DNA of 64,000 nt, from the NCBI GenBank assembly GCA_028753945.1, contig JAPNXP010000011.1, positions 2,790,001 to 2,854,000 on the forward strand, read 5' to 3'. Both the position numbers and the translations under genes were made by a program. Below the pieces are notes generated by a model. It worked only from the letters and a program-made list of their open reading frames with translations. It did no database searches and had not been told where the DNA came from. This DNA is from Hexactinellida sp. DTS-2022 (taxonomy: Eukaryota; Porifera; Hexactinellida). This document shows positions 1-64,000 of this stretch, in pieces. Within the stretch, counting starts at the first letter, position 1. Each line of letters begins with the position of its first letter.

Positions 1-507
1 AGGACGAATCCTTCATCAGAGAGTCCAATGCAATATGGAAATCAACTCTGGACATTTAAGTTAACTTAGAATGCAGGTCCTAATCTACGCTGGCAATAAT
101 TATTCCTTTATAACTGATAACGCTATTTATGCACTTTTTATTGTTAATACACCAGATGAAAGCAACTTGACTTTAATTAACATAACTGTCAACAACATAT
201 ACAGTACAAAAAACATGGAACAAATTCAAGATGACATTATCCATTTATCAAGATTTTTAAATTACAAGTATTGATTAAAGTTTCAATTCATAGGCGTAGC
301 ACGCGGTCCGACTGGTCGGGCCATTGACGACAGTTTACATTTGTGTAACTAAATATATAGGAAGGTTCAGTTTTGTTCGGACCACTTTACCTGTTTGGCC
401 AGGGACTTTCCGAGTCGTACGACGCATCTGTAATTCGTTTCGACTAATTGCTAATGACGAAAGAATTACACCAAATATAATTAACCCACAAGTAATATAA
501 ATCAATA
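1..507. other. AT-rich stretch without recognisable gene
   Basis: I see no recognisable coding region here. A 67-codon open frame at 71-274 (+) has no motif I know and lies in very AT-rich DNA, so I treat it as chance. A GC-richer patch near 292-330 looks like the edge of a small repeat, but I could not find a partner end. Confidence 0.3.
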
Positions 508-618
508 GGTACGCGTTTACACCGGTGTGAACACGTTCACACCAAAATGAGCAGTGTGAACGCGTTCGCACCAATGAAACATGTGTGTACGCGTTCACAC
601 CGGGTACGCGTTTACACT
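508..618. repeat. Cluster of five short near-palindromic units
   Basis: Five related 16-20 bp units occur in 111 bp, at about 508-523, 524-543, 553-572, 583-601 and 603-618. The consensus is close to GGTGTGAACGCGTTCACACC, itself a near-perfect palindrome. Such arrays are often subterminal protein-binding repeats of DNA transposons. Here they lie just beyond the 3' end of the P-like gene, but no terminal inverted repeat ties them to it. Confidence 0.6.
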
Positions 619-786
619 GTAACATCCACAAAAGAATTCAATGAAGCATAATTTATTATAATGATAATAAAGATAATAAAGATAAACAATCAGTCTGGTA
701 GTCTACGTTTCTTGGCCTTAAATGAATCAACTTGAGACTTTCTAGCAGTTTCACTAACTTCAATGGAAAGTCCTTTAAGATAAAGA

Positions 787-3551
787 TTAGTTATAAATGA
801 TAATCGAATGAACTCCCTTACAACCATCAGTAGCATGTAGATCGCAAACAAAATCAGAATCCCATTCAACTGATACCTGTGCAAGTAGGTGGAGCATAAC
901 ATGTTTAGTTGGAAGTTTAGTTGCCAATATCTGCGATTCAAACGATTCGAGTATACAAAATAAAGTTTCTACATACTGATAAAGGATTACTGTTGGTAAC
1001 TGGAGCCCTCCACTATTAAGAATCTCAATATAAGAATTATTCATCTGATCTTTCTGAAGTAGTTCAAAACAAACATTACAGTTGGAAAATTGTATGAGCG
1101 AATGAGAGATATACCCTGCCACATAAGCAACAATATGTTTAGAGTTATCAGATAAAAAAGTAGGTCAATAGAATCAGTCGGTAATGCGATTAAAAAATCC
1201 GAAGTCAGCTTATTTATTTCATCAGTTGAAGACACTATTAAGCCACTAAAGTCGAAATCGCGTTTGAGAAGTTGCTGGTAAGTTATTATCTTTTCAGAAC
1301 GTAGTATCTTAGTTAAACTCAATAGAAAACGACCGCCACTCATTTGTCTATATTGAGAAAATCTCCTTTCTAATGGATCGGTATTCAATCTTCCGGGTAA
1401 TACGTAATGAAAGCCATCTGTGATTAAATCATATGATAGATCAGCAATAGCGCATTTGTATTCATTAATGCTTCATCATATGATAGATCAGCAATAGCGC
1501 ATTTGTATTCATTAATGCTTCATCATATGATAGATCAGCAATAGCGCATTTGTATTCATTAATGCTTCAAAGGTTTGTTTAGTGAGACCAAGTTTTTTCG
1601 AAAGTTTCCAAGTTGATAACCAATTGTTCATTTCCAGTAGAAAGGTACTTTTTTCTTTAAAGCGTAGTTGGACTAATAGCATTTCCAAAGTGAAGCGGAT
1701 GAAAACGTTCTTGGAATTAACAAGCAACCACCACGTGTTTATAAGCTCTAAAAATGCTGGAGTTACTATATCTTCATCCCTAAGATATTCACGCATTGCA
1801 GCTGTGGTTTTACTATTTTTAAAAATAGCTAGAGCTAGTGGAACCGATTGTTTGTTATTTCCTGGGTGAAGTGCTTGGTAGTTTAATGATGAAGCTTTTC
1901 GAAGATGGAAATTGAGAGGGTGATCTGCTTCATGAACTTTGTGAAGGTTACGCCAAAATACATTTCCTGCTGGAAGTACAAGAGTTAATTCTTGAAGTTT
2001 TAATTGCAGCTATGGAATTTGAAAGAACCGAGCTCGAATAAGATTATACTGAATGTTTTTGATTAGGTGAACTGTATCAAAAAGCAAGTAAACAATTAGT
2101 TTAATTGGATTGATCATACAGTATTTCTTTTCAGGAAATGGATAAGTATTCATCAAATAGTTGAACGAAGAAATATTGGTTCGGTGATTATCAGAAATAA
2201 TAGCACGAGGATGAAACTTTTCAAAGGTTAAATTTCCAGACAATTAAGGATACCTACAATTTTGGACGATAAAGTGAATAATGCAATAGCTTTAATGATA
2301 AAGGAGATAGTATTAGTGAGAGACATCACCATAAAACAAAGTATGATCTTGTACATTTGGAGATCTTCATTACAACCAATAATAGTTTGTCCGTCAAATT
2401 GTACTTGTTGCTGTAGAAGCATTTCATCAAGAAGAATTACGACCTCATTTCCAAATATACCATCTTCACGAAATTTAGATAAAGCTTTTATACTATCAAT
2501 GGAGTCGGATTTTAAACAACGTAATAATCTCTGGCTAGGTAGCGGTATGTATTGACGTAATAGATTCTAAGCTGCATTTGAAGTATAGCGCGATTGAAAC
2601 CAATTCTAAGAGTACTGGTGGAGTATTTACACTTTCCTTTCGGGCAATAGTATATGAGTCGCAAGACTCGCAACAAATCTTTAAGAGGTTCAATATCATA
2701 ATTGTGAGTGAAGTTTCGATAATAGATGGGTAAATTTGTTAACATATCCAAGTTACGAATTTCATAACCTTTTGAATTCGATATATAATTTGGAAGAGGA
2801 ATAGGGAATCCTTCAAAACTAAGCTTCACATGTAAATCAGAACCGATATAAATATACACTCCATAACTATAGCTACACCTGATTGTATTTCAACCCGATA
2901 AATAGTAAGATCTGTTTCAGTAGAAGCAGGGTATTATACAGGACTCAAATAGAACGCTCCTAATTTCCCTAAGGTCACTAGAGTATGAATTTTGTACCAC
3001 TAAAAGGTTAGTTTTGCATTACTCTATGTGGAGTTTCGGCAGTTTTCGCGCTCCTAAACGCAAACATAGCCCAATTAATAAGCCTCTAGGCGTATGCGCG
3101 CTCCTGGATAAACCCCTGAGTAGAAGAATGAAAAAAGTCTCAATGCTCGATCGATGATTTTATGTGGCTTAAGATATCATGTAAACTTTCGCATTTTGAT
3201 CGAGATTGATAAATGGGTAATTCATCTTTCTGAAAAATCCGTACAATAGGTTTTTTTCGAATATGTGGAGAGATAAAAGCCTGGTGGTTTTTAGGGATAT
3301 TAGAAGGGTATATTGTTGGGATAGGGTTGAGTTTCATATTTAGCCTCGTCTTTAATGGATGGGGAATGATATATTTTTCTTCAAAATGTTGGATGCATAT
3401 TCGTAAAGACAGTAATTGTGAAAGCTTCTCCATTCAAAAATTTAACCCATTTCTGTCGAAGCTCATCTTGCTTTGGAAAGGCAAACATAACTTTACTCGG
3501 TCCTTTGGAAAATCCTGAATGACAATGTACGACAGAGCATTTGAAAGGGAT
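787..3551 (-). pseudogene. P-element-like (THAP9-type) transposase, degenerate
   Basis: Minus-strand relic of a P-type cut-and-paste transposase. In order from about 3551 downwards it shows: an N-terminal THAP zinc-finger half (FKCSVVHC, then CIQHF in another frame), a RIFQKDEL linker, a region ending with a DEMLLQQQVQFDG block, AIISDNHRTN, the DTVHLIKNI block (about 2060), then TDPLERRFSQYRQMSGG (about 1370) and a C-terminal GYISHSL block. These blocks in this order are typical of P/THAP9 transposases, which bind terminal repeats through THAP and cut with an RNase-H fold interrupted by a GTP-binding insert. The expected start codon reads ATC (3551-3549), and the blocks lie in several frames with several breaks. 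A 47-bp triplication interrupts the coding sequence. No terminal inverted repeats were found. The family matches the outer P-like element at 48.5 kb but the two are divergent copies. Confidence 0.85.
1430..1567. repeat. 47-bp direct triplication inside the P-like relic
   Basis: Three head-to-tail copies of one 47-bp unit start at 1430, 1477 and 1524. The unit begins CATATGATAGATC and ends in GCTTCAT. The copies look essentially identical, so the expansion is recent compared with the decay of the surrounding P-like coding sequence. 47 is not a multiple of three, so each extra copy shifts frame. Confidence 0.9.
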
Positions 3552-3611
3552 AAGATAATGAGATCTAAGAATAGATTTAGGAAAGTTGTATACAGTAAGT
3601 CTGAAATACAC

Positions 3612-3852
3612 ATAGTACGGATATTATATAAATGTAACCGTCGAAATTGAGATTTCTTATATTCGAAATTTCAACTTCGTGGATCCTCAAAATCGACGAT
3701 AACATATGTACACGTATTAACAACCAATGGAAGATAAAGTAGTCGAGGTTTGAACAAGGGGCTGAGTTTAATAAAATAAGTCACAATTAAACTTTATTAA
3801 ATGGTTGACGAGTTTGTACCTTGTATATCATATATTTTCAAAGCATATTAGT
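3612..3852. other. Non-coding spacer
   Basis: AT-rich DNA between the P-like relic and the first foldback element. No coding signal or repeat recognised. Confidence 0.3.
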
Positions 3853-4907
3853 GGGGTCAAAAATTAAGGTTCCGTGACCAACCTCTGGCTAGTTAAGTTT
3901 TATCCCTGATTCTGATACTTTAGGATATAACTCGCGATTTAAGCTCCCATGCCGCTCTGGAAAGTTTGGGCAAACTTTTTTATAGCGACAAATTCAAAGG
4001 GCCTCCGGCAATCATTTTGAAAAATTAAGGCCCCTATCTGAACATTTGATAAATTGAGATTAGAGTGTTTTTGAACAGTATACAATAAGTAGTAGCTGCA
4101 CTGAAAATTACAACTCAATCGGGACTATACTTTTAATGTAATAACCTTTTGAAGATTCTTACGTCATTTGTCACCATGGGAGGTCCATTCTTAAAATGTT
4201 TTTTTAAAGGATTTGAAGCATATCTAACCCTATATACATGCAATAACCTTTTAACTCGCTAAGTAGTATGTCCCCATGTACATCTCGGTATTAGACCTAA
4301 ATTTAGCACTTTGACTCTTCTGGGGATCTCACATGGGGGTGACGAAGCAAAAGAAATTGACCCATAATCTTTTTATTCGCCCACTTTACATAAATAATTA
4401 TGACAATTTTGACGTCAATTGACTGGATTTTTTAATTATTGTATAGTCAAAGTGCAAAATTTAGGTCTATTACCGAGATTTACATGGGGACATACTACAT
4501 AGCGAGTTAAAAGGTTATTGCATGTATATAGGATGAGATATGCTTCAAATCCCTTAAAAAAACATTTTAAGAATGCACCTCCCATGGTGACAAATGACGT
4601 AAGAATCTTCAAAAGTTTATTACATTAAAAGTATAGTCCCGATTGAGTTGTAATTTTCAGAGCAGCTACTACTTATTGTATACTGTTCAAAAACACACTA
4701 ATCTCAATTTATGAAATGTTCAGATAGGGGCCTTAATTTTTCAAAATGATTGCCGGAGGCCCTTTTAATTTGTCGCTATAAAAAAGTTTGCCCAAACTTT
4801 CCAGAGCGGGATGGGAGCTTAAATCGCGAGTTATATCCTAAAGTATCAGAATCAGGCATAAAACTCAACTAGCCAGAGGTTGGTCACGGACGTTAATTTT
4901 TGACCCC
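3853..4907. mobile_element. Foldback (long-TIR) non-autonomous DNA transposon
   Basis: About 1.05 kb of sequence folds onto itself. The left arm starts GGGGTCAAAAATTAA at 3853, the right arm ends with its complement at 4907, and the arms match with few differences for roughly 450 bp. A unique centre of about 100 bp lies near 4340-4430. The arms contain matching landmarks, such as CCTCCGGCAATCATTTTG near 4005 and its complement near 4745. It encodes nothing recognisable. Superfamily is unresolved because no clear target duplication could be assigned. Confidence 0.85.
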
Positions 4908-4988
4908 ATTATATGGTTGTGTTAAACATAATCTTAAGAGTTTTTCAGGTAGAAGCCAATTTGCTATTTGAATATCTTATATTACTAT

Positions 4989-6133
4989 TAGTCCAGCGGC
5001 ATAGACATAAAATTTCACAAGATTGTTCATTTTTTTGATAAAAGTACCAAAATTTGTACACATGTACTTTGATATAGTGCGAACATTTTTGGATATTGAG
5101 GCAATTGAAAGAATGTCTATATCGGCCATAAAAACAGCTCGTCAAAGTTAACACGTCCGATAGTGTTCGCCGGACTTATTTCCCATAAAAACTTGTTCTA
5201 ATTAATTTATATCGTCTTTTGATTGTTGAAATCGGTTTCCAAGTAAATTTCCGATAATTTGATATATCACATGACCATATTTGGAAGAGTTTTTCCATAG
5301 CAACGCTGGAATGTACCAGGAAGAGCAGGGTTGCCAATCCAAACCAATTCAATCGACAATTCAATCCAATCGAGCAAATTTGGACAATCGGCAATCCAAA
5401 TTTGGACAATCGATTATTCGGATGACAATCCAATCGCAATCGACAATCCAAAATATCATCGATTTTTTTGGAATGTTTCTCCGATTTTATTCGATCGATT
5501 ACTCCTCAGTATCATATCAAAAAGAGTTATGTTTCATCATATGTTCAAACTTAAAACATATATTATTGGGTTTAATTGACGAGCAATTGAGCATTTTAAA
5601 TTTTGGCATTATTTAGAAATTGAAAAAACAAACAATCGAAAAAATTGATGAAAATTCATCGATTGCAATCCAATCGATAAAAATCGAACCAATCCAATCG
5701 GCAATCGAAAATCTTCTCGATTGGATTGGATTGGCAACCCTGCGAAAGAGGGGTCACTCGATTGGGTAAGGACACAATTGGAGAATGGAATTTTGGACAC
5801 ATTCCTGGTACATTCCAGCGTTGCTATGGAAAAAATTCTTCCAAATATGGTCATGTGAGATATCAAATTATCGGATATTTACTTCGAAACCGAATTCAAC
5901 AATAAAAAGACGATATAACTTAATTTGAACAAGTTTTTATGGGAAACAAGTCCGGAGAACACTATCGGAGGTGGTTACTTTGGCGAGCTATTATGGCCGA
6001 TATAGACACTCTTTCAATTGCCTCAATATCCCAAAATGTTCGCACTACATCAAAGTACATGTGTACACATTTTTGTGCTTTTATCAAAAAAATGAACAAT
6101 CTGTTGCAATTTTATGTCTATTCCGCTGGACTA
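4989..6133. mobile_element. TAGTCC-family foldback element, copy 1
   Basis: Long inverted-repeat element with termini TAGTCCAGCGGCATAGACAT and its complement. Flanks read CTAT on both sides, a possible 4-5 bp target duplication. The arms run about 340 bp on each side before a hAT-like MITE (5326-5742) interrupts the middle. A second copy lies at 19213-20157 without the MITE. The arms contain open frames of 60-90 codons in both copies, but these follow from the repeat and have no protein motif. Confidence 0.85.
5326..5742. mobile_element. hAT-like MITE nested in foldback copy 1
   Basis: 417-bp element with termini CAGGGTTGCCAATCC and GGATTGGCAACCCTG. Both subterminal regions are packed with short AATCGA/CAATCC motifs, as in hAT MITEs whose transposase binds subterminal repeats. 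Flanking octamers AGGAAGAG and CGAAAGAG agree at 6 of 8 positions, consistent with an aged 8-bp target duplication. Compared with foldback copy 2, part of the host foldback arm is missing on one side. Confidence 0.75.
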
Positions 6134-6489
6134 CTATGCCATCAGCAATTCTAAATGTTAACGGGAATTCTTCGCTAGCTGGAAGATTTACAGTCTTTAA
6201 TATTCTCTCCAAGGTTTGTTGAACTTCAAGGAAATACGAATTGTAGACACGAATTGGCTGGATTGGGTATGGATACAAGTGTATAGAAGGCCGCGAGATC
6301 AAAATATTTGTTAGATCTGCTATCTTGTTACGTATATGGAGGAAAGATAATATTTTCTGGGATCAATGTTTGACGAAGTTGTGTATATATTCTTCTACCC
6401 ACTCCAACTAAATCGAGCACGAATAAAGCTTTAATCTTGTGGAACAACTTTATCTTTAAGGTTGCTCAATCCACCATTATCAACTATTT
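6134..6489. other. Non-coding or decayed stretch
   Basis: Short open frames only, no recognised motif. The minus strand downstream of the unidentified coding fragment at 6490-6963 may continue here in decayed form. Confidence 0.25.
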
Positions 6490-6963
6490 ATTTAGCAACA
6501 TTGGAAACCTGACGGTTGTCTTCTTCATTGGCCAAATGTTGTAATGATAAAGCTGCAATTACTACAGGACTAGTATCTTCAATTGCAGCAACCTCCCTTA
6601 ATTTCTCCAAAATGGAGGATAGTCTGGATCTTTGTTGCTGCAAAAAAAACACTCAAAGGAGACTTTCTTGTCTGAGATGTTTTCAAAATCCGGCTGGCCC
6701 TGAAGATTTGAAGGGTAGCTTGCTAGGTTTTGCTTCCCAAGGAATCTCGGGGTCCACCACTGATTATTTAATTGGTCCAAGGATTTCTTAGCTTTCTTTA
6801 AATTAGAGTGAATTATTCCCATATGAAGTAACAGAGTCTGTAATTCTTCTTCAAGATATAAAAGAGTAATTACTTCATTGACTGCTTCAGGAATGTTGAA
6901 TTCATTCTTCTTCAAAAGGTATCCAAAATCACGACGAGTCCGTGGAAAAGACACTTCATCCAT
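6490..6963 (-). pseudogene. Unidentified coding fragment
   Basis: A 121-codon minus-strand open frame (6963-6598) begins MDEVSFPRTRRDFGY and contains a helical, acidic stretch, a QWWTPRF motif and a C-x2-C (FECFFC) near the end. In another frame a plausible continuation (EVAAIEDTSPVVIAALSL) runs to about 6490 before stopping. I do not recognise the family. The helix-rich beginning followed by a WW motif is loosely like the N-termini of some PIF/Harbinger proteins, but nothing downstream supports that. It may be a decayed transposon exon rather than a host gene. Confidence 0.3.
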
Positions 6964-7547
6964 TGGTAAATTGGTAATCGTATGTTACAGAATTAGAATA
7001 CTGAAAGAATATATGTTAACTAAAGATGTGTTGCCATTTACAACAATATGCTACTTAGTAGATAGTGGTTTGTAACATAATGCAACTTAGCAAATGTATT
7101 GAGATCTCGCTTAGCAACGAAATATTGAGAATTGAATTTGAATATAAATTCTATGTTGCGCATCGAAGCGCATCTAAATAATTTAATATGTTGTATATGC
7201 AAAGGTGGGCACAGTTAATCAAAAAGTTAACTTCGTTAATCGTTAATCCGTTAACCAAAAAGTTAACTTCGTTAACCGTTAATCCGTTAATTCGCTAAAA
7301 ATGTAACGGAAGTTAACGTTAATCCGTTAACGTTAATTTATATTATATAAACAACAACAAAATAGGTTTATTGCTCTAAAAACACCTATAAGGTGCTAAA
7401 ACTATAAAATGAGCCTTTGTTGGTCTTTTAAGCTAAAATATATCCTAGCACAACGTTGATTTTGTGTAATCAGCAAATAATCAGGGAAATACAATGTTTA
7501 AGTGATCTTATAAACGAAACATGATTTTATTGACAAATTTACATCAA

Positions 7548-10500
7548 TTACATGTAACGCATGTTGCCCTTCATAAAAATCAACATGTTGAAGTTCTCAT
7601 CAGACAGAGATGATCTCTTGGCCCTCAGGATGTCCTTGCCCATTGAGAACAAACGCTCCACTGCAGCACTGGAGGGGATAGCTGTGTTGAACTTGATGAA
7701 CAAGTCCACCAATACTTGCTCACCCAAGAAGGCAGCATCTGTCAGCAAGTCCTTGGAACTGGTCTCTATCCAGGTCCTGACCAAGTTCTGGGCCTTTCCC
7801 TTGAGTGACCTGTGGCTCCTACATCTCTCTTTTTGCTCGGTGACAGCACTGAAGAAGTCATCCTCCTCGTTGTTGCTGATTCCACTGTTACTGTCAACTT
7901 CGTTGGCTTGCTGCCTCATGGCCTCCCTACTTTACACTCCATGCTTTTTCTCACTCTGGCTACCTTAGCATTGTTGTACTTCTCCAACCAGATTAGGCGA
8001 AACCTGGGATGGAATGCAGCAGCCAGCTGGCATTCCTCATCCTCCAGGAGGGACCCAAACCTTTTGTCGATGCCTGCCAAAAGTGCTTCGACCAAGGGGC
8101 TGCAGTAAACGAGGTCCTTGGAATTCAATTCATTGAGCCTTAAGATCGTCGCAGCAACTGTTGGTAGAAGAGTCCCAAGGTAGGCTTGGTCCTCTCCCTG
8201 GATCTTGTCGAGCGCTTTGACCACAGGTGACATGACCTAGAAATAAACAATTGAGAATTAGTCAATAACTAAATATTAGAAATATATACTTGTATGAAAA
8301 CAGCTAACAGACTAGTAAAGAACATACTTATTGTCAATTAAAATGTCAATAGTAACTAATAATTTAGTATTATTCATTTATTACCTTGGCATACTCTTTC
8401 AATAATTCGGCATCCTGGTCATTGAAGCTGTTGACCTTCAGCTGGGTCATGACTCTGTGGAGAGCGGGCCTCTTAGTCTCCAGGATGGTGTTGAGGACCA
8501 GCACAGAGTCATAGGTAGAGTTCTACCTCGTCGTATTGGGGACAACCAGCCTCCTCCCCACCTCAGCGTAGATGCTGTCTGCTGCCACAGTGCTACGATT
8601 CTGCAGGTTCCAGAGGGCTTGTGCCTTGGCCATGGCTGCCTTGTAGGGCCCCTTGAACACTCCCCTCTGCAGTGCAGCATCTGCATCCTTGCTGGCCACT
8701 AGGTTAAATTTGTGGGCAGCACACCTCATGTGGGGTGGCAGGTTAATAGGATTGCCAAGAATGGTATCGACATCGTCAGGTTCAGCCACGGGTACAGTCA
8801 GGTAGTCTGCCAGGGAGACATACTCTAACTCCCGCTCGTCCACGGATCCAGCCAACAGAGCATCCACATCATCATCAACATCAAGGTCGGCGTCCATATC
8901 CTGAACAACTGGAAGTTCTGGAAGCGTGTTAGCCTCATCCCCAAACTGGACAAAGGCCTTCACAAAGTTGCTGCCATTGTCTGTGGTAGTCCTAGAATAG
9001 AAAAATTCTAACTTGTTTATTAATTACAATTATTAAATGATTTAATAGAACTGTTGCATAGAATTTTCAGACGCATAGAATTTTCAGACATTGTATTAGT
9101 GTACCATGGATGCTGTACTGGCGTAGAATTTTAGGACATTTACTAATGATTATTATGGAAGTAGTATATAAATAATGAAAACTGTGTACCACTAATACAG
9201 GTATATTTCTATGGATCAAACTGAATACCAACGAATCGTAAATTTACTAAGGAAGGGCGATTTCCCAGCGGAATTTTCCCGCCAAGCTAAATGGAATTTC
9301 AAAGATAAAGTGTCGAAATATTTCATTTCAGAATCTGACAAACTTTACAAGGTGATTAATTATATTACATTTGTATAATTTATTGTATAATTCTTTATAA
9401 TTAAATTAACTATTAATTAGAAAATCGTGATGAATTGTGAGGAGAAAGACATCGAAGTTGCATGTCGGGCTGATTTTCAGGATATTATGGAAAGGTTCCA
9501 TGATCGTTTGGCCCATCCTGGAATAAATAGCTCTATCCTTTCTATTCGACAGCGATATTACTGGCCAGCGATGTATACGCAGATTACTGATTATGTGAGT
9601 TCAGCATCTTATATTTCTATAATAAAATTGAATTTTACAATACTATAATTTTATGTATTAGGTAAAAACGTGCGATATATGTCAGCGAACAGCCGCGTTA
9701 CCACCTCAACCACAGAAAGCTTTACAACCGATTCCCCCGCCAGACAGACCGTGGAAACATATTGGAATGGATCTAATTTGTGATCTTCCACTTAGCCCAG
9801 AAGGTTATAAACACATATTGGTTACTGTCTGCTATTTGAGCAAATATGTGGTAGTCAGACCTCTAAAGTCCAAAACTTCCTCAGATGTTGTTGAAAACCT
9901 GAAAGACATTTATCTCGATATTGGTCTTCCAGATATCATCCAACATGACCAGGGCAAAGAGTTCACTAGCAATGTAAGATTATGCTTTATTAATCAATTA
10001 AAATAATTTTAATAAAATAGTCAATACAGTATAGTATGTATCAATGAAAATATTTACTTGCAGTAATTTGCTAAAGGAGAATACTATATTCTGCGAAATA
10101 GAACATGCTTATGATTAATCATTTCTTTGTAGCTATTTCAAGAATGTCATCAAAAATTTGCAATTGACAACCGCAGCACTCGAGCGTATCACCCGATGGC
10201 CAATGGCTTAGTCGAAGCTCATAACAAAATCCTCAAAACGTAAGTATTTCCTAACGATGTTATATTCTAATTATGAATTGATTTGACTAACAATATCTAG
10301 TAAGTTGAGCAAGATGGCTACTCAAACTGGAGATCATTGGTCAGTGCTACTCAAGTCTGCAGTCTTGTGTATGAACTCGACAGTAAAGAAGTCTCACTCT
10401 TATACTCCTTTCCAAGTGATGTGGGGTCGCGAATCGAGATACGGAGACCTAGTACCAGCTCTTAACAACATGCAGGTGTCTCATGAAGAAGACTTTGAAC

Positions 10501-13500
10501 TTGAACAAGCTATATATTCTGAATTTTTGCTTGCTGAGAAAGATGGCGAAGTGGATGATGTGTTTTGTTCTCTTCCTAGCAACGACATAGAATCTATAAA
10601 ACTCATCGATGAATCGAGAGAATGCACTCGCAGTTTCGCATCTAACTCAATAAGGTCTGAACAACTCAAGCAAAAAAGACAATATGATAAAAAAGTTACC
10701 CAAAAGAAGTTTGTTATTTTAATTAATAAGTATAAAATAAGAGTACAGTATAATTAAATTGAATTTAGACATGAAATCAAGGAAGGTGACAAAATCATTT
10801 TCACCAACATGCCAAAGTTAAAAAAGATGCCGAAAACTCAAGGACAGGACAAATATCTCGGTCCCTTCACAACATCTAGGATTACTGATAGCCACGCAGT
10901 GATTTCTAAAGAGGAGTTAGGATCCAAAAAAGACAAGAAAGTACCTCTTCACATTGCACGCCCTTACCATCAGCGCTGTAGTAAATCCAGCAAGCCGATA
11001 TCCAGGAAGAGAAAGGGTGATGATACTTCGGAATGTGAGAGCAAACGAAACAAAGCTTCAATCGTATGTCTTATTTTGATTAGATAATTTACTGACTTGC
11101 AAGCTTTGAACTTTTATTATCCAATTTAGACTCCCCAAGTAGAGTTTGGATTTTCTAATGAAACTATTCATCGTCACTTATCTCAATTCAAGGTAAACAC
11201 GAACTTGTGCCATTTTTCAATTGTTGACATGATTAGAATATCAAAGTTTAATTAACTATCACAATGATGATGAATACTGCACAAATTTAATATTTTCTTT
11301 CTTGTATGCAATTGTAATAATTATTACTCACTAGATTATCCTTCAAGAAAACGTGAGGAAGGGTACTTTCATTACTCCTTTGCATGAAGATCTACACTCA
11401 AAATTAAATAGATTTCACCTTTTTGTTCCTAATATCTTCATTTTTCAATTTATGAAAGATTCGAACGAAAATCAAATGGTAAATAAGTCGTATAACTTAC
11501 TATATACAAACTTGGACTTTACTTAAGTTTTATTTACAGAAGCAAGAGATTAGGGAGACTGTACTTTCCTGGACTACAGAAATATATCCGAATTTTGGGG
11601 ATACTTTAGCCGCTAAATATGCCGAAAAAGTGTTGTATGGAATTGTAAGTTTTTTAAGCATAGTCTTATTATAATACTTTGAATTTTAGTGAAATAATTT
11701 ATGTTGTTAGGCTATCCAGTATCTCAACACTATGCTCTGGCAAACATTCCCCGACGATCTAGACTTGACATCTCCAGAGATTCCAATTGAAAGTCCCAAA
11801 ATCAGTATTCTATCGGAAGATTGGATTAAAGGAAAATGCCAATTGTATGGATTTCAATTCGAATCTCTAATACAGCAACCCGAAAACCACAAAGGAAAAT
11901 CTCTCAGTGGCTATCAACCATCGGAGACAGAAAGAATTGCAGGCGATGGCAACTGTTTATATAGATGCTTCTCAAAGATCATGACTGGATCTCAAGATTA
12001 CCACCCTGAACTTCGCGCCCTCATTTCTAACTATCTCGCAAGTGAGGGTACAACAGGGAAGATGGCATGGTACTTCAAACAAAAGCAGACAACTCCATGT
12101 AATTACCTACTTGACGAAACCCCTACTTACCTAGATGGAGCTTGGGGAAGTGACGTGGAAATTATGGCTTTTTCAGCGATCCTAAACGCAGATATCTACG
12201 TCGGAAATAATGATAGCCACCGACAAGGCTCTCTTATTCGTGAAGTAAGATGGAATTTGATTAGAGCGAGTAAGAACCCCGAAGTTGCTATTTACATCCA
12301 AAACTTCAACTTACATTATGAACCTGTCATTTCTATGATGAATTCCCCCACTCCTTCTTATGGAGCTACATCAGACGATGTCGTGACAATCTAATAAATG
12401 AATTCCAGTTTTCGAAAGCGCTCAAAGGCAAGGTACACCGAACTTTGTGGGGACCTCTGCCCGAGGTTATTCAGGCGACGCAATCCCTATCATGGCGAGC
12501 CCAGATAATGGAAACGCGACCTGCAACGGCATGTCCCCAGTGGCGATTTATCAAGTAACACTCAACCAACACATCTCAATCTAAAGTGTATTGCGGGAAA
12601 GGCAACGCAACTGACGAGTCCAAGCCGGGACGAAACACAAATAATATCAGGTGAGTTGAAATTAATTCATTGTTTTAGCTGAGAGTGTCTGTTTAAATTA
12701 GGGCTGAAACAAATATTCGAATATTCAAATCTTCATTCGTTTTGAAGACTAAGCAATAATAAGCATTAAATCAAATTCAAGACTCTAACTAAATACAGTA
12801 AAAAATATTTTTTAAATGTTACAATAGTTTAATAATCCTAGCGATAAAGTATTAGACACAAGTTAGTTATTACTTATTACAAAGGTTAGTTTAGGTAGGA
12901 ATGAACGTATATTGACGATCTCTCCAATCTAAACACAAGTCATGTTGTCATCGAAAAGTAGTTAGCGAATATCCGGTTCAATCTAATATTCTTTCAAACG
13001 TATATTCGTTTGGAAACGAACGAATATTCGTTCAATCATATCGAACGAATATTATAATATTCGGTATATTCGTTTCAGCCTTAGTTTAAATACAGTCGAC
13101 TCCGCTAAATTGGGTAACTTTCCTAGGGTAGTTTGACCCAATTCAGCAGAATCGACTGATGTATGTGTTTTGTCTGAGCTGTGTCTGGTTTATATAGTTT
13201 AGTATTATAATTGCAATAGTTACGCTATATATGAGTACCTGCTATCTGGAATTCACCACCAGCTTAGGAATAGGAGAGTAATATCAGCTAGGTTATAGCG
13301 GTACAGGTATAGTGTAGCTATTGTATTGTATGTGTCTGGTTTATATAGTTTAGTATTATAATTGCAATAGTTACGCTATATATGAGTACCTGCTATCTGG
13401 AATTCACCACCAGCTTAGGAATAGGAGAGTATTATCAGCTAGGTTATAGCGGTACAGGTATAGTGTAGCTGTTGTATTGTATGTGTCTGGTTTATATAGT

Positions 13501-15513
13501 TTAGTATTATAATTGCAATAGTTACGCTATATATGAGTACCTGCTATCTGGAATTCACCACCAGCTTAGGAATAGGAGAGTATATCAGCTAGGTTATAGC
13601 GGTACAGGTATAGTGTAGCTGTTGTATTGTATGTGTCTGGTTTATATAATTTAGTATTATAATTGCAATAGTTACGCTATATATGAGTACCTGCTATCTG
13701 GAATTCACCACCAGCTTAGGAATAGGAGAGTATTATCAGCTAGGTTATAGCGGTACAGGTATAGTGTAGCTGTTGTATTGTATGTGTCTGGTTTATATAG
13801 TTTAGTATTATAATTGCAATAGTTACGCTATATATGAGTACCTGCTATCTGGAATTCACCACCAGCTTAGGAATAGGAGAGTATATCAGCTAGGTTATAG
13901 CGGTAGTGGTATAGTGTAACTGTTGTATTGTATGTGTCCTGTCTAAACTGTGTCTGTGTATTTATAGGCTAACTAATAATTATTCCCTCTAGCCATTTAT
14001 TTTGTATATGCTTTTGTAAATTGTATCATAATTATAGTGTATTTTGTAATATATTTGATATTTCCGATGATTTCGTATTGCAAAGCTTGTTATATAGTAT
14101 ATGATCTATGTAGTTATATTTAGTTTGGGTTGGGTTTTAGTAATCAACATTTATTTTAATCTAATTGGATCGTATTAATAGTAGACATGTCAGACCGTTG
14201 GGATAATACATTACGATAAATTGGAAGATGCCTGGAGCAGAAAGAAATATTATCTAAATAATTTAAATTATCATGAAAGTTGAAACAGGTCTAAATGACA
14301 AAAAGTATAGAAATATAAATTAAAATGAAGAAAAATTAGTTATTGAGAAGAATTAATGTTGAACTGTATGAATTGTATTACTAAGTTATCAAGAACGAGT
14401 TAAAATCAGACGGTATACCAGTATCTAATACAATGTCTGAAAATTCTATGCGTCTGAAACATCCATGGTACACTAATACAATGTCTGAAAATTCTATGCG
14501 TCTGAAAATTCTATGCAACAGAACTAATCAAATAATAGTTTATTTAATATTAATAATACAAAATTAACTATCAAAATAAATCAGTAACCTGGTAACTTTA
14601 TTCTCAATGTGGAATTCATAGTGGACGTTTACCATCGCCTGCGCCAGCACATCATAAGTATGATGGCCTATCAGCCTGATGCACGCGAGCACAGCTTGCT
14701 GCCTCTGCCTGGTGGTGTGGTCCAACCAGTGGACAGTCATGCCCAGGTAGCCTTTCCTGTGAGCAGACCAGCAGTCAGCTGTGGTGGCCACCCACTGAAC
14801 ATCGCCGAGAATTCTAAAAAATACAAGGTATAAATTTGAATATTTAATTAACTCAAGTATTATTATAATTAAAAGTATGTCAATTACCTAATCAAGTACT
14901 GCTTCAAATTAGTAAACGAATGAACGATTCGCCTGCCCAGTGTCCTCCTCGAGATGGAGCTCTTGCTGGGGTTCAGCGTCTTGATCAGCCTCTGGAACGT
15001 GTCAGACTCTACAACGTGGAGTGGCAGCATGTTGGTTACGAACAGGTCCACAATCCTTTGATCCACAGCAGCTTGGGGTACACTACTGACAGTAGTACCG
15101 ATGCTAAAGGACTCGCCTATGGTTTGCTGGCGTGCTTTCTTGGCAGAGGGAGGGGAAAACGAACTCAATACTACCGAAGTGCTGCTGCCGCTGCTCGAAC
15201 CAGAATAAAAGCACCGCTTGCCTTTTCCACGAACAGAACCTGCCTTGAGCTTTTCCTCAAACTGCATGAAGTTAACTGGATGTGTTCTCTTGATGTGCTG
15301 CTTGAGGTTGTTGAGGCTTGTCATGTGCCCCTTGATTAGCACAGTCTTGGGTAGGCACACCTGGCATTGGAAAATCAATTTGTCACCTACACCTGACTTT
15401 AACAAGAAGTAGTCGTTCAAGTGTGGCCAGGGGCTTTGCTCCAGCTGAGGTCCAGTTGTACATGCACTTTCAATCTCCAAGATGTCCATATAATCAAATT
15501 CTTGAGAAGCCAT
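7548..15513 (-). CDS. hAT-1 transposase (BED finger, four exons, two coding breaks)
   Basis: Exons inferred from GT-AG sites: 15513-14888, 14813-14589, 8991-8385 and 8236-7548. Exon 1 starts MASQEFDYMD and carries a BED-type zinc finger (CQVC ... HIKRTH). Exon 2 has the first catalytic Asp block TADCWSAHRKGYLG. Exon 3 begins in TTTDNGSNFVKAF (second Asp) and holds the CAAHKFNLV block. Exon 4 ends with the hATC dimerisation region SSAAVERLFSMGKDIL (catalytic Glu). The reading phase is kept across the 14813-14589 / 8991 junction (TRTTTDNG). Two breaks are seen: the expected Trp of the TRWNS motif is a TAG stop near 8521-8523, and there is one frameshift near 7915-7925. Otherwise the family blocks are present in order. 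Intron 2 hosts the Ginger element, which splicing could remove. Confidence 0.9.
9052..9112 (+). repeat. Ginger 5' terminal inverted repeat
   Basis: 61 bp, identical to the complement of 14461-14521. It contains two direct copies of GCATAGAATTTTCAGAC, a likely transposase-binding motif. A weaker copy follows near 9123. Confidence 0.95.
9211..12394 (+). CDS. Ginger1-type integrase-like transposase with OTU domain (10 exons)
   Basis: Exons read from GT-AG sites: 9211-9351, 9421-9594, 9662-9973, 10133-10239, 10301-10708, 10769-11063, 11130-11192, 11335-11478, 11540-11644, 11711-12394. The spliced frame stays open for about 810 codons. Residues about 60-115: HHCC zinc-binding domain (HDRLAH ... 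CDIC). About 130-245: integrase core with D (GMDLICDL), D (QHDQGKEF) and E (NGLVEAHNK), so the DDE triad is complete. Near residue 410: KYLGPFTTS, the GPY/F motif. The last exon holds an OTU-like cysteine protease with Cys in GDGNCLYRC and a candidate His in FNLHYEPV. Family role: integrase-type cut-and-paste transposition; the protease may remove ubiquitin, but its function in Ginger is not established. ATG at 9211 was chosen as the first Met in the frame leading into the zinc domain. Confidence 0.88.
12699..13083. mobile_element. hAT-like MITE inside the Ginger element
   Basis: 385 bp with termini TAGGGCTGAAAC and GTTTCAGCCTTA, flanked by perfect 8-bp duplications GTTTAAAT (12691-12698 and 13084-13091). 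The subterminal regions are rich in ATATTCG repeats. It lies 3' of the Ginger gene, so it leaves the coding sequence untouched. This makes a three-level nest: MITE in Ginger in hAT. Confidence 0.9.
13093..13158. mobile_element. pogo/Tigger-like mini-element
   Basis: 66-bp near-palindrome from CAGTCGACTCCGCTAAATTG to a complementary CGACTG end, preceded by TA. Related ends with CTCCGCTTAA appear at 31570, 31818 and 53787. The CAGTNNACTCCGC start and TA flank fit pogo/Tigger-type MITEs. Confidence 0.55.
13181..13933. repeat. Tandem array, five units of about 151 bp
   Basis: Units begin GTGTCTGGTTTATATAGTTT at 13181, 13332, 13483, 13633 and 13784, with a degenerate start at 13934. Periods are 151, 151, 150, 151 and 150 bp. 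The copies are nearly identical, differing by single bases and a one-base indel in the GTATTATC/GTATATC stretch. The array lies between the OTU exon and the 3' TIR of the Ginger element. No protein frame or motif was recognised. Confidence 0.93.
13934..14460. other. Ginger 3' non-coding tail
   Basis: AT-rich DNA between the tandem array and the 3' TIR. An extra direct copy of the TIR core (AATACAATGTCTGAAAATTC) lies at about 14429-14450 just before the terminal repeat. Nothing else recognised. Confidence 0.5.
14461..14521 (-). repeat. Ginger 3' terminal inverted repeat
   Basis: 61 bp, exact complement of 9052-9112, ending in GCAACA and followed by the GAAC target duplication. Confidence 0.95.
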
Positions 15514-15748
15514 ATTGACTAATAAATGTATAAAATGCAAAATCACATTAGTGTTTGTATTGATAATCTCAAAATATTTGAAACTTAAATTTTTTTTTAC
15601 GTTAACGGACTTGTAAAGTTAACGGAAGTTAATTAAGTCCGTTAACGATTTCAAAGTTAACTTAAAAGTTAATCGTTAACGGAAAAATTAACTTCCTTTA
15701 ATTAACGATTAACGGATTAACGGATTAGTGCCCAGCTTTGTGTATATG

Positions 15749-16226
15749 TTCCATAATAGAATGGCCACAGGAAATTTCTAAGCTATAACTGCTATATGTG
15801 TTTTAGCGGATCGTTAATAATTTGAAAATAATTTGATAATGATCATTTTTGTCTCTCAGCTCCAAAGAAGAAATTTGAGAAGTTAATACACATTTGGATC
15901 AATTTGACAATTTGAATAGATTGGAATGTTAAATTTAGAATGTAAAAGAAGAGTAAGCTACATTGCAGATACAAAAAGAAATCCTAGCAAATTGAGAACC
16001 AGAACCGCTATTTAAGGAATTTGTAAATACATTCTTTCATCTTTAACAGAAGCCAGTTTTAGCTATAGGTACTCAATCAAGTTAATTTTTGAAGTACTTT
16101 ATAATTACACAATTCTAAATCTATTTATTTCATAGTTTAGAAATTTCCACACCTCGAAATTTTCAACTATTCCTTGCCCCAAACCACTGTGGAATACTTG
16201 TAGTTCTTTTAACGTCTTAATTCCCT
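15749..16226. other. Non-coding stretch
   Basis: AT-rich flank of hAT-1. No gene, terminal repeat or tandem repeat recognised. Confidence 0.35.
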
Positions 16227-17515
16227 GGGGCCTTGTTCACTAAACTAGTTAAACTTTAACTTTAACTAAGTATAAACTAAGTATTTACTTACTAAGTAAA
16301 TACTTAGTTTACACTATATTGTGATTTAATTTAAAATTCAAGAAGATTCAACATTGACAGTATTTAAGATTTTAGTAGTGTTGAAATACAATTTTGATCT
16401 ATAAAATTTTTTATTACGATTAATCACAACTTGACTATTATTTTTGAATGGCACTATTTCTTTTATAAATTGAGGCTGAAACACCTCAGAGTCTAACCCA
16501 TCGACGAAGCTTTCGAGATCGACTGAATCCACTTGATGCTTACAACGATTTCGAGTTTATCAGTTGCTATAGGCTAACTCGAAATATTTTTTCATGCAAC
16601 TACACGAAAAAATTGTAGGTTTCCTAAATCGATCCACTCACAGATCACATTCCATTCCAACTACTACCCAATTAGCTGTTGCACTACAATTTTTACGAAA
16701 GGTTCGTTCCAGACTGTAGTTGCAACCGCACACGGGATATCTCAACAATCAGTGTTAAGTTGCATTGGTGTTGTCTCAGATGCACTCTCCTCGTTTGCAT
16801 AGGAATATATAACCTTTCCCTACCAACAGAGACAAACTCTAGTTCAGCAGTCATTTTTAGATTATGCTGGATTTCCTTTGGTACTTGGATGCATCGATGG
16901 AACCCATGTACAAATCGTTGCACCGAAAAATAATAAAGAAATATTGGTAGACAGGAATAATGAACACTCGATAAATATCCAGGCAATATGTGACGATAGT
17001 TTGAAGTTCATTCATATTGTTTCGAAATGGCCAGGGAGTACACATGATGCATTTATATGGATACAATCGGGAATCAACCATAAAATTTTCAAAGGAGATT
17101 TACCAATTGTAAATGGATCGTTTCTCGGTGATAGTGGTTATCCGTTGCGTCCCCACTTATCTTATCTCCAAATTCACCTTTCGAGAGGAGACACAATCGC
17201 GCTTTCCTCAAGACTCGCAAGACAATTGAGTGTGCGTTTGGATTGTGGAAGAGCCGATGGATAACAATGCATAGAACTGGCGGAGACTGTTATATTCCTG
17301 ACAGAGTGTGCAGGCTGGTTATAGCAACGATGGTATTGCATAATATTTGTATTGACCATAGTATTTCATGGGAAACCGAAATGCTTCCGGAAATCGAAGA
17401 TATCCATGATGGCATACCTATTGATCCTATTTCCAGTGGAGAACTAGTGCTTCAATCAGTTATTGAAGAATATTTAATTGACATATGTAACAAAAAGTTA
17501 TTTATTATGGCATAA
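16227..17515 (+). pseudogene. PIF/Harbinger transposase relic
   Basis: A GGGGCCTTGTTCACTAAACT sequence at 16227 resembles a Harbinger 5' end, but no matching 3' end was found. Coding similarity runs from about 16541 (YNDFEFISCYRLTRN) through GSFQTVVATAHGISQQSV (about 16700), then GCIDGTHV (first Asp, about 16884), WPGSTHDAF, LGDSGYPLRP (second Asp, about 17130) and TIECAFGLWKSRW (Glu, about 17240) to MVLHNICIDH. This is the DDE_4 nuclease order of Harbinger/HARBI1 proteins. The pieces lie in several frames with stops between them, so it is not functional. The gene usually works with a separate Myb-like DNA-binding protein, and none is seen within the relic. Confidence 0.88.
16273..16311. repeat. 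Perfect 39-bp palindrome
   Basis: Nineteen bases beginning TAAACTAAGTATTTACTTA are followed by one central base and their exact complement. It lies just inside the candidate 5' end of the Harbinger relic, in a stretch of repeated CTAAGT/TTAACT motifs. It could be a transposase-binding site or a hairpin. Confidence 0.9.
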
Positions 17516-18090
17516 ATGATAAGGTTTTATAATTATTTTGAAGTCTATGAGTACAAATATAGTTAGCTATCTTTATCAGGGTACATAAAATAATTAGGCA
17601 GCGATCCAAGTAGATAGTGTGCAGAATAGGAAGCTTGAGTGGGTGGATACAGGAGTATTGATCATCTGATCAGGGACGTCGTGGCAATACAAGCCAACGG
17701 GGAATCCACGCTGGGCCCCCCTTGGGGGTTCCTAATTTGGGCTCCTAGTTTGATAAGGACCCCTTGGGGGCCCTAAGTCAGTAGCGGATTAACCATGGTG
17801 CCAAAGGAGCCTTGGAACCCAGCCTCGAATTTTAACCGGCCTCGCGGTGTTAGCATATATGGATAAAATTTGCCTGTTTTTAATAGGACTTTTGTTTTTA
17901 GATTTCAGATTTAAAGAGTTATACTCCACACAGTACACATACACTTTTTAGTGAACCTTATATTATAAATTTCTTAATTTATCTATGCCTAGTCACTATG
18001 ATATACATATACATATGTATACATAGTTAATTTTTAGGCAATTATCTTATTTTTCTCTCATATTCTAAGACATTGTGCATATAAATATCA

Positions 18091-21000
18091 ATGCTAAAAT
18101 TCAAGGGAGGTGCTGAAAAAGAAAGAGAGAAAAAACGAGAAGAACTGCGGCTACAGCAATTACTTCAGAAAACTCCGAATTGGATTTAATCTCTAACTAA
18201 TAGATTCTGCAAGTGAATTGCCTTTAACCTCTGATGCTGATCTTAGTGAAACATTTGAGCTTGAAATTGTATCTCAAAATGAAATTACCTGATCTGATTT
18301 ACGACAGCGTTGTCAAAGGATCAATTTGCTCCTTCAATGTTCCAAGATGATCTAGGATTATTGGTTAATGTTACAGAAGAAGTGTGTACTTACTTGATCG
18401 AACGCGGCAGTCGGTTATATCAACATTCAAACTATGATTTTTTCCGAGTCATGCACCACTGGTGGTCATCACAATCGTTATTGCAGCTTAAGTCTGTTTA
18501 CTCGTGTACATCCACTGAATGGCGAGAAAACATGGCGATCTTGGCTATGTTATTCACCATCTAAACGTCGCCTTTACTGTTTGTCTTGCAAGCTTTTCAG
18601 AAAGGATAATCTACAAATTGTTAATGAAGGATTTTGAGATTGGGGTCACGGACAAAGGTCTATATCCCGACACGAGAAAGGTAACAGTCACCTATCTGCA
18701 ATGTTCGCATTAAATTCACGCGGCCTTTCTTTGAGTCGCATTGATACTGATTTGGCCAAACAATTGAAAACAGATTGTAATTACTGGAAGAACGTGCTGC
18801 AACGTATAGTAGCTGTTGTCAAGTTCCTAGCGGAGCGCGGTTTGCCATTCCGTGGTCACGATGAGATCATAGGATCTCAGGCTAACGGTAATAACTTAGG
18901 TATTCTTGAACTCATTAGTCAATTTGACCCATTCCTTGCTGCCCACATCGATAAGTATGGTAATCGAGGCAGAGGACATGTATCATATTTATCATCAACT
19001 GTGTGCGTCGAATTTATCCAGATCATGGGTCAGAAATTGTTCCATCGATCATTCATGAATTGAAGTGTGCAAAATATTTTTCAGTATCCATAGATTCTAC
19101 ACCAGATATTACTCATATTGACCAGCCTACGTTACTTGTGTATTACGCTATGTCTTGCATGATGGACCAGTTGAACGTTTTGTGAAATTTATTGAAATTG
19201 GTGGACATACTGTAGTCCAGCGTCATAGCCATAAAATTTCACAAGATTGTTCATTTTTTTGATAAAAGCACCAAAATTTGTACACATGTACTTTGATGTA
19301 GTGCGAACATCTTTGGATATTGAGGCAATTGAAAGAGTGTCTATATCGGCCATGACAGCTCGCCAAAGTAACCACGTCCGATAGTGTTCGCCGGACGTGT
19401 TTCCCATAAAAACTTGTGCAAATTAAGTTATATCGTCTTTTTATTGTTGAATTCGGTTTCGAAGTAAAATTTCCGATAATTTGATATATCACATGACCAT
19501 ATTTGGAAGAATTTTTTCCATAGCAACGCTGGAATCTATCAGGAATGTGTCAAAAATTCCTTTCTCCAATTGTGTCCTTACCCAATCGATTGACCCCTCT
19601 TTCGACTCCACTCAACTACCTGAGTATACTTATGCACATACCGACCCTGTAAAACGTGATTTGATAAAATTATTCGATATATATGGTAAATCACGGTGAA
19701 TATCGAATAATTTTATCAAATCACGTTTTACAGGGTCGGTATGTGCATAAGTATACTCAGGTAGTTGAGTGGAGTCGAAAGAGGTGTCACTCGATTGGGT
19801 AAGGACACAATTGGAGAAAGGAATTTTTAACACATTCCTGATACATTCCAGCGTTGCTATGGAAAAAAATCTTCCAAATATGGTCATGTGATATATCAAA
19901 TTATCGGAAATTTTACTTCGAAACCGAATTCAACAATAAAAAGACGATATAACTTAATTTGAACAAGTTTTTATGGGAAACACGTCCGGCGAACACTATC
20001 GGACGTGGTTACTTTGGCGAGCTGTCATGGCCGATATAGACACTCTTTCAATTGCCTCAATATCCAATAATGTTCGCACTACATCAAAGTACATGTTTAC
20101 AAATTTTGGTGCTTTTATCAAAAAAATGAACAATTATATGGTTGTGCCGCTGCACTACTGGTGAAGAGTTGGTCAACAGTCTACTCATGTTTTTGGAACA
20201 AGCTGGCATAAACATTAATGATTGTCGTGGTCAATCATACGATAACGCTTGTAACATGAGTGGAAAATACATTGGTGTACAAGCTCGCGTGCGCGAAAAG
20301 TATTCGAAGGCGGATTATATTCCATGTTTTGCCCACTCATTAAATTTGGTTGGGAAATGTGCCGCTGACACTTGTACTGCTTCTGTTTCCTTCTTTGATG
20401 TAATTCAGGGGATTTACGATTTTTTCTGTCGATCCACATACCGCTGGGCTACCTTAGTCAAAGCATTGGAAGCAGGAAATGCACTGGTTGTAAAGAGATT
20501 AAGTGATACTCGTTGGTCCGCACGTGCGGATGCATGAGATGCCTTACTAAGAGGATATACAAATATTCGCGGAGCTTTAGATCATCTTAGTAGGATTAGA
20601 ACACAAAAATGGAAGCGCGTAAAGAAGCCTAGGGTCTAGCAGATAAAATGCGTACTCTGGAAATCGGGTTCATGGCTGGGTTCTGGGCTGTGTTAATGGA
20701 AAGGTTTAACAAGTCCAGTATAATACTTCAGAGCGAGAAGTTGGATCTGAACGCAGCTGTCAAGATATTAGTATCATTGCGAGAGTAATCAGAGTATGTC
20801 GCTACTTTGCGTCCTAAATTTCAGGAATTTGAAGAGCGAGGAAGATTCCGATCTGGAGTTAATGTGTACAAAGAAGAAAGATGCAGAAAACGTAGAAGAA
20901 ACCCAATTTACGATGACGGGATTGCTAAAGATGCAGTTTTGACGGCAAATGATATGTTCAAAATTGAACAATTCCTATGTATTATTGACAACATCGACAC

Positions 21001-21467
21001 TGCGTTGAAAAAGCGAATGGAAGCATACTGCCAGGTTTCTGATAAGTTGGGATTTATTTCTAACATGACAAAATGAAACCAAATGAACTTTCTGCTGCAC
21101 AGCCTCACAGACGAGCTGATCCAATTCAGTTCTTACCTAATGTCAGAAATGAATAAAGTTATAATCCTTGATGTAGTATAGAACTATTCATTTTTCGAAT
21201 ACTATCGCAGCATGGTCTTTGCGAGGCATTCCCAAACCTAAATATAACACTGCGCATATACTTATGCCTTATGGTTAGCAATTGTTCCGGTGAGCGATCG
21301 TTCTCCAAACTTAAGCGGATAAAAAGCGAATTTCGCTCAACTATGTCCTAGAGTCGCTTAAATATGCTTTCTTTGATGTCAATAGAACACGATTTACTCC
21401 AAAAATTTTACTTCAGAGAAACTATTGAAGAGTTCACTAATCGCAAATCTCGTAAAGTAAAGGTTTA
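18091..21467 (+). pseudogene. hAT-2 transposase (TTF finger, DUF4371/hATC type)
   Basis: Plus-strand relic. The N-terminus is a charged MLKFKGGAEKEREKK start. A TTF-type zinc-finger region follows (RRLYCLSCKLF near 18575, then DWGHGQRSISRHEKGNSH near 18637). Next comes the hAT core with WKNVLQRIVAVVKFLAERG, SVSIDSTPDIT (first Asp) and, after the foldback insertion, GQSYDNACNMSGKYIGVQ (second Asp) and CFAHSLNLVGK, then LSDTRWSARADA. The hATC end has CSGERSFSKLKRIKSEF (Glu) near 21280. Blocks occupy several frames with several stops. The foldback insertion splits the codon run GGHT-G-EELV between 19212 and 20158. Confidence 0.85.
19213..20157. mobile_element. TAGTCC-family foldback element, copy 2
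   Basis: 945 bp, almost entirely two inverted arms of about 470 bp meeting near 19690 with a loop of roughly 20 bp. Termini are TAGTCCAGCG and CGCTGCACTA. It interrupts the hAT-2 coding sequence, and CTG (ACTG, sharing the last A) is repeated at both junctions, so the target duplication is only 3-4 bp. Unlike copy 1 (4989-6133) it has no MITE in its centre, and the arms diverge by a few percent by eye. Confidence 0.9.
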
Positions 21468-21652
21468 GTCAATTATGTTATTCATGTAGTCATTAAATTG
21501 TTTATGCTTTCATTGTCAGTGGTGATTTTTCTAAATTCTATCTGATAATGATGACTGTTTGTGCATGTCATGAATAGAGGCTAAAAATAACAGCCTCACA
21601 ATTCTACTGGGCGCCCGGCCTCACAAGCCTTTATCCGCCCCTGGGGCCCTTA

Positions 21653-22262
21653 TCAAGCTATTCTATCTGTACAAAAGCACAGAAAGTTCCCCGATGCCCC
21701 CCCCCCCTGGCCAGGACTCCCATGCATCTGATGTAGCTTATTTGAGACTAGCTGTTCTAATAGACTTGTCAAGCGATCCAACTTAAAGTCAATGCTCTTG
21801 AGGATGCACAGTTTCTCATCCTCCCTTTCCAGCATTTTCTGCCTTAATGGATCGGGTGTAAGTAAATTTTCTTCAGAAAACTTTCGCTTTCTTGGAGGCT
21901 TGATTTCATTTCCCGAGTCTAAAATACATTGTGGAAGATTCATGATGGCGTATGGACTAATCGCCATTTCGATTTCGCTTAAATGTGCGATAGGTGATTC
22001 GATTGAAAGGTCAATACCGCCTATAATTCCTACAAAAGCTTTCCTTACCCTTAATGGACTTGATCTTCACTTCAAGCTCCGTTAAGCCGGCTTCAGCCTG
22101 ACCACCGCCTGCTAATCTTTCACCAATTTTATGCAAAATGTGTATAATCATTTGAATGTATATTACAATATTCACAATTCTCAGAAAATTGGTCGAAGAT
22201 AGAACATCGAAATGTATTATCATTGAATAGGAAGTTAAGGACGGTTTATCAATTGGATCCAT
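21653..22262 (-). pseudogene. Unidentified coiled-coil protein fragment
   Basis: Minus-strand pieces in two frames: an upstream segment with LTELEVKIKSIKGKES (about 22110-22010) and a downstream segment with MNLPQCILDSGNE, PPRKRKFSEENLL and a heptad-like helix ILKSIDFKLDRLTSLLEQL (about 21790-21730). The basic cluster followed by a coiled coil is reminiscent of the accessory DNA-binding proteins of DNA transposons, but I do not recognise a family. A poly-C tract at about 21700 follows. Confidence 0.35.
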
Positions 22263-22809
22263 TGACTAAGCTGTGACTATATTCCTACTGGAGATATTGC
22301 CTCAATCATTGGATTCACGTTTCCAAGGAAACCGAGGAATGTGGTAACATTCCATAATTGATTCTGAGATATTTTATGTAGAATAACTCCTAGATGGGTT
22401 AGTCACAGCAATTTGTTTGAAAAAGCGAAATTGAACATTTACATGCGATCAAAGTTTTGGCATATTTTGTCTATTAGACAATACGGTGACGTCCATTTCG
22501 ACAAAGTGGTACCTAAAAATATGTGTCTTGTACATGACCACCTTTATATAAAACAATTACATAAGTAGAAGTATCCTGGATTACTTATTTCGAAGAATAA
22601 TTGCATTGCATATATTTAGTTGACTATACTAATTCATCCATGGTTCAAGTCCATTAAACCGCGGCATTGCCTTAGGCTTAGAGTATAAAATGCTATGGGT
22701 TATACTTGACGAGAATGTTGGACCATTTCTTAAAACATCATCCTTGTTCCTGATATTTTCATGGTCTCGCGTAATGGTTGCTGCCATTTCTTCACAAATA
22801 GCGTTCTTA
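22263..22809. other. Non-coding, repeat-derived
   Basis: No gene seen. A segment around 22320-22370 (GGAAACCGAGGAATGTG) recurs inverted near 30170-30200, so this is probably old dispersed repeat. Confidence 0.35.
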
Positions 22810-23180
22810 TCTACGAAACCCGCCAACAAATTGAGGTTTCCACTCGAAATTTATCACACCTCGACAAGTTATGACGTCATTGTCACATTTCGAGAACCCT
22901 GAAAATTTACTTAACCGCACACAATTCCCGCCCTCTAAGAGATAAAATCTGAAAATATAATAGAACATGTACATTAATGATGCAGACATGTTGGTCACAC
23001 CAGATTTCCAATATACTTACTCATTATCGCATGATGACGTAATCACTAAATATTACATATTTAGGCCTATTTACGCTTTATAATCAATATTAGGAGTGTA
23101 TAAACCACAAACCAACCGCGAAGCGGTTGGTGTGTGGTTGTGTTCTGCCGCGAAGCGACCTAGAAAGCGAAGCGCGCTAG
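22810..23180 (+). mobile_element. Helitron-like non-autonomous fragment, copy 1
   Basis: Similar to 30686-31287. The last 90 bases hold two hairpins: a perfect one, ACCAACCGC-GAA-GCGGTTGGT, at about 23111-23131, and a terminal one, AAGCGAAGCGCGCT, followed by CTAG at 23180. A 3' hairpin plus CTRR-type end fits Helitrons, which move by rolling-circle replication without target duplication. No Rep/helicase gene is present. The 5' end is not defined. Confidence 0.5.
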
Positions 23181-23275
23181 TTAATAATAAATGAGTATAA
23201 AGTTGTTCGTATGATTATTATAGTATACAATAGACACTATTTATACTAGCCGAATGTGTCTGAAATGTCGCATTC

Positions 23276-23390
23276 ATATAATCATAATTGCATCAATTTC
23301 GCAATAGCTGCTGGGTCATTGACATAATCATAATTGCACCAATTTCGCAATTGTTTTTGGGTCAGATCAATTTCGCAATTGTAACTTTAA
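23276..23390 (+). repeat. Degenerate direct repeats, AATTTCGCAAT type
   Basis: Three degenerate copies of a roughly 55-bp motif (CATAATCATAATTGCACCAATTTCGCAATT and shorter variants) lie upstream of the Ginger-B relic. They might be subterminal repeats of that element. No matching 3' set was found. Confidence 0.5.
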
Positions 23391-24080
23391 AGTGTACACA
23401 ATTAGTGAAATTATTCAGATGTTTCAACTCAAATTATATTTGGTAAGAATACGTATTAGTTTAATTAAAATTTGATCATGACTAAAGTCAAACAGTAGAT
23501 CTGCAGACTTCAAATAGAAAGGAAATTTATTATCAGTAGTATTTAGGAATTCTTTTGGAATTAGGACTGTTTCGACGTATTTTGAGTATCGTCGTATTTT
23601 GAGTACTGTCGTATTTTGACTATGAAAAATTAACTTCAGTGTTTTATTGCAAAGTAAATACTCCATAACAATGAACATCATTTATTCGTTCGAATGAGTA
23701 TTTAAACAACTTTTCAAATGTTTACTAACTAACTGACTTTGTATTTGCTTTAGGAAATTACCTGTCAAACCCAATTTGAAATATGGATACAGTCGTATTC
23801 GAACAAATCCGTGAATATCTGAAGAAGAAAACTATCCCTTCGGAGTTGAAGAAGCAAAGGAGGAATAATTTCATTCGTAAGTGCAGTGTGTATAGAGTTG
23901 AAGAAGGAGACAAACTATTCAAGGTTAGCTGTTCTTTATGTTGTAAGGTTGTTTATGGTTCCAACCGTTCCGCGTAATGCGTAAAATCCTCTCTTTTGTC
24001 ACGACTTTTGCACAAGCCTTAGTTATCACACTTACTAGTCACCCCCTAACTTGTTGGCGTAATGTCACTTTGAATGAACC

Positions 24081-24295
24081 CTTCCAAACATTTATGCATG
24101 TTTGTGTTCCCTTATTAATAAAAATATAAATGAATTACGAGTTAATTAACGAACCTTTACAAACATTTATGCATGTTTGTGTTCCCTTATTAATAAAAAT
24201 ATAAATGAATTACGAGTTAATTAACGAACCTTTATAAACATTTATGCATGTTTGTGTTCCCTTATAATTAATTAATTAATTACGAGTTAATTATT
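24081..24295. repeat. 75-bp tandem repeat, three copies
   Basis: Units with AAACATTTATGCATGTTTG start at 24086, 24161 and 24236. The first two are nearly identical and the third is shortened into a TTAATTAAT run. The array lies in a presumed intron of Ginger-B. Confidence 0.92.
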
Positions 24296-25919
24296 TTAAA
24301 AATGAGTATTTTTTTATCTGAACACAAGAATTGGGTTTGAAATTCTAACGATCTGAATAATTTAGTTATCTCATATTAATTTTTTCAGTTTATTCGCGAT
24401 TCTAACGGAAGAGAAACATTCCTCCAAGTAACAACTCAATCTGAATTTTTGGATATTATTATTCAGTACCACCATGATGTAATCCATGCTGGAATGCGAA
24501 CCACGTTTCATGCTATTCGCTCTAAGTACACTTGGATGGGATTATACAAAGAAGTTGAAAATTATGTGAGCGATTGTGATCAGTTATTTAAAACTATTGC
24601 CAGTATTTTAGTTGAGTTTATTCCTAGATCAAAATCTGTCATCAGTGTCAAATAACTGCTTCACTCCCACCCCAACCTCAACGAGAACTTCAACCCATTT
24701 CACCACCTGAAGAACCTTGGAAACATTGTGGAATCGACCTTGTATGTGACATGCCGGCAAACTCCTTTGGATTCCGCCACATACTAGTTATTGTATGTTA
24801 TCTAACTAAGTTTGAGGTTGCTCGTGCTCTAAAGACCAAGACAATCAAAGAGGTATTTAGCAAACTGCAGGAAATATATCTTACCTATGGTGTTCCTCAC
24901 GTCATTCAACAATTTACCAGAAAGGTGGTATTCAATTTGTTAATTTGAGTAATTGAATCTTATGGAGTTGGTTGTATCCTATCACTTTAATTAATTGATA
25001 ATTAAATATACTATCTGGACAATCAGATATACGTATTGCATACAATAATCAAGTTCAACATAGATTTAATTAGGAATTAAGATATAAATAAAATGCCTCT
25101 GTTATTTTTCCATGATATATCACGAAATACCTTGGCTTATAACATCTATCATTTAAAATGAATTCCAAAGCTACCACCAAAATATAACGTAGACAATCGT
25201 AAGACCACCGCCTACCATCCTCAAAGTAATGGACTAGTAGAAGCGCACAACAAAATCCTCAACACGTAAGTGAAATTCAGTTTTCACTAGTGAATTCGAA
25301 TTTATTACTACGTATTTCATTAGCAAAATCAATAAAATGAAATTCGAAAGGGATGCTGAGTGGCCAGGCAAGCTTCAATCTGCTGTATTTTCTATCAACA
25401 CTCAGTTCAAGAGAGCAACAGGCTCCACAGCATTTCGACTCCTGTTTGGAAGAGAGTGCTATCCATTCCCCCTTCTGAACTTGATATCTGGAGCTCATGA
25501 GGATACTCAAGACCACCAAAATCATATTTTTGATGATGAAGAAACGGTAGGTACTAATTTATGTTCTCCTTATTATTACACATTTTAAAATTAATATTTT
25601 AACGTCAATTCCAAACTGGATCCATAGAAAGTTTAATTGCAGTTATTATTTACGTCTCTAGACGAACGATTTACCAATGGAAACACTATATCCTTTTCAA
25701 TTACCTGACTTTGAAGATGAATGGATCGATCAAATTGAAGATAATCATTCCAGTGAAAGAATGTCAGCGCGGAATAACATCATGAAAGAGCAAAAAATAC
25801 AAAATAATATTTTCGATCGCAAAGTCTTGCTTAATAGGTAGTGATATTTGTTATATGATTTGCTTACTTAAATAGGAACTAAACCCAGATGTTATTGAAA
25901 TATACTTCCTACTACTACA

Positions 25920-26084
25920 TTCGAAATCGGGGTTTTTTGCCACGGGTTTTTTTGCCTCTCCGGGTTATTTTTCCTCCTTGCTTCTCCTTGTTTCTTCATG
26001 ACCACATTGCACTGTATAATGTTAAATACGGATTTTTTTGCCTCTTTTTCCATGTATTAGGAGGGCAAAAAATCCCGATTTCGA
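25920..26084. mobile_element. Small MITE in a Ginger-B intron
   Basis: 165 bp with inverted termini TTCGAAATCGGGGTTTTTTG and CAAAAAATCCCGATTTCGA, and internal repeats of TTTTTTGCC. No clear target duplication, so the superfamily is not assigned. Confidence 0.7.
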
Positions 26085-26550
26085 CTCTATTGTAAATAAT
26101 TAATTAATTATTCTGTTATTCAGTAATTGATTATATTAAATTGTGAAATAGATCGGAGTTTGAGGAAGGTGATTTGATTCTTGTTCAGAACATCAAGAAA
26201 TCAAAGAAATTACCTGGGACGAAAAACGAACAAAAATTTATTGGTCGATATACGGTTTCCGAAGTAATTCCTAGCCATCTAGTTACACATAAAAATCCTG
26301 CAAGTGACAAATCGACAAACATTCCAATTCACTTGTCACGAAAGTATCGGCAGAAAGATATCAAAGTAAGTTAAACTTGTTGATTACTTATTCAGTAAAC
26401 GATTATTAGCAGGGTCAAATACGTCCTCTTGTATACTTATGTATGAATATACTATATAACTTCGATAGGTTAAACCACCATCTTATGGACATAGGATATC
26501 AACAGCAAGAAAACCTAAATATGTCACCATACAACATGGTTCTATCTAGG

Positions 26551-28278
26551 ATGTTAAATTTGGGGGGGAAGCTTCCCCCCCACCCCCCCAGTAGATAGAA
26601 CCCTGTACAATCTGATGTGTAGAATAATCTTGATCAGCACTTAATATAATGCAGACTAATATTCCCGAATAAGTTACTATTATTGATGTATATTATTATT
26701 AATTAATATATGTCTCATATCGGTCTACCAGTCTCTCTGTGTGTCACACTTTGTTTCGTATTATAAAACTCGGGCCGGCACAGTGGGAATTTAGGTGGAA
26801 ATAGGCTACTTTTTTGTATCCCAAATCTCTTAATCATTTATCCATTGAATTCACCATACTTTCTAACATAGGAATGTAAATTTTCACTTATATCTAACCA
26901 TAAAATTAGTTGTTATGGTATTCATAGCCAAATGCATTTGAACAATAGGAATTTAATTTTGCGGTTGATCAAAATGACTAGGTTCATTGCAATATAATAT
27001 GTACACAATTAGTAAATTGATTGATTGATTTCAAGTATATTTTATAACTATATATATATAACTACATCAATTTAAATGATTGGAAGTCTTTCAACATATT
27101 TTGTTTTTGGTGCAAACTTTTTCTTATGCTTCAGTTTCGGACAAATAAAATCATTTAGACGCCATCAAAAAACTATGAGACTTATAGTGCTGTGCCCTGC
27201 TGTGAAATCTATATAGTTTTAAAATGTTGCTTCTACACAAATATTCAAATTACAAAAGTATTTTACCCCGCACGGAGGCGCACTGAACACTTTATTTTAC
27301 AAATGGATATACCACTTCAGTAAATATATAGCATCACTTTCAATCGAGAAGCTCTTGAATTTCTCAAAATGCAACCTTTGTGAGAGAAGCTTCCAATCCA
27401 GTGACTTTATGGATTACGATCATTTGGGATCTGACTAATATCAAACAATTCGGTGTCAATTGGTGAATTAAAGTTTAGCAGGGAGCTGAACTGTCGCGAA
27501 TTAGTGGAAACATACTTTTTTGCTTACTCAGATGTCAATAATATTGTCAAAACTGTGTTCTACTTGCTCTAAAACCTAGGTGATGCAATATTCTTATAAA
27601 AAAGTATCTAAATCGCGAAAAGGGGCGACGTGGGTCACTTAATAAATTTGAACCATATATATTAGGATTTTTGAAATAATTACACATTGTTCAAGAAATA
27701 TAATCAATAATCATCGATGAACAATAAAAAATTTGTTAACAAAACTAAATATAATTTATGACAGAATTAACATGAATTGTCTATAACTACGTTTAGGAGA
27801 CTACGTACATCATTTTTGATGATGCCATTCAGTTTGCAGCTACCGATAACCTATATATCAATAAAACTTCATTAGAGTCTATCTAGCATAGTTCTCCTAT
27901 TTCCACTTACCCCCTGAAAATGCCCAATGTGTCGGGTACCAATCTGAAATAATTATAATAAATAATCGAACAAAAAATATCACTCCACTGAGGTAATTGA
28001 GTATGCTGATTTCGAATATAAAATTTCCAGCAACATATGTGATTATTTGATGCAAGTAATCGATTTTACTCCACTAAATACGAATTGAAACCGAGGCGAG
28101 GTCTCAAGCATTTCGTTATAACGGGAGAATTTAGTTCCTTAAAACATATATATACACCAGGAGAGCGTCTCATGCGAATGCAAACCATTTGCATTTCAAA
28201 AACCGTTTAAATTTTGGGTAGAACTTAACCTAATTGTTTGTCATTTGATAACTTAGGAGAAGTAATTGATGAGTTTGT
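26551..28278. other. Non-coding stretch between Ginger-B parts
   Basis: About 1.7 kb without recognisable coding sequence. A G/C homopolymer hairpin lies at 26562-26590 (GGGGGGG ... CCCCCCC). The rest is AT-rich. It may be a large intron, or inserted DNA separating the two halves of Ginger-B. Confidence 0.35.
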
Positions 28279-29374
28279 TTGTACCTAACTGAAGAAACAT
28301 TCGAAGATATGGATGAACTGAGTATAATGATACCAAAAAAGCTATCAGAAAAACTCAATTCGCTCAATTCAGAGGTAATTTCAGCTCTACAAACAGGCAC
28401 ATACATTACACCCAGGGGCGGATACAGCCCTTCGACTCAGGGGGGGCCAAAATTTGGAGGGGTATGGAGCGAGTAAACGAGCGACGGTAAGGGGAGTCTG
28501 GGGGGCTTGCCTCCCAGAAAAAAATTACCCTTTGATAGCCAGATATTGATCTATTACCATTTTTATATACTAAAATGACTAAAATTACAAAAATTCCCCC
28601 CATGAGAAAAATCTCAGGGGGAACCGGGCCCCTCTTGCCCCCCTTCTAGATCCGCCCCTGATTACACCACTTCATAGAAAACTAGGAACAAAAGCTTTAA
28701 CATTAAGGTCATTGGATATTCTTTTTGAATACAGTTCAAGACCCGAAATAAGTTCCGAGTTCAAACAGCAAATATGACATAGCGTTGCCTTATGGTATGA
28801 CGAATATGCCGAAGCTGAATTTGGTGCCAACATACTCCGGAATAAATGGGAACGAGACAACCCCTTCGCTGTCCTTCTACAGTGGTGGTGTTGTTGATTT
28901 CCCCAGAAGAAGTTATTCAAATCACGCATAGAATCACCTCCTAAGACAAACTCGGAAAATAGAGTGTTAACGCAAGAGGACTTTAATTTACCAACATGGC
29001 AAGGGGAATACAATAACATTGCACAAAATAATACTTGCCCCCTCCACAATATCATCGCCATATTAAGTCTGTTTAAGGAGAAGATAATTTAATCTTGTTG
29101 AATACTCGGGTCTACACCATCTGATGCGAAATTCCATGAACTTATGACCCTTGTCAATGAGTTTAATTTCGATAAGCTCAGAGACTTCATTGCTAAAGCT
29201 TTTGGAATGCAGACTACAGACTCTGACCTGATGGAACAATACGACTTTACTGCTCTAAGGGTACAACCATTAAATACCTACAAAGCATTAACCTCTGCAA
29301 CGACAAATACACATCCACCTTCTACTGCCATCAATGTCATAGCACATTCACCTGGACCTGTATGCTTGGAATAA
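28279..29374 (+). pseudogene. Ginger-B C-terminal region with a non-OTU end
   Basis: The block GTYITPLHRKL, split by a MITE at 28413-28660, followed by FKQQI and LWYDEYAEAEFGANILRNKW, lines up with the intact Ginger's GTFITPLHEDL, KQEIRETVLSW and IYPNFGDTLAAKY (exons 8-9). This ties it to Ginger-B upstream. After that the two diverge. Instead of an OTU domain there is TWQGEYNNIAQNNTCPLHNI (about 28990-29040), then FHELMTLVNEFNFDKLRDFI and a Cys-containing tail. The NTCPLHNI motif recalls the Cys box of other cysteine peptidases, but I cannot assign the domain. Possible coding continues weakly to about 29800. Several stops are present. Confidence 0.6.
28413..28660. mobile_element. hAT-like MITE with exact target duplication
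   Basis: 248 bp with termini CAGGGGCGGATACAG and TAGATCCGCCCCTG, flanked by perfect 8-bp duplications ATTACACC (28405-28412 and 28661-28668). It interrupts the Ginger-B ITP-LH codons exactly at the duplication. It is GC-rich and contains GGGGGGCC tracts. Confidence 0.92.
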
Positions 29375-30382
29375 TCGGTTCTGTTATCGCTAACATCGAG
29401 CATTCAATATGTGCCAAACTACTCCCATCGAAATTCAATAAATGTTGTTGTAGACAGACCGATAAGTTTGAAATAAGCTCCAGCCTAGCCAATTTGATTA
29501 TATCCCTCCACTTCTCACCATTGAAATTGGGCACCTTCCTTAGTCTAGTCTACTACTACCTGACATCAATAGACACTTTACCATCAATCAGCGGTACGAG
29601 TTTACCGGCCTCTCGATCCATCTCTCAAATCACTTTACTCACTAATTCGCCTCGAAAACCAAATCTATAAATTTGACAGCATACGCGATCACCACTTGAA
29701 TTATACCCCAATTCTTCATTCATCTGAACAGTCAATACATTATACTACACCACGGACTACTATAATACCGGACTTGACAAAGCCAAACCACAGTCAAAAA
29801 TGCATAGGCTGAACCGTGACTATCGTTATATAAGTCCTTACTATTGAGTAGATTTTGCTGGACCATGGATTACTTAAAGGCCATTGATTATTAGCTGTCA
29901 TTTATTTATCTCAATAGCTAGTATTGACAGACCTGAGAAATGTATTATAATTGTATAGGAAGTTAGGAACATGATATCAAGGCATACATAACACCCTTTA
30001 GAATTGTGATATATGACCATTTGATTACGTAATCGCTATTTTTCATGGGAATTATCGTGTTTTATAGCCTGCTTTTAACATAGTTAAACGCGTTATAAAT
30101 GTTCAAAATTGGAACATGAGGATGTCCATAACTAGTTGAATGAAATAGATCGAAATTATAAATGGAATATTGACACATTCCTCGGTTTCCAGGGAAATAC
30201 ATATTTCCTAAAATGAGCCATAAGGCCCCTGAAATTCTGTTTACGAATACAGAGGAAATCTAATAAGAATGACGAGTTTCTTTCAAACAATGCTATCTTG
30301 TGTATTCTTTAAGTTCCCTTCTGAACTAAGGAATCTATCTATCTATACTATTAAATCACAAACCTATATGTGTATATATATA
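29375..30382. other. Non-coding or decayed tail
   Basis: Possible faint continuation of Ginger-B coding sequence to about 29800. The rest is AT-rich with no recognised feature, except a segment near 30160-30200 that recurs inverted at 22320-22370. Confidence 0.3.
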
Positions 30383-30566
30383 CAGGTAAACCTCCCAAAG
30401 CGGCACCTCCGAGTAGCGGCAACCTCCGAGAAGCGGCACAAAATAATTCTCCCGATGGGTGCCGCTTTGGGAGTTTTACCTTACGAGCAACCTCCCAAAG
30501 CGGCAACCTCCGAGAAGCGGCACAAAATAATTCTCCCGATGGGTGCCGCTTTGGGAGGTTTGCCTG
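30383..30566. mobile_element. TA-flanked MITE with internal duplication
   Basis: 184 bp from CAGGTAAACCTCCCAAAGCG to its complementary end CGCTTTGGGAGGTTTGCCTG, with TA on both sides, as in Tc1/mariner or pogo-type elements. The body consists of two near-identical halves of about 90 bp, each with CTCCGAGAAGCGGCACAAAA. A tandem duplication of one MITE unit is likely. Confidence 0.8.
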
Positions 30567-30585
30567 TATATCTATATCTATACTA

Positions 30586-31287
30586 TCTATATTACTAAAC
30601 ACAAACCTATTTGTATGTTCCGAGTTGATTGAAGAAAGTATTCGGTTTCCAAATGTGATTTTTGGCATACTGGGGTAACTTTTGGCACCCGCCAATAAGT
30701 TGAGGTTTCCACTCGAATTTCTCACACCTCGACAAGTTATGACGTCATTGTCACCATAGCTGTCAAGTTTTGGAAAATATAATCAAAGATTGGGTGGAGT
30801 CCACTGGGACGTTTGCTAAATATTTCCAGATATGGAAATATGGATATATTGAGTTAACAAACGTGATTCTCACCCTCTATCATCCCTTGGTCGATCAAAA
30901 GTACCACTTTCATATAAAATTAAATCCACCGATAGGTCCGAGAGGTCGCACCCAGTGACCTCCCAGCCCCCCCAATCAGCAATATGTTGGGGGGGGGCGA
31001 TCAACAATATTTGGGGGGGGGGGCCCTAAAAACCCCAAACTTGGCGCCTATAATTGTCGCATTTAGAGAACCCTGAAAATTCAATAACCGCACATAATTC
31101 CCGCCTTCTAAGAGTTATATAAAAATATGACAATTTAATAGAATTTCACATTGTTAAATATGACTATTTAAGCCTATTTCCGCTTTATAATCAATGTTAG
31201 AAGTATGTAAACCACACACCAACCGCGTAGCGTTTCGTGTGTGGTTGTGTTCTGCCGCGAAACGACCTAGCAAGCGAAGCTCGCTAG
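30586..31287 (+). mobile_element. Helitron-like non-autonomous element, copy 2
   Basis: Starts near a TCTATATTACTAAACACAAA stretch and ends in a hairpin (AGCGAAGCTCGCT) followed by CTAG at 31287, matching copy 1 (22810-23180) over its 3' half. About 300 bp with G-runs (about 30757-31053) is absent from copy 1 and is probably a later insertion. A further diverged segment at about 31320-31440 repeats part of the same sequence. The stretch 31480-31560 is an inverted copy of 30650-30730. Confidence 0.5.
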
Positions 31288-31569
31288 TTTTAATGATGAT
31301 GTATCCAAGTGGTAATTAGTAGCGTCTTTGTCACATTTTGAGAAGCGTGAAAATTCATTTAATCGCACATAACTCGCACCCTAAGAGATTAACATCTGAA
31401 AATTTAATAGAACATTTACATTAGTGATGCAGGAACGTTGGTTCATCAGTTTATCAATATGCTTTTTCATAAAATGGCGAGGAGTGAGAAATTTTGAGTG
31501 GAAACTTTACCTTGTTGTCTAGTGCCAAAAGTTAACTTATATGCCAAAGATCAGAATATTGAAACTGTT

Positions 31570-31714
31570 CAGTTTCTTGACTCGATTAAGCGGAGAAATC
31601 TATTAAGCGAAAATATTTTTGCCAAATGTCATTCCGTCCTATAAATCCTGCGAAATTTTCCCCCGATTTAGCGGAAAATTAATTAATCGGTAGCTCTATT
31701 AAGCGGGGTCACTG
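31570..31714. mobile_element. pogo/Tigger-like MITE
   Basis: About 145 bp from CAGTTTCTTGACTCGATTAA to an end reading AAGCGGGGTCACTG, with internal GATTTAGCGG motifs. The ends are imperfect inverted repeats, suggesting age. Confidence 0.55.
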
Positions 31715-31817
31715 TGTATACATATATTATTATTTGTGTTTTAATATATTAGAGAGACTTCTTTTTGCGGGGGCGAAATATGTCAATGCCACTACCTAAG
31801 CGTTCAATATCTATATA

Positions 31818-32001
31818 CTGTCAACTCCGCTTAAAAGAGTCACCTCGTGACCATGTGCTTTGACCCGATTAAGCGGATAAATCCACCAACTGAAAATATT
31901 TTTAGCCAAAATTTAATTCCGTTCTATAAATCCTGCGAAACTTTGACCCGTTTATGCAGTGGAATATATTAACCGGTGGCTGTATTTAGCGGAGTTGACT
32001 G
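31818..32001. mobile_element. pogo/Tigger-like MITE
   Basis: About 184 bp from CTGTCAACTCCGCTTAA to TTAGCGGAGTTGACTG, preceded by TA. Its body (ATAAATCCTGCGAAA) matches the neighbour at 31570-31714, so the two belong to one family. Confidence 0.7.
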
Positions 32002-33350
32002 TAAGTGTCATTAATGATGTCATTTAAAATCTTAATAAAATACCAGATTCAAGGATGGCTCAACAATATCTGCCCTTAACTTGGCGTGGTAAATTTCTAT
32101 CCATTATTGATAGTTAGGTTGATTGATAATGGATAGTTCATTGGACTGAGTCTTAATGATCAAACGTTTTCTCAGATATGTCTTTAATTTTATAAATCTG
32201 TTATTGTCTTCCTGGACAACAAGGAAATGTGTTTCATGTAAGTCGAATGATGTAGGTATCAACTCTTCTGGAAGGAATGGTAAGGATTTAAAAGCTAATT
32301 GTTTAAATTCTTTATTATTATAGTAGAGATTCACTAGACCTAGTTTCCCAACTTACGACATACATTTTGCGCGCAATTAAAATAATGAATATGAATTCCC
32401 TGAAAATACTTCATTAAATGCATTTCTAGTCCCATTTCCATTCAGACATTCCATGAATTGGTAACAACTGAGGCAAAAAAAGCTCACGAATTTTAGTAGT
32501 GCAGTGTAGAGTGCTTCGTCAAATTACAATGAAAACAGGGAACCAGATGTCCCCTGATTCTCCTGATTAGGTACGGTAACGGTATATAAAGTTCCATCTA
32601 ATTGTATATCTTCGACTTCTGCAAGGAGTCGGGAAAGTTACCGATATTCCTATTTCTGAACCTACTATTACCCTCTCCTCTATAATAGACTGCGTATTGT
32701 GTGGTTTGTATTTGTTGACAAAACTTAGTTACAGATCGCAGAATGGTGGGTTCAATTTCACGTCTTGCTCTATACATAGTCGTTTCTATATTTTTTGTAG
32801 GAGAAATGCTTAGTTTCGAGTAGTATCTTTAAAAACCTCACTATCCGCTTTATTGAGGTTCTGGTTGCAGATTTTCATTTAGCTTTAACTTCATATATTA
32901 TGTGTGATATCCTGAGATTGGGTGCTTATGGGGATGCTTAGGTTCAATTATGTTGGAAATTGCGTTTAACTTTGCTGTTCCCTTCATCGATAAATTGCGA
33001 TAAAGAACACATCTTAAGAAAGTTACATTATTAGTATATATTAATTGTTTTAATATTAGTGTATTTATAACCACCTGAGGCGGTATAAATGCATCCTCGT
33101 TACATTTGTAGTTGTACGAATGTACGAGTGTAATAGTTGAGATTTAACTAGCAACCGATTTTTCTTAAACATTAATATAAGCCATATAGACTTAAGAGGT
33201 CTTGTGCTTACTTGGAAGTTCTATTGTGCTTTTTTATCATTTGTATCATAGTCTATGGAAGCCAAAGATAGAATTTAGAAATGTAGCAGTGGTAAACAAG
33301 TAAATTGAAAACTTATGACTTTAAAATACTCTTATGTGTACAGAACTAGG
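32002..33350. other. Non-coding stretch
   Basis: No gene recognised. A 76-codon minus-strand frame at 32104-32334 has no motif. AT-rich throughout. Confidence 0.35.
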
Positions 33351-33534
33351 CAGGGTTTTTTTAAGGCCGATCTTGGTGTAAATTTTGCACCAAGATTTTT
33401 TGGAGGTACACCACGATTTGTGTCGGCCGCGGCCGTTGCAGTGTTGAGTTACACCACGATCGGGGCCGCTGTTGTGTTGAGTTACACCAAGGCCGCGCTG
33501 AGTTACACCAACGTCTCAACCTTAAAAAAACCTG
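33351..33534. mobile_element. hAT-like MITE
   Basis: 184 bp with termini CAGGGTTTTTTTAAGG and CCTTAAAAAAACCTG. The inner region has four or five copies of a GAGTTACACCA-like motif in a GC-rich setting. Flanking octamers do not match well, so the superfamily is inferred from the CAGGG terminus and subterminal repeats. Confidence 0.75.
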
Positions 33535-34267
33535 GGATAGGGCAATTCGAAAAGTAGGCTATTTAAAGCAAATTAGAAAATTCAATACAACCTCCCATAC
33601 GGAAGCAGTGTAGATGCGTTAAATATGTGAGAGAATAATTAAGTGTACAGTATTAAGAAATAGTTGTTTACGTATAACGGTCGATGTTATAAACTGTCAA
33701 ATTTATGAACTAAGGAAATCTAGTTGACCAATTCATTTTTATTTGTTCTACTGATCGATTAAAGTTGATCAATTGCTGACCTTGGTAGATCAATTGATAC
33801 CTACCTTAGTTGATCAATTGCAACTCCTCATATGACTTTTCCTCAGCTTGTTCTATATGTAATCTGGTTATTAAATATCAAGGTGTAGACGAATATTACT
33901 AACCTTGTGAAATGATCGTCAATCTTGACAGACGATTGTTTTCTTCTGAATGCACTAATATAGTTTAATTTTGATTGGAAGTTATAGAGTAATTGTTTGG
34001 AGTCACGAATTATTATATGAAATGTAGTAATAATAAAATTGATTTCGATGGCTCTAAGTGGTTCTCGTGGAGACAGACCCACAACAGCCTGAGTCGTATA
34101 TACTGAACGATATCTTCCTCGTTCTTTTAAACATGAGTGGAGTTTGTTAAAAAAACGATCTGAAGCTACTGTTACAATTCGATTTGACCTTATCTCGCCA
34201 CGGTTAATGGGTTAACCGTCCATCCTACTCAATTCATCTAAACTATTTAATCACAAATAGTCTGTAT
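33535..34267. other. Non-coding, with palindromic TTGATCAATTG cluster
   Basis: No gene recognised. Between about 33768 and 33830 the palindrome-like GTTGATCAATTG or TAGATCAATTG occurs three times, about 25-30 bp apart, next to further GATC-containing variants. Confidence 0.4.
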
Positions 34268-34381
34268 CAGTGTCGGCGCTATCCAGCCGGCACTGGTGGG
34301 GCACATGCTATTAAACTGGGCACACCTACATTAATGAGGTGGGGCACAGGCCCCACCTGGCCCACCCTCGCGCCACCTCTA
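34268..34381. mobile_element. hAT-like mini-MITE with exact target duplication
   Basis: 114 bp from CAGTGTCGGCGC to GCGCCACCTCTA, flanked by perfect 8-bp repeats GTCTGTAT (34260-34267 and 34382-34389). GC-rich, and related to the sequence at about 39359-39470 (CAGAGGCGGCGCGAGGGTGG). Confidence 0.88.
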
Positions 34382-35220
34382 GTCTGTATATATATGTAGA
34401 TGATTTCATTGTATCACCCCTATCAGACCCTGAATGTATACGTGCATTTGATGCATTAATTCGAGATTCATACGAATTGTCAGAGTAATTTCACAATGGT
34501 ACGACCAATAATCTTATTAGATATCCTCATGTAGCAGAAGATTGCCCATTGTATTTCATTTACCTATTCGTGTTGCTCGAGGTGAATTGAGTAATTATTA
34601 TACCTCACTTAAAGCACAAATGATTATTTATTTGGATCAGAATGTTTCAGTGTATTATGTTCAACTAGTTTGGTAACTGTTTACCGTTCCTTATTTCATA
34701 TTTTATTTGCCACTGAAATTATTTCGACATATTAAAGTACAATATGATAAATTCCTTCATGACCAGTACCCAGCATTCAGTGATATTTTTTTGGTGGGGG
34801 CTCGGGGCAAGGGTGGCGCCAGGATTTCCCCGACAGGGGGGCTAAGATCCCCGAAGAAGAGGGCTAAATAGAGGGACGCGATCAGCTGCCCCGTATAAAA
34901 TTTAACCTTTAAAATGTTTTGCTGTTTTTTAGCGGAAGTAGATGTAAACACTCACACTTTTAAGAACGTGTTTGTAGCCTTGTGTACAGATATATTTAGG
35001 TAAATAGCCTAGAATTGCTATCCCCGCTACTCAATAAACAAATTCAGTAAATAGCGTCGTTAGGTTAGAAATGATCATATGAGCTGAGTTGCTGGTAAAT
35101 GAAGAGTTTTCAATTACGATAATCGAAATGACTAACTAGTATAATACTGATAATAAGGATACAAGTAAATGAGTTCCAAATAAATGAATAGACAATAGTA
35201 TAGCATATAAAATGTCTATA
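34382..35220. other. Non-coding stretch
   Basis: No gene recognised. A GC-rich patch at 34795-34870 (GGGTGGCGCCAGGATTTCCC) resembles MITE ends, and its CCCCGACAGGGG motif recurs at 38760-38830. Confidence 0.35.
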
Positions 35221-38150
35221 TTATAGTGCAATTCTACAATTAGGGAATTTAGCCTTAAACCTATTGACTACTATATCTAAATCAAGCTTGCTGCCTCGAT
35301 CACGATGAATCCCAAGCATCAATAGACTGTCCAGACGTTCCTGTTTCATTACTGAGCGAAGTTCATTCTTTACTATCCGCATTGAGCTAAAATTTCGTTC
35401 ACACTCAGCAGTTGATATGGGTAAAGTGCATGCGATTATAGCAATACGCTGAAGTTCAAAAAAGGCTTCCTTTAACTTCTGCAAGTATGTCTGTAACTGA
35501 AGTAGACTCTTAGGTCTTTCTTGCTCCGATTTTCTTCCAATCATGTGCTTAAAGGTGGCAATTTCACATTTGAGAGTGCTGGCGTCGGCATTGAATAGTT
35601 TTGCAAATTCGACGAGTGAATTTTCATCCATGAAACTGGTAGAGCTAGGGCACAAAGATGTGATTCTTCTCATCATGACAATGTTCTTCTCGCCAAATCT
35701 CTTCTGAAGCTCTGTATGAACTTTGTCTATGATCTCACAAACATCACAAAAATATTCATCAAATCCAACTCCTGAAACTTTTTCAGCATGAGCATCTACC
35801 ACATAATCTTGCAACCCTGCTGGTAGTCGTTTTCGTCAGACAGGTCGTGCGTTGTGAGGCAGGTTTAATCGTTCGCCAACTTCTTCGGCATCATCCCAGA
35901 ACTTTTAACAAAACTCTCTAGTGCGACAGGCTTGGATTTCCTCTCTTAATGTACCAATTAGATCTATGGCCCCACTGAGATCGTTCGTTGGTCTTTGTAA
36001 ATATCTGAAGCGTATTTGGCTTTCTGCAGAATATGCTTTGTAACAAGAAGGCATCTGACAAAACGGCGATCTATTTGCAACAAGTAGCCAGTTGCTTCTG
36101 TGGTGCGGCTGATGTTGCTGTCGTTGTCGATTACATCTTGCAGTACTTCGTAGACTATGTCGATGCGTTTCCATACCGCGTTGAACTGTTTCGCCTGACA
36201 CGACCATCGAGTATTGGAAAATCTTCCTATCTCCATCTTTTTTACACCATGGAGTTCCTATTTTTCCTCCCACCTGACATGAACAGTGCTACTACTCAAA
36301 AATGAGTGTAACTGTTTGAAAAGTCCTAACATATTGCCAACGGACTTAACTGAGTTTACCACATCGACAATAACCAGATTTAATCTGCGACAAAAGCAAT
36401 GGGCCATTTGACAACCAGTTTTTTCAGGAATTTTCTTTTGAACTCCGTTCAAATGACCAGAGTTAACAGATGCATCATCATAACATTGTCCAATACAGTT
36501 CTTCATGTTCGCATCAACCCTTCTTAACTGGTGGATAATGGTGTCGAACAGCCCATTGGCATCCAAACTTTGTGCTTCAGCAACACCGATAAAATCTTCG
36601 TGGATAGCGTTTTTGAAGCAGTATCGTACAGCGACAACTACCTGTTCCTTTTTGCTGGTATCTTTAGATTCATCTGCAAGTAATGTGAAATATTCAGCCT
36701 CATGAAGTTCCTTTTTTTATCTGTTCTAAGATCATATCCTTCATGATATCCAAAAAGGCATTCTGAACTGTATGGTGGGTGTACTTCGCATTCATAGGAC
36801 CAGAGTGAATTCTTTCTGCAGCAACTGGATCATGTTTAGCAATAAGAGAAAGTATAGCAAGGAAATTTCCGCAAGATGGACCAAAGTCGAGATCCTCTTC
36901 GTTGATGTCATCAACTCGAAATTATCTACCAGTCTCACGTTGAGCAATTTTACGTTGAGCAGTCAGCAGCAAAACTTCCCATGTCGTGCGCATATATTTC
37001 CTATTTTTTGTGATAAGCTTTGCATGTGCAGAGTCCTGAAGTTCAGCAAATGATTGAAAACCACCAGACTTTACATCCTGGTAGTGCGCATAAGCATCAA
37101 CACATTCTGCATGTTGAAGGCTTGCTTGATGCTGCATAAGTTTATTTTCACGAACTCTGGTTCCAAAGCATCTTTTCCAATTGCGCATACCTTGGCTTAC
37201 AAATGTGGGCTCTTTTATGTTTTTGGAAAAATGTCTACATTGATAGCAGTAAATAGCATCTTCACATTCCGAATACTCTATCCATGGGTATTTATCATAC
37301 AGGGATGAAGTAAATGCTCTGAATACCTTGCCAATCATATGCAAAGGAAACTTTATGCAACGAGGCTGTACTGGATGACAGTCTTTCGACGTTGAAATAT
37401 CTTTCTGAACTAGACAATCAACTATCGCACTAGATTGTATTCTAAAATTCGCCGACTCATTGGTAATATTGTCTTCATCATTCATTCAATGTACCTAAAA
37501 TTAAGATAACAATAAAATCAAATAATATATATACAGCTGAGCTCGGTAGAAATTAGTTTTTATTATAGTAATTAATAGTATTTGTATTTATTGTGCCACC
37601 TTAAACATTTATATAGTATATATGGTTACCATACAAGTCCCCAACAATAACCTATTTATTATGTATTTTCAAAATACTTATTAATTGCAACACAATTAGT
37701 AAATACCTTCGCCGATGTCGTCGAGTCCAGCTGGATCGATCTCTTCAAACATCTCACCAATCAAACTCCCTTCACTTTCATCAAACTCTCTTATCTCTTC
37801 GTTGGGGATTTCCTTTTGAGAATCAGTATGTGTATTGGGAAATACAAAAGTATCAGATATGTTAGAACACCTCTCTTCAGTCAATAGTTCTCTTTCAAAA
37901 GATTCTGTCATTTCAATTCTTGTTCTTTTCAAAGTAGGGACGTCGACACCGGAACTAAAGGATGAATCCAATTTAATCCATTGTCCTTAGTCGACCAACA
38001 CTCTCTTCAAGAATAACTGTAGCCGCTACTATGCGACCAGACAAGTCTAAATCTCTATGTTTAGATTTTGTATGTCTTTCAACATAATCGTTTTGAAATA
38101 TTCCATTACAAATAGTGCATCGCACCATGAAGCGGACAGCCTTTGCCATG
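35221..38150 (-). pseudogene. hAT-3 transposase (ZMYM1-like), degenerate
   Basis: Minus-strand gene relic. A first exon near 38150 carries a finger-like CTICNGIF ... HTKSKH, then an acidic linker frame (37971-37696). After a probable intron comes a TTF finger (IYCYQCRHFS, about 37265, to HQASLQHAECVDAY). The hAT core follows with LADESKDTSKKEQ (first Asp, about 36650), GQCYDDASVNSGHLNGVQ (second Asp), CFCRRLNLV and SNTRWSCQAKQ. The last frame (35814-35221) has the hATC block STAECERNFSSMRIVKNELR with the Glu and a complete-looking C-terminus. Several breaks separate the pieces. No TIRs or target duplication were identified. It belongs to the same broad group as hAT-2 and hAT-4 but is a different family. 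Confidence 0.85.
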
Positions 38151-38239
38151 AGTATGAAATAAGGATCTACTTTCTTGAATTCGTATACTATCTCTCTCTA
38201 TATACCATTTAGTTATATATATACCATTTAGTTCAAGCA

Positions 38240-38490
38240 AAGAAGCGACATTACGATTCATTTTCGATTATTATTCAATAGCTGTGATATTGTGATTATG
38301 ATTCTATGTCGATTGTTATTCAATAACTGTCATATTATGATCATGATTCATTGTCGATTATTATTCAATAGCTGTGATATTGTGATTATGATTCTTTGTC
38401 GATTGTTATTCAATGACTGTCATATTGTGATCATGATTCTTTTTCGATTATTATTCAATAGCTGCAATATTGTGATCAAGATTTACTTCA
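38240..38490. repeat. 45-bp minisatellite, about five units
   Basis: Alternating units around GATATTGTGATTATGATTC and TATTCAATAGCTGT repeat every 45 bp (90 bp for the two-unit higher-order form; GCTGTGATAT recurs at 38281 and 38371). As 45 is a multiple of three, an open frame runs through it, but this has no biological support. Confidence 0.85.
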
Positions 38491-38754
38491 TCTGATGGTT
38501 ATAAATTTTTCTTTCTAAGTATTGGAAATCAAACTTATGTAGGACTCATTTACTCTATTCAAGTTGCATTAAGGGGACAGCTAAATTAAAAATAGCCAAA
38601 TTCCCCACATAATTATACACTAGTAGAAAGTTATAAATCCGAAATGTATGCATTGAAAACAAAACGCTTGGTCCAGTATGTAGTAATTACGTAAATAGCT
38701 ATTCTAACTACATTTTCTAAATTATTTTACAACTCTTCCAGATATATTTCTCAC

Positions 38755-38985
38755 TTTTCCCCGACGGGGGGTCTAAGGTTCCCCGACGGGGGATCTAAGG
38801 TTCCCCGACGGGGGGATATTGCCCCCCCCCACTTATTTCGCTAGAGGGCGCTCTTATATCCCAGGGGGGGCGCTCCTTCCTATCAGTTATCTATAGAATT
38901 CATTATTGGGGGCCGTTTTCACCTATGTTTTCTAAGAAAATGCTAAATTTGAAAAGGGAGCGCCCCCCACTTCTTGGAAAAACAC
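38755..38985. repeat. GC-rich short repeat and MITE-like debris
   Basis: Three copies of a TTCCCCGACGGGGG(A)TCTAAGG motif at 38758-38820 are followed by a poly-C run and GGGGGGCGCTCC stretches. They are probably internal parts of a GC-rich MITE family also seen at 34795-34870. No paired ends found. Confidence 0.5.
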
Positions 38986-39804
38986 CACTGCCAGCATTAC
39001 TACAATGTTATGCGCAAATCTGGCATACTCAGTGAGCAATTACCTGCATTAACATATTGACTCTATTTCTGCACCAAATGCAAGTGGTAGATATTTTGAA
39101 CTCAAAATGTTATCCACCTTGGCTAGAATAGACATGCTAATAATTGATGCATGTTCCCTAACTAATTACACAATCAGTTAGACATTCTCTTAAATGTGAT
39201 CCCATTTTTGATGCACATAATTTACATCATAGACTTAGCTGTTTTGAAGGAAATGAACATTTTGTTACCTTATTTTTACTTTCTAACCTTTATCGCAGTG
39301 ATTAATAGTACTACGTTCGGCTGCTTCATGTTCAGGCTCCCTTCTTGATGAGTTCACTCAGAGGCGGCGCGAGGGTGGGGCCAGGTGGGGCCTGTGCCTC
39401 ACCTGAATTTGACGTCACCACCTCATTAATGTAATTATGCCCAATTCTAATAGCCAGTGTCCCACCTTTTGATACCTTTTTTGATGTGACCAGGAGTTTA
39501 ATTACTCTTTATAATCACTTTTCTGAATTTATTATGCCAGTGTTAATGATAATATTGTTTCAGCTCTACACGAAGTCTATATAAGGATATGTGCGGGCTC
39601 GAATCTCATTTTAATTATCTCATTATTTGATGACAAAAAGAAAAAATTAAATGAGCAAATATTCTAATTTGTGAGAGCTTATTGAAAAAATGCAATCGTT
39701 GGGTAATAATGCTTGTCAGAGTTTGTGATTTTGATACTAGCTAATTATGGCTATTTAGAATGTGTTAATAGGGTCGTACACACATTTACGTAAAATTGGT
39801 GAAA

Positions 39805-39990
39805 ATGCCTAGAGTTACTCTTGGGGGCATTTACGCGACCAATCCCTAGAGTAACTCATGGGGGCATTTTACGTGACTTCCCCCTGGAGTTACTCTTGGA
39901 ACGATTTTACGCAAGCAACCTATTGGCGTATTTTATTAACACACGTGCAGTAGCCTTTATATGGGGGGATTCTACGCGAGTTGGACCTTT
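39805..39990. repeat. Degenerate minisatellite, GAGTTACTC ... TTTTACGCGA
   Basis: Three to four degenerate units of about 45 bp, each with GAGTTACTCTTGGGGGC followed by ATTTTACGCGA. The surrounding 39000-39800 and 39990-40072 is non-coding. A fragment at 39359-39470 is related to the mini-MITE at 34268. Confidence 0.65.
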
Positions 39991-40072
39991 CACCTAAATA
40001 AGCCTATTTACGATTACCTCCCACAGCGTTATGGCCATAATTAGCCTCAATGTTATGGTTGAATAATTATAC

Positions 40073-40437
40073 CTGATTCCACTACTCCAAATGCTGGTCA
40101 TCGCACCTTGTCTAAGTTTTATTGTAGAAAATATGAATAAAATTAGAATTGTCAAATAGAAATCTATATCTCAAATATTCGAAATTTATAATGAAGTCTT
40201 TGTATTATGAATACATTTTGGCCCCCTGAAGGTTAATAATAAGTGAACCTGACTATATAATTACGTACAAAATAATATGCCTATTCTGACGTTGATATGC
40301 TATTAACCATATTTTCGTTAGTGAGTTCTTAGTATTTGAGATATAGATTTCTATTTGACAATTCTAATTTTATCCATATTTTTTACAATACAACTTAGAT
40401 AAGGTGCGATGACCAGCATTTGGAGTAGTGGAATCAG
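40073..40437. mobile_element. MITE with about 100-bp inverted arms
   Basis: 365 bp. The left arm CTGATTCCACTACTCCAAAT and its complementary right arm match for roughly 105 bp (40073-40177 and 40335-40437) with few differences, around a unique centre of about 155 bp. No certain target duplication. Nothing is encoded. Confidence 0.85.
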
Positions 40438-40849
40438 TGAGTCCTAAGTAAAATAAAGGTCAGAATGGACTTTGCTAGTTTAATTGTTTGATATTAAACA
40501 CTAGAGCGTAATGTCTTTATAATCTAGAAAGCTAATCAGAAATTAAACAGAAATATTAGGTTAGTGGTTTGAACGTATACTGTAAATTATAGTGATTATT
40601 TTGAGGTTATGATCCGTTCTAATATTTTTAGGCAATTAATTTGATATGAACATAATTTTTGAGTAAGTCCGATAATTATATATATTTAATAAGTGATCAT
40701 CTACAGCAACTAAACTAATCGAAAAATAGCTAAACAGGAATGTATTGATTCTAATACCTAAGATATGTAGAAAGTGCTTACAATGAAGGTACTTTCTGAC
40801 TACAAGTACAGTTCTAAGATTGTTTGAAATCGTCTATTTCTACGCTATC
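40438..40849. other. Non-coding stretch
   Basis: AT-rich DNA between a MITE and the 3' end of the RecQ-DDE-Tudor relic. Nothing recognised. Confidence 0.35.
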
Positions 40850-43800
40850 AGGATTTTTCTAAATAATCACTAAATCCTCATCATCTAAAGGCATTTCGAC
40901 TGTTTCTCCATCTCAAGAAAAATAGACTCCATATACTCCTGACTTTAAATTGTATGTATCAATTACGCCATTGAACCATTCCTCTCTCTTTTCATCAAGT
41001 TGAAATTTAACTTTAACAGACTTCCCTAAAAGCTTTGAATGGTCATCAGGAATGCATTCAATAGAGGTTTCCCTGCATATAGCTCTCCTTTTCTGTCTGA
41101 TTAGAGTGCTGGATTTAACTAAGGACCGTTTTGGTGTTTTTGTTTTACTCTCAGAAACAAAGTTAGAAACTCGGTCAGGAGGGCCGTACTGAGCAATACG
41201 ATCTGGGTTAAACGCTACCTTTCTTTGTTTCTACCTTGCTCTAGCACTGTTTATTTTCATTTCCTTATTTTTACATCTGTATGAAATGCTTGACCCATGT
41301 TCCGCAGCAATATGTTTATAACACACGTTCTTATCAACTAGAAATACATTTATCATAGCAAATTTACTCGAATGCGGCCCATAGGTTTTACAATCTTGGT
41401 TCTTTCTTTCGACAGCATTTGTAGATGTAGGACAATTATTCCATGATTCGGGTGCTGAACTAAAAAATATTTGACAGCATCTTTAAATGAGTATCCCGAG
41501 TCCACCACTGAGCCCAGTGCTTTGCAGCTGTCCAGTCACAACAGTCATCAATAAAAACCGCATCATCGGTGTTGCAAATTGAGGGGAAACTTTCTGATAG
41601 TTTACCAACTGAACGAACCCCGCATAGAACTTCAAAGTAAGCTATAACTTCAATTGAACTACTCAAGTGGGGAATACACTTTGCTATACTTACAAATAAA
41701 TTCCGTTCCCTCGTCTTATATTGTGACGCTGCTACTTTATCAGCTACTCGGATGCAAGATCGTAGCCAGTGAACCTTACTACCTTTCATTCATTTCTCTG
41801 CCTTTTCCCATACAACCTGTTGGAGTCCCTTGATTTGTGCATCACTCCAGTCTACAACCAAATCAAGTAGAAATTCTAAGTATTTAGGATTAATTTCTTG
41901 GCACTTTTTGAAATATTTTCCTGAAAGCCAAGCTATATGCAACATTATGCATTTTTATCTTGCTTGTCCAATTTTACACGCCCTATCACCATACACTCCA
42001 TGAGGACATCATTGAATACAACCGAATTGAAAATATAGGAGTATTCCCTAAACTCATCATAAGTAATGTTACATTGCATAAATTCAGCTCCTGCTGCAAC
42101 CCTTGATATCAATGGAGACATTGTAAATATAAACTTTATACCATCTTCAACTCCAGCAGCCATCAAATATGGTCTACCATAGCGATTATAAATGTTTGAA
42201 TTGTTCCTAAACCCCCTCGGAGTTTTTCATCTTGTTTGTCCAGTTAATCTGCAGTGCTTTCAAAGCCAGAAGGAGACCATTCTTGGCATTGATCAGTGAT
42301 CGAAGGTGAATTATCCTTAGCTGCTTCACACTGCACTGCCTTATAAATAATCTCAAAAAATGCATATCTCTCCCACAATGATTCCCATAAGAAATAACTT
42401 TATCATTATGTTCATCCGTCCATGAAATTTTGTAACTTCTTATCCACTCCTCAACTTTGACTTCTCCTTTACATCCTACTTGATTTAATGCATCGATTAA
42501 TACTGCCAACTCTCTGCGCATATCTTCAAATGGAATATTTTCACTCTGCTGTAAACTACATACATCACAACAGGTCCCACATGAGTAATTTTGAGTATCT
42601 TTCTCATCAAATAGGTCAAGTAATAATCGTCTTCGGCATACACCAGCAAGTTGTGCCTGTACATATCTCCAAGAGTCGGAATATTCCATAATAAGGTAGT
42701 TACAATGTTCCTTGTTATATAGGTTAATGAGAATCCAAGCATTTGCCTGAGAAATATCGGTTCTTCTATACAAAATAGTGGCACACGCTTGTTTCCCATC
42801 TCTACCTGCTCTACCTAACTCTTGTACCCATGCTAACATATTTTCAGGAACGCCATTTCGAATAACATTCCGAATGTCTGGTTTGTCTATTCCCATTCCA
42901 AGGGCTTTTGTAGCCACAATCATCGGAATTTCCCCTGAATTCCATTTTCGATACGATTCACATCTGAGGTCGTATCCATCTCTCCATGATAACCCACAGC
43001 TTCAGTTCCAATATCATGAAGATTACATACGATTGGCCCAATGTCAGCGATGAAATCTGTGTATATGATAACGGAAGAATTATCGGCTATTTGGGCCGCT
43101 CTCTTTGCAAACTGCATGACATGCCCGATATTCTTATCATGTTGCAGCACTTCAACAATAAGTGTAATGTTGGGATGGTTGATGGATCATGGGTGCTTTG
43201 TTGATAATGGGATTCCTAAGAATTTGTTAATTTTAGCTTCAACATGAGTAGTGGCAGTGGCAGAAAGTGCCATAATGGGAACATCAACAAACGAATACTT
43301 TAATTCTCCAAGTTCAGAAAATTCATTTCTGAAATCACCCCATTCGCTTACTAAGTGAGCTTCATCAATTACAATCAAAGCTAATTTTTTCTTCCTATTA
43401 AGTTCTTTAACCTTCGATTGATTACAGGGTTTAGTAATCCATTCAGGAGTAACAAAGGTAAGAGATATTTCACTATCAGGATCCAACCCAAGTATTTCAG
43501 CTTGTTTATCAGATTGAGCAGAACCCAAAAAAACTGACTGGATACCAAGACCATTTAGTTTGTTAACTTGATCCAGAGTGGACCATGGGTCAACATTGGT
43601 GACCCATGACCCATCTGACCCATCGCATTTGTAACCCATGACCCATTGACCCATCAAGTAACGCTTTGACCCATCGTGTACCCATTGACCTTTTTAAATA
43701 TATAATTTTTAATATCTAAACATTATGTAACACAATCCGACTGTAAATGTATGATGCTTGTCAATCAATTAATTTTGGTAGACTTCTAATACCAAAGAAA

Positions 43801-44400
43801 TACCCTGTAATGTTTCTGGGTTAATTGATTCGTACTATAACTGGGAAAACAACGAAATTCCAAATGGGTCATGGGTCATGGGTCACAGAGCCGTGACCCA
43901 TGACCCATCTGACCCATCGATTTAGGTGACCCATCTGACCCATCGACCCATGGTCCACTCTGACTTGATCCTGCATTAAGCTGATTGTCGGTGTTATGAT
44001 TATAGCCTTCTTCTTTAAAAATACTGGTGGGAACTGAAAAGATATGCTTTTTCCACTCCCGGTGGGATAAAGAACAAGGGTATCCCTACCATCAAGTGTA
44101 GCTTGAATAATTTATCTTTGAAAGTTTTTAATGGCTGTGATATGAAATCTTTCAGCGAAAGTGGCAATAATTTCAGCTTGTAAGAACGATTGCTCAACTG
44201 AAAGGGAATTTTCCGTAATGGATTCATCTTGTGAAATACTGAGCTCTTCTTGGGTAGAATCTAAAGAGAGGTCGCCTCGATTATTTACAAATTTGGGATT
44301 ATGATCTACCCGCTCTGGATGTTGATGGACTTTCTCATTGCAGTGTTTGCAATAAAAATGACCACATCTGAACAATAATAAAACTCTTATCAAAGCAAAC
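40850..44400 (-). pseudogene. RecQ-type helicase / DDE-type transposase / Tudor-like gene, broken
   Basis: Minus-strand gene read from about 44400 down. It opens with a Cys/His cluster CGHFYCKHC, then Walker A YPTGSGKSISFQ (about 44030), ITPTISLMQDQ, VIDEAHLVSEWGDFRNEF (DEAH, about 43350), ALSATAT, TKALGMGIDKPDIRNV (about 42890) and QELGRAGRDGKQA (motif VI). The RecQ zinc domain is seen as CRRRLLLDLF ... CGTCCDVC. Downstream comes a second module with CNITYDEFREYSYIFNSV (about 42060; relatives known to me have Asp where this has Asn), DWSDAQIKGLQQ, and STNAVERKNQDC (about 41420), resembling MULE-type or related DDE transposases. The end is a Tudor-like module (WFNGVIDTY ... DGETVEMPLDDEDL, about 40970-40870). 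Several stops and frameshifts and a hAT MITE break it. Probably a helicase-bearing DNA transposon such as AcademH, though that assignment is tentative. Confidence 0.7.
43574..43962. mobile_element. hAT-like MITE with GACCCAT repeats and exact target duplication
   Basis: 389 bp with termini CAGAGTGGACCATGGGTC and GACCCATGGTCCACTCTG, flanked by perfect 8-bp duplications ACTTGATC (43566-43573 and 43963-43970). Both ends carry many copies of GACCCAT/ATGGGTC, about eight per side, plausible transposase-binding subterminal repeats. It sits in the helicase gene between motifs Ia and II. Confidence 0.95.
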
Positions 44401-46298
44401 ATTACAACCGTTGGACCTGGATATATTCTGAATCATCAGTAAAGTGTAGGCTTAGGGTTGATAAAACTTTCAGACTGCTGAGGCTTGACAGGGTTGGGAC
44501 TGATTTAGAAAAGAAATAGTATAAGCTGCTAAATATTTAGAAACAGATGAGTAATAGGTACCATATCTATAGGAACATCGAATGCTACTGTTTCGAGAAA
44601 ATTATGTAATTGTGTTCAACTTAAAGGCTAATTATTTTGAAATATAAATGTACAATGGAAATAATGACAATAACGGTATTCCCGAGCACAAATTTATACT
44701 TTTCTATGGCTAGAATCCTGAGCAGAAGCATAGTATACTCTAATATGCTAAATAGCACAAATAAATGATGTTTCTAGAAAATATATTAGGACTAAAAACA
44801 TTGATCTAAGTGATTTTTTAGATTTTATTAGAATAACGTCTAGACCTCCATAGGCGGCAACATAGTTACTATTAGTTTGGATTCATATTGAATTTCATTC
44901 TACTGACTTCATTAAGCCTATTCAAGTGGTTTAGACTCTATTCTAGCTTTTTAGATAGGTAAACCTTAATTTAAGATTTCTGCTTTGCCATTTTTTTTGG
45001 ACTTTCGTCATTTTGTCGAACTTCTGATCGATTTTTGCCCTATTCGAACTTCAAACATCACATCCAGGGTTAAAATTTGTAATTGAAAATTCTGGGTGGT
45101 CGAACAGTTCAAATACACAATATAAATATGTAAAACAAATTTCAAAACTCAATCTACTATATTGGGGTCTCTGCGATCAACCCCGTTTCGTCACTTTTTG
45201 TAATACAATATACTTTGAAAGAACGTTTCAAAGTATCAATAAATTAGTTATTTCAGTATGCATAGGGATGTTAACCTTATCAGTTATCGGATAGGCTTCA
45301 AAATGGATTATTGAAATGACTTGCAAGTTAGAGCTAAGCTCTAGCTACATTTTTAATTTCAAGATTTATGGTCACATCACTGAAATGACACCACCATATA
45401 TGGGCATGTGAATTTATAGGATTGTAACCATTTGGGAAATGGTCTCAATTGTTCTTTCAATGATTTGGTAATGGGATATTGATGTGATTAGATGGTTTGA
45501 GCTAAGCTCTAGGTTTTATCATTTAGGAATTTGGAATTTACAGCGTCATCAAAAATGGGCACATGTTTATGCCCATATATGGTCATTTTGAAAACGGTAG
45601 GTGTTAGGGCCAAAAAATGTATTATTCACGTATAGGAAGTCTGGAATCGCCAGCATTTTTCACCCGTATCTTTTGATTCTAGCTGATCGGGTGCCTGAGT
45701 AAACAAATTGACAAGAAAATGTAACCTGGAATGAGATGATAGGCCATAAAGTTTCAAATTTTCACTTTTTTATTATTTTTAAAAATCTAATGTTGATTAT
45801 CTTTATCAGAGATCACTTGAATCGAGTAATGATATAACTAATTTTACCAATGTTGAGGAATACAATCTTAGAATCGTTCGAAGAGGTGAAACCAATGGTC
45901 CGCTCTACAAATTAGGTCATATCTTTGAAAATACGATTGGAAAATACTCAAAACTTTGTATAAACAATAAATATGGTCCTTCTGTATTGCCGAGCATAAA
46001 AATAATATATTTGTTAATTAAGATGTTTTTTTTGGGTAAATTTCCGATTATTCCCCGCCGGGAATACCGATAATGACAATTTTCGTGCGGTATTGATATC
46101 TGTCGCGGGCGGTGGAGCTTCAACAAGTTTCCAACTTACAGTGGCCTTAAGGCTATAATGACAATATGCTAAGGAGGAGCTATTCTTGCGAAATGTAGGG
46201 TTCACGAGTGGCACATAATCTGGAAATTTTCAATATTTTTACTTTGTTCTAAATTATCCAAATTTAACCTCATTTGATAGAGCAATGTTTATTTTTAG
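44401..46298. other. Non-coding stretch with a weak inverted repeat
   Basis: No gene recognised. CCATATATGGGCATGTG (about 45391) and its complement (about 45560-45590), plus two AGAGCTAAGCTCTAG palindromes (about 45330 and 45505), suggest an old MITE of about 200-260 bp. Confidence 0.35.
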
Positions 46299-46682
46299 CA
46301 TAGATGCATTGTACGATTATACCTTATACTTTCTTGGAGCGTATAATGGACCTTATAGACGTTAAAATCGTTATACGTTATACGTCGTATGATGGCATTA
46401 TCAGTGGCGTAACTAGGATTTTTGAACTGGGAGGCTAAGGGGGGCAAGAATAAATCTTGGGGGGCTCAGGGAGTCAGTCAGGGTGGGTCGGTCGGATGGA
46501 TTAGTAAATTAGCTAAATATATTTACCTAAATAAGTGGGGGGAGGGCAAATGGGGGCCAAGCAAAAACAGGGGGTGCGGTGGCCCCCCTTGCCCCCCCTA
46601 CATACGCCACTGGGCATTATACGTTCACCTATTGTATAATGGTACCATATATACGTTATACGTTACGTATAATGCAACTATG
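46299..46682. mobile_element. MITE rich in ATACGTTATACG, host of a nested MITE
   Basis: Termini CATAGATGCATTGTACG and CGTATAATGCAACTATG are imperfect inverted repeats. The body is dense in GTTATACGT palindromic motifs. Without the nested hAT MITE (46402-46612) it would be about 165 bp. No target duplication assigned. Confidence 0.7.
46402..46612. mobile_element. hAT-like MITE nested in another MITE
   Basis: 211 bp from CAGTGGCGTAACTAGG to TACATACGCCACTG, flanked by perfect 8-bp duplications GGCATTAT (46394-46401 and 46613-46620). GC-rich with G/C homopolymer runs. Confidence 0.93.
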
Positions 46683-46918
46683 ATTTTACGCTGTTTAAAT
46701 ATTTAAATATTTGTTTGAAGAACAACAATACGATTTCAAAGATGCTTTTTACCACAAATATCATTTAAAGGCATGTTGAAAAGTATTCTATGAACTTAAA
46801 AATAATACCCGGGTACCCGAGTATATCCGGGTATTAGCTTGGCAAAGGATTCGAGAACCGGGTATTATAATTTATAAGTTAATTGTATTTTTTCAGTTTA
46901 GTATTATCTCTATTCAGA

Positions 46919-47368
46919 CAGGGGCGGCGCCAGCCTTGGCGACCTAGGGGCGCCAAGGGGGCTCCACATTTTTCCATAATTTGTGACCTTATTTATTATT
47001 ATGTCAGTGAATACATTGGTAGAGGTTGATTGATAACATTATATTGTATGGTTGTTATGAACTTATGATTGTTCAAACACCCAGGGCCGTGACTTCTTTT
47101 AGTCAATTGTTAGTTTGCCATAAAGATATTATAAATGTGAACAACCATAGTCTTGAATTTAACTGTTTGTTATTTCTATTTAGCAGCATTCATAGTTATA
47201 ACTTTGGTGAAGATTATTCTATTAATCCTTAACATGTCGTCTTAATCAAAATTGATGTTTATGATATTTTGAGGTTGAATTAATTGAAAATTGGCACCTC
47301 TAAGGGGCTCCAATATTTTCACAAGGGGTGCCATGGCGCCCCTTGGAGCCCTCCTGGAATCCCCCCTG
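46919..47368. mobile_element. hAT-like MITE with exact target duplication
   Basis: 450 bp from CAGGGGCGGCGCCAGCC to an end reading CCCCCCTG, flanked by perfect 8-bp duplications TATTCAGA (46911-46918 and 47369-47376). Subterminal blocks GGCGCCAAGGGGGCTCC and GGCGCCCCTTGGAGCCC are inverted counterparts. The AT-rich centre codes for nothing recognised. Confidence 0.92.
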
Positions 47369-47484
47369 TATTCAGAACCACAGTATTATAATTTGGACTC
47401 TCTTTGACAGGATGCAGTTTGACCATGTTACGCATAACTTCTTTAGGATATCGGCGTATCATATCGCAGTTCCAAACATTACAC

Positions 47485-47819
47485 CAGTGGTTTTCAACCG
47501 GGGTTCCGCGGAACTCAAGGGTTCCGCGGGATTATTGGCAAATCGATGTAAATACATCAGAGGCTCATAATAGTCAATCGGAAATACAATCTTTAGCAGC
47601 TTATTGACTATCAGTATCAGACCACGAATAAAAGAAATATGCAAAAGTAAATAATCACAGATCTCACATTGAAACTGTACCTGACAATATTAGTTAATAA
47701 ATAAATATTATTTAAATTTGTTATAAATATATTCTTAGAGGAATTAGAAGTGTAGGGTTCCGCGTGCTGCCACAAAAAATTTAGGGGTTCTGTAATACAA
47801 AAAAGGTTGAAAACCACTG
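47485..47819. mobile_element. hAT (Charlie-like) MITE
   Basis: 335 bp from CAGTGGTTTTCAACCGGGG to AGGTTGAAAACCACTG. Flanking octamers CATTACAC and CATTATAC differ at one base. The ends resemble the widespread CAGTGGTTCTCAACC type of hAT MITEs. Contains GGTTCCGCGG repeats near both ends. Confidence 0.93.
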
Positions 47820-47827
47820 CATTATAC

Positions 47828-48528
47828 CGACACCAATCATTCCACATATCACTATATTTATCTGTAATCATTTCAATAGAAGTTGTACCAACTTGGTTCG
47901 ACATTGTCCCAAATAAAATTATTTGTTCAAAACTACAGTTATCAATCTTGATAAAATTTCATACAGGATACATACACAATCTTCCACACAACGAGACGGA
48001 TATTTGACAGAGCCATAGGCATCGACCATGCCGGGGCGGCCATTGTCCCACCCCGGCATAAATCAGCCAAAATTAGGTGATTTTTGGTGATGTTTCGTAA
48101 CAAATTGGATGGATCTGCCATGCATTGCTATTTTTATTGATTCTGAACTCTTTTGAGCAAATTTCCTGCCTGTTTGGATCCACTGCGAACATCGCTGGAA
48201 AAGTATCCATAGTTTGGTTCGACACGACCTTACTGTGCGGGCTAACAAATTTAGACTAAGTCATAGCCTACTATATATATACACAGCTATGCAACCTCCC
48301 GAATATATGGCCAAAATAGAAGGCCAATTAATTTATTTATACCAAACCATAACAATTATTTTTATATTACTGACTACTACTACTACTTGTCATTGCAGTT
48401 GAACAAATGTTTCTTTTTACTCGCCGAAACAAGCTGGTACAATCTCATCCTCAAACTTGTGTTAATTATTTATCTTACCCTCTCTTAATTTTGTATGTTA
48501 TTAACTAAACTAATTAACCGCCTGCATT
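47828..48528. other. Non-coding region upstream of the P-like gene
   Basis: A GC-rich hairpin at about 48029-48059 (ATGCCGGGGCGG ... CCACCCCGGCAT) looks like a small repeat. At 48262 CATAGCCTACT matches the first 11 bases of the nested P element's terminal repeat, a possible 5' end for the outer P element. No gene otherwise. Confidence 0.4.
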
Positions 48529-49820
48529 ATGGGTTTTAAATGTGCAGTTGTTGGTTGCAAGACTGGATACTCCTCAGGACCTCGAAGAGCCTTATTTCAA
48601 TTCCCAGAAAAAGATACCCTACGTACGAAGTGGGTTGAGTTTGTTAATAAGCGTTTCGTCATAACTGAGAGCTCAATGATTTGTATCGATCACTTCGAAA
48701 GTACTTACCTTTCTCTTGGTAAAGAAAGAGTTCGACTTAATTATTCCCTCAACCCTATTCCAAATATACATCCTTCGTCTATTTCTAATAGCCAATCAGT
48801 TATTCCCATCAGAGTGCGAAAGTCTCCCAAACCACGTGTTTTTCAAAAAGCTGAGCTGTCTCTCTCTAGGGATAAATATACAGTAATTATCAAGGAAAGT
48901 GTTGTCTCCTATATGAAAGTAGCAGATGAATACCGGAACTTCCATGTTGATGTTTCAGAATTTGGAGTTACTGCACATCGAGTCAAGATAGACTCAGGAA
49001 TAGCTGTGATTCAAGAGTGTGTACATGTAACAAATGATTTGCACGTTGTACTCAGTTTTGAATCATCTCCTATTTCCCTTCTTGACTACATATCCACAGC
49101 AGCTGGATGCAAATTGACTTCCTTAGACATGCTCATTAACCTCCCAAACTACTGTAGAAATGCGTCACACAACTACCATATCGAATTAATCAAAGAGTTG
49201 ATAAAGTTGCGTTTTTTTATCATCCCCGTGGGCGTCACTATCCTTCAGTAGTTTTAAGATTTTCTTTACTGCTTCGGTATACTTCTAATGCTGCTTACAA
49301 ACTTCTCAACAAATTTATACCTTTGCCTAGTGAACGTTTACTCAAAATGCTTAACTCACACACAATCGATAGCAGTAAAGCTCTCTGTACACTTAGAAAT
49401 AAATCACTAATTGGAAATGACGTTGTTATCCTACTAGATGAGATGTACCATGTACCTCCAAACTCAAGTCCAATTCGATGGAAAAAGTGTAATCGGTTGT
49501 GACGGTGATCTAAACATGTTCAAGAGTATATTGTGCTTTATGGTCGTTTCGTTGATTGAAGAAACTATTCCTTATGTTATAAAAGCAATACTTATTGTTA
49601 AACTTACTTTCCTTGATGTTTACAATGGAATCTTGAACTGTATTTCAATCTTAAACGAAGGAAAATTTCACATTCGAGGAGTAATTGCAGACAACCATTC
49701 AACTAACGTGAAAGCATATTGAGTTTTAGTAAATAATTTCCCTCTTGATAATAGAGAATATTGATCAAGAACCCTTCTAATTCTGCTCAGCAAATTTTCT
49801 TGATGCTCGATACAGTACAT

Positions 49821-52588
49821 CATAGCCTACTCTATATAAGGCCTACCATCAAAGCTGATATTTTGCACTAAGGATGAAGTAGTGTACGATATTATTATTG
49901 ACCCATAGTTATTTACATTTATCACTGTACAGTTAGAAATATTTTAAAAATAGTTGGATCAACTTGTTACTGATTTTTATTAATTTAAGTAATTAATTAA
50001 TACAATTCTCCTTCCACCGATATTTTAAGCACTTCCTAGTACTATATTTGACTTTGTTTCTCTTTAATAGTTAGATATTTAATTTTTTTCTCAATGCCGA
50101 ACTGTTCTGCCCCCTGGTTGTAGGGGTAATTATACCCCAGAAGAGCGCGTCCCAGTTTTTAAACTTCCAGATGGTCCACCTGAGTTACGACATGCCTGGA
50201 TACGTGCTCTCCATCGTGAGGATATTTCTTTCCTCAAATGGTGTATGTGTGTGCTAAGCATTTTCCGAAGGAAAATATTCAATATTTTCACACGGTACCC
50301 AGAGGAGATGGCACATCCTATGATGTCCCGCGAGGAAGACCCAAATTAAATCCTGGCGCTGTCCCCTCTCTCCTTCCTGGTTGTCCGTCATATTATTCCT
50401 CTACCCCTTCAATTAGAATCAAACGAACTCGGTTCTCTTACTACTCCAAAGAGGAAGATTTATTGAACCAAGCAACTAATCTCAGCTTGAGATCAGAGAA
50501 CACAGAAATGGAGAAGTTTCGTGTTGGTTGTATACAAGAAATACGAGATAAGTTAGCTTTGATAACAATCCCAACTGACTGGTTAGTTTGGATTCAAACA
50601 GATAATTGTGTGAGATTTGTTTGCCTAAGATGGAAAATCATAATATTGGTGCAGATGTTTCTCTTGAAATAAATTCTTTTTTATCTGTGAACGGATATAT
50701 ATATGGGGAGTCCATTTCTCTCTCACTTATCTCTATCACTGATATCCGACAAATTGAAACGATGTTTACAGAGATTACTCTGAAACTTAGCTCTTCCCCT
50801 CAGAAGAAACATCCTTACCATATCTCTAAAGCAAAATAACATATTGAGGAGGCCATATGTAATCTATATAGTGATGAAACAAAATCCAATTGTTCCGATT
50901 TGCCAAGATTACAATTTATTCTTGGCCAACTAGAGAATGTGGGTATTTACAAGAAGAGAAGGAGATATAATGTTATTTTCACTTTCCCAACTTTCAGAAC
51001 ATTAAGCTGGATTACTGTGTGTATCCTGTTCAAGTTTACTCTGCATCTTTTTTAGTATGTGCGTCTCCTCTATAATTTAGAGAAAGAATCCTTAGCTAAG
51101 TTAGCTCCTAGCTTGACTATCAAAGCTTGTTATCCTTCTGCTATTGAGCGCCAAAATGTGAAACTTGTTTTGAATGTATTCAACGAATTAACTGTTGCAG
51201 CTCTGAAGTTACAGAATGAACTCCGTAACCAAGAAGACCGAAACAATACACACGACTCTGTTGAAATGCTTCTTCAAATTTGGAAACTTTTCAACATAAG
51301 TTCCTCACTTAAAGGTAAACGTTTGAATGATGATATCTCAAGACCTCTAACATACCAGGACGAACGATTTTCATTCTTATCTTGTGTTGTTATTTGGTTA
51401 GAGACTTGGCTGGCCTTGCCAGGAAATGTAGGAAAGTTAAGTAAACAAACGTTTACCAGTTTTAAACATGCTTGTACTGTATTACCTCAGATAACTAAGC
51501 ATTTAACTGGATTTTGTGGATTTAACTATCTTTTGACATCCTTTTTACAGACAGATCCATTGGAACATCACTTTGGCCTATATCGTATGATGTCAGGTTC
51601 AAACTATCATATCTCGTATCCTCAAATCCTTGAAACTGAACGCCGCCTCAAGTTCCAACATATTAAAGATTTTTCCTTCACAACAAGATTGTGGCTTCAA
51701 TTCAGACATTTACTGATTAATACTCATTCCTTGATGCGAATAATGGCGATGAAATCGATGTCCAACTAGTCTGGGATGAAATTGATGATCTAACTTCCTT
51801 TGAATGTAGTTTACTTCAGTCATTAGCTCTTATTGCTTGGTATGCAGTACATTAATATATTTTAAAAACTCAGCCATGTCATGTTTGCATTGATTTTTTG
51901 ACCATTGACAAAGACTTTATCTTTGATGAAGATTCACAACCCGAGTTCAGGCTTTTGCAATTAACTGACCGTGGTGGCGAAAAGTATCCATCTGAGTTTA
52001 TCCTCGAATCTATAGTAACTTTATGGAAGACGTTAATTGCAATTGAAAGCAAAGACAACTTGTTGGCGATATTGATGCAAGGATCATCCAGAAAAATTAT
52101 TGTGGAAGTAACCTTGATATTCTTAGAAGAGACTGATGCGATTGCTAATCGAGTTGCATTTCTTGTGGTGTCTCTATTTTGACTATCCTAAAAAATCTTA
52201 TTTTCACTTGCGCCAACTGTTTACTAGCTAACAAGGTTAAATATTATAACTCCGCTGTGCATCTAAAGGTATAGAAAAGCGAAAACTGAAGAAGTTCTCA
52301 CATTAATGAAATACACCAGAAGGCTACTCTTCTATTATTATTATTGTTATTTCAGTATTATTGTTATTTGAACCCACATTATTCTTTATGTATTCTTATT
52401 GTTGAACATTGTTAAGTAAGCAATAAAGACTCAATAGAGAAAATCTATTAATTTACTAGAATTATTTATTATAACAGATTAATTTCTAAATGAAGTTGAA
52501 AACATTGAACTGTGTTTATCACTTTCTCATCATACACTACTTCATCCATGGTACATGTGATGGTAGGCCTTATGTAAAGTAGGCTATG
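49821..52588 (+). mobile_element. P-like element 2, nested in P-like element 1
   Basis: 2,768 bp. The 31-bp termini begin CATAGCCTACT at 49821 and are the complement of 52558-52588 at 29 of 31 positions, the length and CA start expected for P elements. Flanks are AGTACAT and AGTACACT, a near-perfect 7-8 bp duplication of the host DTVHL codons. It carries its own THAP-type transposase relic. It is the best delimited P element here and shows that two P families were active in this lineage at different times. Confidence 0.9.
50094..52180 (+). pseudogene. P-like element 2 transposase, degenerate
   Basis: ATG at 50094 starts MPNCSAP, then in a shifted frame a THAP domain (Y-TPEERVPVFKLPDG, RHAWIRALHRED) and, after another shift, VYVCAKHFPKENI (the C-x2-H) with RGRPKLNPGAVPSLLPG, equal to the AVPTF region. 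A central part is degraded or deleted: the DEM and DNHSTN blocks are not seen, so the catalytic core is incomplete. The C-terminal portion is well kept in one 236-codon frame (51059-51769), with LSKQTFTSFKHACTVLP and TDPLEHHFGLYRMMSG, followed by a final frame at 51898-52182. Several breaks. Sequence is clearly different from P-like element 1. Confidence 0.85.
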
Positions 52589-53520
52589 AGTACACTTAGT
52601 TAAGAATATTCGAAATAATCTTATATCTTCCCGATTTTTCCAGGTTCCACAATTTATCTTTAATCTACAAGATACAGTTTTAAACATTCCTCCAGGCTTC
52701 GTTATTTGGTCTCATCTTCACCAAGTATACACCCATGATTTAATCTTGAATACTCATCTAAAGAAAGCGAGCCAAAGTTATCTTATTCTGCCTCCATCCT
52801 GGAACAATAAGCAATTAGTGCCACTTGCTCTCGCAGTATTTGAACCAACTACCACTTCTGCGATTCGTAGTTATTTACCCGAAGAGTAAATCACTATCGC
52901 CTTCCTCGAACTTACCCATGCCTGGTGGTTAGTAGTTAATAATGCTAAGGAACGCTTCCACCTAACGCGAATAGGAAACGCTCGTATCGAATGATAAAAT
53001 AGATTTTCTTCGAGCAATTAGTGATTGGCTTGAAACTTGGAATTCCAGTCAATTCATCGGACTAACCAAGCAAACTTTCAAAGCTTTTACATTCACTAAT
53101 CGTGCCATTGCTGACTTAAGCTCTGACCTACTATCAGCTGGATATAAGTATATACTAACAGGCAGATTGCAAACCGATCCTGTTGAGAGGAGATTTTCTT
53201 ATTACAGACATGATCGGTGGTCGATTTCTGGTTAGTTTAACTGAAGTTATGCGCTCTGAGTCTATAATTTCCTTAAAAACTATTCTTAAGAATGAATTGA
53301 GAGTAGAAGAACTAACCTCCTCTGAGGAATTGGACGACGAACAGGTCTCAAAATTCATATCAGAGGCTCGCTTTGAAGACCATGTCCATATTTTATTATC
53401 GAACGATGCCACAGAAGTTATCACTTATGTTGCAGGATATATTTCCTATTATTTGCTAAAAAAAGTAAGTTGTACTGAATGTATCGGACTGCTGAAGCAG
53501 GATCCTGTGACCAATAACCA

Positions 53521-54913
53521 GGGGCGCCGAAAGTGGGGTGGAAGGGTGGGTGTGGACCCACCCTAAAATTATTTAGGGTAGGTTTAACCCACCCTGTTAA
53601 TGCTCAATATTTCAATCAATATTTTTATTCAATTGACCAAAGTAATTGCTGTTATACAAGATCCAATTTTGTTTTAGATTTGTTCACAATTTGTCACCAA
53701 ATTTTTTTAAGTTCATAGACATTCAGAATGTATAACAAGTATATGTTATCTATAACCCCTCTGGAGGTTTCTAATTAATGATTATACAGTGTACTCCGCT
53801 TAATTGGGACCCCGGTTAATCGGGACAGCCGCTTAATTGGGACAACGCCCCAAGAACAGAATCCTTTCATTAGAAGCTATTACTAAATTTTCGGTTAATC
53901 GGGACAAACTAAAAAAAGCCCCTCACAGACGGGATGGGAGTGTGCTCCTTCTGATTGAACTTCCCCAATGTTTAATTTAAGGGAGTGTACTCCTTCTGAT
54001 TGCACTTCCCCAATGTTTAATTTAACTAGAATTTCAATATTCAAATTACAATTATCGTGTGTAATATAATTAAATTATTGTTTGAATTGTGAAGACTTTA
54101 AATAGTTTAAATTAATTAAAGATTAATTAAAATTATTACAAATAGAAATTAGGACACGTGTAGTATTTAAGTTACTATTTTGAATAATATAATTGACATC
54201 ATCATCAACTTGTAAAATGTTCCAACTTCCAAGTGTTTTCATTGCACTTGTATGAAATACATATTCACTTGCAAAGTAATACAAACCAATCAATAACAGT
54301 CATTATCTAGCAGATAGTAGGCTTATGTAATATGTTTTATTGTATTCAGTATACTATAGAGTAATTACAATATGAAGAAGATGGCTGATTTATGTAAATA
54401 ATCGTTAATAAAACGTGGAATTGATTAGCGACCTAATAATTTTAATTGATATATAGAAATAACATCCTTTATTAGAATACAACCTCTATATTTTCAATAA
54501 CTAATTCGAATTATTAATTAAAGTCACTAGCCCAGAATATAAATTTCGATATAACTGACGAACAAAAGCGAAATTGAGAAATCGGGCTTCGAGGTGATCA
54601 TCTCCAGGAAATTCTATATCTACTGTCCAAATTTGAAATCTCTATCCCTAACGGTTTAGTCAGGCCATCGCGTACGGCGGCCGGAAGTCCGACACAGGTA
54701 AATTTAGTAGTGGGCACTTATAGTATAAAACTATTGTAGGACCCTACTATAACGTTTACTAGAAGAAGCACACTAAAATTTGGTTCAAAATTGGTGCTCG
54801 CTCAATAGAAAATTCAAATTGATCAGAACAAATTCTAATAATCTTTGTCAATACTGATGAAGGCAGGACAAAATATCTAAATATTGTCTATTTCTTATTG
54901 ATTTCAGTAATAG
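53521..54913. other. MITE ends and non-coding stretch
   Basis: CAGGGGCGCCGAAAGTGGGG at 53521 and an adjacent GGGTGGGTGTGGACCCACCC hairpin look like a hAT-type MITE end cutting off the P-like gene, with no partner end found. At 53787, TA followed by CAGTGTACTCCGCTTAATTG begins pogo-like sequence with repeated TTAATCGGGAC motifs to about 53930. The rest is AT-rich with no gene. Confidence 0.45.
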
Positions 54914-56088
54914 AGAAATATACCAGAGATTATGACCTTGTGGTTCAGGAATATATCAAACCGTCCAGAGAATATTGCGGCTCATTCTATGGGTTTGAGA
55001 TTAATCAATGATCCGCAGGCATTGGAGGAATTGTTGTAACAGGTTTAAAACCCTGTTTGCGCCACTGCTTCAGAGGGATTGGTTTACCGGATTTAAGTGT
55101 CTCAAGCTTCAAAGAGGACCTTGAAACGTCGCATTGTGCATCTGTGTGTGGGCACTTCAGACCAACGGGGTTCTTGCACATAGGAAATACAACAGCCTGG
55201 GAGCCTCGAAATGGACCAAAACTGAGAATGGCGCAGGATGGGAGAGTTTCAAGCAAGGCAAAAGCCATCTGAATGAGCATGACCGTGGCACAGAACACCA
55301 AGATGCCTGGAGAGTGTACCAGCTGGAACTCAACAAGCAGGGTGTGGACATGAGGCTCGACGCGGGCCGTGCTGAGACCGTCGAGAATAACCGTACAGGG
55401 CTCAAAGCTGTTGTTGACAGTATCCTCACATGTGGCACACAGCTGACACAGGGTATTCCATTGCGAGGTTATGGGGACGAGAAGGAAACTGGCAACTTGT
55501 GGAATCTCACGCGTGTGATTTCTCGCTTCAATGAGACAGTGTCGAAGTATATGACGTCATAGACCAAGATTAAGTTCATGAGTCCGGATATCCAAAACGA
55601 AATACTGCAAATCATAGGACATAAGCTTACAAGATCTCTAGTTGCCAAGATCCGCGAGGAGTCCACTGCTGGTATTGCCATGATAGAAGGCCGCTTCTTT
55701 TACGCTGTCATTATGGATGAAACGCAGGATATTCGCAGGCGTGTACAAGTTTCTGTCTGTATCCGCTACGTTGATTCAGGGTTAGTGCCCACTAAAGTTT
55801 TCACACCAAGACTACGGATGCTGAAACTCTGTTGAACATTTTGAAGGAGTCCCTTGCCAACCTCAATCTTCCATATGCGAATCTCCGAGGCCAAGGGTAC
55901 GACGGTGCATCGAATATGAGCGGAAAGGAAAGCTGGATGCAGATGAAAGTGCTAGAAGATCTCCCGAGGGCTCTGTGGATATACTGTTTCGGACACAATT
56001 TGTATCTACCGTATTAATTCGAATAGTAGCCTACGCGATTATTGTTTTTAGGCCATTTTCTGAACAATAATTTTTGTGACTTTTCGAG

Positions 56089-59000
56089 AATAATAATAAT
56101 ATAATAATATAACAGTATTTAGAACGCTTTACACTTGTGTCCCAAAGCGTTTACAGTTCAAAAGGATACAGAAAGAATTATAGTACGTAAGTTAACAGTC
56201 CAAAAATATACATTACAGAAATAGAAATGTAGTGCATCTTGTTAGCAATCCAAACTATACATTAGATAGATAGTACATCAAAGATTAAGAGTAATAAATT
56301 TTAAAAAGATGTGTTTTAACACGCGTTTTAAATGTTTCTATGGTCTGCGCATTTCTTACGTGATCAGAAAGTGAATTCCACAAACGCGGAGCAGCATTTG
56401 AGAACGTACGATCGCCATACTTCTTAAACTTAGATCTAGGTTGATATAGTAAATTTGTGTGTGCTGTAGACCTAAGATAATGACTACTTTGATGAAGTGT
56501 TATCAGTTTACTTAAGTATGCCGGACAACAGCCACAAATGATTTTAAATGTGATAAGCAATATTTTGTAATCTATTCTAGCTCTGACTGGTAACCAATGT
56601 AAATTTTTGAGTATTGGAGTTATGTAGTCTCGCCTCCTTGCTCCAGAAATTAAACGAGCTGCAGCATTTTGTATACTCTGGAGTCTATTCAGTTCTTGTG
56701 ATTGTAGTCCATAAAGTAGGGAATTGCAGTAATCTATTCGACTGGAGATTAATGCATGAACTAATCTCTCAACAGAAGATTTATCCAGATAATTGTGTAG
56801 AGCTCCAATCCGGCTTAAAGCTAGTGATGCCACACTGCATATTCTACTTATATGAGATTTCATCCGTAGATGTTTATCCCAAATAACACCAAGATTCAGA
56901 GTCTACTGGATGTATGACAGAAGATCCGACGTAATTGGAAATGTAGGATGAAGTATTCGAGATTGGGAAGTAAAATATATGAAGTTAGTCTTATTCGGAT
57001 TACAGCTAAGTTTATTTTCAATAAACCAATTCCTCAGAGTAGACAAACAGGTTTCTAGACGGATTTTAGTTTCTTCTAATAGCGATGGCTTAAGAGATAT
57101 GTACAGTTGGGTATCATCCGCAAATAACAGTACTGATAGTTGATGATCATGAATGATGTCTTCTATCGGCGAAATAAATAGGTTAAAGAGTAGGGGACCT
57201 AAAACTGAACCTTGGGGCACACCCCGTAATACAGTGCAAGAGATAGAATGAAACCCATTTATGCTAACAGTCCGTTGTCTTTGGGACAAGTACGATTTTA
57301 ACCAAATAAGGGCATTTCCTGTGATGCCGAACCTTACTTGTAGGCGCTCAATTAATAACTCGTGGTCAATCATATCAAAAGCGCTGGACAAATCCAATCG
57401 AATTAACTTAGCGTTCCGTCCTTCATCGAGGGCACAGCCTACGTCATTAAACAGCTTAATAAGTACTGTCTCAGTCGAGTGGTGCTTTCTATACCCTGAT
57501 TGCATTAATGGATATAGGTTGTTCCTAGAAAGGTAGCTTTCCAATTGTATAACGGTAGCTTTTTCAATAATTTTAGAGAGAAAGGGTAGGTTAGCTATAG
57601 GCCGATAGTTTGATAGCACATTTGGATCCAGAGAGATTTTTTTTATACAAGGAAAGATAATAGCATTTTTTAGATTTTGAGGGAATGTAGCTTGTTGATA
57701 CGAGCTATTTACAATGATTTGTATGTGTTCCACCAGACAGTCAAGACAGCTTTTAACAATTGATGTGGGTGCTGGGTCAAGAGTACATGATTTTGTCTTA
57801 GATCCTCGAAATAGTTCTTCAATCTCAATTGCACACAAAGGCTTGAAATAGCTTAGTTGAGTTGAACATATCCTAGCTGGAGTGTGGGATACACTTATCA
57901 AATCTGTGTCAAGATCTTTCCGGAGCTTTTCAATTTTCTTCTCGAAAAATTCAACAAATTGATTTGCAAGAGCTTGTTTAGAGACTGAACTAGAGTTAGA
58001 ATCAGGGAGAATGTGGCATTTATTAGGTACTGATAGTTCTCTTGCTAAGTGAAATAGTTCTCTGTCGTCGCAATTACCAAATTTATCACGGTAGAATTCT
58101 GTTTTCATTGAGTGTAGTAGACGATTATACATAAGACATTTCTCTTTAAATTTGTCGAGATCATATAAGGACTTTGTCTTAATGTACCTTCTCTCAAGTT
58201 TACGTACCTCTCGCTTTTCACCTCTTAGGTCGTCAGTGTACCACTTACAGAGAGGGCGACTGGTTAAAGTATTAGTACATGTGGGAGCATGAGAGTCAAG
58301 TACTTGGGTTAAATTGGAATTGTATCTATTGACTAGTTCGTGAACAGTATCTAGTTCAGAGCCGAAATTGGCTAGATTTAGATCATCCTTGAACCGTTCA
58401 ATATTTATTCCTTTTAGTTTTCTAAATTTGACTAAAACTTTTGATCGTTTAGGAGCTGGAAAGTATACATCGCATATCACGTAGGAGTGGTCCGATGGTG
58501 TATCAGAGAAAACGCTAGTTGTAATGATAGTAGCACTATGTGAGCGTTTTGTAATAACTAGGTCTAACAGATGACCAGAGCTTTGGGTTGGAACTTTTAC
58601 GTGTTGTTGCAGGTCAAAAGTATCGAGAAGAACCATAAATTGACTAGCTTGTGAATCTGATAACAGTTCAAAATGTATATTGAAATAACCCGCTAGAATA
58701 ATCTGTGTTTGTGAGGTAATTATACATTCAATTAAGTTTGAGAAATCCGAAAGAAATTGGCTGAAAGGTATTTTATTTTTCGAAGTAGATGGAGGACGGT
58801 AAACTGAGATTATCCGACAGAATAAATTGCCGGATGATAAAGTCAGGTCTAGATACTCAAAAGAAACATAAGACTGACCTCCATTTAGTTTAGCATTAAA
58901 ATCACGCCTGTATAATAATGCTAGTCCCCCACCTCGCATGGCTCGTGGAAGACTTTTCAATTTGTAGCCTGGAAGTAAGTCACGCAACATGCATAGTGAG

Positions 59001-59445
59001 TGTTCTTTGCCTTGTGTAATCCACGTCTCCGTTATTGTAAAAATATCAATATTGTTAGAAATTACTATATCTGAAATAGAATCAACTTTGTTGTTAACAG
59101 AGCGGGCATTCCATACAGCGAATTTTATCCTATCTTTCCGATTGATGAAAGAGATGTTTCTAATGATTCTGTGACCCCAGTAGGCAATCCTTCGGTCCGA
59201 GGGAATCACAGTGCTCCTTGTTCTCATCCAGTAGCTTGTCACACGGGTTGGAATTGATTTTGCAGATTCCCTGGATTTCACTGAAAGTCCAGACCGCCTA
59301 CCTCTAGTTTTTCTTCTATATCGACGATCAGTTAATTGCAGAAAGTTCCCCAGATATTGATAAATAGAGTGTGAATTTGGAAAAAATAGTAGATCAGAAA
59401 ATATATCATGAATAATCAGAAACAAGTAGTAAGAATAAAAATTAG
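56089..59445 (-). mobile_element. CR1-like non-LTR retrotransposon (LINE), 5'-truncated
   Basis: Minus-strand insertion of about 3.35 kb covering ORF2 and a short 3' UTR. The 3' end is a TTATTATTATA-type microsatellite (about 56089-56112), as in CR1/L2 elements that end in short tandem repeats instead of poly-A. ORF1 is not seen, so the copy is 5'-truncated or its ORF1 is too short to recognise. It lies in hAT-4; exact junctions and target duplication could not be fixed, because the bordering DNA also contains a small repeat with TACCGTAT ... GAATAGTAGCC near 56006 and again near 59709. Confidence 0.88.
56285..59425 (-). pseudogene. LINE ORF2: endonuclease-reverse transcriptase, one stop and a mutated endonuclease residue
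   Basis: The frame from 59425 runs 840 codons to a TAG at 56905-56903, then continues in the same frame for about 200 codons to 56285. APE-type endonuclease (residues about 100-320): FAVWNARSVNNK, ITETWI and SDHSYVICDV are present, but the GDFN motif reads LAGYFNIHF, with Tyr (58687-58685) for the catalytic-site Asp. Reverse transcriptase (about 540-800): NYRPIANLPFLSKI, LDLSSAFDMIDHELL, GVPQGSVLGPLLFN and the FADDTQLY box are intact. C-terminal domain: SSRIDYCNSLLYGL, RLQSIQNAAARLI and LHWLPVRARIDYK, all typical of CR1/L2-group LINEs. It reverse-transcribes its RNA at a nicked target. The two lesions make this copy probably unable to move itself. Confidence 0.93.
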
Positions 59446-59455
59446 TTGATACAAT

Positions 59456-59860
59456 TTATTTAGTATAGTGCTCAAGTAGGCTGTTCACACTCTCGAGCCT
59501 CATGAGCCACCTAGTGGGGCAGAGCGGTCTCAATTCGTGGGCATCGTATTTGGTAGCATCCGAAACCATATCTTTGAACACTTCATAGCGCTTGGGTGAT
59601 CCTTTGATGAACTTTACAACCACGGAGCTTCTCGATTGCGTCTCCATGTCACGATTGGAGGGTACTGATAATCGTGACATGGAGAACGCAATCCTTCACC
59701 ACTACCGTATATACTCTAATAGTAGCCTCTATTCGAATAATCGCCTACCTCCAATAATAGCCCCCCCCCCCCAAATTTGCAAATACAAATTTACTACCGG
59801 TATCCTGAGTAAATTTCTATATCTAATATTAGTCGCAATACGATTATCAACAGACCTTCT
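59456..59860. repeat. Rearranged segment with inversion and hairpin in hAT-4
   Basis: 59456-59680 holds hAT-4 coding sequence in reverse orientation. At its edge, TCTCCATGTCACGAT (59640-59654) is repeated inverted as ATCGTGACATGGAGA about 15 bp later. Beyond it lies MITE-like sequence (ACCGTATATACTCTAATAG) and a poly-C run (59761-59772). The hairpin may mark the inversion breakpoint. Confidence 0.7.
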
Positions 59861-60323
59861 CGAAGAGGCACAAAATGATGCATCTCTGAAGGCCGACAAC
59901 CGTGCTATGGCTCGATCTTATGTTCGGGGTCTGGAAGACTTCGACACCTATTTCTGTATGCGGTTATTTCAAAAGCTTCTTCTCGTCACTAACCCCATCC
60001 ACAAGCAGTGCCAAGGGCGCGAGGTGACAGTTGGAGATGTTCGGGGTTGGGTGAGTTCTTTAGTCTCCACTCTGTCCGGCCTCGCAGCAAATGACACTAT
60101 AGCAGTGGACTTCTACCTCACGTGCAAATCCAAGGCTGAGGAACTAAGGATCGATGTGCCCAAACTTCCAAGAACCGCGAGGGCGGATCGTGCCTTCTTC
60201 GCCCCCAGGAAGGCTGCAAGGGCTGAAGGTGAAGATGGGTTTGATGCCGAAGCCGCACGCATCAACTTTGCTATCCAAGATCATTTCACGAAAAGTTCAA
60301 AAATGTTTTCAAGACCGCCGCTG

Positions 60324-60341
60324 CACAGTGGGTTATTATGG
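60324..60341 (+). repeat. RSS-like terminal inverted repeat of the Transib/RAG-like element
   Basis: 18 bp starting CACAGTG. No RSS nonamer (ACAAAAACC) was seen at 12 or 23 bp spacing. Just inside the repeat the two ends diverge. Confidence 0.93.
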
Positions 60342-60944
60342 GGAATTAGTGTAATTTTTCAAACTCCTGAATGGCTTTGATATTATTATATTCTTATTCC
60401 GCATTGTCTAAAACCTATAAATCCAACTTTTCATTGTCATAGTACTTCAGGTTCTTCACTTGTGTGTTGATTAATTACTAACTTGATAAACAATTTTCAT
60501 AGTGAAAGTTTGATGTTTCACAACTGTTGGATTCTATTTATAAATTGATATTTAATTACATAGCAACGTAAAGGCGGATATGATATTCTTATTCCTTTGA
60601 CATTTATGCTAGTATATAAATATACGAAGAGAGAGTCGTAAGCAAATTCTCTGAAAATTTTCTGTGTACTCTCAATGATGTTGAACAATAATCGGACACA
60701 ATTATTTTGCCTATTTAGTGTGAAAAATATTGGTGAGCAGTCGTGAGCAGATGTTTTTAATTTTTATTATGATAGCTAATTGGTTTAACTTTAATTTGGT
60801 ATATTTTATCGGACCGCACCAAGCCGCCCCGAGGCCCTTCTGCCCAATTTTCTAGAAGTCAATAATAAATTTCTTAAAATGTTTAAAATATAAAAATTCA
60901 AAATTGATCAAATTTTAACATTGTTAGACTGTTGATATTATAGA
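60342..60944. other. 5' untranslated part of the Transib/RAG-like element
   Basis: AT-rich, non-coding. A GC-richer patch at 60812-60845 (CGGACCGCACCAAGCCGCCC) stands out but has no recognised role. Confidence 0.4.
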
Positions 60945-63070
60945 ATGAATAACAAAGAGGCTTTTAAACTTTTAAACTCTAAACCATCAATCAGAGCTGC
61001 TTCTGAGGAATTACTTAACATATTCCAACAGCCGGATAGCGAATTTCATTTCATTACTCGAAATTTTCGCGATCTCAAATCGGGAAGAGAGAGCTTTGTA
61101 AAGAAAAGTAATTTATGCACCTGGGAGGAGTTGATGTTTTACTCTCCTAGAGTTAAACAAGATGCGGAGAAAATACCTTCAGCTGACAATGGAATCTTTA
61201 CCGTTGACTTATCAGCAGAAATACGAAAGGACTTATCAAAGTTAACCTTCAAGGGATTGAGAACTAGATTAGCGCCAGTATTGCAACTAATCCGTCAAAT
61301 AGCTGAGAAAGAGGATTTTAGTGCCAAAACCATAGCCGCTCAAGCGCTTCAACTTATTTCTAACGAGACTAAGGATGTAAGCACGGCAAACTTCTGCAAG
61401 GAAATCATTTCAAAGGGGACATTTGCAGATAAATCGAAAATTATGTCCATAGATAAATCAACGTTCTTGCTTGATCTTCTCGAAATTGGTAAGCAAAAAT
61501 ATACATCTTTTCGGTTAATTTGTAAATCAGAGGACATAATATTTCCATCTTATTCTAAACTTGCTGAATATCGTAAGGATGCCGTTCTAGTTAACGAGTT
61601 AACCTATGTAAACAATGTCCATAATGTTACTATCGGGATCTCACTATCTTATAGAAGGATTTTATTCCAGAGTTTATTACGTCTATTTCAAACATTACCT
61701 CCGATCCTTGATTTTGAATTCCCTTTATCAGTAAAATTGCTGACGGCCTCGATGGTTCTGGTTGTCATCAGATTTATAATCATTACCAACTCAATCCAAC
61801 CCCAAGTTCGAAATTTTTTATCTTATTCGCATTCAAAATTTTATCCATACACAACTCGAGTAACATGCAAATATGGAAAAACTACTCACCTAATTCTTCA
61901 TTTGGCGTAAGACCAGTTGTATTATTGGCCCAGAAAGAATGTTATGAGAACGTTAAATTCATTATGACTAATTTCATTAATCCAGAAGTATCAGTCATTG
62001 AGCAAGAAGGAATAAAGTTTCCTGAAGGTGTTGTTCGTGTTAAAATCAGCCGTAGTATGCTCGATGGGAAGATGTCTGGTATTCTAAGCGGAGCTGGTGG
62101 CGCATCGTGTCAGTTATGTACTGCACATAAACACGAATTAAAAGATCTAGAATTAGTCAGGGCCGGATTCCCTATTAATAGGCACATAGCAGATGCAAAA
62201 GAACTGTTCAATTACGTGGATGCGGATGAATATTTATCACTTCCTCATGCTGATAGGTTAGGTATCACTCATGAACAACTATCCGATATAAACATACTGT
62301 CGGCGTCGCCTTTACATAGCTATACTTGTGTCTTCCATTGGTTCATGCTCCTTGTTTATCATTTAAAGACTGGAAGGAGAGTATGGTCGCCTACTTCAAA
62401 ACCAATCGAAACAGCGAAAAAGTTTTGTTCTGAATTTCTCTTTGAAAAAACTGGCCTTCGAATAGATGAGCCAACACCTCAAGGCGGTACTACTTCAACA
62501 GGGAATATTTCTAGGCAATGTTTTTCCAATAAAAATGATTTTATCACATGGGTATCCTGTCTAATTCCGGCAGACGTTAGAGAGCAGATTGCAATCATTC
62601 AAATGAATCTATCAGTTATCTTACGAGTTTTTAACAGTAGCCAGGAGGTAGAAACAGAAAAAATGGATGTCCTTTGCAAACAGACTTACGAGCTAATTTT
62701 AACAACCTTCCCATGGGCAAGTATTACCCCTTCATTGCATAAGGTTTTAGCTCATTCCACAGAATTAATCCGTGATTGCAATGACGGTTATGGACTGAAA
62801 GAATATTCAGAAGAGGCTGTAGAAGCTTGTAATAAGCTAATAAGGCGCTATCGTGAACACCTTTCAAGAAAGAATTCATTTTCCTTAAACATCAGAGATG
62901 TTTTTATTAGACTTCTTAGTCAGAGTGACCCTCTCTTTTCAAGTTACCGTAGAGTTTTAGTGTGCAAACGTTGCGGATAAATAGGGCATATCAGGAAGGA
63001 GAAGTGCAAAGGAGATAAAGTGGCTTCACTGGATCAGGACAAACTTTTGGATTCATTGCTCTTCAAATAA
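60945..63070 (+). pseudogene. RAG1/Transib-type transposase with zinc-knuckle tail
   Basis: ATG at 60945 opens about 265 codons: a helical N-terminus, then YTSFRLICKSEDIIFPSYSK, a block typical before the Transib/RAG1 catalytic core. Near 61740 a one-base loss shifts frame. The second frame reads DGLDGSGCHQIYNH (first catalytic Asp), FGVRPVVLLAQKEC, SRSMLDGKMSGIL (second Asp), CQLC zinc pair, SPLHSYTCVFHWFMLLVYH, GNISRQCF, SLHKVLAHSTELI and YSEEAVEACNKLIRRYREH (catalytic Glu), then VFIRLLSQSDPL. Both families cut DNA by nick-and-hairpin chemistry at CACAGTG-type ends. The tail is CKRCG, a TAA stop (62978-62980), then IGHIRKEKC in frame to a final stop at 63070. Together these form a zinc knuckle that the stop interrupts. 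Full length would be near 700 residues, as in Transib. This copy is probably inactive. Confidence 0.9.
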
Positions 63071-63386
63071 ATTCCTTAGTTTAGTATCTATGATATTAAT
63101 AATAAAAATTTGAAAGTTAATATTGAATCGTGAAAGCATGAAGTAGTATGTCTTAAATAGAGTGAAAATAATATGCATTGCATTCGAAGTATTTAGGAAC
63201 ACATTATAGAGCTAAATAGATATTTTTGTAAATATGTGATGTCACGATGACGTATTAAATCAAAAAAATTGAAGCGGTACATAAAATTAAGTGATGTAAA
63301 TTGAATGTAGAGGGTTGATAACCCATACGCAAATAATACATTTGATAGGTCTGTCTGCCTCGCAAATGCCTATTTCCCCTGAATAG

Positions 63387-63404
63387 CCATAATAACCCAC
63401 TGTG
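63387..63404 (-). repeat. RSS-like 3' terminal inverted repeat
   Basis: Exact complement of 60324-60341, ending in CACTGTG and followed by the CGCTG duplication. Confidence 0.93.
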
Positions 63405-64000
63405 CGCTGCCACCCTCATTCCGATACGTGATCAAGATCTCCGTATGGCAGAATTGTTGAGGAGGTCAATTGAAGACCCGAGCATTTCTGATGATGATCT
63501 CCGTGTTCTGGTGAATTTCTACGTGGGTAACTTGCCAAACTTTGAACAGTTCCGCTTCGAGAGGCAAGCATGGTTTGCTCGTTGTGTGAACAAGGGAAGA
63601 GAGACAACTTATAGAGAGCTGAGGGACGTATTGGTAGCGGAGCCTGGTACGAAGGCGATGCTTTCCGGAATCCATACAGAATTGGTGCTCTACATGATCC
63701 TCCCTTCCACTTCGTGCGAGGCAGAGGCCTCGTTCAGCATGCTTCACAGACTTCTCAACTACCTCCGAGGCACTATGAATCAGGAGAGACTGAGCAGCCT
63801 GGCAATGCTGCATTGTCATCGAGATGTGGCACGAACTATCCTTCCCTTAAAAGAGGTGATGGCCGAGTTCATCGAGAGGAGTACTGTGAGGCGGAACATG
63901 TTTCTCAACGTTGAGGAGAGGTAAACATCAATGTGGAAGTATGATGCAGATTTGTGTATAACAAGAATGCAATGTAGTATGTACTGTATGTGTTATGTCA

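Follow-up and report, generated by a model that had tools for sequence, protein, structure and literature searches.

Within the 64,000-nucleotide stretch of hexactinellid DNA analysed here (the window), positions 60324-63404 hold a DNA transposon of the Transib superfamily, very probably a cut-and-paste element of RAG1L-like character that corresponds to Subgroup I as defined by Tao et al. 2022. The features of the locus are the following.

59589..60323, + strand: left part of a multi-copy, probably hAT-like recipient element; no Pfam hit on this side
60319..60323, no strand: left target-site duplication, CGCTG; single copy at the empty sites L077 and L080/L081
60324..60341, + strand: left terminal inverted repeat, CACAGTGGGTTATTATGG, heptamer CACAGTG first; gene-start side
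60342..60349, + strand: second conserved block, GGAATTAG, starting at base 19 (short-type end)
60945..63070, + strand: transposase gene, 708 codons, one continuous frame in the open copy L014
61188..61439, + strand: region like the RAG1 nonamer-binding domain, a weak match (RAG1 domain structure 3gna, E 0.0086)
61751..61753, + strand: first catalytic-type Asp (DGSG), invariant in a 17-row alignment
62063..62065, + strand: second catalytic-type Asp (MLDGK), aligned with RAG1/Transib acidic positions
62120..62305, + strand: 62-residue stretch between CxxC and SPLH, of RAG1L-like length, placed at the RAG2-docking region (alpha11-alpha12)
62813..62815, + strand: catalytic-type Glu, the second Glu of SEEAVEACNK, aligned with RAG1/Transib acidic positions
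62963..63007, + strand: codons of a C-terminal zinc knuckle, C-x2-C-x3-GH-x5-C, interrupted by TAA in the window copy
63369..63377, - strand: second conserved block, GGAAATAGG, starting at base 28 from the right end (long-type end)
63387..63404, - strand: right terminal inverted repeat, the same 18 bp
63405..63409, no strand: right target-site duplication, CGCTG, from the flank letters and the empty sites
63410..63924, + strand: right part of the hAT-like recipient element, with a hAT dimerisation region (E 0.0024, below the Pfam cut-off)

The initial annotation had delimited the element by perfect 18-bp ends starting with CACAGTG and by CGCTG on both sides, and both observations were confirmed: the identity of the ends extends over exactly 18 bp (CACAGTGGGTTATTATGG) and is enclosed by the CGCTG duplications. 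The unfilled site is found at two paralogous loci, L077 and L080/L081 (counted as one locus), which run through it with the 5 bp present once. The insertion is likewise missing from L078, where a few bases at this point have no match; L079 aligns only with part of the left flank. The window copy was thus recently inserted into an older element, which is probably hAT-like. About 150 bp of the left flank (window ~59703-59855) have at least 35 further matches in the genome, at 89-95%, and look like a short dispersed repeat. The window as a whole is rich in mobile elements (11711-12391, 16803-17261, 35221-35835, 42207-43693, 48514-49248 and 56903-59455), and its frames include an OTU protease-like protein, a DDE_Tnp_4 transposase, a hAT dimerisation region, pieces of a RecQ-like helicase, a THAP domain and an 850-codon endonuclease/reverse transcriptase.

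The host genome (112 Mb, 18 contigs) contains at least 59 DNA matches to the element, and the terminal 18-mer, with up to two mismatches, occurs in it 54 times, against 2 for the reversed pattern. Seven copies of the whole element were recovered, including the window copy, L009 (98-100%; the six others at 98-99%). All seven carry perfect 5-bp duplications, and all have CACAGTG at both ends. The duplications were expected to be of 5 bp and GC-rich; the length is right, and the composition is not, as AAATG, TAGTA and CAATC occur beside CGCTG, CACGA and CATGG (the last in two copies), with G or C at 17 of the 35 letters. TGAGA borders both sides of a copy split by other DNA (L017 + L027), in a locally repetitive flank. 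A 5-bp duplication was also present in six of seven other end pairs checked, the failing pair being L062. Searches did not locate the 5' ends of L072 and L074 or the 3' end of L073. The element has a single gene, and no RAG2-like frame appears in its list of open reading frames of at least 60 residues.

The DGSG, MLDGK and SEEAVEACNK blocks had been placed in the order of the RAG1/Transib D-D-E core. They do align with the acidic positions of RAG1 and Transib, and we take the aligned D, D and E to be the catalytic residues of these enzymes. All the hallmarks of the Transib superfamily are thus present: a RAG1/Transib-type transposase, CACWRTG-like heptamer ends, a 5-bp duplication and a single gene. 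Another superfamily (CACTA, Chapaev, P element or hAT) bearing RAG-like ends by chance would be a far-fetched reading, since HzTransib and RAG1 outscore all other rows by far in profile, sequence and fold comparisons, and the 5-bp duplications argue against it as well. CACTA/Chapaev and the other superfamilies were rejected by profile and fold. The Transib/RAG1 identity given in the initial annotation is therefore supported by profile, sequence, fold, ends and duplications. Upstream of the core, a cut-down profile of the nonamer-binding domain gave weak results: 133 matches under E 10, 23 shuffled, when 159 real and 159 shuffled sequences were searched, the best shuffled sequence reaching E 0.3 and the best RAG1L E 0.024.

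Comparison with the open copies bore out the two coding lesions suspected in the window gene, one A missing near 61732 and TAA at 62978-62980. Because of them the gene is read in two pieces, of 324 and 420 codons from stop to stop. Undamaged genes were found in two of the six further full-length copies, L012 and L014, with open frames of 713 and 711 codons from stop to stop; L017 also has an open frame of 713 codons, but this copy is split behind the gene. The remaining five of the seven full copies (L009, L010, L011, L013 and L015) have broken genes. The missing A is common to L009 (window), L016, L010 and L011, with a second A missing from L011 next to the shared gap. Six shared sites, gap included, group these four copies, and the TAA is shared by L009 and L016. 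L009, L010 and L011 lie at unrelated sites, each with its own duplication. A frameshift shared by four copies, three of which have separate sites and duplications of their own, indicates that a broken copy was multiplied, being mobilised in trans by an enzyme presumably made by intact copies; gene conversion is a less likely explanation for the shared lesions. The window copy, whose own gene is dead, probably moved in trans itself. The near-identity of the copies, together with the open frames of two full ones, argues for recent activity in this family, as proposed from the window copy, broken gene notwithstanding. Among 120 listed of 176 homologues of the transposase, all 16 that are named come from the glass sponge Oopsacas minuta.

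The two ends of the element differ in the position of a second conserved block, GG[AG]A[AGT]TAG, which starts at base 18-19 of one end and at base 28-29 of the other. Neither this inequality nor the RAG1L-like features of the protein described below figured in the initial annotation. In the window family (family A), it appears as GGAATTAG at base 19 of the gene-start end and as GGAAATAG at base 28 of the other end. The block lies at 19 and 28 in family B, which has 71-72% DNA identity to family A over the gene, and at 18 and 28 in families D and F; in all four families the gene-start side carries the short end. Over seven end pairs, the best 9-mer match at an offset of 9 or 10 totals 53/63 (A 8, B 9, C 7, D 9, E 7, F 8, N 5), a score reached by none of 2000 shuffles at any neighbouring offset pair. 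The weak rows are C, E and N. E (L070) has a better match, 8, at offset -2; the weakly matching N (L062) is non-autonomous and without duplication; C (L026) has Transib ends with TAATG on both sides and a transposase remnant that is inverted relative to the short and long ends. Another motif, AATGTATT, is found at bases 63-70 from the 3' (long-type) end in all six gene-bearing families, A-F, and is missing from N; it could belong to the end signal or to the 3' end of the transcript.

Both types of end are abundant in the genome. The long-type pattern CACAGTGG-N16..22-GGRARTAGG occurs 353 times and the short-type pattern CACAGTGG-N4..15-GGRAWTAG 311 times, with no occurrence of either reversed pattern. 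Among the first 100 of each type, 99 long ends measure 36-37 bp and 95 short ends 25-26 bp. Pairing was counted on 194 ends up to C5:1492662, 86 of which form facing pairs within 7 kb. A short end faces a long end in 41 of the 43 neighbouring pairs directed inwards within this distance, and in 39 of 39 when only pairs below 3.7 kb are considered; in the two same-type pairs (C4:2082157-2087852 and C2:2986879-2992756) the ends lie 5.7 and 5.9 kb from each other, and neither pair need delimit a single element. In a further 14 couples of neighbours no more than 7 kb apart, the ends are not directed towards each other. Under an even draw, two or fewer same-type pairs among 43 would have a probability of 1e-10, which is not a true probability because the copies are related. 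Thirty of the 43 facing pairs, on C1-C5, span 0.8-1.7 kb (20 of them 1,121-1,172 bp) and probably represent non-autonomous Transib derivatives in which one end of each type has been retained. Two more short-type ends are present in the window, at 26779 (+) and 16191 (-), with no long-type CACAGTG partner there.

Such a regular association could have been merely inherited from one asymmetric ancestor, with no requirement on the part of the enzyme. The statistics do count related copies, and the pairs of 1,121-1,172 bp, probably one or a few families, make up 20 of the 39 below 3.7 kb. However, the spacing is conserved between A and B and persists in D and F, neither of which gave a DNA match to A, even though the letters separating the two blocks differ. 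Moreover, derivatives with two like ends, which rearrangement should produce easily, are absent below 3.7 kb in the part of the genome examined. Inheritance alone appears rather unlikely, even if it retains appreciable weight, and a pairing required by the enzyme is the tentative reading followed below.

We then compared the transposase with proteins collected in three homologue searches, with the window transposase (the sponge-search proteins, most of them unnamed), with RAG1L and with HzTransib. The distance from the zinc-site CxxC to the next LH/TH is 62-66 residues in 89 of 90 measurable sponge-search proteins (of 120; one has 39) and 63-66 residues in 24 of 25 measurable RAG1L-search proteins (of 39; one has 37), whereas it is 25-30 residues in 76 of 77 measurable HzTransib-search proteins (of 120; one has 10). 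Alignment with BbRAG1L places this stretch at alpha11-alpha12, and the P0002 model has short helices in the docking region at 396-399, 402-407, 415-424 and 427-431. The stretch following CxxC has been described as the RAG2-binding alpha11-alpha12 region, present in bacterial and Subgroup I and not in Subgroup II Transibs (PMC9435367). A C-terminal CCHC knuckle was found in 30 of the 57 tails from the sponge search, in all 7 RAG1L tails and in none of the 96 from the HzTransib search; with a stricter pattern in the aligned sets, the counts were 10/17, 11/14 and 0/17, respectively. The window family has x5 after the His, compared with x4 in the RAG1L knuckle, given as Cx2Cx3GHx4C in PMC7204232.

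These shared features raise the question of whether the element descends from a RAGL transposon, with RAG1L and RAG2L, that lost RAG2L, or from a line that never had one. The docking stretch and the knuckle are common to RAG1L and absent from HzTransib-type proteins, and the L014 transposase scores nearly equally by BLAST to one protein of each kind (88.2 bits to the RAG1L P0241, 90.9 bits to the HzTransib-type P0121). In a tree made by a quick method, with a midpoint root only and without outgroup, RAG1L nevertheless forms one clade (support 100), parted by the longest branch from both Transib groups, which are separate (support 99 and 100). Nor did any RAG2L-like frame appear in the element, or any match to the RAG2 Pfam family PF03089 in the host genome, in a search where no positive control genome gave a signal either. 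We consider the loss of RAG2L improbable, and a Transib line that never had this partner remains the preferred origin. A scan of GTDB for bacterial Transibs with two peptide patterns returned a single 31-residue piece, apparently sponge DNA, so that the tree has no secure bacterial outgroup and stays unrooted. The piece is carried by L075 (JABAAK010000070.1, 3,260 bp, titled Candidatus Paceibacter MAG), whose longest frame has 119 codons and whose repeats at ~143-311 and 2996-3255 are shared with the host genome. L075 is probably misbinned sponge DNA, and 'bacterial Transibs' that have been published from symbiont bins should be examined in this way too.

Among known systems, HzTransib is the best match by sequence and fold, with the same transposase fold, D-D-E order and single gene of about 700 codons and, by description, heptamer-type ends and a 5-bp duplication. 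It differs by its short CxxC-to-LH/TH stretch and missing knuckle, and its ends are described as symmetric (PMC8289069). We take HzTransib as a Subgroup II member from the text of Tao et al. 2022 (PMC9435367); the named HzTransib-search matches are insects. The Subgroup I Transibs of ctenophores and Hydra are described in the same paper as having unequal ends, a RAG2-docking region kept without RAG2, a CTT1 tail and an NBD-like region. With its unequal ends and conserved alpha11-alpha12 region, the window element fits this subgroup, a placement drawn from features rather than from a tree of named members; the likeness is to the published descriptions, not to sequences, and part of the sponge-search proteins differ in having no knuckle. 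The x5 spacing after the His and the best match being HzTransib also speak against this placement. The main text of Tao et al. 2022 (PMC9435367) names no sponge in Subgroup I, and no description of sponge Transibs was found in the open-licence literature searched.

RAGL/ProtoRAG elements share with the sponge proteins the length of the docking stretch (63-66 residues in RAG1L) and the knuckle and, according to the papers, unequal ends. The window element differs from them in having no RAG2L gene beside its transposase, which falls outside the RAG1L clade in the quick tree. In AanRAGL, each end consists of a 13-bp and a 10-bp block separated by a spacer of 4 or 13 bp (PMC9435367). Families A-C have ends that can be divided in this way when the second block is taken to begin at base 18/27, a register of our choosing; the second block of AanRAGL, CCTCAA[C/T]A[C/T]G, is different from that of the window family. 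ProtoRAG is reported to recombine more efficiently when its two ends are of different kinds than when they are symmetric (PMC8289069). Vertebrate RAG1, acting on 12/23 RSS, is domesticated and works with RAG2. Its nonamer, ACAAAAACC (PMC8289069), contrasts with GG[AG]A[AGT]TAG in the sponge element, and the spacing difference between the two kinds of signal is 11 bp in vertebrates versus 9-10 bp in the sponge.

The simplest account of these comparisons is that the sponge Transibs may group with Subgroup I, may have retained their unequal ends from an ancestor and may require one end of each type. An RNase-H-fold (D, D, E) transposase, presumably acting as a dimer, would bind one short-type and one long-type end, which differ by about one DNA turn in the distance from the heptamer to the GG[AG]A[AGT]TAG block. 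Cleavage at the heptamer and insertion with a 5-bp stagger would then generate the 5-bp duplications. In this scheme the pairing of unequal ends would be required rather than only inherited, and the window copy, its own gene being dead, would have been moved by the enzyme of an intact copy.

The origin of the 12/23 rule of V(D)J recombination and of the RAG2 partner is an open question. The element is useful for testing how the 12/23 rule arose. Its enzyme is a relative of the one that shuffles antibody genes, and the difference between its ends resembles the antibody-gene pairing rule. Being young, present in many copies and devoid of RAG2, and having open genes and ends of fixed inequality, it offers a direct way to ask whether a RAG1-like enzyme working alone imposes unequal pairing. 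We propose only tentatively, our judgement leaning slightly the other way, that sponge Transibs already obey a strict one-short-one-long rule, with a difference of about one DNA turn, and that their single-protein transposase has kept a RAG2-docking surface without RAG2. If this is true, both the 12/23 rule and the docking site would predate RAG2 as well as the immune system of animals.
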